From Methanolobus mangrovi (GTDB lineage: Archaea; Halobacteriota; Methanosarcinia; Methanosarcinales; Methanosarcinaceae): DNA of 64,000 nucleotides. Shown here piece after piece: positions 1 through 64,000 of the stretch (positions are counted from its first letter, which is position 1; every line of letters begins with the position of its first letter). The position numbers and the translations under genes were made by a program. The notes under the pieces were generated by a model. It was not told where the DNA came from and ran no database searches. It worked only from the letters and a program-made list of their open reading frames with translations. The stretch covers positions 558,001-622,000 of the forward strand of contig NZ_CP133594.1 in assembly GCF_031312535.1 (NCBI RefSeq), in the 5' to 3' direction.

Positions 1-56
1 GGAAGGTCTTCTAGAGGGAAAGATAAACCATTTTCAGACTGATTGTTTGTTGTCAT
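1..56 (-). CDS. 5' end of an unidentified gene running off the left edge
   Basis: On the minus strand an ATG at 56-54 opens a frame that stays open to the window edge (18 codons, beginning MTTNNQSENG). A Shine-Dalgarno-like GAGGG stands 8 bases before the ATG, and a good archaeal TATA element (TATATATAATAAAA on the minus strand, about 75-90) lies upstream. The product cannot be recognised from 18 residues. The ribosome site lies in one arm of an inverted repeat (12-21 with 60-69), described separately. Confidence 0.45.
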   Translation of the reverse strand, partial: MTTNNQSENGLSFPLEDL

Positions 57-69
57 TTTTTTCCCTCTA
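12..69 (-). promoter_or_regulatory. Inverted repeat pairing the ribosome site with early codons
   Basis: TAGAGGGAAA at 12-21 is the exact reverse complement of TTTCCCTCTA at 60-69. In the minus-strand transcript the second arm holds the Shine-Dalgarno of the gene starting at 56 and the first arm lies within its codons 12 to 15, so folding would hide the ribosome site. A regulatory role is inference. Confidence 0.3.
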
Positions 70-292
70 TGGTTTTTATTATATATATCAGTCGTATGGT
101 ATAAATATTTTTATATGTTCTTCCAATTGTTACTATTCTGAATCAAAAAAACGAAATGATTAATGGCTTACACTTTTTCAGTTGTAAAATAGCTTTAGAT
201 ATTTATGAAAAACAAAAAGTATATTTGAGTATCTAAATATCTGTAAAACCCTGTCAATAAATTATTATAGTAATTTATCTTTATATGTTCAC

Positions 293-2905
293 ATGTCTGA
301 AAAGAAATTTGCATTCAAGAAAATTACTCCAAAATCATACAATCCAGATGATCCTGAGTCTCTTTTCCGCGATTTAAAAGGCAGAGATCCAAGTATACAA
401 AGTCTCTGGTCTCATCAAGCAGATATTATAAGAGAGTACCACAATAAGTTTATGGGGTCTAAAGATGTTGCTCTCCAACTCCCTACAGGAAGTGGTAAAA
501 CTCTTGTTGGCCTTTTAATTGGAGAATATCACAGACTTAAGTATGGTAAAAGAGTATTGTACCTTTGTCCAACTAAACAGTTAGTTCACCAAGTTCATTC
601 TTACGCAAAGACTTATGGTATTAAAGCACATGCTTTCGTAGGAAAACAAACCGAATATCCTACTAAAGAATTTAATGATTATGTGACTTCGGATGCAATT
701 GCAATAAGCACGTACAGTGCTTTATTCAATTTCAATCCGCGGTTCGACAATTCAAACGTAATAATTTGTGATGATGCCCATGGTTCAGAGGGATATATTA
801 GTTCGATGTGGTCACTGAATATAAGTTTTGATCATGACTTATTCACAAAAATTGTAAACCTTTTTGAAGATGAATTGCCGACCGTTTTTGTAAATCAATT
901 GAAAACAAAAAGTAGGTCTCAAATTAATCCAATAATCGAAAAAGTTCCTAATCACATTTTCTTGAATCGTTTAAAGGAATTAAGTGAATTGCTCGATGAA
1001 AATATAAGTAATGAAGAAAAAAACTTGTATTATTCTTGGAGAACAATACAAGACAATTTATCTGCATGCAATTTGTTTGTTTCACGTAATGAAGTGCTAA
1101 TACGTCCTTGGATTCCACCAACACTTTCACATTCTCCATTTAGCAATGCTTCTCAGAGAATTTATATGTCTGCAACCTTAGGAGCAGGAGGGGAATTAGA
1201 ACGAATAATAGGAATTCCTAAGATTGAAAGATTAAGTATTCCTCATGGTTGGGATAAGCAAGGTTCCGGTAGACGTTTATTTGTCTTCCCTGACTATAAT
1301 TATTCTTTGAGTGAATATATCGGTTTTCTTGCAAAAATCATACATAAACGTAACAGAACTCTTATTTTATGCCCAAATAAAGATATTGCAGACATAATAA
1401 AACAAGCTTTGATAAGAGAGGGTGTGTTGCATGATTTTTATGATTCATATTCTATTGAAGAATCTTTAGATTCTTTTACTTCATCGAATGCAGCAATTCT
1501 TTTGCTTACAAATAGATATGATGGAATTGATTTGCCTGGTGATGCATGTCGCCAATTGCTCATGGTTGGATATCCAGGTTTCACAAATTTGCAAGAGGGT
1601 TTTTTACTTTCGCGCCTTGAAATGGATTCATTGTTATCAGATCGTGTTATTACCCGTTTCACCCAAGCTACCGGTCGTTGTACAAGAGGATCAACTGATT
1701 ATTCTCTGGTTATTCCAATTGGAACTGAATTATTTGAGTTTTGTTTAGCAAAAGAAAATAATGAGAAGTTGCACCCTGAGCTACAAGCAGAATTATATTT
1801 TGGTCTTGAGCAATGTAAAGATGCAGATTTAGATGACTTAGAGTCAATGGTTGATATTTTTATGGAACAAGGGGACGACTGGAAGGGAGCAGAAGAAAAT
1901 ATATTGTTATACAGGGATCAAACAGTTGTATCAGAAGATCCAAAAACAAAATCTCTAAGTGATGTAGTATCTGAAGAAGTTAATTTTGAATATAATTTGT
2001 GGAATAAAAATTATCCTCAGGCCATTGAATATGCACAAAGTATTATAGGATCACTTAATGGTACTCAGTTCGATGGTTATCGTGCCATATGGAATTATTT
2101 TGCAGGTTCTGCTGCTTTGCTTCAGTTTAATAGTACAAAAGATAGCCACTGGAGTTCTCTGTCTTTTGACTATTTTGACAGAGCAAAAAGCTGTGCTAAC
2201 ATGATTGGTTGGTTTTCAGAATTGCCTTCTTTTGTAGAAAAAGAGGGAGGTGAACCAGAAAGCGTTGATACTCTGTCTGGGTATGCTCTAGATAATATTC
2301 AGGCTTTACTCCATAAGTTAAAACCAACAGGTCCTTTGTTCGAGAAAAAAATGAAAGTTAATCATGAATATATATATGATGATACTCCGTCTGCTTTTGA
2401 AGAGGGGCTAACCGCATTGGGTAAATTACTTGGTTTTGAATCTTATCATCCTGGTGGTGACGCAGATCCAGATTCAGTCTGGACATTAAATGATGAGGTA
2501 ATTATTTTATTTGAAGCTAAAAGTAGTGAGAATTCGGAAGGAGTTATTTCTGTAGATACTTGCAGGCAAAGCCAAGGTCACTATAAGTGGGCAGGTTCAT
2601 TTCATAGGGATTATGAGACTTATAAGAAGAAGATATGTGTTGTCGTATCAAAGAGGTCTAAACTAGATAAAAATGCTATTGTACATTCAGGAGATTTATA
2701 TTATATTCATATAGATGAAACAAGACAAATGTTCGAAACAATTTCAGGATTATTACGAAGGATTAGATCTCAATCAGGTACCTACAACAAAGAATCAATT
2801 AGAATTAAATTGTTAGAAGAACTTGAATCATCTAAGTTGACTCCTAAAGGGATTATTTCTCTATTTGAGAATCGTCCACTCACTGACCTCGCACATAATC
2901 GATGA
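293..2905 (+). CDS. DEAD/DEAH-type superfamily 2 helicase fused to a PD-(D/E)xK-like nuclease domain
   Basis: 870 residues. The N-terminal half is a superfamily 2 helicase: a Q-motif-like stretch (SLWSHQADII, residues 38-47), Walker A LPTGSGKT (63-70), Walker B variant DDAH (160-163), a SAT-like motif (MSATLGAG) and an arginine-rich motif VI (QATGRCTRG). The last 190 residues contain D727 followed by E741-A-K743, the spacing of a PD-(D/E)xK nuclease core, after a GG-DADPD strand. The middle part is not recognisable. Such helicase-nuclease fusions are common in restriction and anti-phage systems, so defence is a fair inference, but no methyltransferase or other known partner lies beside it. 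The ATG at 293 follows an AT-rich promoter-like region (255-290), suggesting a short or absent leader. Base composition is AT-rich, like the next 3 kb, fitting horizontal transfer. Confidence 0.8.
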   Translation: MSEKKFAFKKITPKSYNPDDPESLFRDLKGRDPSIQSLWSHQADIIREYHNKFMGSKDVALQLPTGSGKTLVGLLIGEYHRLKYGKRVLYLCPTKQLVHQVHSYAKTYGIKAHAFVGKQTEYPTKEFNDYVTSDAIAISTYSALFNFNPRFDNSNVIICDDAHGSEGYISSMWSLNISFDHDLFTKIVNLFEDELPTVFVNQLKTKSRSQINPIIEKVPNHIFLNRLKELSELLDENISNEEKNLYYSWRTIQDNLSACNLFVSRNEVLIRPWIPPTLSHSPFSNASQRIYMSATLGAGGELERIIGIPKIERLSIPHGWDKQGSGRRLFVFPDYNYSLSEYIGFLAKIIHKRNRTLILCPNKDIADIIKQALIREGVLHDFYDSYSIEESLDSFTSSNAAILLLTNRYDGIDLPGDACRQLLMVGYPGFTNLQEGFLLSRLEMDSLLSDRVITRFTQATGRCTRGSTDYSLVIPIGTELFEFCLAKENNEKLHPELQAELYFGLEQCKDADLDDLESMVDIFMEQGDDWKGAEENILLYRDQTVVSEDPKTKSLSDVVSEEVNFEYNLWNKNYPQAIEYAQSIIGSLNGTQFDGYRAIWNYFAGSAALLQFNSTKDSHWSSLSFDYFDRAKSCANMIGWFSELPSFVEKEGGEPESVDTLSGYALDNIQALLHKLKPTGPLFEKKMKVNHEYIYDDTPSAFEEGLTALGKLLGFESYHPGGDADPDSVWTLNDEVIILFEAKSSENSEGVISVDTCRQSQGHYKWAGSFHRDYETYKKKICVVVSKRSKLDKNAIVHSGDLYYIHIDETRQMFETISGLLRRIRSQSGTYNKESIRIKLLEELESSKLTPKGIISLFENRPLTDLAHNR

Positions 2906-3284
2906 TTAAATCAACCACAGGATGTTCCATGAATATGGTTTTCATCCTGATATATTTATTTATTTGAAAATGTAAGAAATTGATTGAAAAAGCATTACAT
3001 CTATGATTTTTCTAGGTACAAATTCCACCCTGCCAACCTTCTCTCCATCTTTGAAAGGCAACCCTGATAATTAAGGTGATTTGTGCATAAGTATAGGCAT
3101 AAATCTACTTACACAAAGCCGCATAATCCACAACTCATATATAAGTACAAACCTATTTTTTATTGTAGGCTTTTAGTCATGTCGCCGGCCTCAACATTAA
3201 CATTTTCCTAATTAATATAAGTCAATTTGAGAATCATGATCACATTATCCTTGATTAAATATATGTATCATGAGGCATTATGTA

Positions 3285-3352
3285 GTATTGTGAAAAGGTG
3301 AGGCTTTGGACCCCCGTTGCAGGGCTCTTCCTCAGCGTCGATATCTTTTTTT
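3285..3352 (+). ncRNA. Candidate small structured RNA
   Basis: A short GC-rich island in AT-rich DNA. TGAGG at 3299-3303 can pair with CCTCA at 3330-3334, with an inner CCC/GGG helix, and a run of seven T follows at 3346-3352. A TATA-like TTAAATATATG at 3254-3264 lies about 25 bases before the proposed start. It could also be only a terminator-like hairpin. No known RNA family is recognised. Confidence 0.3.
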
Positions 3353-3430
3353 GAAATGATTTTTTTGGTTTTAGCTTAGATGCTGATTTTACGTTTAGTG
3401 CTTTGTCTCTCTGTTATTTTGAAGAATAGT

Positions 3431-3449
3431 GCACGTATTTCCCACTGTG
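3431..3449 (+). repeat. 19-base direct repeat, copy 1
   Basis: GCACGTATTTCCCACTGTG occurs here and again, identical, at 5303-5321; the following 20 to 25 bases are also similar (both continue to GATTGATTTTT). The two copies bracket the unknown gene pair at 3722-5093, which suggests a duplication or an insertion between repeats. Confidence 0.6.
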
Positions 3450-3721
3450 CGTACTTCAAACAGATTGATTTTTTTGGTGATAAGGAGATTGTTAGTGGGG
3501 TGAAAGTTTTATGCAGGATTGAAAAGTATTTTATTTATACTGCTATGACATACTTTGGGTAGATGGCGGTAGATTAAGAAGAGATTCAGGTAACGGAGGG
3601 TCTTTCGGGTTTTGGAAGTGGGGCACAGCATGTAACCACAATTTCACTTCAGGATATATCGGATGAACTGCAGAAGGAGTCGGAGGATTAGATATGCATA
3701 TACTTTTCTGTTCTTTAAAAT

Positions 3722-4201
3722 CTATTCTTGTTCGAATAACTGCAAATCGATTTCAGGCAATACATTAAAAATTATTCTCTCAACAAGTTCTTCGCATTTG
3801 AGTTCAAATTCATTTTCTATTTCACTACCTATGCCATAAAAATAGTAGCTAAGCTCTCTAAGAGAATCATCAACACCAAGCAATTTATCTTCGATTTCAG
3901 GAGAAATATCAATAGGACGTTTGGATAATATAGATGTCAACTGTGTTGAAAATATCTTAAGTTCATTTTTGAATAGATCAAGCTCATATTCAATCCGAAG
4001 AGTAGATTGAATAGTTTGTGCAATTTCCGAAAGCTTGTTTTTGAGATTATTCTTATATTCAAGTTTTTCCATCGAAATTGCGTCTTTTCTTTCATCTTTT
4101 TTTTGGAGAAAATAAGATATTCTATTGATGGCTACTCCTCCAAAAATTCCACCTATAAATCCGAAGAATGCTGTTGAAAGTGTTTGATAATCAAAAATCA
4201 T
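3722..4201 (-). CDS. Hypothetical membrane-anchored coiled-coil protein
   Basis: 159 residues, not recognised. A hydrophobic, glycine-rich segment (about residues 8-31, with GFIGGIFGGVA) should anchor the N-terminus in the membrane. The rest is charged and helical (KKDERKDAISMEKLEYKNN) and is likely a cytoplasmic coiled coil. It lies 31 bases downstream of the 286-residue gene on the same strand, so the two probably form a transcription unit. It sits beside the helicase-nuclease gene but points towards it. The function is unknown. Confidence 0.55.
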   Translation of the reverse strand: MIFDYQTLSTAFFGFIGGIFGGVAINRISYFLQKKDERKDAISMEKLEYKNNLKNKLSEIAQTIQSTLRIEYELDLFKNELKIFSTQLTSILSKRPIDISPEIEDKLLGVDDSLRELSYYFYGIGSEIENEFELKCEELVERIIFNVLPEIDLQLFEQE

Positions 4202-4232
4202 TATTACACACCTAAAAATAAATTTCTAGCAT

Positions 4233-5093
4233 TTAATTGCTCTTTTCTGTTAATTTATTTAATTGAACGGAATAATATCTGATCATAGAAAGACATAACA
4301 TGATTGAAAGTTCTGCATCTTCTCTAGTAACAGTATATCCATAATGTGGGCCGATATGATGATAGCGCCATATCATCTGGCGTAAATTTTCGATTTTTCC
4401 ACTTTTTGTTTCTTCTCCTTGTTTTTGGAATGAACCCACATCAACTATGCCAGCGATATCTTTGTTCATTTCAAATTTGTTGCCGGAATATTTTCCTGTT
4501 ACAATAGTTGCAAGTTCTTCAAGAATCAACCTGCATTTTGATACTACTTCATTATTTCTACCCTCATAGAACAAGGATTGAGAGTCTTGCAATTCTTGAA
4601 TTATATTGTTTAGTTCATCTAATTGAGGGATATCTGGCCATAGCATTTCAAAAATCTTGTATCGCGTATAACCTAGTTTTGTCGCTAAATTTATCCATTC
4701 AATTTGTGATAGTTTGTAGGAGTCAAAGTAAACATTGTGTACAAGTGGAATTTGGTTTTGTTGTTCAATTGCTAAATTTAAGTAAAGGATATTAATAGAA
4801 CCATTTATGTGTACATCTCCATTTCTTCTAGCTTTATCTATAGTTTCGAAAAGATATGGGGTGATTTGAATCTCTTCTTCAAAATAATGAGAGCCACGGT
4901 TATCAACTTTTATTGAACTATAACCAAAGGCAGTTCCTATATTGACACCTGCAAGCTTTATTTCAATTTTATAACCTAATAATTGTATAGAGTAACTCTC
5001 TGGATTTTTTAAAAGTAATTTTATTTTGAAAATCGGAATTGCTTTCTTTTCAGCATCGACTTGTACTATTTTTGCATCAAACATCTTTTTCAC
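4233..5093 (-). CDS. Hypothetical protein with strand-rich N-terminus and helical C-terminus
   Basis: 286 residues, not recognised with confidence. The first 130 residues alternate hydrophobic and polar residues as in a beta-sandwich. The C-terminal part (about 150-286) is helical and ends in a conserved-looking stretch, WRYHHIGPHYGY followed by REDAEL and a hydrophobic helix, which recalls helical domains found in defence-associated proteins; a HEPN-like fold is possible but not shown. No signal peptide or membrane segment is visible. First gene of a probable two-gene unit with the membrane protein at 3722-4201, and flanked with it by the 19-base direct repeats. Confidence 0.6.
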   Translation of the reverse strand: MKKMFDAKIVQVDAEKKAIPIFKIKLLLKNPESYSIQLLGYKIEIKLAGVNIGTAFGYSSIKVDNRGSHYFEEEIQITPYLFETIDKARRNGDVHINGSINILYLNLAIEQQNQIPLVHNVYFDSYKLSQIEWINLATKLGYTRYKIFEMLWPDIPQLDELNNIIQELQDSQSLFYEGRNNEVVSKCRLILEELATIVTGKYSGNKFEMNKDIAGIVDVGSFQKQGEETKSGKIENLRQMIWRYHHIGPHYGYTVTREDAELSIMLCLSMIRYYSVQLNKLTEKSN

Positions 5094-5302
5094 CGGATTT
5101 AGAATAATATAAATATATTATATGTGATTATATGTATCGCTCAATTTAATAAATGGCACGGTGGCATACTATCAAAAGAATGTCTTTAGCATAATCCTGC
5201 ATACCTCCCATATTTTACTGAAGAGAGATGCACGTGCCTTTTTGTGCTTTTAGTGCTATTGCTACTTCTTAATCTCATAACAGGGTGCGGTTTTCTAATC
5301 TT

Positions 5303-5321
5303 GCACGTATTTCCCACTGTG
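5303..5321 (+). repeat. 19-base direct repeat, copy 2
   Basis: Identical to 3431-3449. It lies just upstream of the small hydrophobic gene at 5370. Confidence 0.6.
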
Positions 5322-5369
5322 AGTGCTTTAGAATGATTGATTTTTATATTATGTGTGGGTAGGATTGTT

Positions 5370-5549
5370 GTGGATCTTAAAGATATTCTCATCATAGCTT
5401 TAGTACTCTTAATAGTGATTGCTATTCTGAATGGCGTGCTTGCCCTGTTTGCTATTGCAATACGACTACTGATTAGTCTGATGTATCTCGTTTTGATCAT
5501 AGTTGTAATTGGTCTTATTTTGCACTTTATTATGAAGATCTTTAAATAA
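5370..5549 (+). CDS. Small hydrophobic membrane protein
   Basis: About 59 residues, almost entirely hydrophobic (LIIALVLLIVIAILNGVLAL then IRLLISLMYLVLIIVVIG) with two membrane helices and a basic end (MKIFK). A GTG at 5370 is taken as start because AGGA lies 7 bases upstream; the frame is open to a TTG at 5337, so the start is uncertain. Function unknown. The dense hydrophobicity makes chance coding unlikely, but such low-complexity frames must be viewed with caution. Confidence 0.5.
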   Translation: MDLKDILIIALVLLIVIAILNGVLALFAIAIRLLISLMYLVLIIVVIGLILHFIMKIFK

Positions 5550-5608
5550 TACATTGATATATTTTTTAGGATCAATCCAATTCTTCACACCATTTAATAG
5601 TCTATATT

Positions 5609-5686
5609 TATATAATACTAACTATAATTATATTATCAGTAGACTATGCTTTTCATTAAAGTGTGTGATCAAGTCTGTTCACACTT
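5609..5686 (+). promoter_or_regulatory. Probable promoter with inverted repeat before the kinase gene
   Basis: A TATA element (TATATTTATATAATAC, around 5607-5622) is followed by AAGTGTG (5659-5665) and CACACTT (5680-5686), a 7-base inverted repeat with a 14-base spacer just past the expected transcription start. It could be an operator or a leader hairpin for the kinase gene at 5749. Confidence 0.35.
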
Positions 5687-5748
5687 CAACAGTCAGAAAA
5701 ATGGGGTAAATAGGCGTTTGGCGGAAATTTGTTCTCGGAGGCATGTAG

Positions 5749-7209
5749 TTGGATAATCTTTTTGAAACGATATTCAATTCTGTAAATGACGGAATTGCGA
5801 TATATAGCATAGATGGTCTTTTTTTGGAAGTAAATCCTATAACATGCCAGTGTTTAGGGTATTCGAGAGATGAATTATTACAGATGCACGTACTTGACCT
5901 AATACCTTCTGAATTTAAGGAAATAGCAAGTAAGCAAGTTGCTGAAAAATTGAATCAGAAAGGTGGAATCGTCGAAATGGTATGCATTTGTAAAGACGGT
6001 TCCTTGCTACCTATTGAACTTAACGTTCGCCCAACAGAGTACAACGGAAATAGGGTCAATCTGGCTGTTGTCCGAGATATCACCGAGCGCAAAAAAGCAG
6101 AGCAGGAATTACAAAATAGTAGGGAGCTGCTTCGATCTATAATCGATATTCTCCCCGGAACTCTTAATGTGGTAGACACTGAATACAATATTGTTGCTAT
6201 GAACAATGCTGATTTCAGATTGAAACTGGTAAACAGTGACTCTGCCACTTCAATTCTTGGAGGGAAATGTTATGAAGTCTTCATGAAAAGGTCTTCTCCT
6301 TGCCCCTGGTGCAAAGTCGAAGAAGTTCTCTCTACAGGAAATTCAATACTTTACGAGACCACACCAGATGATATGCGTGAAATAAAGACTGGAAAAGCCT
6401 TCCAAATATTTGTATCCGCAATTAAAGATGATTTTGGTAATATAAAGGGTATTATAGAATACGGAATCGATATAACAGAGTTGAGGAACGCCAAATTAGA
6501 ATCAGATGCTTCAAACAGAGCAAAGAGCGAATTCCTTGCCAATATGAGTCATGAACTCAGGACCCCTCTTAATTCGATAATAGGCTTTTCTGATTTCCTT
6601 CTTGACGAATACACTGGGGAACTGGGTGATAGGCAGTATCGATATATTAACAATATCTCAAACAGTGGAAGGCATCTGCTTGGAATTATCAATGATATCC
6701 TGGACATCTCTAAAGTAGAAGCCGGGAAAGTAGAACTAAAACCTGAAGAAGTATCTATTCACTGTGTTCTGGGAGATATTATCTCATTCATGCAACCGCT
6801 TGCAGCTGATAAAGAGATTGTGTTAAAAATGGAAACAGAACAACAATTTGACTCTCTGTCAGCGGACAAATCAATACTTAATCAGATACTTTATAACCTG
6901 ATAAGCAATGCCATAAAGTTTACAGATATTGGTGGAACTGTAACGATAAAAACCAAAAGTGAAGATAATATGGCTCATATATCCGTTGCAGACACAGGTA
7001 TTGGTATCTCACTAAAAGACCAGGACAAACTTTTCAAGCCCTTTAGTCAGCTTGATTCTTCTTTATCCAGACAGTATGAAGGCACAGGCCTGGGATTGTT
7101 ACTTACAAAGAAATTCGTGGAATTGCATAATGGAAAGATATGGGTTGAAAGTGAAAAAGACAACGGTAGTACGTTTACCTTCGCAATTCCAATTGAATTT
7201 AAAATATAA
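5749..7209 (+). CDS. Soluble PAS-PAS sensor histidine kinase
   Basis: 486 residues with no membrane segment, so cytoplasmic. PAS domain 1 spans about 1-115 and ends in the usual DITERK linker; PAS 2 spans about 120-245 and carries a cysteine group (C-x10-C-x2-C, in CYEVF...SPCPWC) that could bind metal or sense redox. The HisKA motif MSHELRTPL places the phosphorylated histidine at 268; the ATPase domain shows the N box (NLISNAIKF), DTGIGIS and GTGLGL. The start is TTG at 5749, chosen because GGAGG lies 7 bases before it. No response regulator is adjacent, so the phosphate acceptor is elsewhere. Confidence 0.88.
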   Translation: MDNLFETIFNSVNDGIAIYSIDGLFLEVNPITCQCLGYSRDELLQMHVLDLIPSEFKEIASKQVAEKLNQKGGIVEMVCICKDGSLLPIELNVRPTEYNGNRVNLAVVRDITERKKAEQELQNSRELLRSIIDILPGTLNVVDTEYNIVAMNNADFRLKLVNSDSATSILGGKCYEVFMKRSSPCPWCKVEEVLSTGNSILYETTPDDMREIKTGKAFQIFVSAIKDDFGNIKGIIEYGIDITELRNAKLESDASNRAKSEFLANMSHELRTPLNSIIGFSDFLLDEYTGELGDRQYRYINNISNSGRHLLGIINDILDISKVEAGKVELKPEEVSIHCVLGDIISFMQPLAADKEIVLKMETEQQFDSLSADKSILNQILYNLISNAIKFTDIGGTVTIKTKSEDNMAHISVADTGIGISLKDQDKLFKPFSQLDSSLSRQYEGTGLGLLLTKKFVELHNGKIWVESEKDNGSTFTFAIPIEFKI

Positions 7210-7214
7210 TAAAT

Positions 7215-7248
7215 GGGTTTTGTAGAAAACCTATCAAGATCATCATCT
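7215..7248 (+). repeat. Solo terminal repeat of a small mobile element
   Basis: TGTAGAAAACCTAT followed by a similar 14 bases matches the left end of the inverted-repeat element at 52845-52975 and, in reverse, 25829-25857. No matching right end was found within 400 bases, so this is probably a leftover end. Confidence 0.4.
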
Positions 7249-7313
7249 ATAGGCTGAAGTGGCAAATTCTTTCAATAACATACAGTACTTTTTGAATAAT
7301 TGTAAATATTGAT

Positions 7314-7490
7314 TTGTGCCCGAATACAGTGGATTTCAGCGGTTTCCATGGCATTTGCCTATCTTTTTCAAACAATAACATTTTGAATGACAATACTGCA
7401 AGCTATATCTATTGGATATCAGGTTTAGGAATTGTGCTTGCTCTGACAATTGTGTTTATAAATAATAAGAAAGGTAAAGAAGGACTTTAA
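7314..7490 (+). pseudogene. Remnant coding for a C-terminal membrane anchor
   Basis: A short open frame ending at 7490 codes for about 55 residues that finish in YIYWISGLGIVLALTIVFI then NNKKGKEGL: one membrane helix followed by a basic tail, as in the C-terminal anchor of a surface protein. There is no ribosome site and the only starts are TTG at 7314 or GTG at 7329. It is followed at once by a terminator hairpin. It is most likely the 3' end of a gene whose front was lost, perhaps with the mobile element end at 7215. Confidence 0.35.
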
Positions 7491-7507
7491 GTCCTCCTTT
7501 TTTAAAT
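7481..7507 (+). terminator. Hairpin and T run
   Basis: AGGACTTTAAGTCCT (7481-7495) is a perfect inverted repeat, and CCTTTTTTT follows. It overlaps the stop codon of the membrane-anchor remnant. Confidence 0.5.
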
Positions 7508-7626
7508 TTTTACTATAATCTTTTTTGTATTTTCTGAACAAAAAATCGTCGCATTCATTTTGAGATAGCTATGATAAAGGTTAAATATTATACAAAAAAG
7601 ATTACCTATAGAGTGGTGGGATATAA

Positions 7627-8250
7627 TTGAAAAGCAACATTTCGTTAGCTATGGTAATCTTTTTTATCGGTTTAATTGTTTTGACTTCAGGATGCGCTTC
7701 TGATAATGATTTAAACAATACCGATAACGTGACGACAGAGAATACCCTGTCAGAAGTGGATCAGATAGAAGCTGATGATTCCGGTTTAAGCAGTGAAGAT
7801 ACCGGAGCGACAGAAAACATCTTGCCAGAAGCGGTTCAGGTGGAACCTGCTACCAGTGAAGATGCAGTAGTTGAAGAAACAACTGACCAGTCTTCAGATC
7901 CCAAAATACAGGAGTCAGTTCCCCAAGTGTCACTTCAGGCATCAAAACTTGGAGATGGGGTGTATTTGCTTGAACACCAGAGTGGCGACGATATGGATCT
8001 TGCTAAAGTAAGATTGATCCTATCTTCAGATGGACAGACACAGGTCTATTCTCAAATTACTGAAAATAGCGAGATAATGACTGCAGGCGATAAGCTGAAT
8101 ATTGATACAAACTCTGGTATCTTCACGCTAAATGGCAATCCAGTAGATGTAACTGATCCGGAGTCCACGGAGTCTTCACTCAGTACAACTAATATGATGT
8201 TCATACACGTTGCTTCTGAGCAAATTATAGCTTATATAACATTAAACTGA
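7627..8250 (+). CDS. Hypothetical lipoprotein
   Basis: 207 residues. An N-terminal signal peptide with lipobox LTSGC places the lipid-modified cysteine at residue 23, so the protein should be anchored outside the membrane. Residues 24-105 are acidic, threonine/serine-rich linker with an internal near-repeat (EN-LSE/LPEAVQVE). The C-terminal 100 residues look like a small beta domain (LGDGVYLLEHQSGDD, then KVRLILSSDGQTQVYSQI). The start is TTG at 7627 after a GGTGGG sequence; an ATG inside the signal peptide (residue 9) would leave too short a charged region. Function unknown. Confidence 0.7.
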   Translation: MKSNISLAMVIFFIGLIVLTSGCASDNDLNNTDNVTTENTLSEVDQIEADDSGLSSEDTGATENILPEAVQVEPATSEDAVVEETTDQSSDPKIQESVPQVSLQASKLGDGVYLLEHQSGDDMDLAKVRLILSSDGQTQVYSQITENSEIMTAGDKLNIDTNSGIFTLNGNPVDVTDPESTESSLSTTNMMFIHVASEQIIAYITLN

Positions 8251-8451
8251 TCATTTTATTGACATATTTCATTCAAGGATCAGTTAATGGTTAATTAGTT
8301 ATACTTTTAGGTTTTTTCCTTTGTTTTTCTTTTGCTGTGCACATAATTATGCTTAATAGGCGCATATGTGTGGGTATATTGTAAAATTATGAACATGCTT
8401 CTTTTATATGTCTACATAAATATTCTCTTTCAGGTCAACATGTATAGTGAA

Positions 8452-8485
8452 ACCATTTTGCCTTCTGCTGAAAGAGGCAAATGGT
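8452..8485 (+). promoter_or_regulatory. Hairpin in the leader of the coiled-coil gene
   Basis: ACCATTTTGCC (8452-8462) pairs with GGCAAATGGT (8476-8485) with one bulged T. A TATA-like CTTTTATATG at 8401-8410 predicts a transcript start near 8430, so the hairpin would lie in a leader of about 115 bases. Confidence 0.35.
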
Positions 8486-8543
8486 GTTCAAAGTGTAATA
8501 CCTCCCAAAACTTCAGTAAAATGATAACGGACGAAACAGAAAT

Positions 8544-9395
8544 ATGAGTGAGGAACTTTTTTACCAGAATCAACTCCAGAACCTGGAAGAGATTAAATCC
8601 ACATATTTTAGTCAGCTTGATGAAGTGGAAAGAAAGCGTGCTGAAATCGCTTTAAAGAAAGAGCAGATTAAAGTTGATGAATCCTTACTTATAGAAGATT
8701 CTAAAAAGATTCGCGAAGCTAAAAAGCTAATTGCGAATGAATATGAAAAGCTCGTAGCTAGAAATGATGAACTGAAGCTAGCGAAGAAGGAATATTCGCA
8801 AAAAAAAGAATTCTTCTCCCAAAAAGCATTGGAACTTGAGTCCTGCCTGAAAAAATATGAACTTGATCAAGAGTCCATTCAAAAAAGAAAGTCAGAGAAC
8901 TACCGAATATTGCGCTCTATATATGAAGAAGAGTTGTCAGTCAATAAAAGGCAAAAAAGGCTTGAAATAACCAAAACTAGACTGGACAGAAAGGCTAGGG
9001 AAATTGCTGCGCAAAAGGATGAGATAGCATCTCATGAAATGGATATAGATATTGATAATGAAAAAATAGAGCGCAGACGTGAATATGTAAAACACCTCAA
9101 TGAGACCCTCACCGTCCGGGAGAAGGAAGTTGAAGTCAGGCAAAATGAACTTTCAGAACTAGTGCGAAAGACTGAAGAGGATATTGGCAAACATGTAACG
9201 ATCCAGAGACAACATCTTAACATGATGACAAAAGATTCAAGGATCGAGCAGCAATTGACATATATCAAAAGTCTTGAAGAAAATATACTTGAGTTAACTA
9301 GTAAACTTGAAAGTAAATCAGAAGAACTCAGGCAAGTTAAGATTTATTCAACTCTGGTTGAGCAGAATCTTGAACTTATCAGAAGAGAAGTCTAG
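8544..9395 (+). CDS. Long coiled-coil protein
   Basis: 283 residues, almost wholly charged heptad-like helix rich in K, E, R, L and I (for example KRAEIALKKEQIKVDESLL and KLESKSEELRQVKIYSTLV). No signal peptide, membrane segment or catalytic motif. Similar charged proteins are annotated as coiled-coil or SMC-like, but there is no nucleotide-binding site here, so only a structural or scaffold role can be suggested. It is a stand-alone gene, facing the large histidine kinase gene with 90 bases between the stops. Confidence 0.75.
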   Translation: MSEELFYQNQLQNLEEIKSTYFSQLDEVERKRAEIALKKEQIKVDESLLIEDSKKIREAKKLIANEYEKLVARNDELKLAKKEYSQKKEFFSQKALELESCLKKYELDQESIQKRKSENYRILRSIYEEELSVNKRQKRLEITKTRLDRKAREIAAQKDEIASHEMDIDIDNEKIERRREYVKHLNETLTVREKEVEVRQNELSELVRKTEEDIGKHVTIQRQHLNMMTKDSRIEQQLTYIKSLEENILELTSKLESKSEELRQVKIYSTLVEQNLELIRREV

Positions 9396-9485
9396 TTTTG
9401 AATACTAAATATCAAGTCAGAACTATTTTACTCTAATTCTTTTGGAAATCTGAGGTTTTATCCTAAGATATACATAATGGTGAAT

Positions 9486-12400
9486 CTAGTTGTTCACTAA
9501 AGAATCCTGATTCTTTATAGTAAATGAAAAAGTACTTCCTTTTCCTTCTTCGCTTTCAAGCCATATCTTTCCGTTATGCAATTCAACAAATTGTTTGACA
9601 AGTGCCAGCCCAAGACCTGTGCCACCATATCTCCTTTTGTTAGATGAATCGACCTGTGTAAAGGGATTGAATATATCTTGTTGCAGATTCAGGGGAATTC
9701 CAATGCCAGTGTCTGATACTGATACCTGAATGTCATCTTCTGTATTGGTGGCAAAAACTGATACCTTGCCGTTATCTGGGGTGAATTTAATAGCATTGCT
9801 GAGCAGGTTGAACATTATCTGTTTGAACTTAACTCTGTCAGCAAATATTTCAACATCTTTTATCTCATTTATTATTTTGAGATCAATATTCTTCTTGCCT
9901 GCCATTGGGTGCATAAATGCCTGTATTTCATTCAATGTGTTGGAAATTGGGAAATTCTCGCAATCAAGTTCCATCTTTCCAGCTTCAATTTTAGAGAGGT
10001 CAAGAATATCATTTATAACTTCCAGAAGATGTCTGCCACTCTTATTTATGTGGTTAACATGTGATATCTGTTTTTCATTCAGCTCACCGAACAATTTAGC
10101 ATCCAATATGTCTGAAAAGCCTATTATAGCCGTAAGGGGAGTGCGCAGTTCATGACTCATGTTAGCAAGGAATTCTGATTTGATACGGTTATTTTCCTCT
10201 GCCAGTATCTTACCTTCAATTAGGGAGTATTCTGCTCTCTTCCTTTCAGTAATATCACTTGCAAACACAATATAGCGATTTTCTGAAAGTTTGGTAGCGT
10301 CCATCCTCATCCAATAGGAAGTTTTGTCCTTATGAATGAAAAGCAGTTCAACTGTAGTAAAGCCAGTGTTTTTAACCTCATAATTACTCTGATATGCTTT
10401 GCGTTGAGATTCCGGGGCTACGAGGTCAAAGCCGGTCATTGTCAGTAATTCCTCTTCTGAATACCCGGTAAGCATAGAGGCAGTCTTGTTAACTTCCAGG
10501 TATTTCCAGTCTTCATCAGCTATAAAAATGGCATAAGGTGCATTTTCAATGTAATTCCTGAATTTACTTTCACTATCTCGCAGAGCGTTTTCAGCTATTT
10601 TTCGTTCAGTGATGTCATGGTAATTCAACATTACTCCATTGATAGCAGGTTCATTTAGAAGGTTGCTGATTGTGAATTCTATCCATTTGTAACTGTCATC
10701 TTTGCAACGGTATCTTGCTTCTGAAGTTACTACAGCTTCTGGCATTTCAAGGAATATAGGATACAATTCCTGTGTATTTTTAAGATCATCAGGATGAATA
10801 TTCTTCCAAGCAGAAACACCTATCATTTCCTCTGGCTTCCACCCGAACCATTTCTCTATATTCGGACTCTTGTATATATTGATACCATCCCTATCTACAA
10901 TCGCGATAACATCAGCACTGTTTGCGATCATGGCACTCTCTTTTGCTTCACTTTCACGCAGATGATTTTCAGCCTGTTTACGCTCAGTGATATCATGGTA
11001 ATTCAACAGTATTCCATTGATGGTAGGTTCATGCAATAGGTTGATAGCTGTAAATTCCATCCATTTGTAACTCCCGTCTTTGCAACAGTACCTTGCTTCT
11101 GAAGTAGATGTAGCATTTTGTTGTTCCAGAAGTCTGGAAAATAATTTTTGTGTTTGTTCCAGGTCATCAGGGTGGATATTTTCCCATGTGGAAACACCTA
11201 TCATTTCTTCTGGCTTCCATCCAAACCATTTCTCTATATTCGGACTTTTGTACCTGTTTATTCCATCTTTATCAATGACGGCTATCACATCGGATATGTT
11301 AGCAATCATTGCGCTCTGTTTTGCTTCGCTTTTCTTAAGTGCTTCTTCTGCTTCTTTCTGTTCGGTTATGTCTCTGAATTCTGTTACTCTTAACTGTTTT
11401 CCTTTATACGGGACTATTTTTGCTTGTACTCTGACGGGATATTCTGTACCATCTTTGCGACATCCTATGACTTCGTAAGCCTCCTCATAGCCTGAGATCA
11501 TATTGTCTATAACTCTACTTCTGAAACTTTCCTCAATAAGCAACAGTCCATCCATTCCAATCAATTCATTGGTGGTGTATCCGGTAATTTCAGAGAGTCC
11601 TTGATTACAGTCGAGAACAAGACCTTTATCGTGAATAGCAATGCCACCAAAAGATGCATTATGAAGTGCTTTGAATCTCTCTTCACTTTCTTTTAGGTCA
11701 TTTTCTGCTTTCCGATGGAAAATATATTCTCCGATGCCATCAGCAATTACCTCAAGAAGATTAATGTCGTCTTCATGCCATTTTCGAGTCTCTGCACAAT
11801 CATCAAATCCTATGAAGCCCCAGAGTTCCTTGCCTGTAAAAATTGGAATAATAAGTATTGAAAGAATGCCTTGCTCAGCGAGAATCGTTCTTTCTGGTTC
11901 CTCAAGTTCTTCTACTACATGTACAAAGTGCTGTCTGGACTCTAAAATAGGGAGCATTGTAGGCGCCCCTTCGTTATATGGCAGATGCTGCAGGTCAGGA
12001 TTGTCTATTTGTGGTTCAATTCCATCAGACACAACCTCATATACCTGCGACATGCAAAGACCTAATTCAGGATTCTCTTCATTTTTGAAAATATATGTCC
12101 TGCTATTTCCCACAGTTTGATGGATTATATCAAGGATCTGCGGTATGAGTTTATCCATGTTGGCAGGTTCGAGTAAAAGGCGCATGCACCTGACTGTTGC
12201 CATCTCATAGTCAAGTCTTCTATTGAGTGATTCTTCAGTATCCTGAAGGCTTTTTCGGGATCTGTTGAGTTCCCTGATGCGGGGGGTGAGGTATGTAAAT
12301 AACAATGAACCTGTAATTAAAACAAAAAACCATCCTTTATAGGTTTGGAGTTGCATATATTGGTCTACATCCAAAGCAAACCATCCCAGGACAATATCTG

Positions 12401-12506
12401 AGCATAAGATCCAGATGCTGGCTACTAATATGTATAGTGCTGTAACTTTCAGAGCCAGATTTTTACCTTTATCAGAGCTATTCATTTCATTAAGATTCCT
12501 TCCCAA
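9486..12506 (-). CDS. Membrane-bound GAF/multi-PAS sensor histidine kinase
   Basis: 1006 residues. Two N-terminal membrane helices (about 20-42 and 57-77) have only a short loop between them, so sensing is probably cytoplasmic. A GAF domain follows (about 90-265), then four PAS domains (about 270-390, 395-515, 520-645, 650-765). The second and third PAS are near copies of one another, offset by exactly 378 bases (126 codons), a recent internal duplication. The kinase core has MSHELRTPL with histidine about 785, N box NLLSNAIKF, DTGIGIP and GTGLGL. No receiver domain and no regulator gene are adjacent. A 297-base AT-rich region with no gene separates it from the divergent exporter gene. Confidence 0.9.
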   Translation of the reverse strand: MGRNLNEMNSSDKGKNLALKVTALYILVASIWILCSDIVLGWFALDVDQYMQLQTYKGWFFVLITGSLLFTYLTPRIRELNRSRKSLQDTEESLNRRLDYEMATVRCMRLLLEPANMDKLIPQILDIIHQTVGNSRTYIFKNEENPELGLCMSQVYEVVSDGIEPQIDNPDLQHLPYNEGAPTMLPILESRQHFVHVVEELEEPERTILAEQGILSILIIPIFTGKELWGFIGFDDCAETRKWHEDDINLLEVIADGIGEYIFHRKAENDLKESEERFKALHNASFGGIAIHDKGLVLDCNQGLSEITGYTTNELIGMDGLLLIEESFRSRVIDNMISGYEEAYEVIGCRKDGTEYPVRVQAKIVPYKGKQLRVTEFRDITEQKEAEEALKKSEAKQSAMIANISDVIAVIDKDGINRYKSPNIEKWFGWKPEEMIGVSTWENIHPDDLEQTQKLFSRLLEQQNATSTSEARYCCKDGSYKWMEFTAINLLHEPTINGILLNYHDITERKQAENHLRESEAKESAMIANSADVIAIVDRDGINIYKSPNIEKWFGWKPEEMIGVSAWKNIHPDDLKNTQELYPIFLEMPEAVVTSEARYRCKDDSYKWIEFTISNLLNEPAINGVMLNYHDITERKIAENALRDSESKFRNYIENAPYAIFIADEDWKYLEVNKTASMLTGYSEEELLTMTGFDLVAPESQRKAYQSNYEVKNTGFTTVELLFIHKDKTSYWMRMDATKLSENRYIVFASDITERKRAEYSLIEGKILAEENNRIKSEFLANMSHELRTPLTAIIGFSDILDAKLFGELNEKQISHVNHINKSGRHLLEVINDILDLSKIEAGKMELDCENFPISNTLNEIQAFMHPMAGKKNIDLKIINEIKDVEIFADRVKFKQIMFNLLSNAIKFTPDNGKVSVFATNTEDDIQVSVSDTGIGIPLNLQQDIFNPFTQVDSSNKRRYGGTGLGLALVKQFVELHNGKIWLESEEGKGSTFSFTIKNQDSLVNN

Positions 12507-12803
12507 TGCTCAGTATCCTTCAAATGATTCTTTAATTCGAATCCTGATTTTTGTGGTAGACAATTAATTTATCAGCAGTGATTTTAAGTAATGATACTTA
12601 AAAACATCAGTTTTTATTCTGATATTTTGAATTTTCATAGTTTATGACACAATTTATTTTGGATTTTCATTTACGGCCCTTTTATTAAACTACAATATAC
12701 ACATGTATATGCTAATCATTTATATAATTTTATAGATATACAAGTTTTACATTGAATATTTAAACAAAACCTTTAAGCCTGTTTAGTAATATGCCACTAA
12801 AAG

Positions 12804-13427
12804 ATGCTGTTTCTCAATGAGTTTCTGGTACTGGGAGTTATTCTTGGTTTTACCGCAGGCATATCTCCCGGACCACTAATGGCAATGACGATATCTGAAA
12901 CTCTTCAGCATGGATCAAGAGCAGGGGTGAAAGTTGCAATATCCCCGTTGATAACAGATATTCTCATAGTCTCTTGTATTCTGTTTTTTCTGTTACGCAT
13001 TGAAAGTCATGATTTGATAATTGCTTTGATATGTTTGTCTGGTGCATTTTACCTGATGTACCTTGGTGTGTCATCATTCAATACCAGCACCATAGATATT
13101 GATATTAGAAAAGAACGTGAAAACTCTTTTAAAAAGGGTATTTTAGTCAATTTCCTGAGCCCTCATCCTTACCTGTTCTGGATAACCATTGGGGGTCCCA
13201 TTTTATTTCAGGCTCTTGATGTTGGTATATGGGGAACTGTTCTATTCGTTGCAGGATTCTATTCTCTTCTTGTAGGGTCGAAGATTATGATTGCAATGGT
13301 TGTAGGAAAATCCAGGTCTTTCCTGAAAAGTAAGTATTATCTTTATATGATTCGTGCTCTGGGCTTTGTTTATTTTATATTTGCCTTATTCTTCATTGAG
13401 CAAGGTTTAGAGTTATTGAGCTTGTAG
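12804..13427 (+). CDS. LysE/RhtB-family amino acid exporter
   Basis: 207 residues, about six membrane helices. The N-terminal GFTAGISPGPLMAM matches the G-x-x-PGP signature of LysE family efflux proteins, and NFLSPHPYLFW matches the second conserved motif (usually NPK followed by a hydrophobic run). Family members export amino acids or related small molecules; the substrate cannot be told from sequence. It is transcribed alone. Its stop codon lies in a repeated motif (13422-13440) found also at 16941. Confidence 0.85.
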   Translation: MLFLNEFLVLGVILGFTAGISPGPLMAMTISETLQHGSRAGVKVAISPLITDILIVSCILFFLLRIESHDLIIALICLSGAFYLMYLGVSSFNTSTIDIDIRKERENSFKKGILVNFLSPHPYLFWITIGGPILFQALDVGIWGTVLFVAGFYSLLVGSKIMIAMVVGKSRSFLKSKYYLYMIRALGFVYFIFALFFIEQGLELLSL

Positions 13428-13440
13428 ACTGTCACTGATT
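13422..13440 (+). repeat. Short dispersed repeat, copy 1
   Basis: TTGTAGACTGTCACTGATT here closely matches 16941-16960 and, in reverse orientation, GTGACTGTCTAC at 46551-46562. It contains the TAG stop of the exporter gene. It resembles an insertion-sequence end, but no transposase accompanies it. Confidence 0.3.
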
Positions 13441-13586
13441 ATCGTTATTTGGATTACCCTTTTGATTACATGATGACAACAGGTTCAATGATTTTGAATT
13501 GATTTTCCTGTTACATAAACATTTAAGCTGATGTAACTTTTAGTCAGGTTAAAGTGCAGACTGCTGTCTGCACTTTGGTCTTTGGT

Positions 13587-14345
13587 TCAGGAAATTACAA
13601 CACCGTATTTTGCAAACACCCTGGCAAATGCTAGCCTGAGATTTTCAGCATTAGTTCTAATTTCTGCTGAATCACCGTTTATTATTGAACTGTTCAGTAC
13701 TCCAATAGCACTGTCAACCTGGGCAAGGGTCTGTTCATATTCTTCATCCGCACTTGCCGGTTTGTCTGCATCTTTTACGTCCTGCCATTCCTGCTCAAGT
13801 GTTGGGATGTATGAAGCAACCCTCTCGGTATCATTCGCATTTGCAAAAGTAATAGCTTCTTCCATTGAGGCATGGAATACTGTAAGGAGGTCGCCCATAT
13901 GGATGACTCCGTTCCTTTCATGCAGACTGAAAAAAAGATCCCTCATGGGTTCAAGCGCAGTATGTGCAGCTTCAATGTCACCGGAAGCAAGCATTTCCTG
14001 TGAGTATGCTGCAATCAGTACCGCTCTTTTGATTTCACTTGTCCAGTTCTTGTCATTGGCATACATTTCAGGTGGTGCTTGTCCATATGTTTCTGATACA
14101 TATGTGAGCTTCTCTACCAGTAAATTAATAGAAGCTTCGGAAGCTGAAGTGTTCTTCTGGCTTGTTGATACAAGAGCTTTGATATATGCTGAATTTGCTT
14201 CTGCCATTATCTGCGCAAACTCAGCTTCATCTACAGTGGCAGCATTAGTATCATCTTCACTTTTAACCTGTTCATCAACGCAACCAGCTACGAGGCAAGT
14301 CAGGAGTATAAGGATAAGGTATAGGGGGAATAACTTTAGTTTCAT
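13587..14345 (-). CDS. Hypothetical helical lipoprotein
   Basis: 252 residues. Signal peptide with lipobox LVAGC gives a lipidated cysteine at residue 22. The mature part is alpha-helical and acidic, with repeated stretches of similar design (ANSAYIKALVSTSQKN, TALEPMRDLFFSLHERNG, GDLLTVFHASMEEA) that suggest a helical bundle outside the membrane, of the type seen in periplasmic metal- or haem-associated helical proteins. There is no decisive motif. Monocistronic, with its own AT-rich upstream region. Confidence 0.7.
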   Translation of the reverse strand: MKLKLFPLYLILILLTCLVAGCVDEQVKSEDDTNAATVDEAEFAQIMAEANSAYIKALVSTSQKNTSASEASINLLVEKLTYVSETYGQAPPEMYANDKNWTSEIKRAVLIAAYSQEMLASGDIEAAHTALEPMRDLFFSLHERNGVIHMGDLLTVFHASMEEAITFANANDTERVASYIPTLEQEWQDVKDADKPASADEEYEQTLAQVDSAIGVLNSSIINGDSAEIRTNAENLRLAFARVFAKYGVVIS

Positions 14346-14570
14346 ATATTTGCTCCATTAAAAACTAAGCTCTATCACAATATAAATTTATGTGGTTTCA
14401 ACGGCCCCAACATTCAATTTGATTCTGAGGTGTGTAGTAATTGACGAGTTAAACAGATAGGAGGATTCAGAGAAAGCGGTCACACCTCAGAACAAATGCT
14501 CACTATACCATTTTCTTATTATATCTAATAGTTTTAATAATTTATGGTATATATTTTAATATATAATCAT

Positions 14571-14927
14571 TTATTTAGAGCTACCTTTCTGGTCTGTATA
14601 TTTAATACCCCATTGAGCCAACGCTTCCAGCACGGGAATAATCGTTCTTCCAAAATCGGTAAGTGAGTATTCGACCCTTGGTGGAATCTCAGGATACATC
14701 TCACGATTGACAATGCCATCATTCTCAAGTTCCCGGAGTTGCTTTGTCAGCATTCTGGGGGATATTCCCGGGAGGACCTGTTGTAGCGAATTATAACGCA
14801 TTGTGTTTTCTTTCAAGTGCCAGAGGATAAGTGGCTTCCATTTGCCCCCTATAACACTAAGTGTAGCTTCTACTGGGCAGCAGCATCTTTGTTCATTCTC
14901 ATTGACTGTTTTATTGTAAGTTGCCAT
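14571..14927 (-). CDS. HxlR-family winged-helix transcriptional regulator
   Basis: 118 residues, the usual length. Typical HxlR features: CPVEATLSVIGGKWKPLILWHL at about 17-38 (only the core is diagnostic: the CP near the N-terminus and IGGKWK), recognition helix region PGISPRMLTKQLRELE and the wing VEYSLTDFGR. Here three cysteines in a row (CCC, about 15-17) precede the PVE motif, which suits thiol or redox sensing. It is divergent from the iron-sulfur flavoprotein gene, 124 bases apart, the common arrangement for this family, so it likely controls that gene and itself. Confidence 0.88.
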   Translation of the reverse strand: MATYNKTVNENEQRCCCPVEATLSVIGGKWKPLILWHLKENTMRYNSLQQVLPGISPRMLTKQLRELENDGIVNREMYPEIPPRVEYSLTDFGRTIIPVLEALAQWGIKYTDQKGSSK

Positions 14928-15051
14928 AGTTTTCCTTACTATACTTTTTGTTAGTTTCTACCAAAAATGAGTGTATGTCATTTAAATATAGCTCTAACAC
15001 ATTAATATCTGAACACTTCTTAATTAAGTAATCATTCATGAATTAAAGGAA

Positions 15052-15615
15052 ATGATCGAAATGAAAGTAGTAGGTTTTGTAGGAAGTCCAAGAAAGAATG
15101 GAAACACTGATGTACTTGTACAGCAGGTCCTTGACGGGGCAGCAGAAGCTGGTGCAGATGTTGAGAAATTCTACATAAATGAAATGAACATAAAAGGCTG
15201 CCAGGGATGCACATACTGCAGAGAAGTTGATGGTTGCAAATTAAAAGATGATATGGGTAAGGTCTATGATGCCCTTAAAAATGCAGATGGCTTTGTATTC
15301 GGTTCCCCTATCTATTTCTTCCAGTTCACAAGTCAGATGCGTCAGGTGATCGACCGTTGCTGGGCACTTGTAAATCCAGATTTCAGTTCTCGTATTGCAG
15401 GTGGGAAGAAAGCTATCATCGTCGGTGCACAGGGTAACCCAGAGCCAGATGCCTTCAAAGGAGTCTTTGATGAATTCACCCAGGTCCTTCAGATGTTCGG
15501 AATGGATGTCAAAGGTACTTTCGTGGATGTAGGTCACCATGCTCCGGGAGAGGTAAAGGAAAACGCCGGGCTCATGGAACAGGCTAAGGTAGCTGGTGCT
15601 CAGATATTTGAGTAA
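15052..15615 (+). CDS. Iron-sulfur flavoprotein (NAD(P)H-dependent FMN reductase family)
   Basis: 187 residues with a flavodoxin-like fold: FMN phosphate loop GSPRKNGNTD near the N-terminus and GSPIYFFQFTSQM for the flavin ring. The compact cysteine motif C-x2-C-x2-C-x5-C (CQGCTYCREVDGC, about 47-59) is that of Isf-type proteins that bind a 4Fe-4S cluster; they pass electrons, often to oxygen or peroxide, in methanogens. Two starts are possible: ATG 15052, or ATG 15061 which has AAAGGA at better spacing. Divergent HxlR regulator upstream; a terminator hairpin follows. Confidence 0.88.
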   Translation: MIEMKVVGFVGSPRKNGNTDVLVQQVLDGAAEAGADVEKFYINEMNIKGCQGCTYCREVDGCKLKDDMGKVYDALKNADGFVFGSPIYFFQFTSQMRQVIDRCWALVNPDFSSRIAGGKKAIIVGAQGNPEPDAFKGVFDEFTQVLQMFGMDVKGTFVDVGHHAPGEVKENAGLMEQAKVAGAQIFE

Positions 15616-15622
15616 TTTTTCA

Positions 15623-15672
15623 ATAAGAGAACATGTATGATGTGCATGTTCCTTTCTTATTCTATTTTTTAA
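15623..15672 (+). terminator. Hairpin terminator of the flavoprotein gene
   Basis: GAACATG (15629-15635) pairs with CATGTTC (15645-15651), extended by AATAAGA and TCTTATT, followed by a T run at 15667-15672. Confidence 0.55.
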
Positions 15673-15797
15673 TTTCCAGTTGTGTTTAAACAGCTGATGA
15701 CGAAATTTATTATATGATGTGCCAAAGTAATTGCCACCGAAGATAACGCCGGTAAAAAATGGCAATTGAATTCTTAAATTAGAATATAATATCTTAT

Positions 15798-16028
15798 TTA
15801 TAATCCGCTAATTTCTGCATCCTGCATGTTCTCGGATAAACTCATAATGTTATTAGTAATGGGGCAGTCTTCAAGTACACTTTCAGCTAAGGAAATAACC
15901 GGTACAGGATTTTCCATTTCAGGGTGTCCACAATAATATGCTGTTCCAACTTTTGTTCTTCCTGGTACTCCGGCACATTTGGAATATAGGGGAATATGTT
16001 TTCGATAGTTGCATGTAGAGCACTTCAT
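15798..16028 (-). CDS. Small cysteine-rich protein, possible zinc-binding
   Basis: 76 residues. Cysteines are placed as C-x2-C near the start (MKCSTCNYRK), then single cysteines at about 18, 33 and 54, with a CGHP motif, which suggests one bound metal ion. The start ATG is immediately preceded by an AT-rich promoter region. No family is recognised with certainty; short proteins of this look are common in methanogens and unnamed. Monocistronic. Confidence 0.6.
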   Translation of the reverse strand: MKCSTCNYRKHIPLYSKCAGVPGRTKVGTAYYCGHPEMENPVPVISLAESVLEDCPITNNIMSLSENMQDAEISGL

Positions 16029-16462
16029 TTTTAATCATCCATTTGTTGGTGTTATGATGTACTTGTCACGTTCTTACAATTAATTATTATATCTGGCTTA
16101 ATGTGACTAATATATCGGCACTGTAAAATATATTTATGTATTAATTATTATATGTATTGTTTTATTCTTCTATTATATTTATCTCAATCCCTTCATAGCA
16201 TGTCTATTATTATATCACAATGTATATTTTTTATTATTTAGTACATTACTTCATACAGTATGTCTGATAATATAATAATTGGCAAATGAGGGGCATGATT
16301 TACCACGACCTTCTCATCAGTGTATCAACCACCAACCAACCAGTTTTCCATACATTGAGATTACTGTGCTCCCCAACTGCAATTAAGTACTAATTCCGCT
16401 CATGTGTTCAAAGCAACAATAAGAAATGATATGGGTATATTATTTTATAATGAGGATTAGTA
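16029..16462. other. AT-rich intergenic region
   Basis: About 430 bases with no coding frame. Two loosely repeated blocks of the form TTCATA-x3-TATGTC followed by TATTATAT-like sequence (near 16193 and 16252) are the only visible structure. Confidence 0.4.
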
Positions 16463-16900
16463 ATGGAAAAAAGTCACTCTTATGTGCTAATGATCATTGT
16501 TATTGCTTTTTTAATAAGTCTCAGTACTAACATGTGGTCATGCGGACCTGTACAGATAGAAGGTTTATTTTTGGTTGATGGCTCATCTTCTATTGGCTCG
16601 TCTGATGCGAATGATTCCAACAATATCTTTTCATACAGTTTTACTCTTTACAACAGCGGATCAAATGACATTTATATCACGACCATTGAACCGGTACTTT
16701 CACAAAGTCCGTATATTGTTTCATCACAGGATTCTCTTCGTCAGGAAATAAACAAACTTGTAGTATCAGGTTCTTATGTTATAGTCGAAGGGACCATTGA
16801 ACTGACTGGAAATGTATCAAAGGAAGAGATAATGAATTTAGAACCAATTGTTCATGTAAATGTTTCTTCCACAGAAACGATTCCCTATTTCAATTATTGA
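16463..16900 (+). CDS. Hypothetical exported protein
   Basis: 145 residues with an N-terminal hydrophobic signal or anchor helix (about 8-21). The rest is strand-rich (FSYSFTLYNSGSNDIYIT, VIVEGTIELTGNVSKEEI) and resembles a single Ig-like or conserved archaeal surface domain that describes intrinsic contributions to cell-surface proteins. The cysteine at 27 is not in a good lipobox. Function unknown. Confidence 0.55.
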   Translation: MEKSHSYVLMIIVIAFLISLSTNMWSCGPVQIEGLFLVDGSSSIGSSDANDSNNIFSYSFTLYNSGSNDIYITTIEPVLSQSPYIVSSQDSLRQEINKLVVSGSYVIVEGTIELTGNVSKEEIMNLEPIVHVNVSSTETIPYFNY

Positions 16901-16940
16901 ATATGTGGTGTCCACGATACTTATGATAATTCTTAAGGGT

Positions 16941-16960
16941 TTGTAGACAATCACTGATAT
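16941..16960 (+). repeat. Short dispersed repeat, copy 2
   Basis: TTGTAGACAATCACTGATAT matches 13422-13440 at 16 or more of 19 positions. Both copies lie just after the end of a gene. Confidence 0.3.
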
Positions 16961-17004
16961 ATGATTAAATGCCATAAGCCTCATTATAGGCAGCAGGTGT
17001 TAAA

Positions 17005-17460
17005 ATGAAGCTTGAACAAAATGATAAGGATAGGATAGTATCAATAGTTGCATCCCGCTATTTTGCGGAACAGGGATGGAAATGGATAGATCTTAATGCT
17101 GAGGTTTCAAAGATACACAAGGCATATGATGACCTCAGGGACCAGTATGCTGCTTATCCTTATATGAGCAGGGACTGGTATGTGAGTAATTCTGCTACCA
17201 AAAGTATTCACATGTGTGAGAACTGGGATGAACTAAATGAGCTTGTGGAGTTTCTGAATGCTTATGGTCAGCATTTTGATTTCCTTATTAAGGATACAAA
17301 GAAATCATTATGTATAGCAAGCACAGATGGGTATCTGACATCTGATGAAAAAAATGCTATATCTACTGCACGAAGATCCCGATATAATGTCTTTGTTTTC
17401 AGGGTAGATGTACCTGATGCAATTGACTTTGAGCTCATGCAGATAGGTGGCGGAGTATAA
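17005..17460 (+). CDS. Hypothetical protein
   Basis: 151 residues, not recognised. It has no membrane segment. The middle is rich in aromatic residues (QYAAYPYMSRDWYVSN) and the C-terminal half alternates strands and helices (FDFLIKDTKKSLCIAS, then NVFVFRVDVPD), which has the look of a small alpha/beta domain. The ATG at 17005 follows GGTG at suitable spacing. It stands alone before the pyrophosphatase gene, with a weak hairpin (17477-17499) after it. Confidence 0.6.
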   Translation: MKLEQNDKDRIVSIVASRYFAEQGWKWIDLNAEVSKIHKAYDDLRDQYAAYPYMSRDWYVSNSATKSIHMCENWDELNELVEFLNAYGQHFDFLIKDTKKSLCIASTDGYLTSDEKNAISTARRSRYNVFVFRVDVPDAIDFELMQIGGGV

Positions 17461-17665
17461 TCAGCACTATTCTATCGACACATTCATATTATGTGTGTCC
17501 TATTGCAGCCTACTTTTATATAGTATATATCTGTATTATACCCGACGTGGTTACAATTATGTAGTAACTCATTCTGTCAATGATTTACTACTTTATGAAT
17601 ATTTATAGAAGTAAAGTTGACTAAAATCTAGCATTAAAATAAACTATATTGAGAGGAGTTTTAAT

Positions 17666-19684
17666 ATGGAAGCTTTAATTTATCTTGCCCCTCTTGCTGG
17701 TCTCGTTAGTTTGTTATTTGCCGGCTTCTTTGCGCGCAGTGTTCTTAAAGAGGACGCTGGTTCCGAAAAGATGCAGCAAATAGCAGGTGCTGTCCAGGAA
17801 GGTGCGATGGCTTATTTGAATCGTCAATATAAAACAATCGCAGTAGTAGCTGCAATTCTTGCTGTACTGATCTTTGTTCTCCTTGGTGAGGATGGGGGTA
17901 AAATAGCAGTCGGTTTCCTTGTTGGTGCAATTAGTTCCGCAGCAGCAGGATACATTGGTATGAACGTATCCGTAAGGGCAAATGTAAGGACTGCACAAGC
18001 TGCATCAAAAGGTCTACAGAAAGCAATGTCTGTTGCATTCCGCGGTGGTGCGGTCACAGGTCTTGCTGTAGTAGGTCTTGCACTTCTTGGTACAAGCACT
18101 TTCTACATCCTTTACGGTGATGTGGATCTTGTAATCGGATTTGGTTTTGGTGCCAGTCTTATCAGTCTCTTTGCAAGGGTCGGCGGCGGAATATTCACAA
18201 AAGCAGCTGACGTTGGTGCCGATCTTGTCGGTAAAGTCGAAGCTGGAATTCCAGAAGATGACCCACGTAATGCAGGTGTAATTGCTGACAACGTAGGTGA
18301 CAATGTAGGAGACTGTGCCGGTATGGGTGCTGACCTCTTTGAAACATATGTAGTAACAGTTCTCGCATCAATGCTTCTCGGATCACTTATCCTTGACTCA
18401 TACGCAAACGCAATTCTTTATCCACTCATCCTTGGTGCAGTGGCAATCTTCGCATCCGTCATAGCTGTCTTCTTTGTCAAGGTTGGCAATGATGGGAAGA
18501 TCATGAAAGCATTATACAAAGGTGTGGCAGTTTCTGCAATCCTAAGTCTCATTGCTTTCTACTTTGTTACAACTTCCCTTATGGGTGATATGAAATTCTA
18601 CTATGCAGCTCTCGTTGGTATTGTTATCATGGTGCTGATGGTGGTTTTCACAGAATATTATACTTCAACATCTTTCCGTCCGGTAAAGACAATTGCCGCT
18701 GCATCCGAAACAGGTGCAGGTACAAACGTCATTTCAGGTCTTGCAATTGGTTTTGAAAGTACAGCACTTCCATTGGTCATCATCGTTGCTGGTATCCTTG
18801 GTTCGTTCTACATTGTAGGCGGAGCAACAGATCCTGCACTTGGTATCTATGGTATCGCAATTGCTGCAGCAGCAATGCTTTCAACCACCGGAATGATCGT
18901 AGCACTTGACTCATACGGTCCTATTACCGACAATGCAGGTGGTATCGCTGAAATGGCAGGTATGCCTTCTAATGTCCGTAAGATCACCGATGCACTTGAT
19001 GCAGTAGGTAACACCACAAAGGCAGTTACTAAGGGATATGCGATAGGTTCTGCAGCACTTGGTGCTCTGGCTCTCTTCGCAGATTACAGGTACAAGGTAG
19101 ACCTCAGTGGTGCTGATCTAAGTCTTGACCAGCCACTGGTTCTTGTAGGTCTTTTCATTGGTGGACTGCTTCCATTCGTTTTCAGTGCAGTTACAATGCG
19201 TGCTGTAGGTAAAGCAGCCTTTGAGATCGTGAACGAGGTTCGTCGCCAGTTCCGTGAGATACCTGGTATCATGGAAGGAACTGGAAAGCCGGAATACGGT
19301 AAGTGTGTCGACATCGTCACAGCAGCAGCTATCCGTGAGATGGCTATTCCTGGTTTCCTTGCTATAGTCACCCCATTGGCAGTCGGACTTATACTTGGTC
19401 CTGCAGCTCTTGGTGGTCTGCTTATCGGTATCATTGTGTGTGGTCTTTTGCTCGCACTTACAATGGACAACGGTGGCGGTGCATGGGATAATGCAAAGAA
19501 GCTCATTGAAGATGGGGCATATGGTGGAAAAGGTTCAGATGCTCACAAGGCAGCTGTTGTCGGTGACACCGTAGGTGACCCATTCAAGGACACATCCGGA
19601 CCTGCACTCAATGCTCTGATCAAGGTAGTGAACATGGTTGCAATCCTGTTCGCGTCCCTGTTCATAGGCGCAGGAATCTTCTAA
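17666..19684 (+). CDS. hppA: Membrane-bound proton-translocating pyrophosphatase, K+-independent type
   Basis: 672 residues, about 16 membrane helices. It hydrolyses pyrophosphate and pumps ions out of the cytoplasm. The substrate loop [11 protein letters not shown] and the following [18 protein letters not shown] are the family's catalytic motifs; the second acidic cluster is [14 protein letters not shown] near the end. The [10 protein letters not shown] segment has lysine and threonine where K+-dependent enzymes have alanine and glycine, so it is predicted to be K+-independent and a proton pump. A clear ribosome site (GAGAGGAG) precedes the ATG. The codon choice is strongly biased and GC-richer than neighbouring genes, fitting high expression. 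It is monocistronic and has a strong terminator. Confidence 0.96.
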
Positions 19685-19702
19685 AACAAAGAACAAATTA
19701 TG

Positions 19703-19737
19703 TTTCCGGCAAAAGCCGGAAATCCTTTCTCTTTTTT
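19703..19737 (+). terminator. Terminator of hppA
   Basis: TTTCCGGC (19703-19710), AAAA loop, GCCGGAAA (19715-19722): a perfect 8-base stem followed by TCCTTTCTCTTTTTT. Confidence 0.85.
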
Positions 19738-19883
19738 GATTTGCTTCATCCTGTAGATTTTACTCTGCAGTATCAAAGAATGTGTGTTATTCTATTTTGT
19801 ACACTAAAAGTACAGTATAGTATGGACTCAGGAATTCAGTATTTTATTCTTTCAGAAAAAAGACAGGATGAAATAATCTTTGA

Positions 19884-19925
19884 AAATAAAATAAAATAAA
19901 ATAAAGAATCTGCTCGCAGATTCTT
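19884..19925 (-). terminator. Terminator overlapping the stop codon of the small membrane gene
   Basis: On the minus strand AAGAATCTG (19925-19917), a CGAG loop and CAGATTCTT (19912-19904) form a perfect 9-base stem that includes part of the stop codon of the gene 19924-20103, followed by repeats of TTTTA. Confidence 0.7.
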
Positions 19926-20103
19926 ATTTTCTTCCAAGGAAGTAGTAAGCTACAGCTCCCAGGATACCAAAAATAAAAGCAACAACTATCCAGAGCACTT
20001 TTTTTACTGGTTCAAGGCCCTTATTACTGGTCATAATATCGTAGATCACCCAGATAAAAGCTGCCAGGGTGAGCAATCCCCATAAGTTATATAACAATGA
20101 CAT
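19924..20103 (-). CDS. Small PLDc_N-type membrane protein
   Basis: 59 residues, beginning MSLLYNLWGLLTLAAF and ending AVAYYFLGRK. Two membrane helices with the pattern W-x-L-x3-A-x2-WVIYDI, a basic loop with KK before LWI, and G-x-YYFLGR at the end are typical of the phospholipase D-nuclease N-terminal (PLDc_N) membrane domain, which occurs alone as a short protein in many archaea and bacteria. A TATA element (AAATATATATA on the minus strand, near 20140) lies at the right distance. The protein is short but well supported by family pattern and terminator. Confidence 0.8.
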   Translation of the reverse strand: MSLLYNLWGLLTLAAFIWVIYDIMTSNKGLEPVKKVLWIVVAFIFGILGAVAYYFLGRK

Positions 20104-20513
20104 ATTTTACACCTCAAAAAAAGATAGCTTGTACTACCTATATATATTTATCTGAAAGTTGTAACTGTATATTCAACCTAATATTCAGATGTGCTAATAT
20201 ATCTGTGTTTATATGCTTAAATTACAACAGATTTAACTACGTGGTTCAGTTTTTCAGAAAACACGTTTTGCACGGGTGGTTGGGTTTAATGTATTTGGGG
20301 AGTGGGGTTTAAGTGTGGGAGTGGGTTTAATGTATGAAAAGAGCCACCCGTGCAAGAACAATCTAGAAAAGGCATTATGGTATTTAAGGTTTATTATTCC
20401 ATCCCGCACTTTTGAAATAATAACTATTTGTATATACAGTTCTTTCATTTTACTAGTGGGATGCAAATAAATATGAGTGATACGTAGAATGTCAATATCT
20501 CGGAGTTATTTTC
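20104..20513. other. Intergenic region with promoter and structured element
   Basis: It holds the promoter of the PLDc_N gene (near 20140) and the G-rich hairpin element 20268-20355. No coding frame is credible. Confidence 0.5.
20268..20355 (+). other. G-rich stem-loop with internal direct repeat, possible RNA or G-quadruplex
   Basis: TTGCACGGGTGG (20268-20279) is the exact reverse complement of CCACCCGTGCAA (20344-20355). The 64-base loop contains GGGTTTAATGTAT twice (20282-20294, 20323-20335) and a related GGGGTTTAAG between them, so it carries six runs of three or four G on the plus strand. This is unlike the surrounding AT-rich DNA. It may be a small RNA, a mobile element remnant or a structured leader of the gene at 20514. 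Confidence 0.45.
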
Positions 20514-21422
20514 ATGGTTGAGGACATTGGAACGGTTGTGCGCAAAGGTTTTGCGACCTGGACAAGGAATTTGAACATTTGTGTACCATTTATACTTGAG
20601 GTGTTGACAGCAATTGTATTCTTTTTCTTAGGATTGTTGGTCTTCACAGTGGTATTTATTGCTCCGGTGATCTCAAAGCAGAATATTGATCCCTCAGTTC
20701 TCTCTCCCGAAGAAGTGCTGAGCATGTTCACTTCTACATTCTCAGAGAACATGTTGATGTTGATCCTTTCAGGAATTGTTTTGTTCCTATTCTACATGCT
20801 CGTCCAGTCATTCTTTGCTGCTGGAGCCATAGGGATGGCGAAAACAGCCTCGGAAACAGGACATACGAATCTGGGTGATATGTTCCATTCAGGTGGAAAG
20901 AATTTCATTAATCTTTTCCTTACGAATATACTTGTTTTCCTGCTTGCTGTGGCTGGTTTAGTGTTCCTTGTGCCAGGCATTATCTCAATAGGTGATGTAT
21001 CTCTTTTCCTGGCAAACCCTGGGAGTGCTGCTACAGGTGCATCCTTGCTCATGATAGGCATGATGGTATGGGTATTATACATACTAATCCTGAGCATTGT
21101 GTTTTTATTTGTTGACTATGCCCTTGTAATTGATGGTCTTGATCCCATCAGTGCAATTGAAAAAGGAATTTCAGTCTTCCGACGTAATATGTTCCCCGTT
21201 TTCATGATGTGGGTTCTGGTGATTGGGCTATCTGTGTTTCTGAGTTTGATAGGGGAAGCAACATCCTATATGGATGTAATAGCCCAGCTATGGTCATTTT
21301 TAGAATTTATACTCAGCACCATCGTCATACAGCCCTTGATCACTGTTTGGCTTACACGTTTCTATCTGAACAGGACAGAAAGGAAACTGTATTCATTTGA
21401 GGATTATCTTCTGGATTACTGA
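20514..21422 (+). CDS. Multi-spanning membrane protein, DUF7847-like
   Basis: 302 residues with about six membrane helices. The pattern, an amphipathic start (GFATWTRNLNICVPFIL), repeated FF-x2-GAIGMAK and DYALVIDGLDPISAIEKGIS, is that of a family of archaeal integral membrane proteins related to glycerophosphodiester phosphodiesterase membrane domains, of unknown role. The conserved DG-x-x-PISAIEKG motif lies between helices. Its end overlaps the end of the tRNA thiolase gene on the other strand by 7 bases. Confidence 0.7.
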   Translation: MVEDIGTVVRKGFATWTRNLNICVPFILEVLTAIVFFFLGLLVFTVVFIAPVISKQNIDPSVLSPEEVLSMFTSTFSENMLMLILSGIVLFLFYMLVQSFFAAGAIGMAKTASETGHTNLGDMFHSGGKNFINLFLTNILVFLLAVAGLVFLVPGIISIGDVSLFLANPGSAATGASLLMIGMMVWVLYILILSIVFLFVDYALVIDGLDPISAIEKGISVFRRNMFPVFMMWVLVIGLSVFLSLIGEATSYMDVIAQLWSFLEFILSTIVIQPLITVWLTRFYLNRTERKLYSFEDYLLDY

Positions 21423-22336
21423 TCACGTTTAAGAAGCTTACATGCCTGGCATATATCTTCAGTACATGCCTGTCCGCACAGGCTACATCTGGAGAGACCT
21501 TCCTGTGGGAATTCACGGCCAAGAATGCCTGATATCTTGTCAAAACCACTCAACAGGGCATATTTAGTCCCCGGGTGGTTGACCTCGAATTCATTGAGCA
21601 TGACCCTTATCTCCCTTCTCATTGCCTCATGTGCATATGGACATCCTCCAAAACCCAATGGAAGGTCATGCAGGTAAGCATAGAGGGCAACCTCTTTCTC
21701 AGGAATATGTCTGAGTGGCTTCATTCTAAGGACAAGTCCTTCCAGCTCTTTTGGGGGAGCAAGTCTTACCATACGAGCCACATCTCCTTTCAGGTGATTG
21801 AGGAGAATTGTCTGTGCCTCATCGTCAAGATTATGACCGATAGCCAGTTTTGTCGCACCTATTTCCAGAGCTATCTTATTCAACAGGGATTTTCGCAGGA
21901 CACCACAATAGCTACATGCCCCCTTCTCTCTTTGTTGCGGAGCTATCTCATCCATAGTAGTATCGTATTCTTCCTTAAATGAACGAACTATATGTCTGAT
22001 ACCAAGTTTTTCCGTTAGCTCTTTTGCAGAGCCTATCGTGCTTGGTCGATATCCTTCGATACCTTCATCAATGGATATGCCTACAAGTTCGATGTCCGGT
22101 CTTTTCCCGAATATCTGGTGTAATATGTATAGGGTAGTACTGCTGTCTTTGCCGCCACTAAGTCCTATTGCAATGACATCATTCTTCTGGATGCTGTAAT
22201 GTTTCCTGATGGTGAGTTTTATCTTACGCTCAACATCCTCTATGAAATGTTTCCTGCACAGGTGCATACCTGAGTATTTCTGAAAAATGATTGCATCGTT
22301 GTTGCATTTGTTGCATTTGATCGTTTTTGTTTCCAT
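21416..22336 (-). CDS. Ncs6/TtuA-family tRNA 2-thiolation ATPase
   Basis: About 306 residues. PP-loop motif SGGKDS binds ATP to adenylate the tRNA uridine. The N-terminal zinc site C-x2-C-x17-C-x2-H, the catalytic pair CSYCGVLRK, a third cysteine in GGCPYA and a C-terminal zinc site (CSLCGQAC...CQAC) are the hallmarks of the TtuA/Ncs6 group, which sulfurates U54 or U34 and in methanogens can carry a 4Fe-4S cluster. The ATG at 22336 (METKT) is chosen over 22402 because a TATA element (TTTATATAA on the minus strand, about 22360) stands 25 to 30 bases upstream, giving a leaderless transcript. Confidence 0.88.
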   Translation of the reverse strand: METKTIKCNKCNNDAIIFQKYSGMHLCRKHFIEDVERKIKLTIRKHYSIQKNDVIAIGLSGGKDSSTTLYILHQIFGKRPDIELVGISIDEGIEGYRPSTIGSAKELTEKLGIRHIVRSFKEEYDTTMDEIAPQQREKGACSYCGVLRKSLLNKIALEIGATKLAIGHNLDDEAQTILLNHLKGDVARMVRLAPPKELEGLVLRMKPLRHIPEKEVALYAYLHDLPLGFGGCPYAHEAMRREIRVMLNEFEVNHPGTKYALLSGFDKISGILGREFPQEGLSRCSLCGQACTEDICQACKLLKRDQ

Positions 22337-22481
22337 TCTTGTAAGGTCATGGAATCTTATTATATAAAATTGTCCTGGCAAACCATTTCTAATAATTATC
22401 ACATGATATTTATTTTAAACACAAAAAGCAAAAATTAAGTAATAGCCCAATGTTCCTGACTGAAAATACAGGAAAATAATA

Positions 22482-23822
22482 ATGAGTGTGCTAACAGATG
22501 TACCCATGTGGGCATTTTTAATATCGGTGCTTGTTGGTTATCTTCTGGGCATTGTGTCCGGTCTTGTACCAGGAATTCACACCAACAACTTCGCATTGAT
22601 ATTGCTTGCATTCTCTCCCTTTCTCTCTGAAAAGGGATTGCCGGCCGTTTGCATTGCGGCCATGATACTATCAAATTCAATATCGCATACTTTTCATGAT
22701 ATTATTCCATCTATTTTCCTCGGAGCACCTGGGGAAGATACAGCTCTGGCAGTACTTCCCGGCCATACTCTGTTGCTTGAAGGTCAGGGTGCGCAGGCTA
22801 TCCGTCTTTCAGCTCTTGGAAGTGCAGGTTCTGTTGTCCTGTCTCTTCTTACAGTAATCCCACTTTCATTTCTTTTCGTGAAAGGGCATCAGGTCATTCA
22901 GGCAAACATGGCATATATCCTCATCTTCGTTGTCTTTGTAATGATAATGACGGAGAAAGGTGAGTATCTCCACGGAGAAGGAAAGATACATGTGTGGAGA
23001 AAAAGATTCTTTGCATTTCTGCTCTTTGGAATGAGTGGCCTGTTAGGTATGCTCGCATTCAGGATGGAATATCTTTCATCTCCGATAATAGGCTGGGCGG
23101 AGGGCTCCATACTACTTCCACTGTTAAGCGGATTATTTGGTGCATCCCAGCTCATCATAAGCCTGTTCTCCGATCCGATTATTCCGGTACAATATGATTC
23201 AAAACCGGACCTTGAAAGGACTAAGATCTTCAGAGGAATTGTAACCGGAAGTATATTCGGTTCCATTGTGGCATGGTTACCAGGAATATCCTCATCAATA
23301 GCAACTTTATTTGCGCGCCTCTTTGTGAAGGAAGACGAAAGTTCCGGTGATAGATTTCAGGATGATGGGGCTTTCCAGAGTTCTTCAAAAGAATTCATCG
23401 TGTCAATTTCAGGTGTCAACACAAGCAATGCAATATTCGGATTGATGGCACTTGCATTCCTGGGAAAGACAAGGAGTGGTGCAATGGTAGCCATAAATGA
23501 GTTGATGAACGGTGTGTCTCTGGAAATTTCACAGGTAGTGCTTTTTTTGTGTGCACTTCTGCTGACATCATTACTTTCATACCTGTCAACAATCTATCTT
23601 GGCGATAATATTCATCATGTGCTGGAAAAACTAGATTATCCCAAGCTCTGCTACGGTATCATCTTTTTCCTTGCAGTCATGATATTGTTGTCAACAGGAG
23701 TATTCGGGTTACTTATTTTTGTCATATCAATTCCAATAGGAATGCTTGCTCCGTTTCTCGGAGTAAAAAAGAGTCATGCGATGGGCGTGATATTGTTACC
23801 TGTGATCCTGTATTTCATTTAG
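22482..23822 (+). CDS. TctA-like integral membrane transport protein (DUF112 family)
   Basis: 446 residues, about 10 membrane helices. The N-terminal GIVSGLVPGIHTNNFALI matches the G-x-x-PGIGP-type signature of tripartite tricarboxylate transporter permeases, here with H-T-N. A second copy-like motif is WLPGISSSIATLFARL in the C-terminal half, giving the usual two-fold internal symmetry. In bacteria the permease works with TctB and a periplasmic binding protein; neither is present here, as is usual for archaeal members, so the substrate is unknown. The start ATG follows an AT-rich promoter. Ends are convergent with the cupin gene. Confidence 0.8.
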   Translation: MSVLTDVPMWAFLISVLVGYLLGIVSGLVPGIHTNNFALILLAFSPFLSEKGLPAVCIAAMILSNSISHTFHDIIPSIFLGAPGEDTALAVLPGHTLLLEGQGAQAIRLSALGSAGSVVLSLLTVIPLSFLFVKGHQVIQANMAYILIFVVFVMIMTEKGEYLHGEGKIHVWRKRFFAFLLFGMSGLLGMLAFRMEYLSSPIIGWAEGSILLPLLSGLFGASQLIISLFSDPIIPVQYDSKPDLERTKIFRGIVTGSIFGSIVAWLPGISSSIATLFARLFVKEDESSGDRFQDDGAFQSSSKEFIVSISGVNTSNAIFGLMALAFLGKTRSGAMVAINELMNGVSLEISQVVLFLCALLLTSLLSYLSTIYLGDNIHHVLEKLDYPKLCYGIIFFLAVMILLSTGVFGLLIFVISIPIGMLAPFLGVKKSHAMGVILLPVILYFI

Positions 23823-24182
23823 TTCAAGTATCTCAGTATCTTCATGTGAATAGGATGGGGAGCAGCAGCACAGTAACCTAAGTTCTTCTTCGCCGGTATT
23901 TTTGATATTATGGGGGGTTCCGGGATGAATGCAGATGGAATCTCCTTCTTCGACGAAAATAGATTCTTCCCCAAGTATCATCAGGCCACAGCCTGATAAA
24001 ATATGATATATCTCTTCTGTAACCTTATGCCGGTGCAAAAGTGTGGTACTTCCTGCAGGTACTGTAGCCTCAGCAAGACTCTGGGCTAAGTTACCATGTA
24101 CAAGAGGATGCATGAGTTCCCTGATGGATGAACCGTCTTTTGTGATGTAAGCTTCTACAGTCTTGCAGGAAGTTCTGATCAT
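23796..24182 (-). CDS. Cupin-domain protein
   Basis: About 128 residues. A single cupin domain: motif 1 LLHRHKVTEEIYHILSG has the metal-binding H-x-H and E, and motif 2 GDSICIHPGTPHNIKNTG the third histidine. Family members include mannose-6-phosphate isomerase-like enzymes and small-molecule binding proteins; substrate unknown. The ATG at 24182 is preferred to one at 24212 because the longer form would overlap the previous gene. It follows the CooC-like gene on the same strand by 13 bases, so the two are probably co-transcribed. Its 3' end overlaps that of the TctA gene by 27 bases. Confidence 0.8.
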   Translation of the reverse strand: MIRTSCKTVEAYITKDGSSIRELMHPLVHGNLAQSLAEATVPAGSTTLLHRHKVTEEIYHILSGCGLMILGEESIFVEEGDSICIHPGTPHNIKNTGEEELRLLCCCSPSYSHEDTEILELNEIQDHR

Positions 24183-24195
24183 TATTGAACCACTA

Positions 24196-24966
24196 CTATT
24201 CTTCTTTCTCAAAACCTGCTATCATTTCAAGCATTGTGTTCTTGATCTCTGTGACCGAATCTATCCACTTGCCTCCGACATCAATTGGTGCAAGTCCATT
24301 GAAGTCAGCTTCCATAAGGTCGGGGTCGTATGGTATTTCTCCGAGAACAGGGATTCCAAGCTCTTCCAGTTTTGGTTTGATATTTGCAGAAGTACCTTTG
24401 TTGATGATTGCAGCAAGATGCTTTACATCGATACCTTCGGAAAGTTGCTTGATCCTCTGGGCTGTTTCAATGGAACGCATTCCTGGTTCAACAACAACTA
24501 TCATAAGGTCTATTCCTCGGGTCGTGCCTCTTCCAAGGTGCTCAATCCCCGCTTCCATATCCAATATAACAGCACTGGTATCTTTTAACACCACATGGCG
24601 CAAAAAAGCTTTCAGGAATGCTGAAGCAGGACACATGCAGCCACTTCCGCCTCTCTCGATGGTGCCCATGACGAGCATTTTGACATTATCCGGGCCAACA
24701 ACACCGAACTTATCCACAATGTCATCGACTTTTGGATTGAATTTGAACATGCCTCCCTTTTCCCCTGCTCTCTCTTCAATGAGGTCCTGATAGTCAGTGA
24801 GTGGTTCAGGAGCCTTTTTAATCCCCAGGGAGGAAGCAAGGTTCATGTCGGCATCGGCATCAATGGCAAGTACATCATACCCATCCCTTGCCAGCATTCT
24901 TGCAAGAGTTCCGGAAAATGTTGTCTTGCCTACTCCGCCTTTTCCTGTGACTGCAATTTTTACCAT
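24196..24966 (-). CDS. CooC-like nickel-insertion ATPase
   Basis: About 256 residues, a MinD/ParA-like P-loop ATPase with the deviant Walker A GKGGVGKTT at the N-terminus, the DADADMNLAS motif and a Cys-x-Cys pair (GGSGCMCPASA) in the middle. In CooC the C-x-C pair binds nickel at the dimer interface for maturation of carbon monoxide dehydrogenase, an enzyme that methanogens of this order carry as part of acetyl-CoA synthase. The start MVKIAVTGKGG at 24966 is chosen because a TATA element lies about 25 bases upstream and the family begins there. No CODH genes are within the window. Confidence 0.85.
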   Translation of the reverse strand: MVKIAVTGKGGVGKTTFSGTLARMLARDGYDVLAIDADADMNLASSLGIKKAPEPLTDYQDLIEERAGEKGGMFKFNPKVDDIVDKFGVVGPDNVKMLVMGTIERGGSGCMCPASAFLKAFLRHVVLKDTSAVILDMEAGIEHLGRGTTRGIDLMIVVVEPGMRSIETAQRIKQLSEGIDVKHLAAIINKGTSANIKPKLEELGIPVLGEIPYDPDLMEADFNGLAPIDVGGKWIDSVTEIKNTMLEMIAGFEKEE

Positions 24967-25010
24967 GCTCAGAACTGAGAATTTATATGAATTATATTTT
25001 CCGGTTGCAC

Positions 25011-25727
25011 TCACTCTATAGTACTTACAAGTTCCAGCATTTCATCCAGTTCACTTTCTCCGTCTATTGAGAATAGTGTGTCATTTATCGGCCAGACTTC
25101 AATACGGTATTCACCATCCGGTACAAGTCCCATAATTATGGTGCTTGTATCTTCATTTTCAAAGGCAGTGACAAAACCCAGCATTCTCATTCCTGAATCA
25201 GTAGAGTTGCCGGCTGCTGAGAATATCTTTACCATGGTTTCCGTTCCATCTGCCAGCGTAAGGTTTCTGGTGGTGGTCTCCTGAAGGTTTTCAACCTCAC
25301 CATCATCCTTTATTTCATCGATCATCGTCTCCATTATTCTGGATACAAGTCCGGTCGGGAGTTTAGCTCCGGAAGGCAAAGAAAGGCGATATGTAATTAT
25401 CTGAGCGCTTAGGTTTTCTGGTATTGATATAGAAAGAGGTAGGTTGTTAGATTCCTCAAAATCACTTACCTGTTTACTTATATCCTCGCTCAGTCTGTCA
25501 TTATGGTATTTTACAGTCGTGGAATTGAGAGCTATACTTGTTGAATCGGTAATTGTTTGCTCGAATGAGTTCTCCTCGATGGATACCTGTGACCATCCAT
25601 AAGCCAACAGTGCATTCTCATTGATAGCTGCAGGAGTTGCCTGTGGAGTTTCAAGGCATCCTGAACTCAGGGAAATTATCAATAATAGTGAAATTAAAAA
25701 ACAAGCTTTCTTTACATTCAGAACCAA
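25011..25727 (-). CDS. Hypothetical lipoprotein
   Basis: 238 residues. Signal peptide and lipobox LSSGC give a lipidated cysteine at residue 24. The mature part is strand-rich with NETT-like repeats and ends in an acidic tail (GESELDEMLELV). Its start is a TTG with AGGTGA five bases upstream, both supporting this start. It has no obvious relative. It lies 44 bases upstream of the CooC-like gene on the same strand and could be co-transcribed, although CooC has its own promoter. Confidence 0.65.
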   Translation of the reverse strand: MVLNVKKACFLISLLLIISLSSGCLETPQATPAAINENALLAYGWSQVSIEENSFEQTITDSTSIALNSTTVKYHNDRLSEDISKQVSDFEESNNLPLSISIPENLSAQIITYRLSLPSGAKLPTGLVSRIMETMIDEIKDDGEVENLQETTTRNLTLADGTETMVKIFSAAGNSTDSGMRMLGFVTAFENEDTSTIIMGLVPDGEYRIEVWPINDTLFSIDGESELDEMLELVSTIE

Positions 25728-25828
25728 AGTATCACCTGAACGTACTATGTGTTTATTTATATATTAAAGCACTTGGTGTTAACGATTGTTGGTTTCCCTT
25801 CTGTTTATACATGACTCTAGCCATTTAT

Positions 25829-25857
25829 GGTGACTTTAATATGTTTTCTACGGAGCC
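25829..25857 (-). repeat. Solo terminal repeat of a small mobile element
   Basis: Read on the minus strand, GGCTCCGTAGAAAACATATT matches the ends of the element at 52845-52975 and the solo end at 7215. No second end was found nearby. Confidence 0.35.
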
Positions 25858-25980
25858 ATTAAATAATTGATTTCAAACTTCAGTCTTCAAATAACCCTTA
25901 TCCAATGCAGTCTATACAGTAAACGTTTTGTGAATGACTGATATATTGGTATAGGGTAGATATTTGCACTAAAGTATTGT

Positions 25981-26733
25981 TCACATAATAACTATAAGGT
26001 CTTTACCTGTTCTGCATATATCTCCTCGACGCTCTAGCTCTACCATAAGTTCGTCAACTTCTATTTTACTGATATCATGCATTTGTGTTGTAGTATAAAC
26101 GTCTTCTAAGAGAAGCCGATGACTATTTTTTGAATCCTTCATCTCTTTTAATATCTCAATCATTTTTACTTTATTGGGATTAGCTTTTCTAATTTCTGGC
26201 TTTTTAAGAGAAGGCTTTAGTTCATTTTGAGTAACTTTCTCAATTGCAGTCGCATACAGGATATAGTCTCCTATTTTAGTCCTGCTGTTTGTTTTGCCTT
26301 TTAATGAAGTCTTTACTTCTCCGGTAATAGAAACTATAGCATCCATAATTGGCTCTGTTACAAGGTCTCCTTCAATCTCCACGAATAATGAATTATTTGT
26401 ATCCACAGAACCATAATTATCAAGAATCTTTCCAATACGTATCCACCTATAATCAATAATGTCTGATTCATCGATTAAAAGTTCAAAACAGTTACTTCTA
26501 CCACATGTCTCATTTGAACATATTTGTGGTGTCAATAATTCTTTGCTTGTGGATTGAGGAATCTCAATATTTGTTTCGCATGCTTCACATCTAAAAATAG
26601 CTTTTTTAATTTTTGGTTGAATATTCCCTACTTCTACAATTTGTCCTTTCACAGTAATTGATTTAGACAAATGTTTAGCTTGAATTTCACCGATAGGAAC
26701 TTCTATTAATTCTTGCACAGTTTCGCCCATCAT
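25981..26733 (-). CDS. MCM-like protein lacking the AAA+ motor
   Basis: About 250 residues. The N-terminal 160 residues match the DNA-binding domain of archaeal MCM helicases: helical domain A, then the OB-fold with the pattern QPKIKKAIFRCEAC, a zinc ribbon (C-x2-C, later C-x4-C and another C), ELL-x-DESDIIDYRWIRI and a late GEV strand. The last 60 residues (KVKMIEILKEMKDSKN to the end) have the form of the MCM C-terminal winged helix. The AAA+ ATPase in between, about 350 residues with GDPG-type Walker A, is absent; the two parts are joined by a short linker. It could bind single-stranded DNA or modulate the true MCM. The start is the ATG at 26733; a TTG at 26748 is also open. Confidence 0.7.
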   Translation of the reverse strand: MMGETVQELIEVPIGEIQAKHLSKSITVKGQIVEVGNIQPKIKKAIFRCEACETNIEIPQSTSKELLTPQICSNETCGRSNCFELLIDESDIIDYRWIRIGKILDNYGSVDTNNSLFVEIEGDLVTEPIMDAIVSITGEVKTSLKGKTNSRTKIGDYILYATAIEKVTQNELKPSLKKPEIRKANPNKVKMIEILKEMKDSKNSHRLLLEDVYTTTQMHDISKIEVDELMVELERRGDICRTGKDLIVIM

Positions 26734-26748
26734 ATCACAAAGCAACAA

Positions 26749-27179
26749 TAGTTAGTATGAATAATAAAAGTTCCGAAGGTCAATTAATTGTTTATGGGTT
26801 GCTGTTCTATATCATACAAGTTAATCCTGAATAGGAAAAGGGCATATTCAGATATGTTAAAATAAACCTGATGGAGCAAGGATATATGGCAGGCGGTGAA
26901 GTCCATATTCCCAACCTAATGGACTTACCAGGCTACCATTATCATCAGGGATGCATCAAATGACTTCGAAGACAAGCTTGAATCGTTTTATTCAGGAGAA
27001 ATTTAGTTGTCCGGTGGACAGATACAGAAAATATATCTCAATGAATGAACTAAGCAAGTTCACAATTATGCTGCCTGAAGATTATTGACATACCTTATGT
27101 TTTTTGTTAGCATTTAGAAATATGCTTAGTAATTTCCATATCATATACTTTATATTGTTGATGTTCAATAGTCCTATTG
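26749..27179. other. Intergenic region with gene debris
   Basis: About 430 bases. It contains short in-frame pieces (for example IIRDASNDFEDKLESFYSGE near 26937-27005, and a 15-codon MNELSKFTIMLPEDY near 27042-27088) that look like remains of a decayed gene, but no intact frame. A TATA element (TTTATATTG, 27149-27157) serves the cation-efflux gene. Confidence 0.35.
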
Positions 27180-28061
27180 ATGTACGACATGGAATCCCGT
27201 TTCAGGCAAATACGAAAAGTAATGGTGTATGTGCTTTTCCTGAACCTGGCAGTGTCTTTTGCCAAGATTGCCTATGGTTTTTACACAAACGTACTCAGTA
27301 TGCAGTCAGACGGTTTCCATTCTCTTTTTGATGGAGTTTCCAATATTGTAGGTCTCATCGGCATTCAGATAGCAGCCAAACCACCTGACAAAGAACATCC
27401 TTACGGTCATCGTAAGTTCGAGACACTGGCTTCCATAATGATAGCTGTGATACTGGCCGTTGTTGCTTTTGAAATTGTCCATTCTGCATTTGACCGCTTT
27501 GGAAATGGCAATCATCCGGAGGTTACTGCAATAAGTTTTGCAGTGATGCTTGTAACAATGCTGGTTAATTATTCAGTGACTACCTATGAAAGTAAAAAAG
27601 GTAGACAACTGAACAGTGAAGTGCTTCTTGCAGATTCTGCCCACACCAGAAGTGACATATATGTTTCACTTTCAGTAATAGCAGGTTTGATAGCTATCAG
27701 GCTTGGCTATCCTATCATTGATCCTGCAGTTTCTATATTGATCGCATTTGTCATATTGCATGCAGGTGCAGAGATAATATTCCATAGCATATCCATACTG
27801 ATAGATGAATCCCAGATCGATCCTGAAAAGATATCAGAGGTAGTCTGTAATGTAGAAGGTGTGATAGATTGTCATAATATACGAACACGTGGCCCTCCGG
27901 GAAACGTCTACGTAGACCTTCATGTTGAAGTGGACCCTAATATGAGCACTTATAAATCCCACACAATCTCCCATATTGTTCAATACCGTATCAAGGAAAG
28001 TTTTGATGGGATCGCAGATGTTCTGGTACACATAGAGCCGGCTCACACACGGTCGATATAA
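27180..28061 (+). CDS. Cation diffusion facilitator metal efflux protein
   Basis: 293 residues, six membrane helices plus a C-terminal cytoplasmic domain. Two H-x3-D metal sites typical of the family are visible: SDGFHSLFD in helix II and DSAHTRSD in helix [12 protein letters not shown] follows the first. It exports divalent metals (Zn, Mn, Fe or similar) in exchange for protons. The start ATG 27180 lies about 30 bases after a TATA element, so the transcript is probably leaderless. The chorismate synthase gene follows after 25 bases, likely in the same operon. Confidence 0.9.
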
Positions 28062-28086
28062 ATATTATCAGGAACTCTATACGATT

Positions 28087-29184
28087 ATGCCAGGAAATAC
28101 ATTCGGACATTCTTTCAGGATCACTACCTGGGGCGAATCCCATGGAAAAGCTCTGGGAGTTGTTGTTGACGGGGTACCGGCAGGACTTGAACTATCGGAA
28201 ACTGATATTCAGAAAGACCTTGACCGCCGCCGTCCGGGACAGAGTGAAGTATCCACACCACGCTCAGAAGCAGATTCCGTGGAAATATTGTCCGGTGTAC
28301 TTGATGGCATTACAACAGGAATGCCAGTATCCATGCTTGTATGGAACAAGAATGCAAAGTCCAGTGCTTATGATTATATAAAGGATATCCCGCGTCCCGG
28401 CCACGCAGACCTTTTCTATTCTGAGAAATACGGTATGCGCGATCACAGAGGTGGAGGCAGGTCTTCAGGCAGGGAAACCATTGGCAGGGTTGCCGGTGGT
28501 GCTGTTGCCAAGAAGCTCCTCTCGCTTGTAGGCGTTGAAGTGTTTGCCCATGTCATCGAGCTTGGCGGCGTAAAAGCAAAGCAGCTTTCCTTTGATGAGA
28601 TACGCTTGAACGTTGAGAAAAACGTTGTACGCTGTGCTGACCCGCAAGCTGCTGAAAAGATGCTCGAGCAGGTGAATGCTGCACGTCTTGAAGGTGATAG
28701 TATTGGTGGTATCGTGGAAATAATTGCCACAGGTATGCCCGCTGGCCTCGGAGAGCCTGTATTTGGTAAACTGGATGCAGATATTGCCTGTGCGATGATG
28801 GGCATAGGTGCTGTAAAAGGTGTGGAGTTTGGTGTAGGGTTTGAATGCTCCCGCATGAAGGGAAGCCAGATGAATGATCCTTTTATAATTAATGATGGAC
28901 GGGTAGTTCCAAAAACGAATAATGCAGGTGGCATGATAGGTGGTATATCTACAGGGCTGCCAATAATATGCAGAATAGCAGTAAAACCAACTCCTTCTAT
29001 CTCAAAGACCCAGAAAAGTGTTGATATGGCTGCAATGAAAGAGATCGATCTTGAAGTTCATGGCAGGCACGATCCGACAATTCCACCAAGAATGGTACCT
29101 GTAGCAGAGTCTATGATGGCAGTGGTGCTTGCTGACCATATGATAAGGAGCGGACGTATCGGTCCTGATTCTTTGCTGGTATAA
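28087..29184 (+). CDS. aroC: Chorismate synthase
   Basis: 365 residues. Last step of the shikimate pathway: 5-enolpyruvylshikimate-3-phosphate to chorismate, with reduced FMN. The N-terminal [11 protein letters not shown], the signature [16 protein letters not shown] and RHDPTIPPR near the end are the three well-known motifs. Full length for the family. It follows the cation efflux gene by 25 bases, probably one operon; a T-rich terminator follows. Confidence 0.96.
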
Positions 29185-29198
29185 ATGTCTCCTTAATC

Positions 29199-29214
29199 CT
29201 TTTTCTTTTTTTTT
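29199..29214 (+). terminator. T-run terminator of aroC
   Basis: TTTTTCTTTTTTTTT begins 14 bases after the aroC stop, without a strong stem, as is common for archaeal terminators. Confidence 0.5.
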
Positions 29215-29344
29215 GTATTTGTATTTCTACGGTTCAGTTGTCTAATCAAGTGACACAGAAACATCTCTGCAGGTATGATAACAATAACTTAGTTAATGAT
29301 GCAAAAGAAAAAATAGTAAAAAATAGAAGAAAAGGTAAGCAATA

Positions 29345-30502
29345 TCAAATATTCAACTTGCTCATCCTTTCTACTGCCTCGTTGATCCTTTCAACAGGGC
29401 GGGTAAGTGCAAATCTGATGTAACCTTCGCCGTAGGTTCCAAAGCCAACACCAGGGGTTGCAACAATTCCTGCAGTTTCAAGCAGCAGTTTGGCAAATCC
29501 GACAGAATCGTAGCCATCAGGAACAGGTGCCCATACGTAGAATGTTGCTTTAGGTGGCTTGACATCAAGTCCAAGTTCATGTAGTCCTTTCAGGAGTGCA
29601 TCCCTTCTTTTCTGGTAGATATTATTCATGTCTGCAACACATTGCTGTGAGCTGGAAAGTGCTGTAATACCTGCCATCTGGATAGCATCGAAAGCTCCTG
29701 AGTCCACATTGGACTTTACCTTGCCGATACCGGATATTATTTCCTTGTTACCGACTGCAAAAGCAAGTCTCCATCCTGTCATGTTATAGGTCTTTGAAAG
29801 TGAGTATATCTCAATTCCAATATCCATTGCGCCGTCGACACTTAAGAAACTTGGTGCCTTGTAGTTATCATAGGTCATTTCTGAATAAGCGTTGTCATGT
29901 ATGACAATGATATCATTATCGCGGGCAAACTGTACAACCTCTTCAAAGAACTTTTTGTCAGCAGTAGCTGCTGTTGGGTTGTTCGGGTAATTCAGGAACA
30001 TTATCTTTGCTTTTTCAAGCTTTTCCTTTGGGATTGCATCAAGATCAGGCAGGAAATCGTTCTCCTGGAGCAACGGCATGATATAAGGCTCTCCGCCTGC
30101 AAATTCAGTTCCGATTTTGTAAACCGGGTATGCAGGATCCGGACACAGGGCTACATCCCCGGGGTTGATAAATGCAAGTGGTATATGTGCAATTCCTTCT
30201 TTGGATCCTATGAATGTAAGGGTCTCTGATGCAGGATCTATGTTCAATCCCCTGCTCTCTTTGCACCAGTCAGCAGCAGCTTTCCTGAAAGCAGGCATTC
30301 CTGCGTAGGAAGGGTATTTGTGGGTTTCAGGGTTGCGTACTGCTTCGCACATTGAATCAACAATATGGGTAGGTGTTGGCTGATCCGGGTCTCCGACACC
30401 CAAATCTATAACATCTACTCCCTTTGCTTTCATAGCTGCTTTAGATTGGTCGATTGTTGCAAACAAATACGGGGGCAATGAGTTTATCCTGTCTGAATAC
30501 AT
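29345..30502 (-). CDS. dapL: LL-diaminopimelate aminotransferase
   Basis: 385 residues, fold-type I aminotransferase. It makes LL-diaminopimelate from tetrahydrodipicolinate in the lysine route of methanogens, one step instead of the succinylase branch. Seen: [16 protein letters not shown], the PLP-binding segments NYPNNPT and [12 protein letters not shown] (lysine of the Schiff base) and [12 protein letters not shown] at the end. The ATG follows GGTGA at good spacing. A perfect 12-base palindrome lies 30 bases upstream. Confidence 0.92.
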
Positions 30503-30531
30503 TTATTCACCTATAGTGGGGGCATTTTTAG

Positions 30532-30543
30532 TGCCATATGGCA
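30532..30543 (-). promoter_or_regulatory. Palindrome in the dapL leader region
   Basis: TGCCATATGGCA is a perfect 12-base palindrome, just past the expected transcription start (TATA TTAAATACATA on the minus strand, about 30570-30581). A regulator for lysine synthesis is a possible reader; no regulator is identified. Confidence 0.3.
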
Positions 30544-30787
30544 TCTATGAATCCCTTCTATTGATTCCTATGTATTTAATAGCATAGGATAAGCAAAAAT
30601 TTCCAGACTGTCTATAAAATAATGTCCAAACAAAATCTATTAATATTAAAAATATAAATTAAACTAATATATTTATCATTACTACGTGGTGTGAATTATT
30701 ACTTCTGAAGAAAAACTGGGTGCTCTTAGAAAGAGGGAGAGGGAGCTTGAATGCATCTATAATATCTCTGATCTTTTTGATCTGCAT

Positions 30788-32635
30788 GTGCCCATCAAAT
30801 CCCTATTAAGAGGTATAATGCAAAGGATGCCACCAGCCTTTCTTTATCCTGATCTTGCTGAGTTATGTATAGTGCTGGATGGGGAAGTATATCGGACAGG
30901 CGGGTTTGAAGAACGCAAGCAGTCGCTGTCCAGTGATATTATAGTTCATGGTACTAAAAGAGGTTCTCTTCATGTCTCTTATCGTGAGGAATGTCCTCTG
31001 CATGACATTGGTCCGTTCCTGAAAGACGAGCAGCGGTTGTTGGATGTCATAACATCACGACTATGTAAAGTGATAGAAAGAAAACATGTGGAAGAAGCCC
31101 TTCTTGATTCTGAAAAAAGATACAGGTTGATATTTGATGTTTCTCCCCTTGGGATATTTATGGACCAAAAAGGAACCATAAGCCATTGCAACAGAAGTTT
31201 CCTTAATATTTTTGGAGTTCCTAAAAGTGACGTTGTCGGTGCTGAGATATTTGATTATGTAAATGATGACCGTTTACATCAGCTTTTTGCAGGTTATATG
31301 GAATCTTCCCGTCCATTTTATGAGAACGAATATTCTGCACGAATATCTGGCAGGGAGATATATCTGAAATCTTACTACGTTCCTCTGATATCAAAGGACA
31401 ATGTTATTGATGGCGGTATTGGTCTTATTGCTGACATAACATCAAACAAGAATTCCGAAGAAGAATTACAAAACCAAAAGGAACTTCTGACAAGTACTTT
31501 CAATGCCTTGCAAGACCTTATCGTTGTTGTTGATAAAGAGCTGAAGATAGTTACCAGCAACTGGAAAAGTGACATGATATGTCATCCTGAGGTTGATAAC
31601 CCACATCCTATGATGTGTGATTGTTTTGCTCATAATCTGATGCCATGTGACCCTTGTCCTGTAAAGGATGTTTTTTCAACAGGTAGCATGAAAGAATTCG
31701 AACACACAGATCCAGTTGACCATAAAGTAAGGGATTTCCGTATTTTTCCGGTATACGATACCAAAGGTGATGTAATGATGGCTGTAAGCCATATACGTGA
31801 TATCACCGAACGCAAGGTAACAGAAGATGCCTTAAAGCGGTCAACGTTTGAATTAGAGCATGCATACGAAGAATTAAAGTCCCTTGACAAGCTCAAGGAT
31901 GAATTCCTTTCAAATCTGAGGCATGAACTGAACACACCTCTGACTTCAATAAAAGGATTTAGTGAACTTTTGTACGATGGTACTCTGGGCCAGCTGAACG
32001 ATGGGCAGATGGATGCCATAGAACGTGTTGTGACGAAATCAGGCAAGCTACAGAATTTGATTGATTCCCTGCTGTTTGTAAGTACCAACCAGAATGGGAC
32101 TATAAGGTACAATTTTGAACAAATTGAGTTTTCTTCTGTTCTTACTAATATTGTCAATATCTTCTTTGACACGATCAAAGAAAAGAAAATGCATATTCAT
32201 ATAAACGTTGATTTTGATTCATGCTTTATTGAAGGTGACAGAACATACCTGCCTCAGGTGTTCCTCAATTTAATGGACAATGCAGTAAAATTCACACCAC
32301 AGCATGGGGCCATTAATCTATCGGCAGTTATAGAGAATAAAGGGGTTCATGTGATATTGGAAGATACTGGTATTGGTATCTCAGAAAAGGATATTCCAAA
32401 TCTTTTCCAGAAATTCTATCAGATAGACAGTTCTTCAACAAGAAATTATGGTGGTAATGGCCTTGGACTTTACATTAGTAAAGTAATTGTAGAAAACCAT
32501 AATGGGAAGATATGGGTAGAAAGTGAAAAAGGGACAGGAACTAAAGTTCATGTACGTGTCCCCTTAAAACAAAATCATTTTTCAGCTTCTTCAAGTTCAC
32601 CTTCTGTGTCCTGTGAAAGACCTTTGCTAAGGTAA
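30788..32635 (+). CDS. Soluble GAF-like/PAS sensor histidine kinase with an unusual start
   Basis: 615 residues from GTG 30788. The N-terminal 95 residues (MPPAFLYPDLAELCIVLDG, then GPFLKDEQRLLDVI) are the back part of a well-known GAF-like sensor module. Two PAS domains follow (about 105-220, 225-345), the second with a cysteine group (CDCFAHNLMPCDPC). The kinase motif is RHELNTPLTS with histidine about 379, a variant of the usual SHELRTPL; ATPase motifs DTGIGIS and GNGLGL are intact. The frame is open upstream to 30695 and that extension (ERELECIYNISDLFDL) also matches the family, but it has no ATG, GTG or TTG, so the true start may be ATT at 30695/30698 or a frameshift removed it. Its 3' end overlaps the lipoprotein gene by 61 bases. 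Confidence 0.85.
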   Translation: MPIKSLLRGIMQRMPPAFLYPDLAELCIVLDGEVYRTGGFEERKQSLSSDIIVHGTKRGSLHVSYREECPLHDIGPFLKDEQRLLDVITSRLCKVIERKHVEEALLDSEKRYRLIFDVSPLGIFMDQKGTISHCNRSFLNIFGVPKSDVVGAEIFDYVNDDRLHQLFAGYMESSRPFYENEYSARISGREIYLKSYYVPLISKDNVIDGGIGLIADITSNKNSEEELQNQKELLTSTFNALQDLIVVVDKELKIVTSNWKSDMICHPEVDNPHPMMCDCFAHNLMPCDPCPVKDVFSTGSMKEFEHTDPVDHKVRDFRIFPVYDTKGDVMMAVSHIRDITERKVTEDALKRSTFELEHAYEELKSLDKLKDEFLSNLRHELNTPLTSIKGFSELLYDGTLGQLNDGQMDAIERVVTKSGKLQNLIDSLLFVSTNQNGTIRYNFEQIEFSSVLTNIVNIFFDTIKEKKMHIHINVDFDSCFIEGDRTYLPQVFLNLMDNAVKFTPQHGAINLSAVIENKGVHVILEDTGIGISEKDIPNLFQKFYQIDSSSTRNYGGNGLGLYISKVIVENHNGKIWVESEKGTGTKVHVRVPLKQNHFSASSSSPSVSCERPLLR

Positions 32636-33417
32636 TTATCGTTTGTCGGCAGTTCCAGATAGAACTTATCAGTGCTATCTATCTCTACAGTTCCTGAACT
32701 GATTGTATAATCAAGTATATGTCCGCCAGCTGTTCTATCCTGTGTGATGAAGTGCAGGTGATAACCTGGTACATTCATTCCTTCGACATATTCAGGCATC
32801 CAGTATCCGACAATTGTTCCTTCTGTGTCATTGAACTCAAAAACAGACTGATCCTTGGTTACTTCAACAAGTCTGGGGTAAGGTTGTTCCTGTGCTGCTA
32901 CACTACGTGTTTTCATGTAGTCGAATTTTCCTGTGACTTTTACAGCATACATTATATTCTGACTTGGAAGAAGTGTCTCAATGTGCTCTGCCAACTGCTG
33001 GCTGTCCATTTGCTCATCTACTGTATCTTCAATATCAGTCTCAAAGAAAGTGATAGCTGCAAATGGTGATGTTACGGAGTCTTCAACTTCATATGCCTGG
33101 CCATCTGCTTTGACCTGATAGATTATTCCATCGAGTTCCAGCATTTCCCCATCAAGGTTGTCAAAAGTTCCAAGTCCAAAGTCGCCTTTTTCCTTGAGCT
33201 GTGCACAGCTTACCTCCCCGTCATAGACACCTTCAAGAAGAGCATCTATTATGGAAAACTGATAGATGGTATCAGTTTCTGAGTTGCTTAATTTATTATC
33301 AGTACCTGCTGTCTGATCAGCAGATTCAATGTTTTCGTTCTCTTCAGTGATGCACCCTCCTGCTACAATTGACAGGAAGATAAGCAGGATGGTGAAGTAC
33401 AAGTTTCTGTTTCTCAT
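32575..33417 (-). CDS. Lipoprotein-anchored alpha-acetolactate decarboxylase
   Basis: 280 residues. After a signal peptide with lipobox VAGGC (cysteine 22) and a short acidic linker, residues from about 50 match acetolactate decarboxylase: TIYQFSIIDALLEGVYDG and GDFGLGTFDNLDGEM at the front, and PGYHLHFITQDRTAGGHIL, whose H-x-H-x10-H spacing is that of the three zinc ligands, near residue 220. The enzyme turns acetolactate into acetoin and CO2. An exported, lipid-anchored form is unusual because the substrate is made inside the cell. It overlaps the end of the kinase gene by 61 bases. Monocistronic. Confidence 0.85.
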   Translation of the reverse strand: MRNRNLYFTILLIFLSIVAGGCITEENENIESADQTAGTDNKLSNSETDTIYQFSIIDALLEGVYDGEVSCAQLKEKGDFGLGTFDNLDGEMLELDGIIYQVKADGQAYEVEDSVTSPFAAITFFETDIEDTVDEQMDSQQLAEHIETLLPSQNIMYAVKVTGKFDYMKTRSVAAQEQPYPRLVEVTKDQSVFEFNDTEGTIVGYWMPEYVEGMNVPGYHLHFITQDRTAGGHILDYTISSGTVEIDSTDKFYLELPTNDNYLSKGLSQDTEGELEEAEK

Positions 33418-33666
33418 TTCATTTCCTCACTATTGATTGCTTTAGTTATCAGCTGGTTATATATTTATCTTCTTATTTTTAGGAAGTATTGTTATAATGA
33501 TGTTTTAAGTTTATATGTGGCGGATATGAAATATTTACAGAAGCCACTTATTCACTACTATACGTATGCGCAAAAATTGTAATAAATGAAAAACAGACGA
33601 AGAGGCAAAGGTGGTATAAGTATTATTTGGTTGTACCATTTTGGAATTAAGAAAATGAAAGTGAAA

Positions 33667-34140
33667 TTACATTGCACTTTCATTAATGATGTTCTGAAGG
33701 TCAAGAAGAATGAGTAACCTGTCTTCCAGTTTGCCGACACCCTTTAGGAATTCCGCATTTATCTTCTGGGAAATTATCTCTGGTGTCTGTTCAATGTTAG
33801 AGCCCTGCAGGCGTATTACTTCACTGACCGAATCAACGACAAGGCCGATTACGGTACCCTCTATATCCACAACAACAACGCGGGATTCATCGGTTAACTC
33901 TTTTTGTGACATTCCAAAGCGTTTGTCAAGATCCATGACCACTATTATCTTTCCTCTCAGGTTGATTACTCCTTTTATGTAATCAGGGGACCTTGGAATC
34001 CTTGTTATTTCAGGCATTCGGATTATTTCCTGTACCTGCATGATATTCACACCGAACTCTTCTAAGCCAAGATTAAAAATTACAAGTTGGTGGAGATCCT
34101 CGTCAATATTATCTTGAAATCTTTCATTCACGTTAGCCAT
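33667..34140 (-). CDS. cheW: CheW-like chemotaxis coupling protein
   Basis: 157 residues, one CheW domain over nearly the whole length: QLVIFNLGLEEFGVNIMQVQEIIR, then PDYIKGVINLRGKIIVVMDL, typical of proteins that join chemoreceptors to CheA. It is stand-alone: no cheA, cheY or receptor gene lies in the window, so its partners are elsewhere. Clear start ATG with an AT-rich promoter; no overlapping neighbours. Confidence 0.92.
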   Translation of the reverse strand: MANVNERFQDNIDEDLHQLVIFNLGLEEFGVNIMQVQEIIRMPEITRIPRSPDYIKGVINLRGKIIVVMDLDKRFGMSQKELTDESRVVVVDIEGTVIGLVVDSVSEVIRLQGSNIEQTPEIISQKINAEFLKGVGKLEDRLLILLDLQNIINESAM

Positions 34141-34383
34141 AATTTTACCTCAATCAATACGGAAATGTATTAGCACATTACAAACCGCACACATAATATA
34201 TGTCTTGATAATATATTACGGTTCGTATAAATAGATTATCTAAACTGACAGAAATGTCCCGGCTGGTTCGACAATGTTCAAAAAACCGATTCTTATTTAA
34301 GTATTTAGACCAATACCACGCTAAAAATCAGGATTAAAATCAGGATTACTTTTCAATTATGTTTTACAATTACGAGGGTTCAC

Positions 34384-35865
34384 ATGAGCGATATTTTACG
34401 TAGAGGCCGCTTATCTTCAACACCTGATGAAGATATGATAAATTTCACATCATCAATGTCCGCTGACAAATGGATATTTGAGGCTGATGTCCTGGTAGAC
34501 ATGGCTCACACAGTTATGCTACATGAGCAGGGTATCATTAAAGAGAAAGATTGCAGCAAGATTCTCAGCGGGCTTTTAAAAATAAGGGAAGAAGGCATTG
34601 AAGAGCTAGACCACAGTTATGAGGATATCCACATTTCCCTGGAATCCCGGCTTATAGATATTGTAGGTGAGGATACAGGGGGCAGAATGCACTCCGGTCG
34701 TTCCCGCAATGATGAAGTTGCAACCTGTATCAGGATCAGATTAAGGGATGAATTGTTATCTCTGACCGAAGAGCTTTCAGAGCTTCGTAAGGCACTGCTT
34801 ACCCGAGCATCAGACAATACAGAGACTCTTATGCCAGGATTTACACACCTGCAACATGCACAGCCAACCACATTTGCACACCACCTTGTTGCACATTCAG
34901 ATGCTATCGGCAGGGATATTGAGCGTGTTATCAGTGCATTCTCAAGAGTTAACAAATCTCCATTGGGTTCAGCAGCTTTCGCATCAACCGGATTTAATCT
35001 CAACCGTGAAAGAACATGTTCACTTTTAGGATTTGATGCTCTGCTTGGAAACTCAATGGATGCTGTAAGCACCCGTGACTTCTTGATAGAATCAGCATCA
35101 GTGATGTCCAATATCATGGTGAACCTCAGTAAAATGGCAGAGGAAATCATCATCTGGTCAACTTCCGAATTCTCCTTTGTTGAACTTGATGATATGTACG
35201 CTTCCACATCATCAATAATGCCACAGAAGAAGAATCCTGATTCTGCTGAACTGGTCAGAGGTAAGGCTGGCACGGTAATCGGTTCACTTATGGCTCTGCT
35301 TTCTCTATGCAAAGCACTTCCTTTGAGTTACAACCGTGACCTTCAGGAAGCAACACCTAACATGTGGCGTGCAGTTGAAACCACAAGAAGCGCTGTCCGT
35401 ATCACAAAAGGTATGATAGCTACCATGAAGATTAACACTGAAAGCATGGCTGAAAAGTCAGTTCTTGGTTTTACAACTGCAACAGAACTTGCAGACACAA
35501 TGGTAAGGGCCGGCGGAATTCCTTTCAGGACAGCTCACCAGATAGTCGGTGTACTGGCAAGAGGAGATGGAAACCCTACACTTGCTGATGTCGATGCAGT
35601 AGCAAAGGATGTTATCGGGGAAACCTTAAGCTCCAGGGGTCTTACTGAGGTAATGGTAAAGGAAGCCCTTGATCCTGTTCTTAACATCAACAGGCGTTCA
35701 ATAACAGGTGGTCCTGCACCTACTGAAATGGAAAAGGCAATTAAGATCAGATTTGAAGAACTTGAGGGTACAAAAGCAAGTATTTCAGAGCTGAATGCCG
35801 GTATTGAGGAATCCTTGAAGGTTCTTTACGGTATTGTTGAAAAGTATACAGGAAACAATGCTTAA
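34384..35865 (+). CDS. argH: Argininosuccinate lyase
   Basis: 493 residues. Last step of arginine synthesis, cleaving argininosuccinate to arginine and fumarate. The signature TSSIMPQKKNPD lies near residue 280 and MHSGRSRNDEVAT near residue 100; HLQHAQPTTF is the third conserved region. Start ATG follows a GAGGG-like ribosome site. First of a four-gene run with gatD, aspS and rpiA on the same strand. Confidence 0.96.
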   Translation: MSDILRRGRLSSTPDEDMINFTSSMSADKWIFEADVLVDMAHTVMLHEQGIIKEKDCSKILSGLLKIREEGIEELDHSYEDIHISLESRLIDIVGEDTGGRMHSGRSRNDEVATCIRIRLRDELLSLTEELSELRKALLTRASDNTETLMPGFTHLQHAQPTTFAHHLVAHSDAIGRDIERVISAFSRVNKSPLGSAAFASTGFNLNRERTCSLLGFDALLGNSMDAVSTRDFLIESASVMSNIMVNLSKMAEEIIIWSTSEFSFVELDDMYASTSSIMPQKKNPDSAELVRGKAGTVIGSLMALLSLCKALPLSYNRDLQEATPNMWRAVETTRSAVRITKGMIATMKINTESMAEKSVLGFTTATELADTMVRAGGIPFRTAHQIVGVLARGDGNPTLADVDAVAKDVIGETLSSRGLTEVMVKEALDPVLNINRRSITGGPAPTEMEKAIKIRFEELEGTKASISELNAGIEESLKVLYGIVEKYTGNNA

Positions 35866-35962
35866 GGCATATATTACGATTAACTTATCTCATTGAATAG
35901 CAATGAACACTTAACTTAGGCTTAGATTTATACTTAGACTTACAGGTAATTAAGTGATGATC

Positions 35963-37216
35963 ATGGATTATGAAGAGGGCGACAGAGTAAAGGTCGAGAA
36001 GTCCGGTGTGGAGTATGAAGGCATTGTTATGCCAAGTACAACCGGTCACATTATTATTAAGATGGTCAGCGGCTACAATGCAGGAATTGAACCTGAGGGT
36101 GCCACTGTTACAATTGTACAGAAGAAAGCTGATATGGGAGCTTCAGCAAAGAAAGCAGTAAAAGCTGAAATAAAGCCAAAAAAAGGTCTTCCAAAGGTAT
36201 CTATCCTCTCAACCGGAGGAACCATTGCCAGTAAAATAGACTACAGAACAGGTGCTGTAACTTCCCAGTTCTCTGCGGATGATATACTACAGGCAATTCC
36301 TGAGCTTACTGAGATCGCAAATTTCAGTGGAAAGGCTATCTACAACATTCTTTCCGAGAATATGAAGACAGAATACTGGCAGGAGCTTGCCAGGGCTGTT
36401 GTTGAAGAGATTAAGAACGGTGCTGATGGTATCATTATCGCTCACGGGACAGACACTATGATGTACACTGCTTCTGCATTATCATTTATGATAGACACTC
36501 CTGTGCCTATTGTGTTTGTGGGTTCACAGAGAAGTGCTGACAGGCCAAGCAGTGACAATGCCATGAATGCCATATGTGCTGCAAAGGTTGCAGTCAGTGA
36601 CATTGCTGAGGTTACGGTTGTCATGCACAGTGATGGTTCAGATGACAGTTGCTCTATCCACCGTGCGACCAAGGTCCGCAAGATGCATACATCCAGAAGA
36701 GATGCTTTCAGGTCTATCAATTCAGAACCTATCGGTTCTGTGGATTATGCTACCGGTGAGATATCCGCTTCCCTTCCATACATTAAGAGAAACGAAAAGG
36801 AACTGTCACTCAGGGATGCGCTGGAACCAAAATGTGCTCTTGTGAAATTCACTCCTGGTACAAGTCCTGATATCCTTGGATATTTCATTGATGCAGGCTA
36901 TAAGGGTATAGTTATCGAAGGCACGGGACTCGGGCATGTATCAACCGACTGGATTCCAAAGATAGAGAGAGCTACATCCAGTAATATCCCCGTAATAGTT
37001 ACTTCACAGTGTCTCAACGGAAGGATATGTGACAGGGTTTACGACACTGGTAGGGATATACTGAAAGCCGGTGCAATTGAAGGTGAGGATATGCTTCCTG
37101 AAGTTGCCCTTGTCAAGATGATGTGGACACTTGGCCAGTCAGATGATTACGCTACTGTGCTGGATATCTTAAAAGAAGATATCAGATATGAGATCAATGA
37201 AAGGAGTATTGAGTGA
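35963..37216 (+). CDS. gatD: Glutamyl-tRNA(Gln) amidotransferase subunit D
   Basis: 418 residues. With GatE it converts Glu-tRNA(Gln) to Gln-tRNA(Gln), an archaea-only complex; GatD is the asparaginase-like part that releases ammonia. An N-terminal small domain (about 1-75) precedes the amidase: [11 protein letters not shown] near residue 86 and [16 protein letters not shown] near residue 160 hold the catalytic threonines and DT pair. ATG 35963 is chosen because GTGAT lies 4 to 8 bases before it; GTG 35954 and ATG 35957 are also in frame. gatE is not in the window. Confidence 0.94.
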
Positions 37217-37364
37217 CTTATCTTCACTCGTATGACCTACATGGTAACTATAGCGATTGTAGTAATTAGATTTATAACGAATTAATTAGGTATTGAAGCG
37301 AATATCAGTTATTGAATATCAATTATAAAATTGTGAATAATTTCAGTCAGATCAGGTGAATTAT

Positions 37365-38696
37365 ATGTCATTAGCAAATCTCAGGACGCATTATACGTCA
37401 CAGATTAACCCGGAGGAACTGGGTGACCAGAAGGTCACTGTCGCCGGATGGGTACACGAAGTTCGTGACCTTGGTGGAATTTGTTTTGTTGTGCTCAGGG
37501 ACCGTGAAGGAAGAGCCCAGGTCACACTGGTAAAAAAGAAGACAGATCCGGAACTTCTGGAAACAGCCCGAAAACTTGTCAGGGAATCTGTTATATCTAT
37601 AACAGGTACTGTAAAGCCAGAAGCAAAGGCTCCAAATGGATATGAGCTCATTCCAGATGAGATAAACCTCATCAATGAGTCAGCTTCACCATTGCCAATG
37701 GACACGACCGGAAAGGTTGAAGCTGAACTTGACACACGTCTTGATTCAAGGTTCATTGACCTTAGAAGGGAAAGGACCACAGCTATTTTCAAAATAAGGC
37801 ATGAAGTACTCAGAGCTGTCAGGAATTTCCTTACAGACAATGGATTTATTGAAACTTCCAGTCCAAAAGTAGTGGCAACAGCAACAGAAGGTGGAACATC
37901 CCTTTTCCCAATCACATACTTTGACAGGGAAGCATTCCTTAACCAGAGTCCACAGCTTTTCAAGCAGATCCTTATGTCAGGCGGACTTGACAGGGTATTT
38001 GAGATAGGTCCTATATTCAGGGCAGAGGAACACGACACCCGCAGACATCTTAACGAAGCAACCTCCATTGACATAGAAGCAAGTTTCTGTGACCACTTCG
38101 ATGTAATGGAGATCCTTGAGGAAATGGTTGCATACATCTATGAACAGGTAATTGACAAGGCATCCGATTCACTTGCGGTTCTCGGTGTCGAGTTAAAAGT
38201 ACCGGCACTTCCATTCAAGAGAGTTACCTATGATGAGGCTATCGAGATAGTCAATGCCAACGCAGATGAAATGCTCAACTGGGGCGACGATCTTGGTACT
38301 GCTGCCGAGCATACTATCGGTGAACACGTATTCAAGGAAACCGGCGAATCACATTATTTCATCATTGACTGGCCAACCGAGATAAAGCCATTCTATGCTA
38401 TGCCTTATGAGGACAATCCTATTCTTTCAAAGGGATTCGACATGATGCACAGGACAATGGAACTCTCATCAGGTGCACAGCGTATACACATTCCGGAGCT
38501 TCTTGTAAGCAGGATCGAGTCACAGGGTCTTGACCCAGAGGGATTCGAATTCTACCTTAAGGCTTTCAGGTACGGTATGCCACCACACGCAGGATGGGGT
38601 ATTGGATGTGAAAGGCTTGTTATGACTATGCTGGGTGTTGAGAACATCCGTGATGTCGTACTCTTCCCAAGAGACAGGCGAAGACTTTCTCCATAA
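37365..38696 (+). CDS. aspS: Aspartyl-tRNA synthetase, archaeal type
   Basis: 443 residues. An N-terminal OB-fold binds the anticodon and the catalytic core has class II motifs: motif 2 [19 protein letters not shown] and motif 3 [15 protein letters not shown]. The histidine in GWVHEVRD (where discriminating enzymes often have tryptophan) suggests a non-discriminating enzyme that also charges tRNA(Asn); this fits archaea that make Asn-tRNA by amidation, but is inference. ATG 37365 follows AGGTGA at six bases; a GTG at 37356 is upstream in frame. rpiA follows after 22 bases. Confidence 0.94.
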
Positions 38697-38718
38697 TACA
38701 TTCACAGGATGAGTTCTT

Positions 38719-39411
38719 ATGAAAGAAAGAAATCCAGCAGGAGAAAGTCCTGAAAAGAAAGCTGCAGGAATTGCAGCGGCTGATCTTGTAACTGATGGTA
38801 TGGTTGTCGGTCTTGGTACCGGCTCCACAACCGCTTACACAATAGCCGAGCTTGGAAGGCGTGTTGATGAAGGTCTTGACATCATTGCAGTTGTAACATC
38901 ATACCAGTCAGAGATGCTTGCTATCCAGGCAGGTATCACCCTTACTTCACTTGCCGAGCACCCTGAACTTGATATTGCTATTGATGGCGCTGATCAGATA
39001 GATGCCGGCCTGAATGTGATCAAGGGCGGTGGCGCTGCACATACCCGTGAAAAGGTTGTTTCACGTTCTGCAGAACGCTTTGTGATAGTTGCTGACGAAT
39101 CAAAATACAGTGAACAACTCAATCATTATGTTCCATTGGAAGTACTTCCATATGCAAAGGAACTTGTATCAAAACAGGTAAGGAAAATGGGAGGAGATCC
39201 GGTACTGCGTCTTGCATCAAGAAAAGATGGCCCGGTCATATCCGACAATGGTAATTTCATTATCGATGCAAGTCTTGGCGTTATCGAGACTCCTGTGATT
39301 ATTTCTGCTCTTCTTTCGCAAGTAGCCGGAATTGTGGAACACGGTATCTTTACCAATGTAGACGAGGTCTACATCGGTAAGAAAGATGGTTCCGTAGAAA
39401 TAATGTCCTGA
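38719..39411 (+). CDS. rpiA: Ribose-5-phosphate isomerase A
   Basis: 230 residues. Interconverts ribose-5-phosphate and ribulose-5-phosphate. The phosphate loop [10 protein letters not shown] (near residue 32), DGADQID and [13 protein letters not shown] are the family's active-site motifs. Start ATG with GGATG upstream. It ends the argH-gatD-aspS-rpiA run, and its stop lies in a bidirectional terminator hairpin. Confidence 0.95.
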
Positions 39412-39425
39412 TCGAAAGATCAGGA
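39406..39425. terminator. Bidirectional terminator with GAAA tetraloop between two stop codons
   Basis: TCCTGATC (39406-39413), loop GAAA, GATCAGGA (39418-39425): a perfect 8-base stem closed by a GNRA-type loop. The plus-strand stop of rpiA (39409-39411) is in the left arm and the minus-strand stop of the PhoU/TrkA-C gene (39422-39420) is in the right arm. A T5 run follows on the plus side. Confidence 0.7.
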
Positions 39426-40631
39426 ATCATTTTTATCGTCAAGCGGACAGGCACACATTTCAAACAACGCTTCTTCTCCTGTGTGTGAACCTCTGGCGAT
39501 GAGTATATCTCCAGCCCTTACAATTGTTTTCTTGTTAGGTCTGTAAACCCATCTGTCCTCTCTTTTGATGGCCATTACATGGACTCCCGTCTCAGTCTCA
39601 AGTTTTAACTGGCCAAATGTCTTCTCGACTATTGGTGAGCAGGCCTGGACCACCAGTTTGGTGATGACCTCATCGGATTCCCTGACAGCAATAGTGATGA
39701 TGGGGTGCAGTTCGATATCCCTGAGGACTGTATCTGCAATGGTGTAAGCAGCATCTGAAATTGCTTCCGCAGAGTTTGCCAGCTGCAGGAGTCCTCGAAG
39801 AATATTAACATCAGGGACATGTTTTGCAGTTTCAAGTACCCAGTGCTGGAGTTCATGCTTCATAGAGTCCATTTCAGCTTCAAGAGCCTTCACTTCATGT
39901 GCGATGTCCTCATTATCGAATAACAGGGCAGAATAGGCAAGTCCTACGGAAAGCTCTCCCATGTTCTTCATTTCCACAATAATGTCAACAGCTTTCTCAA
40001 GGTCTATCAAAAATCTCTCATGCTGCATCGTCCTTGGAACGTATTTATGACCTGTTACAAGCTCAATGAACAGAGGGACACCTTCGTCATGACCGCGGGC
40101 AAAAACCACGTCATCTGGTCTTATGCGGGTCTGGTGGTTGGGGTCGTATATCCATTCATCATTCCTGCGGATAGCAATTATCCACATTCCTGCTTCTGTA
40201 TCCAATTCGATGTCTTCCAGGTTCCTGCCTGCAATGGTGGATTCTTCTCTCACTGTTGCTCTGGTGATGGTTTCATCAGCTTCTCTCATTGCAAGCTTTA
40301 ATTCCATGGGAATACCCATGTCCATCAGAACAATTTTGGCAATGTCGCCTGCAGCATTGGCTATATTTTCCGATGCACGGGCAACCTGAAGCACACCTGA
40401 CATCTCCTCGGCCTCTTCAACACGTCTTGTGCTGAGCATGGCAGCGATCTTCATGTGATAGTCAAGTGTGTCCATCTTTTCTTCGAGTCGCATTACTTCT
40501 TCTGCAATATCCTCGTCATCATAGACCATTGCTGAATATGCAAGGTCTACCATGAGTTCGGATGTATCCTTCATCTCTATTAAAAGGTCCTTGAGATTGC
40601 GTGGGATATACCTAATTTCCTTTGGTCTCAT
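39420..40631 (-). CDS. PhoU-like/TrkA-C tandem repeat protein, likely cation-transport regulator
   Basis: 403 residues made of two copies of one unit: a helical PhoU-like part (DLAYSAMVYDDEDIAEEV in copy 1, GLAYSALLFDNEDIAHEV in copy 2) followed by a TrkA-C (RCK C) domain (VREESTIAGRNLEDIELDTEAG; VVQACSPIVEKTFGQLKLET). TrkA-C domains bind small ligands in regulators of K+ and Mg2+ transport. It is on the same strand as and 58 bases downstream of two MgtE-like halves, so it probably regulates them. Confidence 0.82.
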   Translation of the reverse strand: MRPKEIRYIPRNLKDLLIEMKDTSELMVDLAYSAMVYDDEDIAEEVMRLEEKMDTLDYHMKIAAMLSTRRVEEAEEMSGVLQVARASENIANAAGDIAKIVLMDMGIPMELKLAMREADETITRATVREESTIAGRNLEDIELDTEAGMWIIAIRRNDEWIYDPNHQTRIRPDDVVFARGHDEGVPLFIELVTGHKYVPRTMQHERFLIDLEKAVDIIVEMKNMGELSVGLAYSALLFDNEDIAHEVKALEAEMDSMKHELQHWVLETAKHVPDVNILRGLLQLANSAEAISDAAYTIADTVLRDIELHPIITIAVRESDEVITKLVVQACSPIVEKTFGQLKLETETGVHVMAIKREDRWVYRPNKKTIVRAGDILIARGSHTGEEALFEMCACPLDDKNDS

Positions 40632-40689
40632 ATGTTTCTACCGTTCATTATATTCTTATTATGTATTTGTTTTTTAATTATATTATCGT

Positions 40690-41247
40690 TTAGATTAGGT
40701 TCAGGATATGCATTGTTATGAATATTCCGCTGACCCCGATAAGGTCGCCAAGCGTTGCGATAAGTGGGATTACCGTATCATCGGGATCCACTCCGAACCT
40801 GTGAGATGCAAATGCAATGGTAATGGTGGCTGAAAAGACTGCCAGCAGCTCAAACGAGCCGGCTATAAGGCATAGTGCCATGAGTGTTATGAATGGCATT
40901 CCAATGCCAAGCGCTTCTCCCGTTATCCAGACCATGATGCCTACGAAGATGCAGGCACTAAGCCCTACAATGAGGGCTGCGAGGACACTGTTACGAACAA
41001 CGGGGTTTCTGTGGAGGTGGCTTCCAAGACCCATGTGAAAGGATGATGAGAGTCTCGCACCGAGCATGCTTCCCGTGTCCCCGCCAATTTTGATGAGTGA
41101 GGGTATTAGCACAAGTATGATGGGCATTGAGACAAGTTTATCAATTTCAAAGTTAAGGATCTGGCCTGCGAATATGCCTATGATGGATGTGACCAGAAGG
41201 ATTGGGAATCCTCTTCCGACAATACCTCTTACTGTGTAGTAGCTCAT
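40690..41247 (-). CDS. MgtE-type transporter membrane domain, half 2
   Basis: 185 residues, about five membrane helices, no N-terminal CBS or MgtE-N domain. SLIKIGGDTGSMLGARLSS corresponds to the GGN-x-GSQ motif of the MgtE pore, here with D for N. Bacterial MgtE works as a homodimer of larger proteins; this protein and the next gene are likely two different halves of one channel. Its start codon overlaps the stop of the preceding gene (ATGA), showing translational coupling. Confidence 0.8.
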   Translation of the reverse strand: MSYYTVRGIVGRGFPILLVTSIIGIFAGQILNFEIDKLVSMPIILVLIPSLIKIGGDTGSMLGARLSSSFHMGLGSHLHRNPVVRNSVLAALIVGLSACIFVGIMVWITGEALGIGMPFITLMALCLIAGSFELLAVFSATITIAFASHRFGVDPDDTVIPLIATLGDLIGVSGIFITMHILNLI

Positions 41248-41867
41248 ATCATAAGCACCACCTTTGCAGCCATAAAGAGCATTATCATGGATACGATATC
41301 ACCGATGGTGGCAATAGCAGGAGTTACCACGTTATCGGGATCGAATCCGAAGCGGAACATACCAAGTGCGAGCAAGACCGCTACAAATGATAGGATTATA
41401 CCTGAGGAAACACCTGCCAGGACTGCTATCAATGTAAGGGTGAATGCTCCTGCACTTTGCAGGCCAAGTCCTACGGTTATCAGATGTCCTACAATTCCAA
41501 GTATGATCGACATCATTAAACTCAGGAGAAGGGAGCCGGAAACGTTGTTAACAAGTTCAGGATTACGGTCTATCTTTGTGATAAGACCCATGTGTATGGC
41601 ACTCCCGAGACGGGAGCCCAGTGTGCAGGAGATATTCCCGCGCATACCAAGTACAGCAGGTGTGATCACTATCAGTCCGGGAATAAGTGCAAGTTCATTG
41701 CTCATGCCTGAAAGGATGAGTCCTGATATTACTCCTCCTACTGTTGCCATGAGTTCAAATGGCAACGCCTCACGTACTATGGAGCGGACACTTCCGTAAT
41801 CTCCAATGTATTCCTCGACGACTTCTATTTCGTAGTCCTCGTCTTCATCACTTGTATCGTGAGCCAT
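41244..41867 (-). CDS. MgtE-type transporter membrane domain, half 1
   Basis: 207 residues with a 25-residue acidic start (DTSDEDEDYEIEVVEEYIGD) and five membrane helices. The pore region reads ITPAVLGMRGNISCTLGSRLG, the equivalent of the GGN-x-GSQ motif. First gene of a three-gene unit with the other half and the PhoU/TrkA-C protein. Predicted to transport Mg2+ or another divalent cation. Confidence 0.8.
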   Translation of the reverse strand: MAHDTSDEDEDYEIEVVEEYIGDYGSVRSIVREALPFELMATVGGVISGLILSGMSNELALIPGLIVITPAVLGMRGNISCTLGSRLGSAIHMGLITKIDRNPELVNNVSGSLLLSLMMSIILGIVGHLITVGLGLQSAGAFTLTLIAVLAGVSSGIILSFVAVLLALGMFRFGFDPDNVVTPAIATIGDIVSMIMLFMAAKVVLMI

Positions 41868-41989
41868 TACAGTGCCCTATTTCACTTTGTTATTATTTAA
41901 ATGCATATCTGGATTGTTTTCTGAAAATCCCATTCATCCATGGTTAAACATAAAAGACATGTTCACATTTTCAGAATAGAGGAAATATT

Positions 41990-42292
41990 ATGTTAAAACA
42001 TATTGTAATGTGGAAGCTAAAGGAGAACGCTGAAGGAAAGAGCAACATTGGAAATGCATTGCTCATGAAGGAAATGCTTGAGACTCTCAAAGATGTAATC
42101 CCGGAGATTGAAATGATCGAGGTGGGGGTCAATGAAAATCCTTCAGCTGCTGCTTACGATGTTGTTCTTTATTCCGAGTTCAGGGACGAGGAAGCACTAA
42201 GAATATATCAGAACCATCCTGAACATATGAAGGTCGCTGAATTTGTCGGTAAGATAAATGAAGATCGAGTTGTTGTTGATTATCAGGTCTGA
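41990..42292 (+). CDS. Dabb (stress-responsive alpha/beta barrel) domain protein
   Basis: 100 residues, the usual length. Starts MLKHIVMWKLKENA and has the YDVVLYSEFRDEEALRIYQ and HPEHMKVAEFV motifs of the ferredoxin-like Dabb domain. Homologues are dimeric and bind small molecules; the role is unknown. A ribosome site (GAGGAAA) precedes the ATG. Monocistronic. Confidence 0.88.
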   Translation: MLKHIVMWKLKENAEGKSNIGNALLMKEMLETLKDVIPEIEMIEVGVNENPSAAAYDVVLYSEFRDEEALRIYQNHPEHMKVAEFVGKINEDRVVVDYQV

Positions 42293-42378
42293 AATCATCC
42301 AAACATTTATTTTTTATACTGATACATTTTGTTGAGGGAAATAATGGCTCAGGATTTCCCATCAGTATTTTAAAAATA

Positions 42379-42566
42379 AAGGCTGCTGTCGTATTGAAAC
42401 TTCTAATACCTCGGAAGAAAGGGAGAACACCGTTTTCGGTGACCTGCTGGAGAGGATATGGAAGGATTGCGTTTTTGATTTCTGCGTAGTCACTAATTAC
42501 AGCCGCAGGATGTTCAGGACAATTGCGGACAGTTCCCCCACAATTAAGGCCGATTTGGTTGGATGA
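42379..42566 (+). pseudogene. Fragment of a decayed gene
   Basis: About 60 codons remain open (ending VTNYSRRMFRTIADSSPT, then IKADLVG before a TGA). There is no start or ribosome site and stops lie just upstream. The fragment looks coding by composition, but no family is recognised. Confidence 0.3.
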
Positions 42567-42788
42567 AGTGAAGGAAACCGTTTGTAGTTATTTCTCATCA
42601 ATGGAGATGCAATCTTAAATCTAAAAACTATATAAAGGAAATCAAATTAGAAGGCCATATTTCCTGAATTATATCTCTGCCGCAATCTTCAGGCATTTTT
42701 CATCAAAAAAGGTTATATACAACTAGTTACATTAAGGAGTTGCTCGTGGGCGAAAGCGCCACCGAACAACTTTATTCGCAAACAATGT
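42567..42788 (+). promoter_or_regulatory. tRNA promoter region
   Basis: AAAGGTTATATAC (42708-42720) is a good archaeal BRE/TATA element; the expected transcript start is near 42744, giving a 45-base leader to the tRNA. The rest of the 220 bases shows nothing else. Confidence 0.5.
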
Positions 42789-42865
42789 GGGCCCGTGGTC
42801 TAGCCGGTTATGACATCGCCTTTACACGGCGGGGGTCATGAGTTCGAATCTCATCGGGCCCACCA
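42789..42865 (+). tRNA. tRNA-Val (anticodon UAC)
   Basis: Acceptor stem GGGCCCG (42789-42795) pairs with CGGGCCC (42855-42861), discriminator A and a gene-encoded CCA (42863-42865). The anticodon loop TTTACAC holds TAC at 42823-42825, which reads GUA valine codons. T-arm GTTCGAATC is standard. No intron. Its 3' half is continued by an open frame described next. Confidence 0.95.
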
Positions 42866-43297
42866 CACTTTACTACTTTTTCTGATTCTAAGCTCTTAGA
42901 GAGTTCTTTTTCGTTATTGCAACATGATAGTTCAGATTTTACTTTGGCTAAGTTGGAAATATTGTTAGAATTGCAGTTAGTTACTACGTCTGTAGATGCT
43001 GGTTTTTGTTGTATGGATGGGGTGTTAGAAGGAGTAATGCCTATTTGAGGCGGAGGTTTGTAGAGCCATCGTTCTCATAAGTTGGTATTTGTCTATTCCC
43101 AACCTTGTACATTACATCTGATTCAAATTATGCCTTTCTCAGTAAATTAGGGGGATATAGTTAATTTGTAAAAACGGATCTCTTAAAAAATCATCTGACC
43201 CTCAATTAAATTGCAATTTATTAAAAAATATCATTTAACAATTCAATGAGATTACAAACTAGCAGGCATCAGTAAGAAGCTCATAACCTGGATCAGC
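42866..43297. other. Region after tRNA-Val with a possible element remnant
   Basis: A frame open from the tRNA 3' half to a TGA at 43046-43048 codes SSGPPHFTTFSDSKLLE..., about 65 codons with a helical, leucine-rich look, and no start of its own. Integrase genes of archaeal elements can read through the 3' end of a tRNA gene in this way. The rest (43049-43297) has no gene. A T-rich terminator for the tRNA follows at about 42870. Confidence 0.3.
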
Positions 43298-44134
43298 TTA
43301 TGTGATATTGAATCGCTTCCCCTTGGTCCAGAGGTCGTCGAATTTAGCTTTGAAACGCTTTGTATATGCCTCATCATGAATCTGTGTCATACCAAGACTT
43401 GTACCCGTATTGATCTGGTCTTCAATATCAAGGAAGAGAGTCTTTGAATCAAAGATCACGAAATCATGCTTTGTTTCCAGAATTCTTATTTCCATGAATT
43501 TCTGTAAATTATTTATGACGTATTCATCTTCTATTGAAGTAACAAGTTCTTTTATTGAAGGTAACAGTTGAGAGTGGGAATCCAGAATTTTAACATGAAT
43601 ACCACTCTGTGCCAAATTTAAGTAAGCCTTGCTGAATACTGACATTGAATCATCATATTGTGCTGATACTCCTGGTTTATACTTACTGGGAGTAACAACA
43701 CATATTTCATGCTCAATATCCTCAAAAAATGAATTAACTGTCTCTTTTAGTTCATCATAATCATGGAACTTATCGGGCCAGAATATTGTTTCAACATGCT
43801 TTGGAGAATCGTCGTTGGAAAGTTGCTGTTCAATTTCAGCAAATGCTTCCCTGAGTAGTTTGAGCTCATTGAGTGCTTCTTCTTCTCTTCTTTTATACAT
43901 AACTTCAAAAGCAATTTTCGTATCAACAGTCCTGTATTTTCGTGGTCTTGAAGGTTTTATCTCCACAAGGCCATACTTGTTCAGATCCGTCAAAACCTCA
44001 TAGATCTTTCCAATGGGAACTCGTGATAACTGTGATAATTTACTTGCTTCCAGCTCTCCTTTTTTCAAAAGCATCCAGTAAACGGTTCTTTCATATTTGT
44101 TTAAACCGATATTTGCAAGTAACTTTTCATCCAT
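43298..44134 (-). CDS. TrmB-family transcriptional regulator
   Basis: 278 residues. An N-terminal winged helix (YERTVYWMLLKKGELEASKL, recognition helix SRVPIGKIYEVLTDLNKYGLV) is followed by a coiled coil and a C-terminal effector domain (about 130-278) as in TrmB proteins, many of which bind sugars or other small molecules. It is divergent from the methyltransferase gene with 142 bases between, so it may control that gene. Confidence 0.88.
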   Translation of the reverse strand: MDEKLLANIGLNKYERTVYWMLLKKGELEASKLSQLSRVPIGKIYEVLTDLNKYGLVEIKPSRPRKYRTVDTKIAFEVMYKRREEEALNELKLLREAFAEIEQQLSNDDSPKHVETIFWPDKFHDYDELKETVNSFFEDIEHEICVVTPSKYKPGVSAQYDDSMSVFSKAYLNLAQSGIHVKILDSHSQLLPSIKELVTSIEDEYVINNLQKFMEIRILETKHDFVIFDSKTLFLDIEDQINTGTSLGMTQIHDEAYTKRFKAKFDDLWTKGKRFNIT

Positions 44135-44276
44135 CTTTTCACTACTTTTTAGTTTATTGTAAAGTAAAATTGTTATCTATTCTGCGTGGTATTAAGAACC
44201 ACTGCTTGAACATATAAATTTGTAATTATCAAAAAATCATATTGATTTTATTGCACATTTATATCAAGTAAAATAA

Positions 44277-45044
44277 ATGATGAATATAGGTGCAAAAATG
44301 GAATCAGCAATTTTTGAGATATTTGATGGGTTACCTAGACAGGGTCCGGGAAGTAATGAATGTACTGAAAAAGCTTTTAATATGCTTTCTTCCCTTCCTG
44401 CAGGTACTAAGATCCTTGACATTGGATGTGGTGTAGGTATGCAGACAATACACCTTGCTAGTATCTGCAAGGACTGTCATATCACTGCAACTGACATTTA
44501 CCAGCCTTTTCTGGATAAACTAATGGAAAATGCAGCTAAAGAAGGAGTTGATGACAGGATCAGCACAGTTTGTGCTTCTATGGATGACCTGCCTTTTGAA
44601 GCAGGAGAATTCGACGTGATCTGGGCAGAAGGCTCCATCTTTATCCTTGGTTTTGAAAAGGGAATCAGCTACTGGAAACAGTTCTTGAAAGATGGTGGCT
44701 ACATGGCATTGACAGAGAATACATGGTTCACAGACGAACCTTCTCCGGAAGTTGTAGAATTCTGGCAGGAAATATATCCTGGTATAATGAACATATCTGA
44801 CACTGAAAAAGTAATCACAGCAGTAGGATATGATGTTATTGATCACTTTAAACTGCCAGTTTCTGTCTGGTACGAGTTTTATGACAATCTGGAAAAAAGA
44901 GTTGATGAAATCAGTGATAACTACAAAGGAAACACTGAGGCAGAAATGATACTTGAGTTTAACAGAAAAGAGATAGAACTATTCAGAAAACTCCCGGATG
45001 AATATGGTTATGCGTTCTACATTTTTCAGAAGAACAAACTCTAA
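44277..45044 (+). CDS. SAM-dependent methyltransferase, class I
   Basis: 255 residues. The SAM-binding motif ILDIGCGVGMQTIHLA lies near residue 50 and the acidic motif II ATDIYQPF next to it; a third motif (DDLPFEAGEFDVIWAEG) follows. The methyl acceptor is unknown. A TATA element (ATTTATATC, 44258-44266) predicts a transcript start near 44290, so an ATG at 44298 (MESAIF) is a possible alternative start. Divergent TrmB regulator. Confidence 0.85.
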   Translation: MMNIGAKMESAIFEIFDGLPRQGPGSNECTEKAFNMLSSLPAGTKILDIGCGVGMQTIHLASICKDCHITATDIYQPFLDKLMENAAKEGVDDRISTVCASMDDLPFEAGEFDVIWAEGSIFILGFEKGISYWKQFLKDGGYMALTENTWFTDEPSPEVVEFWQEIYPGIMNISDTEKVITAVGYDVIDHFKLPVSVWYEFYDNLEKRVDEISDNYKGNTEAEMILEFNRKEIELFRKLPDEYGYAFYIFQKNKL

Positions 45045-45239
45045 TAGCGTATATGTGGAGTGACTTGCTCATAAAAAGCAGGTCATATCCGAATACAAAT
45101 CATTTTTGAAATAAACACATTTTCGTTTAAAACTGTCTCCCAAATATCCAACCTTTCTCCAACATGAGCATTCATAATAACTCTTTAATCAGCTTCAGCA
45201 TCCTGTTCTAAATAGAAAATAGCACTTCGATACATAATT

Positions 45240-45482
45240 TTACTTTTTCAAACCCCCAAAATTCCCGACTATTTTTCTATACGCTTCCTTCGATTGTTGA
45301 ACCTTGTTAAGATAATGAGCACTCCCTACTGTTGCAGGTGCTCTGCCCTGTATAAAATCAGCTAAGCTCTCAGTAACTCCTTCTTTAATCATCAAGTTAA
45401 GATGCCATTTGCGGATGGTTTTTGCACATACGCGATTGTGTCTAATTCTCTTGGCGTAATAATCGTATCCATTAAATATCAC
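45240..45482 (-). pseudogene. C-terminal fragment of an archaeal tyrosine recombinase (integrase), copy 1
   Basis: 80 residues. The piece KTIRKWHLNLMIKEG with the box II arginine, and GSAHYLNK with the catalytic tyrosine, is the end of an SSV-like or related archaeal integrase; the box I arginine and the whole N-terminal part are missing. The frame starts at GTG overlapping the stop of the upstream ABM gene. It is the best-preserved of four copies of this fragment in the window (others at 49230, 52755, 62893), all on the minus strand. Confidence 0.8.
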
Positions 45483-45769
45483 ACAATTTTATTGTAAACA
45501 TTGATTTCCGTTTCTTTTTCACAGAGATTTGCCATCAAAGGAACTATCTCCTTGAAATGTTCAGAATTAAAGTGCCTTCCCAGGCTGTTATTATCTTCCC
45601 ATTCCTCAATCATTGTCAAGATTAGTGGATTCTTTAAATCCTGATAAAGACCATATTCAATGCAGCCTTCTTCTTTCAATGTCTCTTTGACCAATTCTTT
45701 GCTCAAACCAATATAATCTTCAATTTTTTCAGGTTTAACATAGTGTTTTGCGACTACCTTTATTGTCAT
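45479..45769 (-). CDS. Antibiotic biosynthesis monooxygenase (ABM) domain protein
   Basis: 96 residues, whole-length ABM domain: VVAKHYVKPEKIEDYIGL, the GCIEYGLYQD strand and the late MIEEWEDNNSLGRHFNSEHF, as in YgiN-type quinol or monooxygenase-like proteins. The substrate is unknown. 28 bases after the nitroreductase-like gene on the same strand, so probably co-transcribed with it. Confidence 0.85.
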   Translation of the reverse strand: MTIKVVAKHYVKPEKIEDYIGLSKELVKETLKEEGCIEYGLYQDLKNPLILTMIEEWEDNNSLGRHFNSEHFKEIVPLMANLCEKETEINVYNKIV

Positions 45770-45797
45770 GGAATCATCCTGATACTAAAAAGATTCA

Positions 45798-46316
45798 TTA
45801 TTTTTTACCGTATGAGTTGTGGTATACCTTCTCTTCCATATACCTGTCCTGCGGGCCAGCCTCCTGTACAGGATATCCAACAGGTACCAATCCCAGGGGT
45901 ATCACATGTTCCGGCAAATTGAAAGCTTTCCTGAAACCCTCCACCCTGTCTTCCATAGGGTGAATTCCAGTCCACACCGCACCAAGGCCCAGTGCATGAG
46001 CGGCCAGCAGGAGATTCTGTATTGCAGCCGAACAGTCCTGTACCCAGAATCCCGGAGCTTTTTCCAGATTTGTATCTCCACAGACAAGAATTGCAAGTGG
46101 AGCATTACGGGCCATGGCTGCATAAGGACTGTATGTAGGGATCTCGTCCAGCAGCTTGCGGTCATCGATTACTATAAATGCCCATGGTTGTGCATTCACA
46201 GCTGAAGGCGCACTCATGGCAGCAGATAATAGTTCTTTGATCGTTTCCGGTGCTATGCTTTCATCCGTATATTTCCGGATACATCTACGAGAATGAATAG
46301 CTTCTAATACGTCCAT
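45798..46316 (-). CDS. Nitroreductase-family FMN oxidoreductase
   Basis: About 172 residues. Starts MDVLEAIHSRRCIRKYTDESI; APSAVNAQPWAF is the FMN-binding motif, and GLGAVWTGIHP is near the middle. Enzymes of this family reduce nitro groups, quinones or flavins with NAD(P)H. ATG 46316 is the best start; a longer frame to 46421 has an unlikely hydrophobic extension. First of a two-gene unit with the ABM protein. Confidence 0.85.
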   Translation of the reverse strand: MDVLEAIHSRRCIRKYTDESIAPETIKELLSAAMSAPSAVNAQPWAFIVIDDRKLLDEIPTYSPYAAMARNAPLAILVCGDTNLEKAPGFWVQDCSAAIQNLLLAAHALGLGAVWTGIHPMEDRVEGFRKAFNLPEHVIPLGLVPVGYPVQEAGPQDRYMEEKVYHNSYGKK

Positions 46317-46474
46317 AGTTTCAGAGCTCCTTTTATGCCTGAATACCGATGATTTAACAACACTCAAAAGAACTATAACAATAAATTCATGTGGCATGCA
46401 GACTAAATTATTAAACGTCATTTGTACATGTAAACTACTTCAAACTATCGAACAACGGATTTACGGAGAAACAA

Positions 46475-46597
46475 ATGCTAGTGATTGAAAATCTCGCGAA
46501 CATCTTTGGGCTTTTAGCCGCATTATCATGGGGTGCAGGGGCTCTTGTAGGTGACTGTCTACCCAAAGCAAGAATTAGGAATTATAATATCAATTAG
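46475..46597 (+). pseudogene. Truncated EamA/DMT-type transporter gene, 5' end only
   Basis: The frame has a normal ribosome site (GGAG, 9 bases before the ATG) and begins MLVIENLANIFGLLAALSWG, a first membrane helix of the EamA drug/metabolite transporter family. After about 29 codons it runs into GGTGACTGTCTACC (46550-46563), which matches the short repeat at 13422 and 16941 in reverse, and stops at 46597. The rest of the gene is gone, probably removed by an element insertion or deletion. Confidence 0.5.
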
Positions 46598-46603
46598 TCC
46601 AAA

Positions 46604-48931
46604 TCAATTATCAATTGGAATTGTGATAGTAAACGTACTGCCCTTACCTACTTCACTTTCAACTGCAATCTCTCCGGAATGCATCTCTACATAGTACTTA
46701 ACAATTGCAAGTCCAAGTCCTGTTCCTCCATGAGTACGGCTTGTAGATGAACTGGCTTGTTTAAATGGTTCAAAAATAGTTTTTTGTTGTTTCAAAGGAA
46801 TTCCAATGCCATTATCGGATATAGAGATCTGAACATTGTCGTTCATTACTTTAGAATCGAACCACACTTTTCCATTTTTAGGTGCAAATTTGATTGCATT
46901 GCTAAGAAGATTAAACATGATTTGCTTGATTTTCATCCTGTCAGCATTTATTTCTAGTTTTTCGAATTTCCCGTGGTCTTCAAAATCAATATTCTTCTCT
47001 TTGACCAGGGGTTCTGTTAGTACAATGATTTCATCCATTACTTCTCTGACATCCATTATTTCAGGTGCATATTCCATGTTGCCAGATTCTATTTTTGAAA
47101 TATCAAGAATATCATTGATCAGATCTAACAGATGAGTGCCACTTTTCAGTATATTAGAAACATATCGCATTTGCTTTTCATTCAGGTCCCCCATTATTTT
47201 CTCATTCAATACTTGGGAAAAACCAATAACTGAATTAAGTGGTGTGCGAAGTTCATGACTCATGCTTGCAAGAAATTCAGATTTTATCTTGTTTGCATTT
47301 TCAGCCTCTATTTTGGAATTTAACAATTCACTCTCGGCTCTTTTTCTTTCAGTAATATCGGTGTGTGAACCTGCCATCCTATAGGGGAATGCGTTCTCGT
47401 CCCTCAGGGCTGCTCCTCTTGCCAGCACCCATATATAATTTCCATTCTTATGGCGGAAGCGGAATTCAATCTTATAATCGGATATTTCATTTTTCAGGTA
47501 TTTTCCAAGGTGTTTCAGCACCCTCTTGCTGTCATCAGGATGGATCCCGTCTATAAGTGTAGGTAATTTATTGGGGATTTCATCGTCCTCAAAACCGATC
47601 ATTGCCTTCCATCGGGGAGACAAATATATTTCATCTGTATACAGGTCCCAGTCCCATATACCATCCTGTGAACCATTCACAGCTACCAGGAATCTTTCAT
47701 AGCTTCTCTGCAGTTCATTACTCTTTTCTTTAAGTGCCGTCTCAGCATTCATTCTCTCGGAAACATCTCTGCCAATCCCCAGCACACCTATGAGTTTTCC
47801 ATTTGAATCATACATCGGACTTTTTATTGTTTCTATGTATTCAGGATAACCATCATCAACACGGGTGACTATTTCTTCATTAATTAAAGGCCTATCAGCC
47901 TCTAATGCTTTCATATCCTTCTGTCTAATAAAATCTGCAAGTTCTTTATCATGAAAATCATAGTCCGTTTTTCCAATGATATCTTCTTCACTCACATTAT
48001 AAAACTGTTCGAACTTATGATTGCATCCGAGGAATGTACCATTTACATCTTTAAGCCATATAAGATCAGGAATAGTATTCACCAGTGTGCGCAGTTGTCC
48101 CACGGTATTCCTTAACGCAAGTTCTACTTCTTTGTGTTCGGTGATGTCTTGAAAAATAGCGGCAAAACAATCGTCTTCAATTTTACATGCGTTTACAGAA
48201 TAATGTTTATTTAGCTGTGGGTTGAATGTTTGAAAATTTGCAGGTATGCCGGTGAGAACAACATTTCCATATGTTTCTATTAAGGATGTTTCTTCAACAC
48301 ATGGAAGAACTTCAGTAACATACTTTCCAATGATATCGGTTATTTTCAGTCCTGTACATTTCTCAAAAGTTTGATTTGCTTCTAAAAAGACACAGTCTAT
48401 TGGCTTCCCATCCTCATTAAAGATCATTTTGAGGACAGATACTCCACTGATGGAGTTATTAATAATTTGATCACTTTTGCTCTTTAAGTATCTTACATCT
48501 CTTTTAGTAGCTTCATTTACAAGAAGCGCTTCCTTTTCACTTTCATTTGTTTTAGCTATATCATAGACTGTGAGGATAAGAAGGGTTTTTTCTTCAGTGT
48601 TGATGGGTACTGCACAAATATCGACATCATGGATATCATGATTATGCAGTTGATGCTTAAAAGTAAAGTTGTTTTTAACCAACTTTATCGCTTTTGAGAA
48701 CTCAGCTCTTATTTTTTCTTCAGGCAATAAATCTATTTGGCTTATTTTCATTTGTCTGAGTTCTTCACATGACCAACCATAGTAATTAGAAGCAGCATTG
48801 TTAGCATTAATGATTTGCAGGCTTTCAGGGTCAATAAGAAACATAACAGCGTTATTGTTATTGATTAATTGAGTATAGTCTACCTTTATTTCATCTTGAA
48901 TGCATTTGGAAGACTGTTTATCATTTTTCAT
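46604..48931 (-). CDS. Soluble multi-PAS sensor histidine kinase
   Basis: 775 residues, no membrane segment. Four PAS domains: about 20-130, 150-275, 285-400 and 405-530, the last of the PAS_3 type (HPDDSKRVLKH). The kinase core has SMSHELRTPL with histidine about 559, NLLSNAIKF, DNGIGIP and GTGLGL. Its first three PAS domains are closely matched by those of the kinase at 58647-61688 (for example NANNAASNYYGWSCEELRQM in both), and its kinase core by both neighbours. No receiver or regulator is adjacent. Confidence 0.9.
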   Translation of the reverse strand: MKNDKQSSKCIQDEIKVDYTQLINNNNAVMFLIDPESLQIINANNAASNYYGWSCEELRQMKISQIDLLPEEKIRAEFSKAIKLVKNNFTFKHQLHNHDIHDVDICAVPINTEEKTLLILTVYDIAKTNESEKEALLVNEATKRDVRYLKSKSDQIINNSISGVSVLKMIFNEDGKPIDCVFLEANQTFEKCTGLKITDIIGKYVTEVLPCVEETSLIETYGNVVLTGIPANFQTFNPQLNKHYSVNACKIEDDCFAAIFQDITEHKEVELALRNTVGQLRTLVNTIPDLIWLKDVNGTFLGCNHKFEQFYNVSEEDIIGKTDYDFHDKELADFIRQKDMKALEADRPLINEEIVTRVDDGYPEYIETIKSPMYDSNGKLIGVLGIGRDVSERMNAETALKEKSNELQRSYERFLVAVNGSQDGIWDWDLYTDEIYLSPRWKAMIGFEDDEIPNKLPTLIDGIHPDDSKRVLKHLGKYLKNEISDYKIEFRFRHKNGNYIWVLARGAALRDENAFPYRMAGSHTDITERKRAESELLNSKIEAENANKIKSEFLASMSHELRTPLNSVIGFSQVLNEKIMGDLNEKQMRYVSNILKSGTHLLDLINDILDISKIESGNMEYAPEIMDVREVMDEIIVLTEPLVKEKNIDFEDHGKFEKLEINADRMKIKQIMFNLLSNAIKFAPKNGKVWFDSKVMNDNVQISISDNGIGIPLKQQKTIFEPFKQASSSTSRTHGGTGLGLAIVKYYVEMHSGEIAVESEVGKGSTFTITIPIDN

Positions 48932-49462
48932 TATACCACTTCTATGACAGCTTTAAAACCCACAGCCAATCGAATTTTGGATGTGGTAGATATATTATAC
49001 TATTTGTTTACTTATTGCACAACATCTCGATTACACAGAACCAACTTATATAAAAGTACTCATATTAAACTAGTTTTACTGACAACATGATTAATTAAAG
49101 AAGAACTATGCTAGCTTTGTAGCATTACTGATTTTATACCCCAAAATTTCCAGTGCAAAACACTAATATTTTCATATTATTGTATGGTGGAAGTCTGTTA
49201 TTTTGTTCACCATTTCTTTTTAGAATGCTACGCTTTATTAAGATAATTCGCACTTCTAAATATTATAAGTGCTTTGTATTGTATGAAGTCAGCTAAATTC
49301 TCAGAAATTCCTTCCTTGATTCGTCAAGTTTAGCTTCCATTAACAAGTATTCAGATAGAGAACCAGTTCATAATTTGAAAGGATTTGAGTTCACAGAGCC
49401 TTGTTTACATTTAACACGTCTACATGAAACGTGGTTATGAATAAGAATCATCCTACAACTAA
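48932..49462. other. Intergenic region with an integrase remnant
   Basis: About 530 bases without an intact gene. It contains the degraded integrase copy at 49230-49345. A block near 49128-49165 (TTTATACCCC, then TTTCCAGTGCAA) recurs at 52580-52605, showing that this flank is shared with the region after 52106. Confidence 0.5.
49230..49345 (-). pseudogene. Decayed integrase C-terminal fragment, copy 2
   Basis: On the minus strand one frame reads GISENLADFIQYKALI, then RSANYLNKA, matching GVTESLADFIQGRAPA and GSAHYLNKV of the fragment at 45240. Other parts are shifted in frame or lost. The catalytic tyrosine codon is kept by chance of position. Confidence 0.7.
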
Positions 49463-52105
49463 TCAAGCATTTCTCAAACCAATCGGTATCGTAAATGTGA
49501 ATTTACTTCCCTTGCCAACTTCACTTTCAACATGTATCTCCCCAGAATGCATCTCTACATAATATTTCACAATAGCAAGTCCTAACCCAGTTCCTCCATA
49601 AGTGCGGTTTGCCGATGAACTTACTTGCTTGAACGGGTCAAATATGGCTTTTTGGTGTTCTAGGGGAATTCCAATACCACTATCGGATACAGATATCTGA
49701 ATATTTCCGTTCATTATTTTAGAATCAAACCATACTTTGCCATTTTTAGGTGTGAATTTGATCGCATTGCTAAGAAGATTGAACATGATCTGTTTGATCT
49801 TCATTTTATCGACATTTATTTCCAGCTTTTCGAATTCACTGTTGGCTTCAAAACCAATATTCTTTTCTTTAACCAGAGGTTCCGTTAGCACTATAATTTC
49901 ATCCATTATTTGTTTGAGATCTGTCATTTCAGGTGAATATTCCATATTGCCAGATTCAATTTTTGAAATATCAAGAATATCATTGATCAATTCTAACAAA
50001 TGGTTGCCACTTTTCTGTATATTAGAAACATAATGCATTTGTTTTTCATTCAGATCACCAAATATTTTTTCATTCAACATTTGGGAGAATCCAATAACAG
50101 AATTGAGTGGTGTGCGAAGTTCATGACTCATGTTTGCAATGAACTCCGATTTAATCTGGTTTGATTCCTCAGCCAGGACTTTAGCTTGAAGAAGTGCCAT
50201 TTCAGTTTGTTTACGCTCAGTGATGTTAGTCAGGAACAGAGTAAGTCCGATAACATTTCCTTTATCACTTTCAAGAGGACTGTACACATTCTCATACCAT
50301 TTTCTTCCGAGTAAAGAATCACCGTATTCTTCAATAATCGTGAAGGCTTCACCTGCAAGTACTCTGTCAAAATTCACTTTTGCTTTTTCCGCATCTGCAG
50401 GATCTTTGATGTAATCAAGCATATTGACACCAATCTCTATTTTTGCATCCCATATATGTTCCATTGTAATCTGATGATTTTGATTGAAGGCAATGTATTG
50501 ATAATCTTTGTCAAGAGCAAATATGACAACATCTTTAGGGCTCTCAATGACCTTTTGCAGTATATTGTGTGCCTGCCTATATTTCAATTCGGTTTTTTTC
50601 AGTGCTTCTTCTGCTTTTTTGCGTTCTGTAATATCAAGGACAAAACCATCTATTAAAAAAGGATTATCGCCTGGTTTTGCTTTTACATTTGTTCTTGCAT
50701 TGATCATTAGCCAGGCATGTTTACCATCTGCACGTAAAGCCTCAAATTCAAAATTCTCAACATGACCCTGTTTTGCAAGGACATTGATAAGCTCGTTACG
50801 ACGTTCCTGATTAACATATAATTGTTCTCCTACATTCTGCATGTATTCGAGGGTTTCTTCTTTACTCTCTCTGCCTATGATTCGTATCATCTCAGGATTT
50901 GCCTGAAGGGCTTTTCCATCAGAATTAGTACGGAAGATTCCGACAGGAACATTGTCTATGAATGTCTGGAGCTTTTCTTCATTCTCTTTAACAGCATCCA
51001 GTACCTGATTGAAACTCCTGGGTATTGCCTCTAAATCAATACCCACATCAATATTTGCTCTCTTGTCCAGTTTACCCTGAAGAGTAGCATTGGTTATGTC
51101 ATTAAAGTCAGTAACTATTTTTTCAATTCCACCAGAAATAGATTTGCTTAGAAGGAATGAAGCTAAAATACCAAGAATTACAAAGACTAAAACAGCCATT
51201 ATTAAACTGTTCCTAATTGCCAGTAGAGGACCTGCAAACTCTTCATAATAAGTATTTGATACTATATACCAATCATTTGGCTCATAGTAGGTGTAGCCTG
51301 CAATTTTTTCGCGACCCTCCCACTCATAAGCAATAATACCTTCTTTGTTAGTGATAATATCTTTTGCAAAGTCATACTCATAGACATTCTCACCTTCTAT
51401 ACTAGGGTGAATGAGAATATTTCCTTCAGAGTCCATTATATAGATATATCCAGTCTCACCTACAACAATTCCACCCATATGATGCCTTATCGTATTGATA
51501 AATGGATCTTCAAGAACACCAACGTAAAGGATACCTATAATCTCACCAGCACTATTTCTGATTGGTTCGTATGCGGTCAGATACCAGGCATTGACTACCC
51601 ATGCTCTTCCGTAGAACATTTCACCTTTGGTGACAACTGTATCATACACTGGTTGCGACACTGTGGTACCGACTGCTCTTTCTCCCTCATTGGTGATAAC
51701 GTTAGTAGAGATTCTTACAGCCTCTCCATCCAGTACCTGAAATACAGTAGCAGTCCCTCCTACCATATTCTTGACATTATCGACAATCTCAAAATTATTG
51801 TTGACAACATAATCTTTACCTAGTATCATTTGTCCATCAACAATTTCGGGATTGCCGTTAGAGTAAAAAACGGTCCTTGCAACTCCCAGGTCACTATTTA
51901 CTTTGTCTTGTGCAAGGGAGAAAGTAGACTCTATATAGGCCTTTTCAAGGAACAATTGGTCATTCAAATACCCTTCCAATTGTGACCAGGTGCCAGCTTC
52001 TGTTTGGTCGTAAGCATAAAAACCAACAATCGTTACGGGTAATATAGTTAATAACAAAGATACTATCAATATTTTATGACGAATAGTTATTTTTTTAAAA
52101 TCCAT
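49463..52105 (-). CDS. Membrane sensor histidine kinase with extracellular Cache domain
   Basis: 880 residues. A membrane helix (about 13-33), an extracellular double Cache domain (about 35-290, with the YEPNDWYIV ending typical of Cache), a second helix (about 300-322), then a HAMP-like linker and two PAS domains (about 390-500 and 515-635). Kinase core with histidine about 661 and intact DSGIGIP and GTGLGL. It should sense a small molecule outside the cell. The second PAS domain (ESPKDVVIFALDKDY) is nearly identical to one in the kinase at 58647, and the kinase core resembles both neighbours, evidence of module exchange. Confidence 0.9.
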   Translation of the reverse strand: MDFKKITIRHKILIVSLLLTILPVTIVGFYAYDQTEAGTWSQLEGYLNDQLFLEKAYIESTFSLAQDKVNSDLGVARTVFYSNGNPEIVDGQMILGKDYVVNNNFEIVDNVKNMVGGTATVFQVLDGEAVRISTNVITNEGERAVGTTVSQPVYDTVVTKGEMFYGRAWVVNAWYLTAYEPIRNSAGEIIGILYVGVLEDPFINTIRHHMGGIVVGETGYIYIMDSEGNILIHPSIEGENVYEYDFAKDIITNKEGIIAYEWEGREKIAGYTYYEPNDWYIVSNTYYEEFAGPLLAIRNSLIMAVLVFVILGILASFLLSKSISGGIEKIVTDFNDITNATLQGKLDKRANIDVGIDLEAIPRSFNQVLDAVKENEEKLQTFIDNVPVGIFRTNSDGKALQANPEMIRIIGRESKEETLEYMQNVGEQLYVNQERRNELINVLAKQGHVENFEFEALRADGKHAWLMINARTNVKAKPGDNPFLIDGFVLDITERKKAEEALKKTELKYRQAHNILQKVIESPKDVVIFALDKDYQYIAFNQNHQITMEHIWDAKIEIGVNMLDYIKDPADAEKAKVNFDRVLAGEAFTIIEEYGDSLLGRKWYENVYSPLESDKGNVIGLTLFLTNITERKQTEMALLQAKVLAEESNQIKSEFIANMSHELRTPLNSVIGFSQMLNEKIFGDLNEKQMHYVSNIQKSGNHLLELINDILDISKIESGNMEYSPEMTDLKQIMDEIIVLTEPLVKEKNIGFEANSEFEKLEINVDKMKIKQIMFNLLSNAIKFTPKNGKVWFDSKIMNGNIQISVSDSGIGIPLEHQKAIFDPFKQVSSSANRTYGGTGLGLAIVKYYVEMHSGEIHVESEVGKGSKFTFTIPIGLRNA

Positions 52106-52754
52106 CTAGCATACTCCCAGTATCTATGAAACTATTTCACCTGAATATACATACCAAATCTGTTGTTTCCGTGTGCAACATGGCATGTATCCAGTATCCC
52201 ATATAATTGAAAATTGATTAAGTGCAAGATTTGTACAAAGTATTGGAGTAACGGTGCTAAATGCCTTTTTTGAACATTCAGGACCATTGGAATGTTATTA
52301 TTCCATCTACATGAATTGAATTTCTTTGAAAAACATGTAGTATGGTTAGCAATCAGAGATATTACCAATCTCAATTCATTCCATATCTGTAAAGTATACC
52401 ACTGGGGATACATGTCCTCGCATGTTATATAAGGCGTCATATATATAAATATACTTAATAAAAATATATTATTACTACATGTGGCATTATATTTGTCAGG
52501 TTTTCGTCATAATTTTTGATAAAATCACAAGCAATTTTACAACCATGTGTCAGACTGACTTTTTAATCATATTATGATATTTATACCCTTGTGTTTCCAG
52601 TGCAATATATACTTAATTTTTTATTTTATTCTGTTTGGCCATCTTTATTTTAATTCACTATATTTTATAATCATGCTACTTGTATCATAATTTTGCCCAC
52701 AATCTTTAATTGTTACTTTTCAATGTGAGTTTTGTTGAAATAATATGTACTTTC

Positions 52755-52825
52755 CATAGGTTGTGCAGGTGCTATCCTCGATATGAAACTTTTGAACATC
52801 TCAGAGAATTCTTCAATAATCCGAA
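52755..52825 (-). pseudogene. Decayed integrase C-terminal fragment, copy 3
   Basis: The minus strand reads IEEFSEMFKSFISRIAPA, which aligns with IKEGVTESLADFIQGRAPA of the fragment at 45240 with one residue lost. At DNA level TGCAGGTGCT is shared with copies 1 and 4. Confidence 0.5.
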
Positions 52826-52844
52826 ATAAAGGTTAATTATTTTT

Positions 52845-52975
52845 GCTCTGTAGAAAACCTATTGAAATCATAATCTGTTGCCTATGTTCTGCAAGAATCG
52901 TCACCATTCATGGCAACATATTGATGTTTTATTGACTTTCATAATTGTTTGAATTTAGAGGATTTCTACAGAGCC
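52845..52975. mobile_element. Small inverted-repeat element (MITE-like)
   Basis: GCTCTGTAGAAA (52845-52856) is the exact reverse complement of TTTCTACAGAGC (52963-52974); the repeat continues imperfectly for about 24 bases. The element is about 130 bases and codes for nothing. Its ends match the solo ends at 7215 and 25829. ATTATT lies near each flank and might be a target duplication, but the positions do not match exactly. Confidence 0.5.
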
Positions 52976-53073
52976 ATTATTCTGCACTTTTAAATTGATA
53001 CCTGAAATCAGCTTCAGAATAAAATAGGGATCATCAGTGAGAATACACTGATGATCTGTAATTGCACACTTCG

Positions 53074-55209
53074 CTAGAAGAACGTGGCCAAAGTTACCAT
53101 CAAGATCAAAAACAGCATAACAGGCCAGTACATCAGTTTTGCAAAGACATTGTCCTCGTACTCTATCACTGGTATCTTCCTATCTGAAGCATATATAATG
53201 GCATTGAAGGAAATTGCCAGCACCATGAAATACATAATGATATAGAAGTACTCAAGGTAAATGATGCCGGATGCCGTAAGGCTCTCTCGCAGAGAAACAT
53301 GTGCTACCATCAATACCAGCATCAATGAGGCACCATACTTCAATATCTCCGAAGAATCGGTGTCTGACTTGACCTCTGTGAAAAGTGCAATGAACAACAA
53401 CAATGCAATCAGAAGCAGAGGACTCATATATGTGATGAAGGGTGTCACAATGTCCCTCTTCATCTCTACATTGAAGTATAGCTCAGGATTAGCATTTTCT
53501 TTGTATCCATTGATACCAAAGTCGGTATCGTATTCATTGACTTTGTATGAGAAATAGCTCTTAGTGATATCCCAGCCTTCAAGAACAAAGTCTTTTTCGA
53601 TACCAGGCGTGGATTCCGGAGTAATCGAGTAATACGAGTCCAGATCAGGGACCAGGACAACGTTATCATCAAAGCCATCGCTCCATAATCTGATCCAGAC
53701 AGTTTCCATGTCAAATGGATAAGTTATGTAATCAAATTGTTCACGTAGTGTTGTTTCGAAGTACCAGCCTGTAACACCATCTTTTTCATAAGCATTGGTG
53801 ATACTTGTCGACTCAGACTCCGGGAAAATAATTCCGGGAACGTAATCATCAGCAATACCTTCGACATGCTTCTGCCATACATAGCCAGTAATAACTACAT
53901 CATTTCCCGATGCGAACTCAATGGATTGGATAAACATTCCGGTGGGAACCTTTAACATTGAATCACTAGTTGCTTCTTTTGTATTCACGTCATTGAGATA
54001 TACCTTTTCCAGGGAGCTTTCAAGTCCGGATTCATCGTAGAGGATGATATCATCCATATTTTCAGAAACATTATTGGTCATGGTAAGATTCCATACAACC
54101 CCAATCTCGATAAAACAAAGAATCGAGAATATGATCACTATTTTCCACATGGAAGCTTTTGTAGTTCCATTTCTGGTGAAAATGATGATCGAAAGAGATG
54201 TCAGCAACCCTATGATGCCCAGTGAAAGGTATATCTTCTCATGATAGAGTTCCTCATTCATATAATGCAGAACTTCGTCATCTTTGAGCACAACACCCAG
54301 GACCATGTCGGTTTGAGGTATTTCCTCATAGAATACCCATAGTTTGTTTCCACTATTGCTATCGTACACAGTGCTAACAGTGCCTGGGGATATGTCACTG
54401 GTGATCTGACCTAATACACTGTCAGTTTTTGAAATATCTGAAATGTTTCTGGTTACATAATCCTCTATGGGATGGGAGATGACATCTCCATCTTGAGAAA
54501 CAATAAATCCATATCCAGTCTTTCCTAATTCCAGAGAACCTATTATATCTCTCAAGCCTTCAAGGGAATAACTTGCATAGACAACTCCTGCAGGAGAGAT
54601 TCCCTGTTGCATGGCATATGTAGATTCAAAAGGTGTGGAATATTCAAAGATGTACCTGTTGCTGCGGCTACCAAAATACGGCTCATTCCATCCTCCTCCA
54701 TCGGTCAATGCACGGTGATACCATTCAGTGTTCGGTACATTCTCTTCCTCACCATTTTCCAGAGTATAATCATAGGATGCCTGGAAAAGTTGTGGCTCAC
54801 CATATTTTCTTGAATAGGTTGGTGCATAGAGGGGCAGGGATTGCGGATCCACCTCATAATTCTCAAAAGCACCTTTTTCATAGGCTACACCAACCCCAAA
54901 TATATTGGGATTAGAATTGATCGATCTATAAAGTAGCTCTTCAACCTGATCTTCCGATAAATTCCCGGAATTCAGATTAGAGGCAATCAATTGGGATGTA
55001 TCCGAAAGGACGATCAGAGTTGAGGATACCTGTAAAGAAGCACTATGCGCTTCAAGTCTGGCAGAGTCTATCGATGATTCTAACATCTTATCTGTACCAT
55101 AGATAAGATCGTAACCATAAGCTGCGACAACAAAAGAACTCACTATAAATATTACCAGGGATATTCCTATAATCAAATTTTTATAAGTATTATTGCTATG
55201 AGTGGACAA
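53074..55209 (-). CDS. Cache-domain protein fused to a Cys-loop (pro-loop)-like ligand-gated channel
   Basis: 711 residues. An N-terminal helix (about 12-32), an extracellular Cache domain (about 35-320, with TEWYHRALTDGGGWNEPYFG typical of Cache), two membrane helices (about 325-345, 352-377), then an extracellular strand-rich domain (about 380-590) containing YPFDMETVWIRLW, with YPFD at 497-500: the FPFD-like signature of the Cys-loop in pentameric ligand-gated channels, whose prokaryotic members keep the proline but lack the cysteines. Next come an MKRDIVTPFI segment and four closely spaced helices (about 592-612, 620-642, 649-672, 689-711), ending at the C-terminus, like M1-M4. It has no kinase or receptor domain. 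Role is inferred, not shown. Confidence 0.7.
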   Translation of the reverse strand: MSTHSNNTYKNLIIGISLVIFIVSSFVVAAYGYDLIYGTDKMLESSIDSARLEAHSASLQVSSTLIVLSDTSQLIASNLNSGNLSEDQVEELLYRSINSNPNIFGVGVAYEKGAFENYEVDPQSLPLYAPTYSRKYGEPQLFQASYDYTLENGEEENVPNTEWYHRALTDGGGWNEPYFGSRSNRYIFEYSTPFESTYAMQQGISPAGVVYASYSLEGLRDIIGSLELGKTGYGFIVSQDGDVISHPIEDYVTRNISDISKTDSVLGQITSDISPGTVSTVYDSNSGNKLWVFYEEIPQTDMVLGVVLKDDEVLHYMNEELYHEKIYLSLGIIGLLTSLSIIIFTRNGTTKASMWKIVIIFSILCFIEIGVVWNLTMTNNVSENMDDIILYDESGLESSLEKVYLNDVNTKEATSDSMLKVPTGMFIQSIEFASGNDVVITGYVWQKHVEGIADDYVPGIIFPESESTSITNAYEKDGVTGWYFETTLREQFDYITYPFDMETVWIRLWSDGFDDNVVLVPDLDSYYSITPESTPGIEKDFVLEGWDITKSYFSYKVNEYDTDFGINGYKENANPELYFNVEMKRDIVTPFITYMSPLLLIALLLFIALFTEVKSDTDSSEILKYGASLMLVLMVAHVSLRESLTASGIIYLEYFYIIMYFMVLAISFNAIIYASDRKIPVIEYEDNVFAKLMYWPVMLFLILMVTLATFF

Positions 55210-55486
55210 TTAAGCATCTCTCCAGTACCAGTGAACAAGGTAAAATAATAGTTGCAATATAATACTATAATTATATTTAGTTACCTCTATCGAGATGATC
55301 GACCTGAGTTTGCTATTGAATCATCTTACCGGATGAAAAATGCAACAAGATTTAAAAAGCTAAAAAAGGATAATTGCTATTTATTCATCTATAATGATAC
55401 GCTATCCAGTTACTCCTTTAACGACTGAGGGAGTAAGGTTTCATAAAATACATAAACCCAGAAACGGATAATTGGATGTTTTGTCG

Positions 55487-56356
55487 TTAGTATCTCATAT
55501 TCTCGCAAATACTAGTTTTAGCTTCCATGTATGAATTGACGGCTATTTCCATCGTCCCATCAACGTGGATAGTCTCCATATCAAATATCTTTGCAAATTC
55601 AGAAGCGTTTCTGTGAAAATTACTATCTTTACAGTTTTGATTGTTGATCTTAAAAAGAAGACTATACATCGGGCTGCTAAGATACTTACTGATTTTTCTA
55701 TAAGACTCAGTTGATCTGTAATCAGTTCCATTCATGCTGGAAAGCCACATCGGAGTTGCATATATAGCTCCTTTGCCGTTCCCAAGTAACATCGTTTTTG
55801 TGTAGACCTCGTTCCCTCCAAGTGCTACACTAATACAGTCATCAACAATGTTTCTTTCATTATCTTTCAGAAAATAAACATGACAATCAAGCTTCTGCAA
55901 GTCGGCCTGCACTTTTTCAGAACTATAGCCACATTTTCCATAGAAAAGAAGGATGCCATCTGATATTTTTGCCATTTCCCCGGCATTCAGATACACTTCA
56001 GACTGCAAACGATCAATATCAGAATGCAGATCTTTCCTGAGGAGATTCACAACAATTGTTAATTCCTGTTCCTTATTTCTATTTACGGCATCACTTATTT
56101 TCTTGAAGAGTGGAATGTTCGAAAAAGCAGTCATTAAACTGCCAGGTGATCTTTTGTCGATTTCTGATACGATAGGATATAATTTGTCAGACAAGAACAC
56201 AAAAGGCTTGAGATCATCTGATCTAAGTTTCTGTATAAATCTGAAACTGTTTCTGTTCTCTACTACAAACAAATTTTTGATATCAAGGTCTTTTGAGAGA
56301 ACATGCACCAATTCATCTTCAAGCATTTCGCAGGCAATTATACTTAACACTGGCAT
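55487..56356 (-). CDS. DUF1638 family protein
   Basis: 289 residues. Starts MPVLSIIACEMLEDELVHVL and carries the family's ILLFYGKCGYSS and NIVDDCISVALGG motifs and a late YATPMW motif. DUF1638 proteins occur mainly in methylotrophic methanogens and anaerobes, often near methyltransferase genes, and are of unknown function. It is 5 bases downstream of the second DUF1638 gene, so they are one operon. The protein is divergent from its neighbour, so the pair is an old duplication. Confidence 0.85.
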   Translation of the reverse strand: MPVLSIIACEMLEDELVHVLSKDLDIKNLFVVENRNSFRFIQKLRSDDLKPFVFLSDKLYPIVSEIDKRSPGSLMTAFSNIPLFKKISDAVNRNKEQELTIVVNLLRKDLHSDIDRLQSEVYLNAGEMAKISDGILLFYGKCGYSSEKVQADLQKLDCHVYFLKDNERNIVDDCISVALGGNEVYTKTMLLGNGKGAIYATPMWLSSMNGTDYRSTESYRKISKYLSSPMYSLLFKINNQNCKDSNFHRNASEFAKIFDMETIHVDGTMEIAVNSYMEAKTSICENMRY

Positions 56357-56361
56357 AATTA

Positions 56362-57168
56362 TTATTCACATAGTTTTGTCTTTATTTCATCCTTTATCGA
56401 GAGATAACATTTCTCGAAAATTTGCTGATTACCGCTGACCTCAAAGGTACTGTACCCAAACAAACTGGCATACTCTTCGATCTTTGCATCGATATCCTTT
56501 ACGTATGTCAGGCCTGTGTTGACCTTTGCAACCCTTGAATATCCTGCAAGGTCATTGACCATTTTTGCCATCTTGAGCGCTTTTTCAGGGTCTGGATGAT
56601 ATTTAGTAAAGCCTAGAAGTTCTTTCCATGAACTGGCATACATGGGAGTGAAGAAGAAGGCAGGTTCTTTACTGTGTGTTTTAAGCAAGTTCAGATAATT
56701 AGCTCCACCGCCTACTGTTGCTCCGATGCAGTCATCCACAATTCTTACATCATCTCTCAATATCCTCACTATGCAGCCATCTTTCTCAAGGCAGAAATCC
56801 TCCTCTACCTTACCCAAAACATTTCCACAAAGCCCGTAAAAAAGCAGTATCCCATCTGAGAAGGGTATCATTTCCCTAATACTCTGGTAGACCTCGGATT
56901 TCAGTGTTTTAGGTACTGCATGAAGTCCAAGTTCCAGAATATTAACTACTACAATTGATTCATTTCTATCCATTTCCTCGAAAGTACTTGGTATCTTTTC
57001 TAAAGGTATGATCTCATAAGATACATGCTGTTCACTAAGTTTTTCTGTAAATTCAGAAATGTTCTCGTTCTCTACGATCATGATCTTATTGATTTCAGGA
57101 TCATTGGTGAAAAGCCAGACAATTTCATCCTGCATTATTTTACATGAAATAATACTCATAACAGGCAT
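56362..57168 (-). CDS. DUF1638 family protein, upstream partner
   Basis: 268 residues. Starts MPVMSIISCKIMQDEIVWLF and has the motifs ILLFYGLCGNVLG, RIVDDCIGATVGGG and FFTPMYASSW. First gene of the DUF1638 operon; a palindromic operator like that of the TetR gene lies 80 to 100 bases upstream, just before the TATA element (TTATAGATATTAA on the minus strand, about 57228-57242). This suggests control by the TetR protein next door. The reaction is unknown. Confidence 0.85.
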   Translation of the reverse strand: MPVMSIISCKIMQDEIVWLFTNDPEINKIMIVENENISEFTEKLSEQHVSYEIIPLEKIPSTFEEMDRNESIVVVNILELGLHAVPKTLKSEVYQSIREMIPFSDGILLFYGLCGNVLGKVEEDFCLEKDGCIVRILRDDVRIVDDCIGATVGGGANYLNLLKTHSKEPAFFFTPMYASSWKELLGFTKYHPDPEKALKMAKMVNDLAGYSRVAKVNTGLTYVKDIDAKIEEYASLFGYSTFEVSGNQQIFEKCYLSIKDEIKTKLCE

Positions 57169-57246
57169 TACAAATTTCCTCCAATTTTATTTCTCTTACT
57201 GGTTTCCGTTCTTTATGGCAAAAATAGCTTAATATCTATAACCTGT

Positions 57247-57268
57247 CTACCTACATGTAGATAGGCAA
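57247..57268 (-). promoter_or_regulatory. TetR operator before the DUF1638 operon
   Basis: The site CTACCTACATGTAGATAG and four further bases (GCAA) is an imperfect palindrome centred on CTACATGTAG. It matches the site before the TetR gene (57924-57945) at 19 of 22 positions, consensus CTACCTrCATrTAGrTAG. It lies just upstream of the TATA element. Confidence 0.65.
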
Positions 57269-57284
57269 CAGGTGGATAAAAAAA

Positions 57285-57875
57285 TCAACCCCTCCATCCA
57301 AGATCGGATTTGATCGAGGAAATTGATCTGACAAGTGTTTTCCTACCTTTAATGCTGGATAGTAGTCTGGCTCCCATCAATGTTATGAATACATCTTCCG
57401 CACGTGCTTCTACGGAGTCTGAAAAATTGAATTCCCCTTTTTCCAGTCCGGTTCTGAGAACATTAGTGATCCAGTCAAGTATATCATCCATTAGCAACTT
57501 ATTTTGCTTTTGAACTTCCTCTGGAAGTTCTTCAAAACCCATGATCACTGAGCCAGGAGGACAGATCGTTTTACCTTCCTCGAACTCCTGTAATGCATAA
57601 TCAAAATAGTATTGAAGTTGCTCACGGGCAGACCCTCCTGCTTTCACTACTTGTGCAATAGAAATAGCTAAGTTCTTTCTTCTTTCTTCAAGCAAGGCAA
57701 CAACTAGATCTTCTTTCTTTGGGTAGTAATGATGGATCGAAGCATTTTTGATTCCAAGTTTCTGGGAAATGTCCCTATAGCTGAATCCATTATAACCCCG
57801 GCATTGCAAAAAGTGCCTTGCGTAATGGAGTATCTGTTGATTGGTAGGGTTCATATCTGTCATATAGGTCCACAT
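57285..57875 (-). CDS. TetR-family transcriptional repressor
   Basis: 196 residues. The N-terminal helix-turn-helix reads YARHFLQCRGYNGFSYRDIS then QKLGIKNASIHHYYPKKEDL, the classic TetR pattern; the C-terminal ligand domain (about 75-196) is helical. Two copies of one palindrome, one before this gene and one before the DUF1638 operon, indicate that it controls both. ATG 57875 is taken; ATGs at 57863 and 57854 are alternatives. Confidence 0.88.
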   Translation of the reverse strand: MWTYMTDMNPTNQQILHYARHFLQCRGYNGFSYRDISQKLGIKNASIHHYYPKKEDLVVALLEERRKNLAISIAQVVKAGGSAREQLQYYFDYALQEFEEGKTICPPGSVIMGFEELPEEVQKQNKLLMDDILDWITNVLRTGLEKGEFNFSDSVEARAEDVFITLMGARLLSSIKGRKTLVRSISSIKSDLGWRG

Positions 57876-57923
57876 GCTTCTTGTTTCTTGTATATACTTG
57901 AATAATGCTCATATAATAAATAC

Positions 57924-57945
57924 CTACCTGCATATAGGTAGGCAA
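57924..57945 (-). promoter_or_regulatory. TetR operator before the TetR gene itself
   Basis: CTACCTGCATATAGGTAG and four bases (GCAA) match the operator at 57247-57268. It lies just upstream of a TATA element (TATTTATTATATG on the minus strand, about 57909-57921), the same geometry as in the other promoter. Confidence 0.65.
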
Positions 57946-58037
57946 AAATAAAATGAACAAACAAAAAACCATGATTAAGGAGAAGAGATCTAAAAGCTTA
58001 AAGCAGATTCTGATGTTTGCACTTAATTTATTAGGTT

Positions 58038-58493
58038 TTAATCAATTGCTTTGCAAACACAGTATTTGCACAAAGACAATGCCTCTAATATATGCTTGCT
58101 CTTTACAGGGCAATAATAACTGCTACCGTTCTTGAAGATCATCCGATTTACAGTTACAAACATTCCGGGAGGGTGCAGCGGTTCTTTCACTATAAAAGCC
58201 AGATATGTGGATATTATACGAATATATTCTTTCAGGTCTCTTTGATCGGGAGCATATTCATCCATATATTTATTGATCCTATATGTAAAATCTTCAAGTT
58301 TTTCAATGTCAATCTCCTTAGATATATCAGGATGGTCTCTGTCTGTCAGTTCAGAAAACATCTTATGGTTATATCTTGCAAGACAACTGATATTGTGCCG
58401 AAGACTTCCACGAGTACTCTGAATATCTTCTGTTTTATTTTCATTAATCTTTATTAAATGCTCAGAAGATAGATTGGAAGCTTCTTTCTTCAA
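58038..58493 (-). CDS. DUF2115-like protein
   Basis: 151 residues. The end reads VKEPLHPPGMFVTVN, then GSSYYCPVKSKHILE, then LCKYCVCKA; the CP and C-x2-C cysteines and the HP-x-G motif fit the DUF2115 (UPF0305) family of methanogen proteins. It is shorter than usual because the N-terminal part is short. Possible metal site. The gene is co-oriented with the TetR gene but separated by 160 bases. Confidence 0.6.
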   Translation of the reverse strand: MKKEASNLSSEHLIKINENKTEDIQSTRGSLRHNISCLARYNHKMFSELTDRDHPDISKEIDIEKLEDFTYRINKYMDEYAPDQRDLKEYIRIISTYLAFIVKEPLHPPGMFVTVNRMIFKNGSSYYCPVKSKHILEALSLCKYCVCKAID

Positions 58494-58646
58494 TGAAAAT
58501 AATAGCTCACAGGAATTAATATGATATTCCTCCTAATTAGTATCTGAAATCCTAGAACATGCTGTGCATTTCATAATTACTATTTTTATTGTTATTTTAT
58601 TTGAATAAAATCAGTTAACTGTTCCATGCTGTACTTTAGAGTAAGA

Positions 58647-61600
58647 TTATATCGGTATTGTAAGCGTGAAAGTGCTTCCCTTGCCAACCTCGCTTTCAAC
58701 ATGTATTTCCCCTGAATGCATTTCTATGTAATGTTTAGCAATCGCAAGCCCTAATCCTGTTCCGCCATGAGTACGGTTTGTAGATGAACTGGCTTGTTTA
58801 AATGAGTCAAATATAGCTTTCTGTTGTTCTAAAGGAATGCCAATCCCGTTGTCCGATACAGAGATTTGAACATTTCCATTCATTATTTTTGAATCAAGCC
58901 ATACTTTGCCAGTTACATGTGTGAATTTGATGGCATTGCTAAGAAGATTGTACATGATCTGTTTCATTTTCATCTTGTCAGCATTTATTTCTAACTTCTC
59001 GAATCCGATGTTGATTTTAAAATCAATATTCTTCTCTTTGATCAGAGGGTCCATTAATACTATTGTCTCGTCCATAAATTCCTGAAAATCAATTATTTCA
59101 GGTTCATATTCTATATTTCCAGATTCTATTTTTGAAATATCGAGTATGTCATTGATCAATTCCAACAGATGTTTACCACTTTTTAGTATATTGGATATAT
59201 AATTAATTTGTTTTTCATTCAGATCGCCGAATATTTGTTCATTCAAAATCTGGGAAAAACCAATAACTGAATTAAGTGGTGTGCGAAGTTCATGGCTCAT
59301 GTTTGCAATGAACTCTGATTTAATTTTATTTGATTCTTCAGCTAGGGCTTTAGCCTGAAGAAGAGCCAGTACTGCCTGCTTACTTTCAGTGATATCCTGG
59401 ATCATCCCAATAGCCATGTTCCTGTCAGCAGAATATTCTGCAGCGGAATGGATATCACGAATTTTGCCATCACTGGGCCTTTTAATCTTAAATTCAACAT
59501 CATAACGGATGTTTTTTGTTATGAGGGCCCTCATTGCATCAAATACCATTTGACGGTATTCGGGTAGCACTATACTGTGTATCTCATCTATTGTATGATG
59601 TTCACCTTCAATTCCATAGATCTTTCTTGATTCTTCAGATGCATCGACCATACGGGAAGTGAAGTCCATCTCCCAGCTTCCGACATTCCCTACACTTTGT
59701 GCAGTGCGCAGTTGTATTTCTTTCCTCAGCAACTCCATTTCAGTCTGTTTGCTTTCAGTTATGTCTGTTAAGAACAATGTAAGTCCAATAACATTTCCCT
59801 CGTCATCCTCAAGTGGGCTGTACACATTCTCATACCATCTTCTATTGAGTGAGGAATCACCGTATTCTTCAATAACAGTGAAAGCTTCTCCTGCAAGTAC
59901 CCTATCAAAATTAGCTTTTGCCTTTTCCATATCTGCAGGATCTTTGATGTAATCAAGCATGATAACACCAATTTCTATCCTGTTACCCCAGATATGTTCC
60001 ATTGTCATCTGATGATTTTTATTAAAAGCAATGTACCTGTAATCTTTGTCAAGAGCAAATATAACAACATCTTTAGGGCTTTCAATAACTTCCTGCAATA
60101 GTTGGGATGCCTGTCTGTGTTTCTGTTCTGCTTGCTTTAATGTTTCTGCAGCTCTATTTCTTTCAGTAATATCCCTGCAGATGCAATATGCCAGATTTTG
60201 TCCGTATATATGGGCACCGTTAAGAGTTATCTCTACATCATATGAACTACCATCCTTACGACGGTGCTTTGTCTCAAAATGATTAAGCGATTGGTCATTA
60301 GTTCTAATTGCTCTGGATAACCTTTCACTAGTGAATGATTCATCCCAGTCCCATATATGAAGCTGAAGTAACTCATTCATAGGATAGCCAAGCATATCAG
60401 CATATTTTTTGTTCGCCTCGACGACCTTTCCATTCTGATCGATAACAACAATTCCATCGCCCGATTGCTCGAAGAATATGCGTCTTCTAACAGCTTCTTC
60501 TGCAATCCTTTGTTCACCCTTCTTTCTTTCCGAAATCTCTCTACCAATACCTAACACTCCTACAAGATCCCCATTAGAATCATACATTGGAGTTTTGATC
60601 GTTTCTATGTATTCAGGATAACCGTCAGCAACACGGGTGACTATTTCTTCATTAATTAAAGACCTACCAGCCTCTAATGCTTTTATATCCTTCTGTCTAA
60701 AAAAATCAGCAAGTTCTTTATCATGAAAATCATAGTCTGTTTTTCCAATGATCTCTTCTTCACCAACATTGTAAAATTGTTCGAACTTATGATTACATGC
60801 AATGAATACACCATTAATATCTTTAAGCCATACAAGATCAGGAATAGTATCTATTAATGTTTGCAGTCGTTTTTCACTATTCATTAGTGCAATTTCTGCA
60901 TTTTTACGTTCAGTAATATCTTGAAATACAGTGGCAAAACAATCTTTGTCCACTTTATAGGCATTAACATTATAATGCTTATTTAATTGTGGTGCAAATG
61001 TTTCAAAATTAGCAGAGATGCCAGTGAGTACAACCTTTCCATATGTTTCTATCAAGGATGTTTCTTCGATACCTGGAAGAACTTCAGTAACACACTTTCC
61101 AATGATATCAGTTACTTTAAGTTCAGTATTTTTTTCGAATGCTTCATTTGCATCAAGGAAGATGTAATCTATCGGCTTGCCATTCTCGTCAAGAATTATT
61201 TTATGTATTGCTATACCATTGATAGCATTTTCAAAGATGCCTCTATATTTTTTTTCAATTTCTTTTAGTGCATTCTCAGCTCCTATATTTCCGATGACGT
61301 TCTTTGTAGTAGATATGTCATGAACTATGAGGCAAAGAAGGGTTTTTTCTTTGGTGTTTATCGGTACCGCACAAATCTCAACACTGTGTATGTCACTATT
61401 TTGCAGTTGATGTTTAGAGATTAAGTGATTTTGCATCCCTTTTTTAGTTCCAGAGAACTCAGCTCTTATTTTTTCTTCAGACATTATGTCTATTTGGCTT
61501 ATTTTCATTTGTCTGAGTTCTTCACATGACCAACCATAATAATTAGAAGCAGCGTTGTTAGCATTAATGATTTGCAAGCTCTCTGGGTCAATAAGCAACA

Positions 61601-61688
61601 TAATAGTATGGTCATTATTGAATAGTTGTGTATAGTCTGCTTTAATTTCATCCATAACACATTTTGAAGAACTTAGATTCTCTTTCAT
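58647..61688 (-). CDS. Soluble six-PAS sensor histidine kinase
   Basis: 1013 residues, no membrane segment. Six PAS domains: about 20-130, 150-270, 280-395, 400-515, 530-650 and 660-775. The first three match those of the kinase at 46604-48931; the fifth (ESPKDVVIFALDKDYRYI) matches the second PAS of the Cache kinase at 49463-52105. Kinase motif MSHELRTPL with histidine about 799, NLLSNAIKF, DNGIGIP and GTGLGL. So the gene is a mosaic of modules also found in its neighbours. No response regulator is near. Confidence 0.9.
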   Translation of the reverse strand: MKENLSSSKCVMDEIKADYTQLFNNDHTIMLLIDPESLQIINANNAASNYYGWSCEELRQMKISQIDIMSEEKIRAEFSGTKKGMQNHLISKHQLQNSDIHSVEICAVPINTKEKTLLCLIVHDISTTKNVIGNIGAENALKEIEKKYRGIFENAINGIAIHKIILDENGKPIDYIFLDANEAFEKNTELKVTDIIGKCVTEVLPGIEETSLIETYGKVVLTGISANFETFAPQLNKHYNVNAYKVDKDCFATVFQDITERKNAEIALMNSEKRLQTLIDTIPDLVWLKDINGVFIACNHKFEQFYNVGEEEIIGKTDYDFHDKELADFFRQKDIKALEAGRSLINEEIVTRVADGYPEYIETIKTPMYDSNGDLVGVLGIGREISERKKGEQRIAEEAVRRRIFFEQSGDGIVVIDQNGKVVEANKKYADMLGYPMNELLQLHIWDWDESFTSERLSRAIRTNDQSLNHFETKHRRKDGSSYDVEITLNGAHIYGQNLAYCICRDITERNRAAETLKQAEQKHRQASQLLQEVIESPKDVVIFALDKDYRYIAFNKNHQMTMEHIWGNRIEIGVIMLDYIKDPADMEKAKANFDRVLAGEAFTVIEEYGDSSLNRRWYENVYSPLEDDEGNVIGLTLFLTDITESKQTEMELLRKEIQLRTAQSVGNVGSWEMDFTSRMVDASEESRKIYGIEGEHHTIDEIHSIVLPEYRQMVFDAMRALITKNIRYDVEFKIKRPSDGKIRDIHSAAEYSADRNMAIGMIQDITESKQAVLALLQAKALAEESNKIKSEFIANMSHELRTPLNSVIGFSQILNEQIFGDLNEKQINYISNILKSGKHLLELINDILDISKIESGNIEYEPEIIDFQEFMDETIVLMDPLIKEKNIDFKINIGFEKLEINADKMKMKQIMYNLLSNAIKFTHVTGKVWLDSKIMNGNVQISVSDNGIGIPLEQQKAIFDSFKQASSSTNRTHGGTGLGLAIAKHYIEMHSGEIHVESEVGKGSTFTLTIPI

Positions 61689-62326
61689 TGGATCATCATT
61701 TATTGCTATTTTTAAAGCCCAATTATTGTTGAGTCACTTGAATTTTAGAAAATAGTTTTAAGGCATATTGTGTGTTCATTATGTTAGTTTAACTTTGGCA
61801 CAATGCCTATAATTATATTTGTATTTATTATATATAAATCATAACATGTTGATAGTTTTAATTATTAATGGCTTAATTAAGAATTATGCCGATTTTGCAG
61901 CTATCCTATACTCCTCAATAAGAATGGGTATATACAATGCTTTTTTGATGAATATTGTGTAATTATTATATGAGTAAAAAAACCTCTTTATTGATAGTGC
62001 AAATTATACTATGAATCATATTTAATTATGTGTTGTTTGTAGGAGAGTACATATTCATTGTAGTATCTTTTGTCGTATATATCTGGATACTATCATTTTG
62101 CTCATAAGACCGAATAGATCTACTAATTTCCACCTTTGAATTCAATTTAAAAAATAAAGGTTAACCTTGAAACTATCAGGTAGTTATGTAGGTAAATCTT
62201 GCCTCAAAAAAAGTTAATAAATATTCTGACCTCAATTTTGAAATTATAGACCGACAGTACACTCCACTCGATCTGGCATTTTTTTCTTCCAGAGCAAGCA
62301 GGTGAACTTTGATTTTAGGAGATAGT
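61689..62326. other. AT-rich intergenic region
   Basis: About 640 bases with no coding frame; only AT-rich promoter-like sequences. A ribosome site (AGGAG) at the right end serves the acetyltransferase gene. Confidence 0.5.
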
Positions 62327-62851
62327 ATGAAGCCCCATCTTCATGTAGAACAAGCCAATTTATCGCATGTTAGTTTCCTTTCCGAGTTCGGGAAAGAATC
62401 ATTTATAGATGCATATAAGCTAACCCTTCCTATGGAAGAACTTAGGGCCTATGTGGATGGTGCTTTCTCGGAAAAACTAATCAAACGTGAGATGGAAAGC
62501 TCAGAAGCTCTTTATTTAATCTGCAAGAACTCAAAGGGAGTAATATGTGGCTACGCAAAAATTCTGAATTCTGAAGTACCAGATTGTGTCACAGATAACA
62601 AGGCAATAGAATTGCAGCGCCTTTATGTTAAGAATGAATCAAGGGGCAAAGGAGTTGGAGGGATTCTATTCGAGAATGGAGAAGCAATTTCTAAGCAAAA
62701 AGGCTTCAATGTAGTGTGGTTACGTGTATGGGATGGCAATACTGCTGCTCAGAATATTTACGTGAAGTGGGGATACACATTTTGCGGTAAAGAGTGGTAT
62801 GAAGTAGGAAAAGAAAAAAGGAAAGTATTGGTCATGATGAAGCATATTTAA
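62327..62851 (+). CDS. GNAT-family N-acetyltransferase
   Basis: 174 residues. The acetyl-CoA binding motif is RGKGVGGILFENGEAISKQKG (central part R-G-K-G-V-G); ELQRLYVKNESRGKG and NTAAQNIYVKWGYTFCG complete the fold. ATG 62327 is chosen because AGGAG lies 6 bases before it; an upstream TTG at 62309 is also open. Substrate unknown. Confidence 0.88.
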   Translation: MKPHLHVEQANLSHVSFLSEFGKESFIDAYKLTLPMEELRAYVDGAFSEKLIKREMESSEALYLICKNSKGVICGYAKILNSEVPDCVTDNKAIELQRLYVKNESRGKGVGGILFENGEAISKQKGFNVVWLRVWDGNTAAQNIYVKWGYTFCGKEWYEVGKEKRKVLVMMKHI

Positions 62852-62892
62852 GCAAGTTAGATTGACATATTCTGTCTGTGTATGGATTCTGC

Positions 62893-62965
62893 AGGTGCTT
62901 CACATCATTTCTTTTTCTCCCTATTCTTCACTCATCATCAAGGTAAGATACCATTTGCAGTGGTA
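62893..62965 (-). pseudogene. Decayed integrase C-terminal fragment, copy 4
   Basis: The minus strand reads WYLTLMMSEE, matching WHLNLMIKEG of the fragment at 45240, then a stop. At DNA level TGCAGGTGCT and CATCAAG-x-TAAGAT-x-CCATTTGC are shared with copy 1. Confidence 0.6.
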
Positions 62966-63053
62966 CGATTATTTTTAGCCGTGTTTGCATAAAATGGTGG
63001 TAACAAGTGACTAATTTTTATAACATGTCATAAAAACATCTTATAGGATTTTG

Positions 63054-64000
63054 ATGACTGAAAACAAATCAATGGGCCTGTTATCAGCTACTTCCATTGG
63101 CGTCGGTGCAATGGTAGGTGCAGGTATCTTCTCAATATTCGGAACAGCAACCCAGATATCCGGTAATGCAGTCTACATATCTTTCATAATCGCAGGAGCT
63201 ATCGCTCTGTTAAGCACATATTCCTATGCTAAGTTGGGAGTAAGATATCCTTCCGCAGGCGGTCCTGTTGAGTTTCTTATTCAGGGTTTCGGTGACGGAA
63301 TATTAAGCGGTGGATTAAATCTCCTTCTCTGGACCGGATATATATTCGGACTTGCACTTTATGCAAAAGGATTTGCCCTTTATGGAATGACCTTTATAGC
63401 TGCTGGCTCCGCGGCGATATGGTCAAATATCTTTGCCACAGCTATAATTATTGTTTTTACAGCTATCAATTTCATAGGTGCAAAGGCTGTAGGCAGGTCA
63501 GAACTGTTCATTGTATCAATAAAAGTAGGGATTCTCCTGCTCTTTGCCATTTCGGGGCTTTTTTTCATCCAGCCTGTAAACCTGTCAATCGCACAATTCC
63601 CAACTACTCCTAATATTCTTTATGGAGCAGGAATCGTATTTCTTGCCTATCAGGGTTTTGGATTAATAACCAATGCTGCAGAGGATATGGATGATCCCGG
63701 GCAGACTCTCCCCAGAGCTCTGTATCTGAGCGTTCTCATCGTCATATGCATTTATGTTCTCGTAAGTTTTGCAGTTATCGGGAATCTATCCATGTCAGAA
63801 ATATCCACCTCAAAGGATTATGCACTGGCAGCAGCTGCAAAGCCTTTTCTGGGTGATATAGGATTCAAAATAATGGCAATAGCTGCCCTATTTTCAACAT
63901 CTTCAGCCATCAATGCATCTCTTTATGGTGGCGCAAATGTAAGTTATCTCATTGCTAAGGAAGGTGAGTTGCCTGAATTCTTTGAGAGGAAAGTCTGGAA
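63054..64000 (+). CDS. APC-family amino acid permease (partial, runs off the right edge)
   Basis: Open from ATG 63054 to the window end, about 315 codons. It begins MTENKSMGLLSATSIGVGAM; the family motif GVGAMVGAGIFSIFG in the first helix and the following YSYAKLGVRYPSAGGPVEF are those of APC superfamily transporters. It continues past the window, so the C-terminal part is not visible. Substrate unknown. A ribosome site is not clear, but an archaeal promoter-like AT stretch lies upstream. Confidence 0.88.
   Translation, partial: MTENKSMGLLSATSIGVGAMVGAGIFSIFGTATQISGNAVYISFIIAGAIALLSTYSYAKLGVRYPSAGGPVEFLIQGFGDGILSGGLNLLLWTGYIFGLALYAKGFALYGMTFIAAGSAAIWSNIFATAIIIVFTAINFIGAKAVGRSELFIVSIKVGILLLFAISGLFFIQPVNLSIAQFPTTPNILYGAGIVFLAYQGFGLITNAAEDMDDPGQTLPRALYLSVLIVICIYVLVSFAVIGNLSMSEISTSKDYALAAAAKPFLGDIGFKIMAIAALFSTSSAINASLYGGANVSYLIAKEGELPEFFERKVW

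Follow-up and report, generated by a model that had tools for sequence, protein, structure and literature searches.

Domain architecture of the short MCM-like protein

The window, i.e. the whole 64,000-nucleotide stretch of Methanolobus mangrovi DNA analysed here, encodes a short MCM-like protein of ~250 aa on its reverse strand (25984..26733, (-)), which was delimited by its open frame and by family alignments and is followed by a stop codon at 25981-25983 (-). The frame 25981-26748(-) contains no internal stop, and both of its ends are intact in one frame, as originally predicted. The listed start is the TTG at 26748; judging from the sequence, translation more likely begins at one of the ATG codons at 26733 and 26730. 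The encoded protein comprises an MCM OB fold (subdomain C) with an inserted zinc ribbon (subdomain B) at 26320..26688 (-) and an MCM-type winged helix at 25984..26187 (-), and the ribbon itself, which has the pattern CX2C...CX4C, occupies 26503..26589 (-). The analyses below confirmed that the OB fold/zinc ribbon of MCM is fused directly to the MCM winged helix in this protein, with no motor.

The Pfam MCM_OB family matched residues 16-138 of the 250-aa form (E=1.3e-15) and residues 21-143 of the longer (TTG) form (E=1.4e-15, above the cut-off), and the best PDB sequence match was 1ltl, the N-domain of the M. thermautotrophicus MCM (E=4.6e-16). The four zinc cysteines (C49, C52, C72, and C77 in the numbering of the 250-aa form) are invariant in one of the family alignments and align with the ligands of the host MCM, and a profile of the OB region of the short family matched the full-MCM profile at 7e-36. 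The AlphaFold model of the whole short protein is moderate in quality (pLDDT 68); its top Foldseek matches were MCM N-domains (E about 1e-12), and 1ltl, 4pof, and 4ywl were among the top structure matches. Structure alignment gave a Z of 14.8 to 4pog over 152 residues, but the OB folds of asparaginyl-tRNA synthetases were also aligned near Z 14 over ~94 residues, so that specificity comes from the sequence evidence and not from the OB fold by itself. The predicted MCM N-terminal domain with a zinc ribbon is therefore present as far as the OB fold and ribbon are concerned, but its helical subdomain A is missing: no MCM_N Pfam match was obtained for the window protein, which starts at the OB fold, so that only subdomains B and C of the N-tier are present.

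A Pfam search with the single window protein detected no winged-helix match. Residues 188-253 of the longer form matched the C-termini of four full-length MCMs (2e-4 to 6e-4), and the winged-helix profile of the short family matched the full-MCM profile at its last ~66 columns (E=5.4e-15). The C-terminal 68 residues modelled alone yielded a confident model (pLDDT 89.9), for which 2ma3, the MthMCM C-terminus, was the top Foldseek match (E 8.7e-3), followed by the MCM8 winged helix (E 0.02). For E-values of 0.009 and 0.02, it is the ranking and not the E-value that counts; together with the stronger profile comparison, it bears out the prediction of an MCM-type winged helix joined directly to the N-terminal module.

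Between the OB fold and the winged helix, columns 284-659 of the full-MCM profile, corresponding to the AAA+ core and the lid, are unmatched, and both ends are colinear with the profile. Neither PF00493 (AAA+) nor PF17855 (lid) matched any of the 12 short-family members tested, and the Walker A pattern was found in none of the 12 members scanned, in agreement with the predicted lack of an AAA+ region. Since nothing lies between the OB/zinc module and the winged helix, the short protein should be unable to hydrolyse ATP or unwind DNA.

Inserted DNA, family distribution, and a candidate partner

A complete host MCM of 696 aa with a P-loop is encoded elsewhere in the genome (about G000:C1:1341638-1343728) and shares 29% identity with the short protein over residues 16-173. 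The short gene lies in a ~1.33-kb segment of inserted DNA (25813..27139, without strand). The site was compared in 10 relatives, taken from 26 other genomes of the genus, and was empty in all 10: the flanks corresponding to window positions 25812 and 27140 are joined, with 4-9 unaligned bases in nine relatives and ~80 in one, from which it follows that the window carries ~1.33 kb of extra DNA. The G+C content of the insert is 33% (38% for the window), and the GC3 of the short MCM gene (0.23) is the second lowest among the 36 frames of >=200 aa (mean 0.364, s.d. 0.055). At the insert ends, no target-site duplication, no terminal inverted repeat, and no convincing inverted or direct repeats were identified.

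The insert also contains a gene remnant (26809..27084, (+)), which corresponds to the 3' part of a gene of 119-140 aa. It shares ~75% identity with a small gene whose intact form occupies the equivalent site of G004, a genome outside the ten empty-site relatives; no short MCM was found there. G004 has the small gene at another place as well, close to a ParB-like protein (a reading based on sequence), and G025 has it near ParA. The empty sites and a remnant whose relatives have ParA/ParB-like neighbours suggest that DNA of plasmid type entered here, at a site used more than once. Among the other short copies, that of G058 lies on an 18.8-kb contig with a ParA-type gene and that of G016 near a tyrosine integrase gene. 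The short gene of the window probably came with a plasmid-like mobile element. Searches of viral contigs revealed no relative of the window protein, the Methanococcoides alignment, the G016 copy, the G058 copy, or the partner alignment (see below), and a scan of a genome-contig collection with the window protein yielded no relative. Named phage records contained no short copy, and plasmid records contained only other MCM forms. In genomes of the same genus, the small gene sits in a two-gene cassette (69 aa + 119-140 aa; L185:2986-3555, L186:2087-2657, and L183:1501-2071), which has ParA or ParB-like neighbours in two places and, in G004, occupies the site that holds the insert in the window.

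A search for the same short protein in related genomes, as the original prediction had advised, identified at least 13 short loci in at least 11 of the 237 genomes of the class. The short form is present in 2 of 27 genomes of the genus (G000, the window genome, and G016) and in at least 10 of 185 genomes of the order, to which the class search adds G164. Seven of the short-form genomes are Methanococcoides, including M. vulcani SLH 33, M. seepicolus LLY, and two MAGs, and G058 represents another family of the order. In a phylum search of 392 genomes sampled from the larger group (E<=1e-30), no further short form was found among the matches listed; the thresholds of the class and phylum searches were strict, and more divergent short forms may be missed. 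The window copy is single in its genome and is 22-28% identical to the other family members, and the same OB-WH domain junction recurs across the family.

A tree combining 10 short proteins that bear the ribbon with the N-tiers of 25 full-length MCMs puts the window protein, the G016 protein, and six Methanococcoides sequences, i.e. 8 of the 10 zinc-bearing members, in one branch (96/88) apart from the full-length MCMs, pairs the G058 protein with a second MCM of a related genome, and leaves the G164 protein unplaced. A single origin of the short forms was not rejected by the AU test (p=0.06 with 10 rows and 0.52 without G058), and tree evidence on this point is weak because terminal branches reach 3.9 changes per site. 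The original prediction had considered a deletion derivative, but the short gene is not a local derivative of the resident MCM, given the empty site in 10/10 relatives, the intact full-length MCM elsewhere, the patchy family, and the separate branch. Neither a lack of similarity to the MCM OB and WH domains nor a full-length copy at the same place in relatives was found. The second MCM with which the G058 protein groups is a divergent protein of 665 aa with the P-loop variant GDPGTAKT (G054, L141:1723-3720). MCM frames of 1064-1073 aa are present in G030, G134, and G031 (L006, L050, and L017), and their length suggests inteins in the chromosomal MCM.

A gene of ~410 aa, here called the partner, is located directly after the short gene in G016 and tail to tail with that in G164, where the partner copy is broken. 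The partner family was detected in 31 of the 185 genomes of the order, including the window genome (G000:C1:1116959-1118176; L146:1489-2742:-; ~418 aa). Its C-terminal 150 residues matched the MCM lid and WH in a local profile comparison (E 2.5e-4, with a probability of only 43%), and comparison in global mode gave no match to MCM. MCMs accounted for 9 of the 10 matches listed in a PDB profile search (best 4.3e-4), an MCM_lid match was obtained for 6 of 25 partner members at E<=0.1 (best 5.1e-5), and Walker A was found in none of the 25, so that the partner is a candidate second motor-less MCM derivative. Only one of the 30 partner loci inspected adjoins a short MCM (G016), and only 2 of the 13 short loci are adjoined by a partner (G016 and G164); other partner copies adjoin an Orc1/Cdc6 gene in G026 (Cdc6_C 1.1e-13) and ParA in G175. 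Both genes are present together in 5 of the 11 short-form genomes (p=0.02, kinship ignored). The link between the partner and the short MCM is suggestive only.

Selection and residue loss in the short family

In Methanococcoides, the short gene occupies two conserved chromosomal positions, one of which is shared by the copies of G128, G129, and G130. All 36 pairs of the nine Methanococcoides copies have dN/dS values below 1 (0.135-0.599), and synonymous changes exceeded non-synonymous changes in the six pairs tested (p 0.018 to 7.6e-7; site counts approximated). The Methanococcoides copies are thus under purifying selection, and the proposal that the gene is retained holds for this genus, in which selection was measurable; the window copy lies outside this comparison.

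The copies of G028, G126, and G131 have no zinc ribbon, and OB strand 2 runs straight into the strand after the ribbon. These three copies share two flanking genes with G132 (L069), whose copy there keeps the ribbon, and the common flanks make this look like ribbon loss at one locus. They end slightly early, and dN/dS among them is 0.19-0.32. The zinc-less copies are found at L036:4675-5178, L075:4725-5228, and L076:4927-5430.

Residues were compared between 13 short proteins and 47 full-length MCMs. The glutamine of the allosteric communication loop (ACL; Q181 of the host MCM) is kept in at least 95% of the full-length MCMs and in none of the 13 short proteins, and R114, A116, T117, G190, and Q192 (host numbering) are likewise lost in all 13. 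The 10 short proteins with a ribbon retain all four zinc cysteines, and E182 persists in every short protein (12 of 13) but that of the window, which has K. According to PMC4619765, the MtMCM numbering of which was matched to host numbering via the QExxE pattern, the ACL glutamine makes contact with the h2i hairpin of AAA+, and the residue after it, a glutamate, forms a bridge to the next subunit. In full-length MCM, the ACL glutamine couples the N-tier to the motor, and this tier-coupling loop is lost in the short family. With Q181 lost but the zinc cysteines and E182 kept, the link to the motor has gone, whereas scaffold features stay.

PMC4619765 also describes R124 of Pfu as an ssDNA-binding residue. 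The host MCM has K115 at this MSSB position, and G058 likewise has K; E is found in the proteins of the window and of G016, N in that of G164, and T or I in the Methanococcoides copies. With E here, it is doubtful that the window protein binds ssDNA in the manner of MCM, and any such binding may be weak, which counts against reading the window protein as a simple ssDNA binder.

Possible functions and relation to known systems

Because some copies are under selection, parts of the helicase seem to have been put to a new, motor-free use. As to its nature, the most likely reading, at about even odds, is that the short protein is an ATP-independent DNA/MCM-binding adaptor of mobile-element origin, for which we infer the binding, the partners, and the role. 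The role in DNA binding or in controlling replication that was proposed originally is plausible. Plasmid-like mobile DNA would bring in a motor-less MCM derivative, which some lineages would keep as a resident gene. The OB/zinc module, which is ring-forming and DNA-contacting in MCM, may oligomerise via the OB fold and/or the adaptor may pair with MCM-type or Orc1/Cdc6-type proteins, while the winged helix would touch duplex DNA or a partner. Such an adaptor could direct or restrain the host replication helicase at the origin of the element or of the host. In favour of this reading are the colinear OB/zinc module and winged helix, both of MCM type, the loss of the motor-linking residues alongside the retained zinc cysteines, the purifying selection and the two conserved positions in Methanococcoides, the signs of mobility, and the adjoining partner in G016 and G164. 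Against it stand the altered MSSB position, the K in place of E182 in the window protein, the restriction of the selection data to Methanococcoides, the presence of a partner beside only 2 of the 13 short loci, and the searches of viral contigs and named phage records that found no short copy.

The protein might instead be a dominant-negative decoy, whose OB/zinc module slots into the N-tier of the host MCM ring or covers it as a cap and thereby blocks host replication or rival elements. The MCM N-tier alone forms rings (1ltl, 4pof, and 4ywl, all among the top structure matches), the reported intersubunit bridge E182 is kept in 12/13, and the host has its own full-length MCM. However, identity to that MCM is only 29%, the RKAT strand and the ACL are lost in 13/13, the ribbon has gone in three species, and a strong inhibitor is not expected in a gene that has long been resident in Methanococcoides, which together make a decoy unlikely.

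An OB fold with a zinc ribbon and a winged helix is also the logic of RPA, and the zinc-less Methanococcoides alleles leave a plain OB + WH, as would suit an RPA-like small ssDNA-binding protein for repair or element replication. This role is distinctly improbable, since the sequence evidence leads entirely to MCM and none to RPA, and the MSSB residues are not retained; no RPA family appeared when the window protein was compared with Pfam up to E=10 (filters drop weak matches).

A wider scheme would have mobile elements split MCM into OB-zinc-WH and ~415-aa lid-WH proteins, which with Orc1/Cdc6 would form an ATP-independent initiator or adaptor capturing the host MCM and whose pieces would later be domesticated by hosts; it is speculative, and we give it a low probability.

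That the gene is a functionless, decaying leftover of a mobile-element MCM is very improbable. The insert holds a gene remnant beside it, the distribution is patchy, and the window copy has no close relative and is outside the dN/dS comparison, but the window frame is open with all zinc ligands intact, and 13 open short frames, the recurrent domain junction, and dN/dS <1 in 36/36 Methanococcoides pairs argue against decay.

Least probable of all is a regulator of transcription or replication timing that acts through duplex binding by the winged helix, like the non-initiator Orc1-2 in the damage response: the winged-helix model is confident, and Orc1-2 offers a precedent of a replication protein turned regulator (PMC9738581), but the conserved OB/zinc module would be superfluous and there is no operon or regulon support. 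The open frame, the recurrent junction, and the full MCM elsewhere rule out a full MCM broken artefactually by a frameshift or a stop, and the 13 loci in 11 genomes rule out an assembly error; an RPA origin is disfavoured, all similarity being to MCM.

In the usual view, MCM is a motor to which accessory domains are attached, and a family that lacks the motor, keeps both DNA-binding ends, and survives zinc-ribbon loss is a natural dissection of how these ends act by themselves. The family illustrates how archaeal replication proteins may be reshaped by mobile elements, and a compact, testable protein is available in a named strain, Methanococcoides vulcani SLH 33. A literature search, which covered few subscription papers, found no mention of an OB-zinc-WH form without subdomain A, of residence in Methanococcoides, or of zinc-ribbon loss.

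The archaeal MCM helicase (e.g. that of M. thermautotrophicus, 1LTL) has, like the short protein, a colinear OB fold, C4 zinc ribbon, and C-terminal WH, but its AAA+ core, lid, subdomain A, and ACL glutamine are all absent from the short protein. On plasmids, Halorussus has a 244-aa MCM N-tier protein (L179:2716-3447), found on seven plasmid records at 66-100% identity and often annotated as hypothetical, in which MCM_OB is present and no winged-helix match was detected. This protein is likewise an MCM N-tier without ATPase and is plasmid-borne, but its OB fold is preceded by ~100 residues and followed by little more, whereas in the methanogen short proteins the OB fold is N-terminal and a WH is present. 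A plasmid MCM of Halosegnis marinus (L178:2713-4606) is split into 373-aa and 254-aa frames and is apparently a broken full-length MCM. Krupovic et al., as cited in PMC4158269, reportedly dealt with the MCM copies of archaeal mobile elements in 2010. The mobile-element MCMs discussed in PMC3984812 have their mobile association in common with the short gene, but are counted there as helicases, whereas the short protein is motor-less. Haloarchaeal N-terminal-only MCMs, given in PMC3972481 as four of 39 proteins (312-315 aa), are again MCM N-tiers without ATPase, from which the short protein differs by having the WH; these and the Halorussus form make motor-less MCM relatives an already known kind. 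Orc1-2, a non-initiator Orc1/Cdc6 paralogue (PMC9738581), provides a functional analogy as a replication protein reused as a regulator, but it keeps its AAA+ domain, unlike the short protein, and is not an MCM.

Follow-up and report, generated by a model that had tools for sequence, protein, structure and literature searches.

A methane-producing archaeon, Methanolobus mangrovi (2.62 Mb genome, single contig), carries on the minus strand of the DNA analysed here (the window, a stretch of 64,000 nucleotides) an open reading frame of 711 amino acids (55209..53074) that begins with TTG. The start codon is supported by a GGAGAG element read from the sequence 8 nt upstream (55223-55218), likely the ribosome-binding site of the gene, and by the start codon of one relative (L004), which falls at the same alignment position. 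At 0.402, the GC content of the gene differs little from that of the window (0.384). From the N-terminus, the encoded protein consists of a transmembrane (TM) helix, a dCache domain, two further TM helices, a beta-rich domain with the YPFD motif and R585, and finally four helices at the C-terminal end. The features are listed below, where pLGIC stands for pentameric ligand-gated channel.

53074..55209, minus strand: dCache-pLGIC fusion gene, 711 aa, TTG start, stop codon included; full-length homologues exist
55218..55223, minus strand: GGAGAG, likely ribosome-binding site, 8 nt before the TTG
55099..55188, minus strand: TM1, residues 8-37, signal anchor (hydropathy; helix in the AF2 model)
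54262..55092, minus strand: extracellular dCache sensor domain, residues ~40-316 (Pfam; PDB sequence matches; Foldseek)
54172..54252, minus strand: TM2, residues ~320-346, leaving the Cache domain (hydropathy; AF2 model)
54076..54162, minus strand: helix M0, residues 350-378, with near-invariant W355 and W373 (AF2 models; alignment)
53455..54072, minus strand: pLGIC-type extracellular ligand-binding beta-sandwich (LBD), residues 380-585 (profiles; AF2; Foldseek)
53710..53721, minus strand: Pro-loop motif YPFD, residues 497-500; P in 64/64 and D in 62/64 relatives; the [F/Y]PxD of Jaiteh et al.
53455..53457, minus strand: pre-M1 arginine R585, in 63/64 relatives
53377..53448, minus strand: M1, residues 588-611, with kink proline P597 (AF2 model; alignment)
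53281..53355, minus strand: M2, residues 619-643, presumed to line the pore, R641 at its outer end (AF2 model; alignment)
53188..53259, minus strand: M3, residues 651-674; Y651 in 64/64, E653 in 63/64 (AF2 model; alignment)
53080..53148, minus strand: M4, residues 688-710, reaching the C-terminus (AF2 model; hydropathy)

All the elements of the original prediction, namely a Cache domain, two helices in the middle, YPFD at 497-500, MKRDIV (583-588) and four helices with the last at the C-terminus, are present according to Pfam, hydropathy and AF2. Hydropathy places hydrophobic helices at about 8-37, 325-346, 349-378, 586-617, 622-640, 646-675 and 687-711, the last forming the C-terminal end. 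Neither this order nor the motifs are due to chance, since homologues keep the whole order at 27-67% identity across the entire protein, the Pro-loop proline in 64/64 and the pre-M1 arginine in 63/64 of them. The topology would be N-in, Cache-out, LBD-out and C-out, which fits the helix count and the positively charged residues of the TM2-M0 loop.

Searches of Pfam, NCBIfam and PDB with the 711-aa sequence alone recognised the Cache part and returned no match for the channel half. Structure prediction with AF2, which yields monomers, gave a full-length model (64-row input alignment; pLDDT 89.7, pTM 0.85) comprising a dCache domain and a complete pLGIC subunit; Foldseek matched it to dCache sensors (2.0e-12) and to GABA-A receptor subunits (2.6e-11, ~335 columns). 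The original prediction had staked its case on residues 380-590 folding as a Cys-loop-type sandwich, and they do so in the model of the module alone (residues 350-711, pLDDT 88.7), which finds GABA-A receptor subunits at E 1.7e-14 over ~350 columns with a TM-score of 0.65 of the target. This match spans the extracellular and membrane domains together.

Profile comparison, which is independent of the fold model, points to pLGICs as well. Against all PDB chains, every one of the 60 matches listed for a 17-row profile (A2) is a GLIC chain or a GLIC chimera (E 2.3e-4 to 0.014), and the 60 listed for a 53-row profile (A5) comprise GLIC together with two gamma chains of the acetylcholine receptor (E 0.0011 to 0.05); these E-values are modest. 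In hhalign the family aligns with a 319-aa short archaeal channel of another family of the phylum (L026:1165-2121, genome G155) with prob 97 and E 4e-11; this channel has no Pfam match and hits NCBIfam LGIC_1 at 8.7e-8. The alignment with L106, a canonical cyanobacterial channel that Pfam recognises, is weak (prob 30, E 5.6e-4) and in register. LGIC_1 itself matches one of the 64 family members (E 2.8e-5), and the Pfam models Neur_chan_LBD and Neur_chan_memb (PF02931/PF02932) reach none of them. A search for PF02931 in the M. mangrovi genome and in a second genome, G074, gave no match anywhere, the controls likewise having none, and is therefore uninformative; the G074 homologue has a dCache match of 55.2 bits and 36% full-length identity.

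The proline of the [F/Y]PxD motif in the beta6-beta7 loop is the only absolutely conserved residue of the superfamily, while the pre-M1 Arg occurs in 94%, the beta9 Trp in 71%, the M1 Pro in 77% and the M2-M3 Pro in 88% of members; in known pLGICs the pre-M1 Arg forms a salt bridge with the Pro-loop Asp (Jaiteh et al. 2016, PMC4795631). Most of this signature is retained here: YPFD (P in 64/64 and D in 62/64 relatives), R585 (63/64), W546 as the beta9 Trp (61/64) and P597 in M1 (51/64), together with the predicted beta-sandwich and four helices (AF2, Foldseek) and the profile similarity to known members (A2, A5, the L026 alignment, LGIC_1). The M2-M3 loop proline, a residue that is common in the superfamily and not defining, is replaced by T645 and is found in 7/64 relatives. 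Family-specific residues are R641 (64/64), Y651 (64/64) and E653 (63/64). M2 can be set against GLIC either through a shared histidine (H637/GLIC H235) or by counting residues backwards from the M2-M3 loop; these two registers lie four residues apart, and the numbering of pore residues depends on the choice.

Directly before the LBD lies a further helix, M0 (350-378), in which W355 and W373 are conserved in 90% or more of 62 sequences, among them 15 short forms without a Cache domain. Since both tryptophans persist in long and short forms alike, M0 is probably more than a signal peptide of the short proteins and more than a stalk for Cache in the long proteins; forms with and without Cache have it in common as a fifth helix of the module. 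No hydrophobic N-terminal helix was found in the open frame of L106, the canonical cyanobacterial channel.

The original prediction called for a survey of other methanogens, and the module proved to be present in 15 of the 112 Methanosarcinaceae genomes searched (6/14 genera); a phylum-wide draw of 295 genomes contained one genome outside this family with even a weak match. Outside this group, an alignment query of GTDB representatives gave 122 confirmed stretches, and 79 loci were read. By length, 47 of these are long (>600 aa) and 19 short, while 8 are intermediate and 5 partial. Pattern scans with a single protein against genome and viral contigs had no hits, and phage records gave no match to the family. 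Long forms are spread over at least 12 phyla, both archaeal and bacterial, although single phylum labels may be wrong because several members come from metagenome bins; dCache_1 matches 41/64 aligned members. The short forms group as a single clade (SH-aLRT 99) in the tree of the module, where the three architectures require 3 changes compared with 15.8 for shuffled labels. The Cache fusion is thus broad and stable on this tree; the direction of change (loss or gain of Cache) depends on where the root is placed.

Several members vary the N-terminal region. A Spirulina sp. protein (L077:3046-6918, 1291 aa) carries a TPR array, a dCache domain and then the channel module; a 1267-aa archaeal form in genome G008 (L032:3181-6981; same gene in L114) has two MCP-like_PDC_1 stretches, and so probably a pair of Cache units ahead of the channel module; the same genome carries a second copy (L031). 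In Chloroflexota and related lineages (L065, L076, L084, L085, L096; ~450-500 aa), three helices replace the Cache domain before the module. A 641-aa pLGIC of Xenococcus (L107:973-2898) has a different large N-terminal region, perhaps with DeCLIC-like repeats.

The sensor half is a dCache domain by Pfam, PDB sequence matches and Foldseek. PF02743 matches at E 3.1e-11 and 43.7 bits, 1.3 under its 45-bit cut-off, and Cache_3-Cache_2 (33.2 bits, cut-off 27.7) and MCP-like_PDC_1 (33.6 bits, cut-off 27) both pass theirs. The predicted pocket retains W163, Y164 and Y178. In the PDB-match alignment, T161 and S213 occupy the positions where amino-acid sensors carry Arg and Asp (the dCache_1AA motif; R126 and D173 in PctA), and S213 also stands in place of the dCache_1AM Asp (D235 in PctD, equivalent to the D173 position in PctA). 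Both motifs are therefore missing, and amino-acid and amine ligands were rejected on this ground. Position 213 is N or S in 29/46 long forms.

As originally described, the gene sits between a Cache/PAS kinase gene and two DUF1638 genes, with TetR and DUF2115 genes also in its flanks; the tandem DUF1638 genes (55487-57168) adjoin the gene for the TetR-type regulator (57285-57875). An operon with the kinase or DUF1638 genes was considered and rejected, as the loci of seven relatives that were inspected have no neighbour in common, and the 711-aa gene looks like a stand-alone receptor gene. At L113:3704-5797 (genome G097), the neighbour of the channel gene has an eCIS_core domain.

The reading of the channel half as a pLGIC-type module, put forward in the original prediction, has held at the level of fold and of profile matches to pLGIC chains, and the 711-aa protein is almost certainly a pLGIC homologue. 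The contrary view, that an unrelated beta-domain was joined to four helices and YPFD arose by chance, could draw on the lack of any Pfam match for the channel half in the 711-aa protein and in the 17 module sequences scanned. It is very improbable indeed: the fold match of ~1e-14 across both domains contradicts it, the profile hits among the matches listed are limited to pLGIC chains, and the conserved residues occur in the right order and spacing. On balance, we favour a homopentameric Pro-loop (Cys-loop-type) receptor channel with its own extracellular dCache domain on each subunit. A small molecule would bind the Cache domain, and the resulting change would pass through TM2 and M0, or through contact with the channel extracellular domain (ECD), to the interface of Pro-loop, pre-M1 and M2-M3; the M2 pore would then open and turn an outside chemical signal into an ion flux. 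Ion conduction, with any selectivity among ions, and the direction of coupling are presumed in this scheme, in which gating may answer to Cache ligands; we hold the whole of it to be probable, as long as the role of Cache is taken broadly, as trigger or strong modulator. Several points weigh against it: the lack of a Pfam Neur_chan match, the modest profile E-values, the weak L106 alignment, T645 and the symmetry of dCache dimers. dCache domains usually function as dimers, and a five-fold assembly therefore poses a symmetry question.

The proposed mechanism competes chiefly with a channel in which Cache merely captures ligand or mildly tunes, while another ligand, or protons or Ca2+, gates at the classical inter-subunit site of the ECD. 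That the Cache-less relatives, which keep the same LBD and helices, form one clade means that the module stands alone; in DeCLIC the N-terminal domain is a modulator (PMC12664993), and Tasneem et al. (PMC549065) suggested that extra domains concentrate ligand. Such a channel is rather unlikely all the same: the Cache-less forms require few changes on the tree, and the retention of the Cache form in at least 12 phyla speaks for a real function of this domain in the proteins that have it. Improbable, too, is a non-conducting receptor that uses the pLGIC fold to signal to a partner such as the neighbouring Cache/PAS kinase. The strongly hydrophobic M2, the loss of the M2-M3 proline and the sensor kinase gene next door in the window would suit such a receptor, but the kinase is not a conserved neighbour in the seven loci, the protein has a short M3-M4 loop and no cytoplasmic signalling domain, and the gating interface (Pro-loop, pre-M1 Arg, M1 Pro) is retained. 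It is possible, though we offer this tentatively, that the family belongs to a broad branch of Pro-loop receptors, as yet without a name, that has five helices and in which coupling would rely on M0 instead of extracellular contact: the Cache signal would run through the TM2-M0 hairpin within the membrane to the pore, an R641-E653 pair would replace the M2-M3 proline, and the Cache-less forms of this branch would descend from an old Cache fusion.

Little is known of the natural ligands and roles of prokaryotic pLGICs. Because an isolated Cache domain is amenable to expression and ligand screening, this family offers a direct route to what physiologically triggers a prokaryotic relative of nerve receptors. 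It also exposes a gap in annotation: with Pfam pLGIC models reaching 0/64 members, these proteins are likely filed as Cache or hypothetical proteins, and one deposited relative is indeed annotated 'hypothetical protein'. Contrary to what the original prediction implied, the architecture is not new. According to Tasneem et al. 2004 (PMC549065), such channels occur in Methanosarcina, MCP-N + Cache + LBD + 4-TM proteins are also found in Cytophaga and Microbulbifer, and chemotactic or allosteric roles were proposed for the fusions; by Pfam, AF2 and Foldseek, the 711-aa protein is of this type, with an N-terminal MCP-N/Cache region on an LBD + 4-TM core. Theirs was the only treatment of Cache fused to Cys-loop-type channels among the open-access papers searched; Jaiteh et al. 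2016 (PMC4795631) left terminal domains aside and considered experiments necessary for biological conclusions. What is added here is the breadth of the fusion and its stability on the tree, the common M0 helix, the M2-M3 proline that is mostly lost, the near-invariant R641 and E653, the absence of the amino-acid and amine motifs from the Cache pocket and the unconserved neighbours. The common extra helix and the variation of the coupling loop are the more novel part, with no report among the open-access papers searched.

The closest known systems are the MCP-N + Cache + ART-LGIC fusions of Methanosarcina, a different genus of the same archaeal family, which show the same order of sensor, LBD and four helices; the TM2-M0 hairpin, the conserved M0 and the loss of the M2-M3 proline are not described in the passages of that report consulted (PMC549065). 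GLIC and ELIC are alike in the ECD + 4-TM fold, in [F/Y]PxD without the cysteines, in the pre-M1 Arg and M1 Pro and in the short M3-M4 loop. To our knowledge, both lack an N-terminal sensor and an M0 helix. The M2-M3 Pro is retained in GLIC (P247; PMC4795631), whereas the 711-aa protein has T645. Its sensor fold is the same as that of PctA/PctB and of M. mazei mmHK1S-Z2/Z3 (PDB 3li8/3lib). However, the output of dCache chemoreceptors and kinases is a kinase or chemotaxis module, in contrast with the channel-type module found here, and the amino-acid and amine motifs of such sensors are not retained. We know of no membrane helices between the N-terminal lobes and the ECD of DeCLIC. The lobes of DeCLIC are related to other regulatory domains (PMC12664993), whereas the 711-aa protein has a dCache domain and, after it, a hairpin of two helices. 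DeCLIC is likewise a pLGIC extended at its N-terminus by a large extracellular module (PMC12664993, PMC9897478), and is stated to be the only prokaryotic pLGIC whose N-terminal domain is even partly characterised (PMC12664993).
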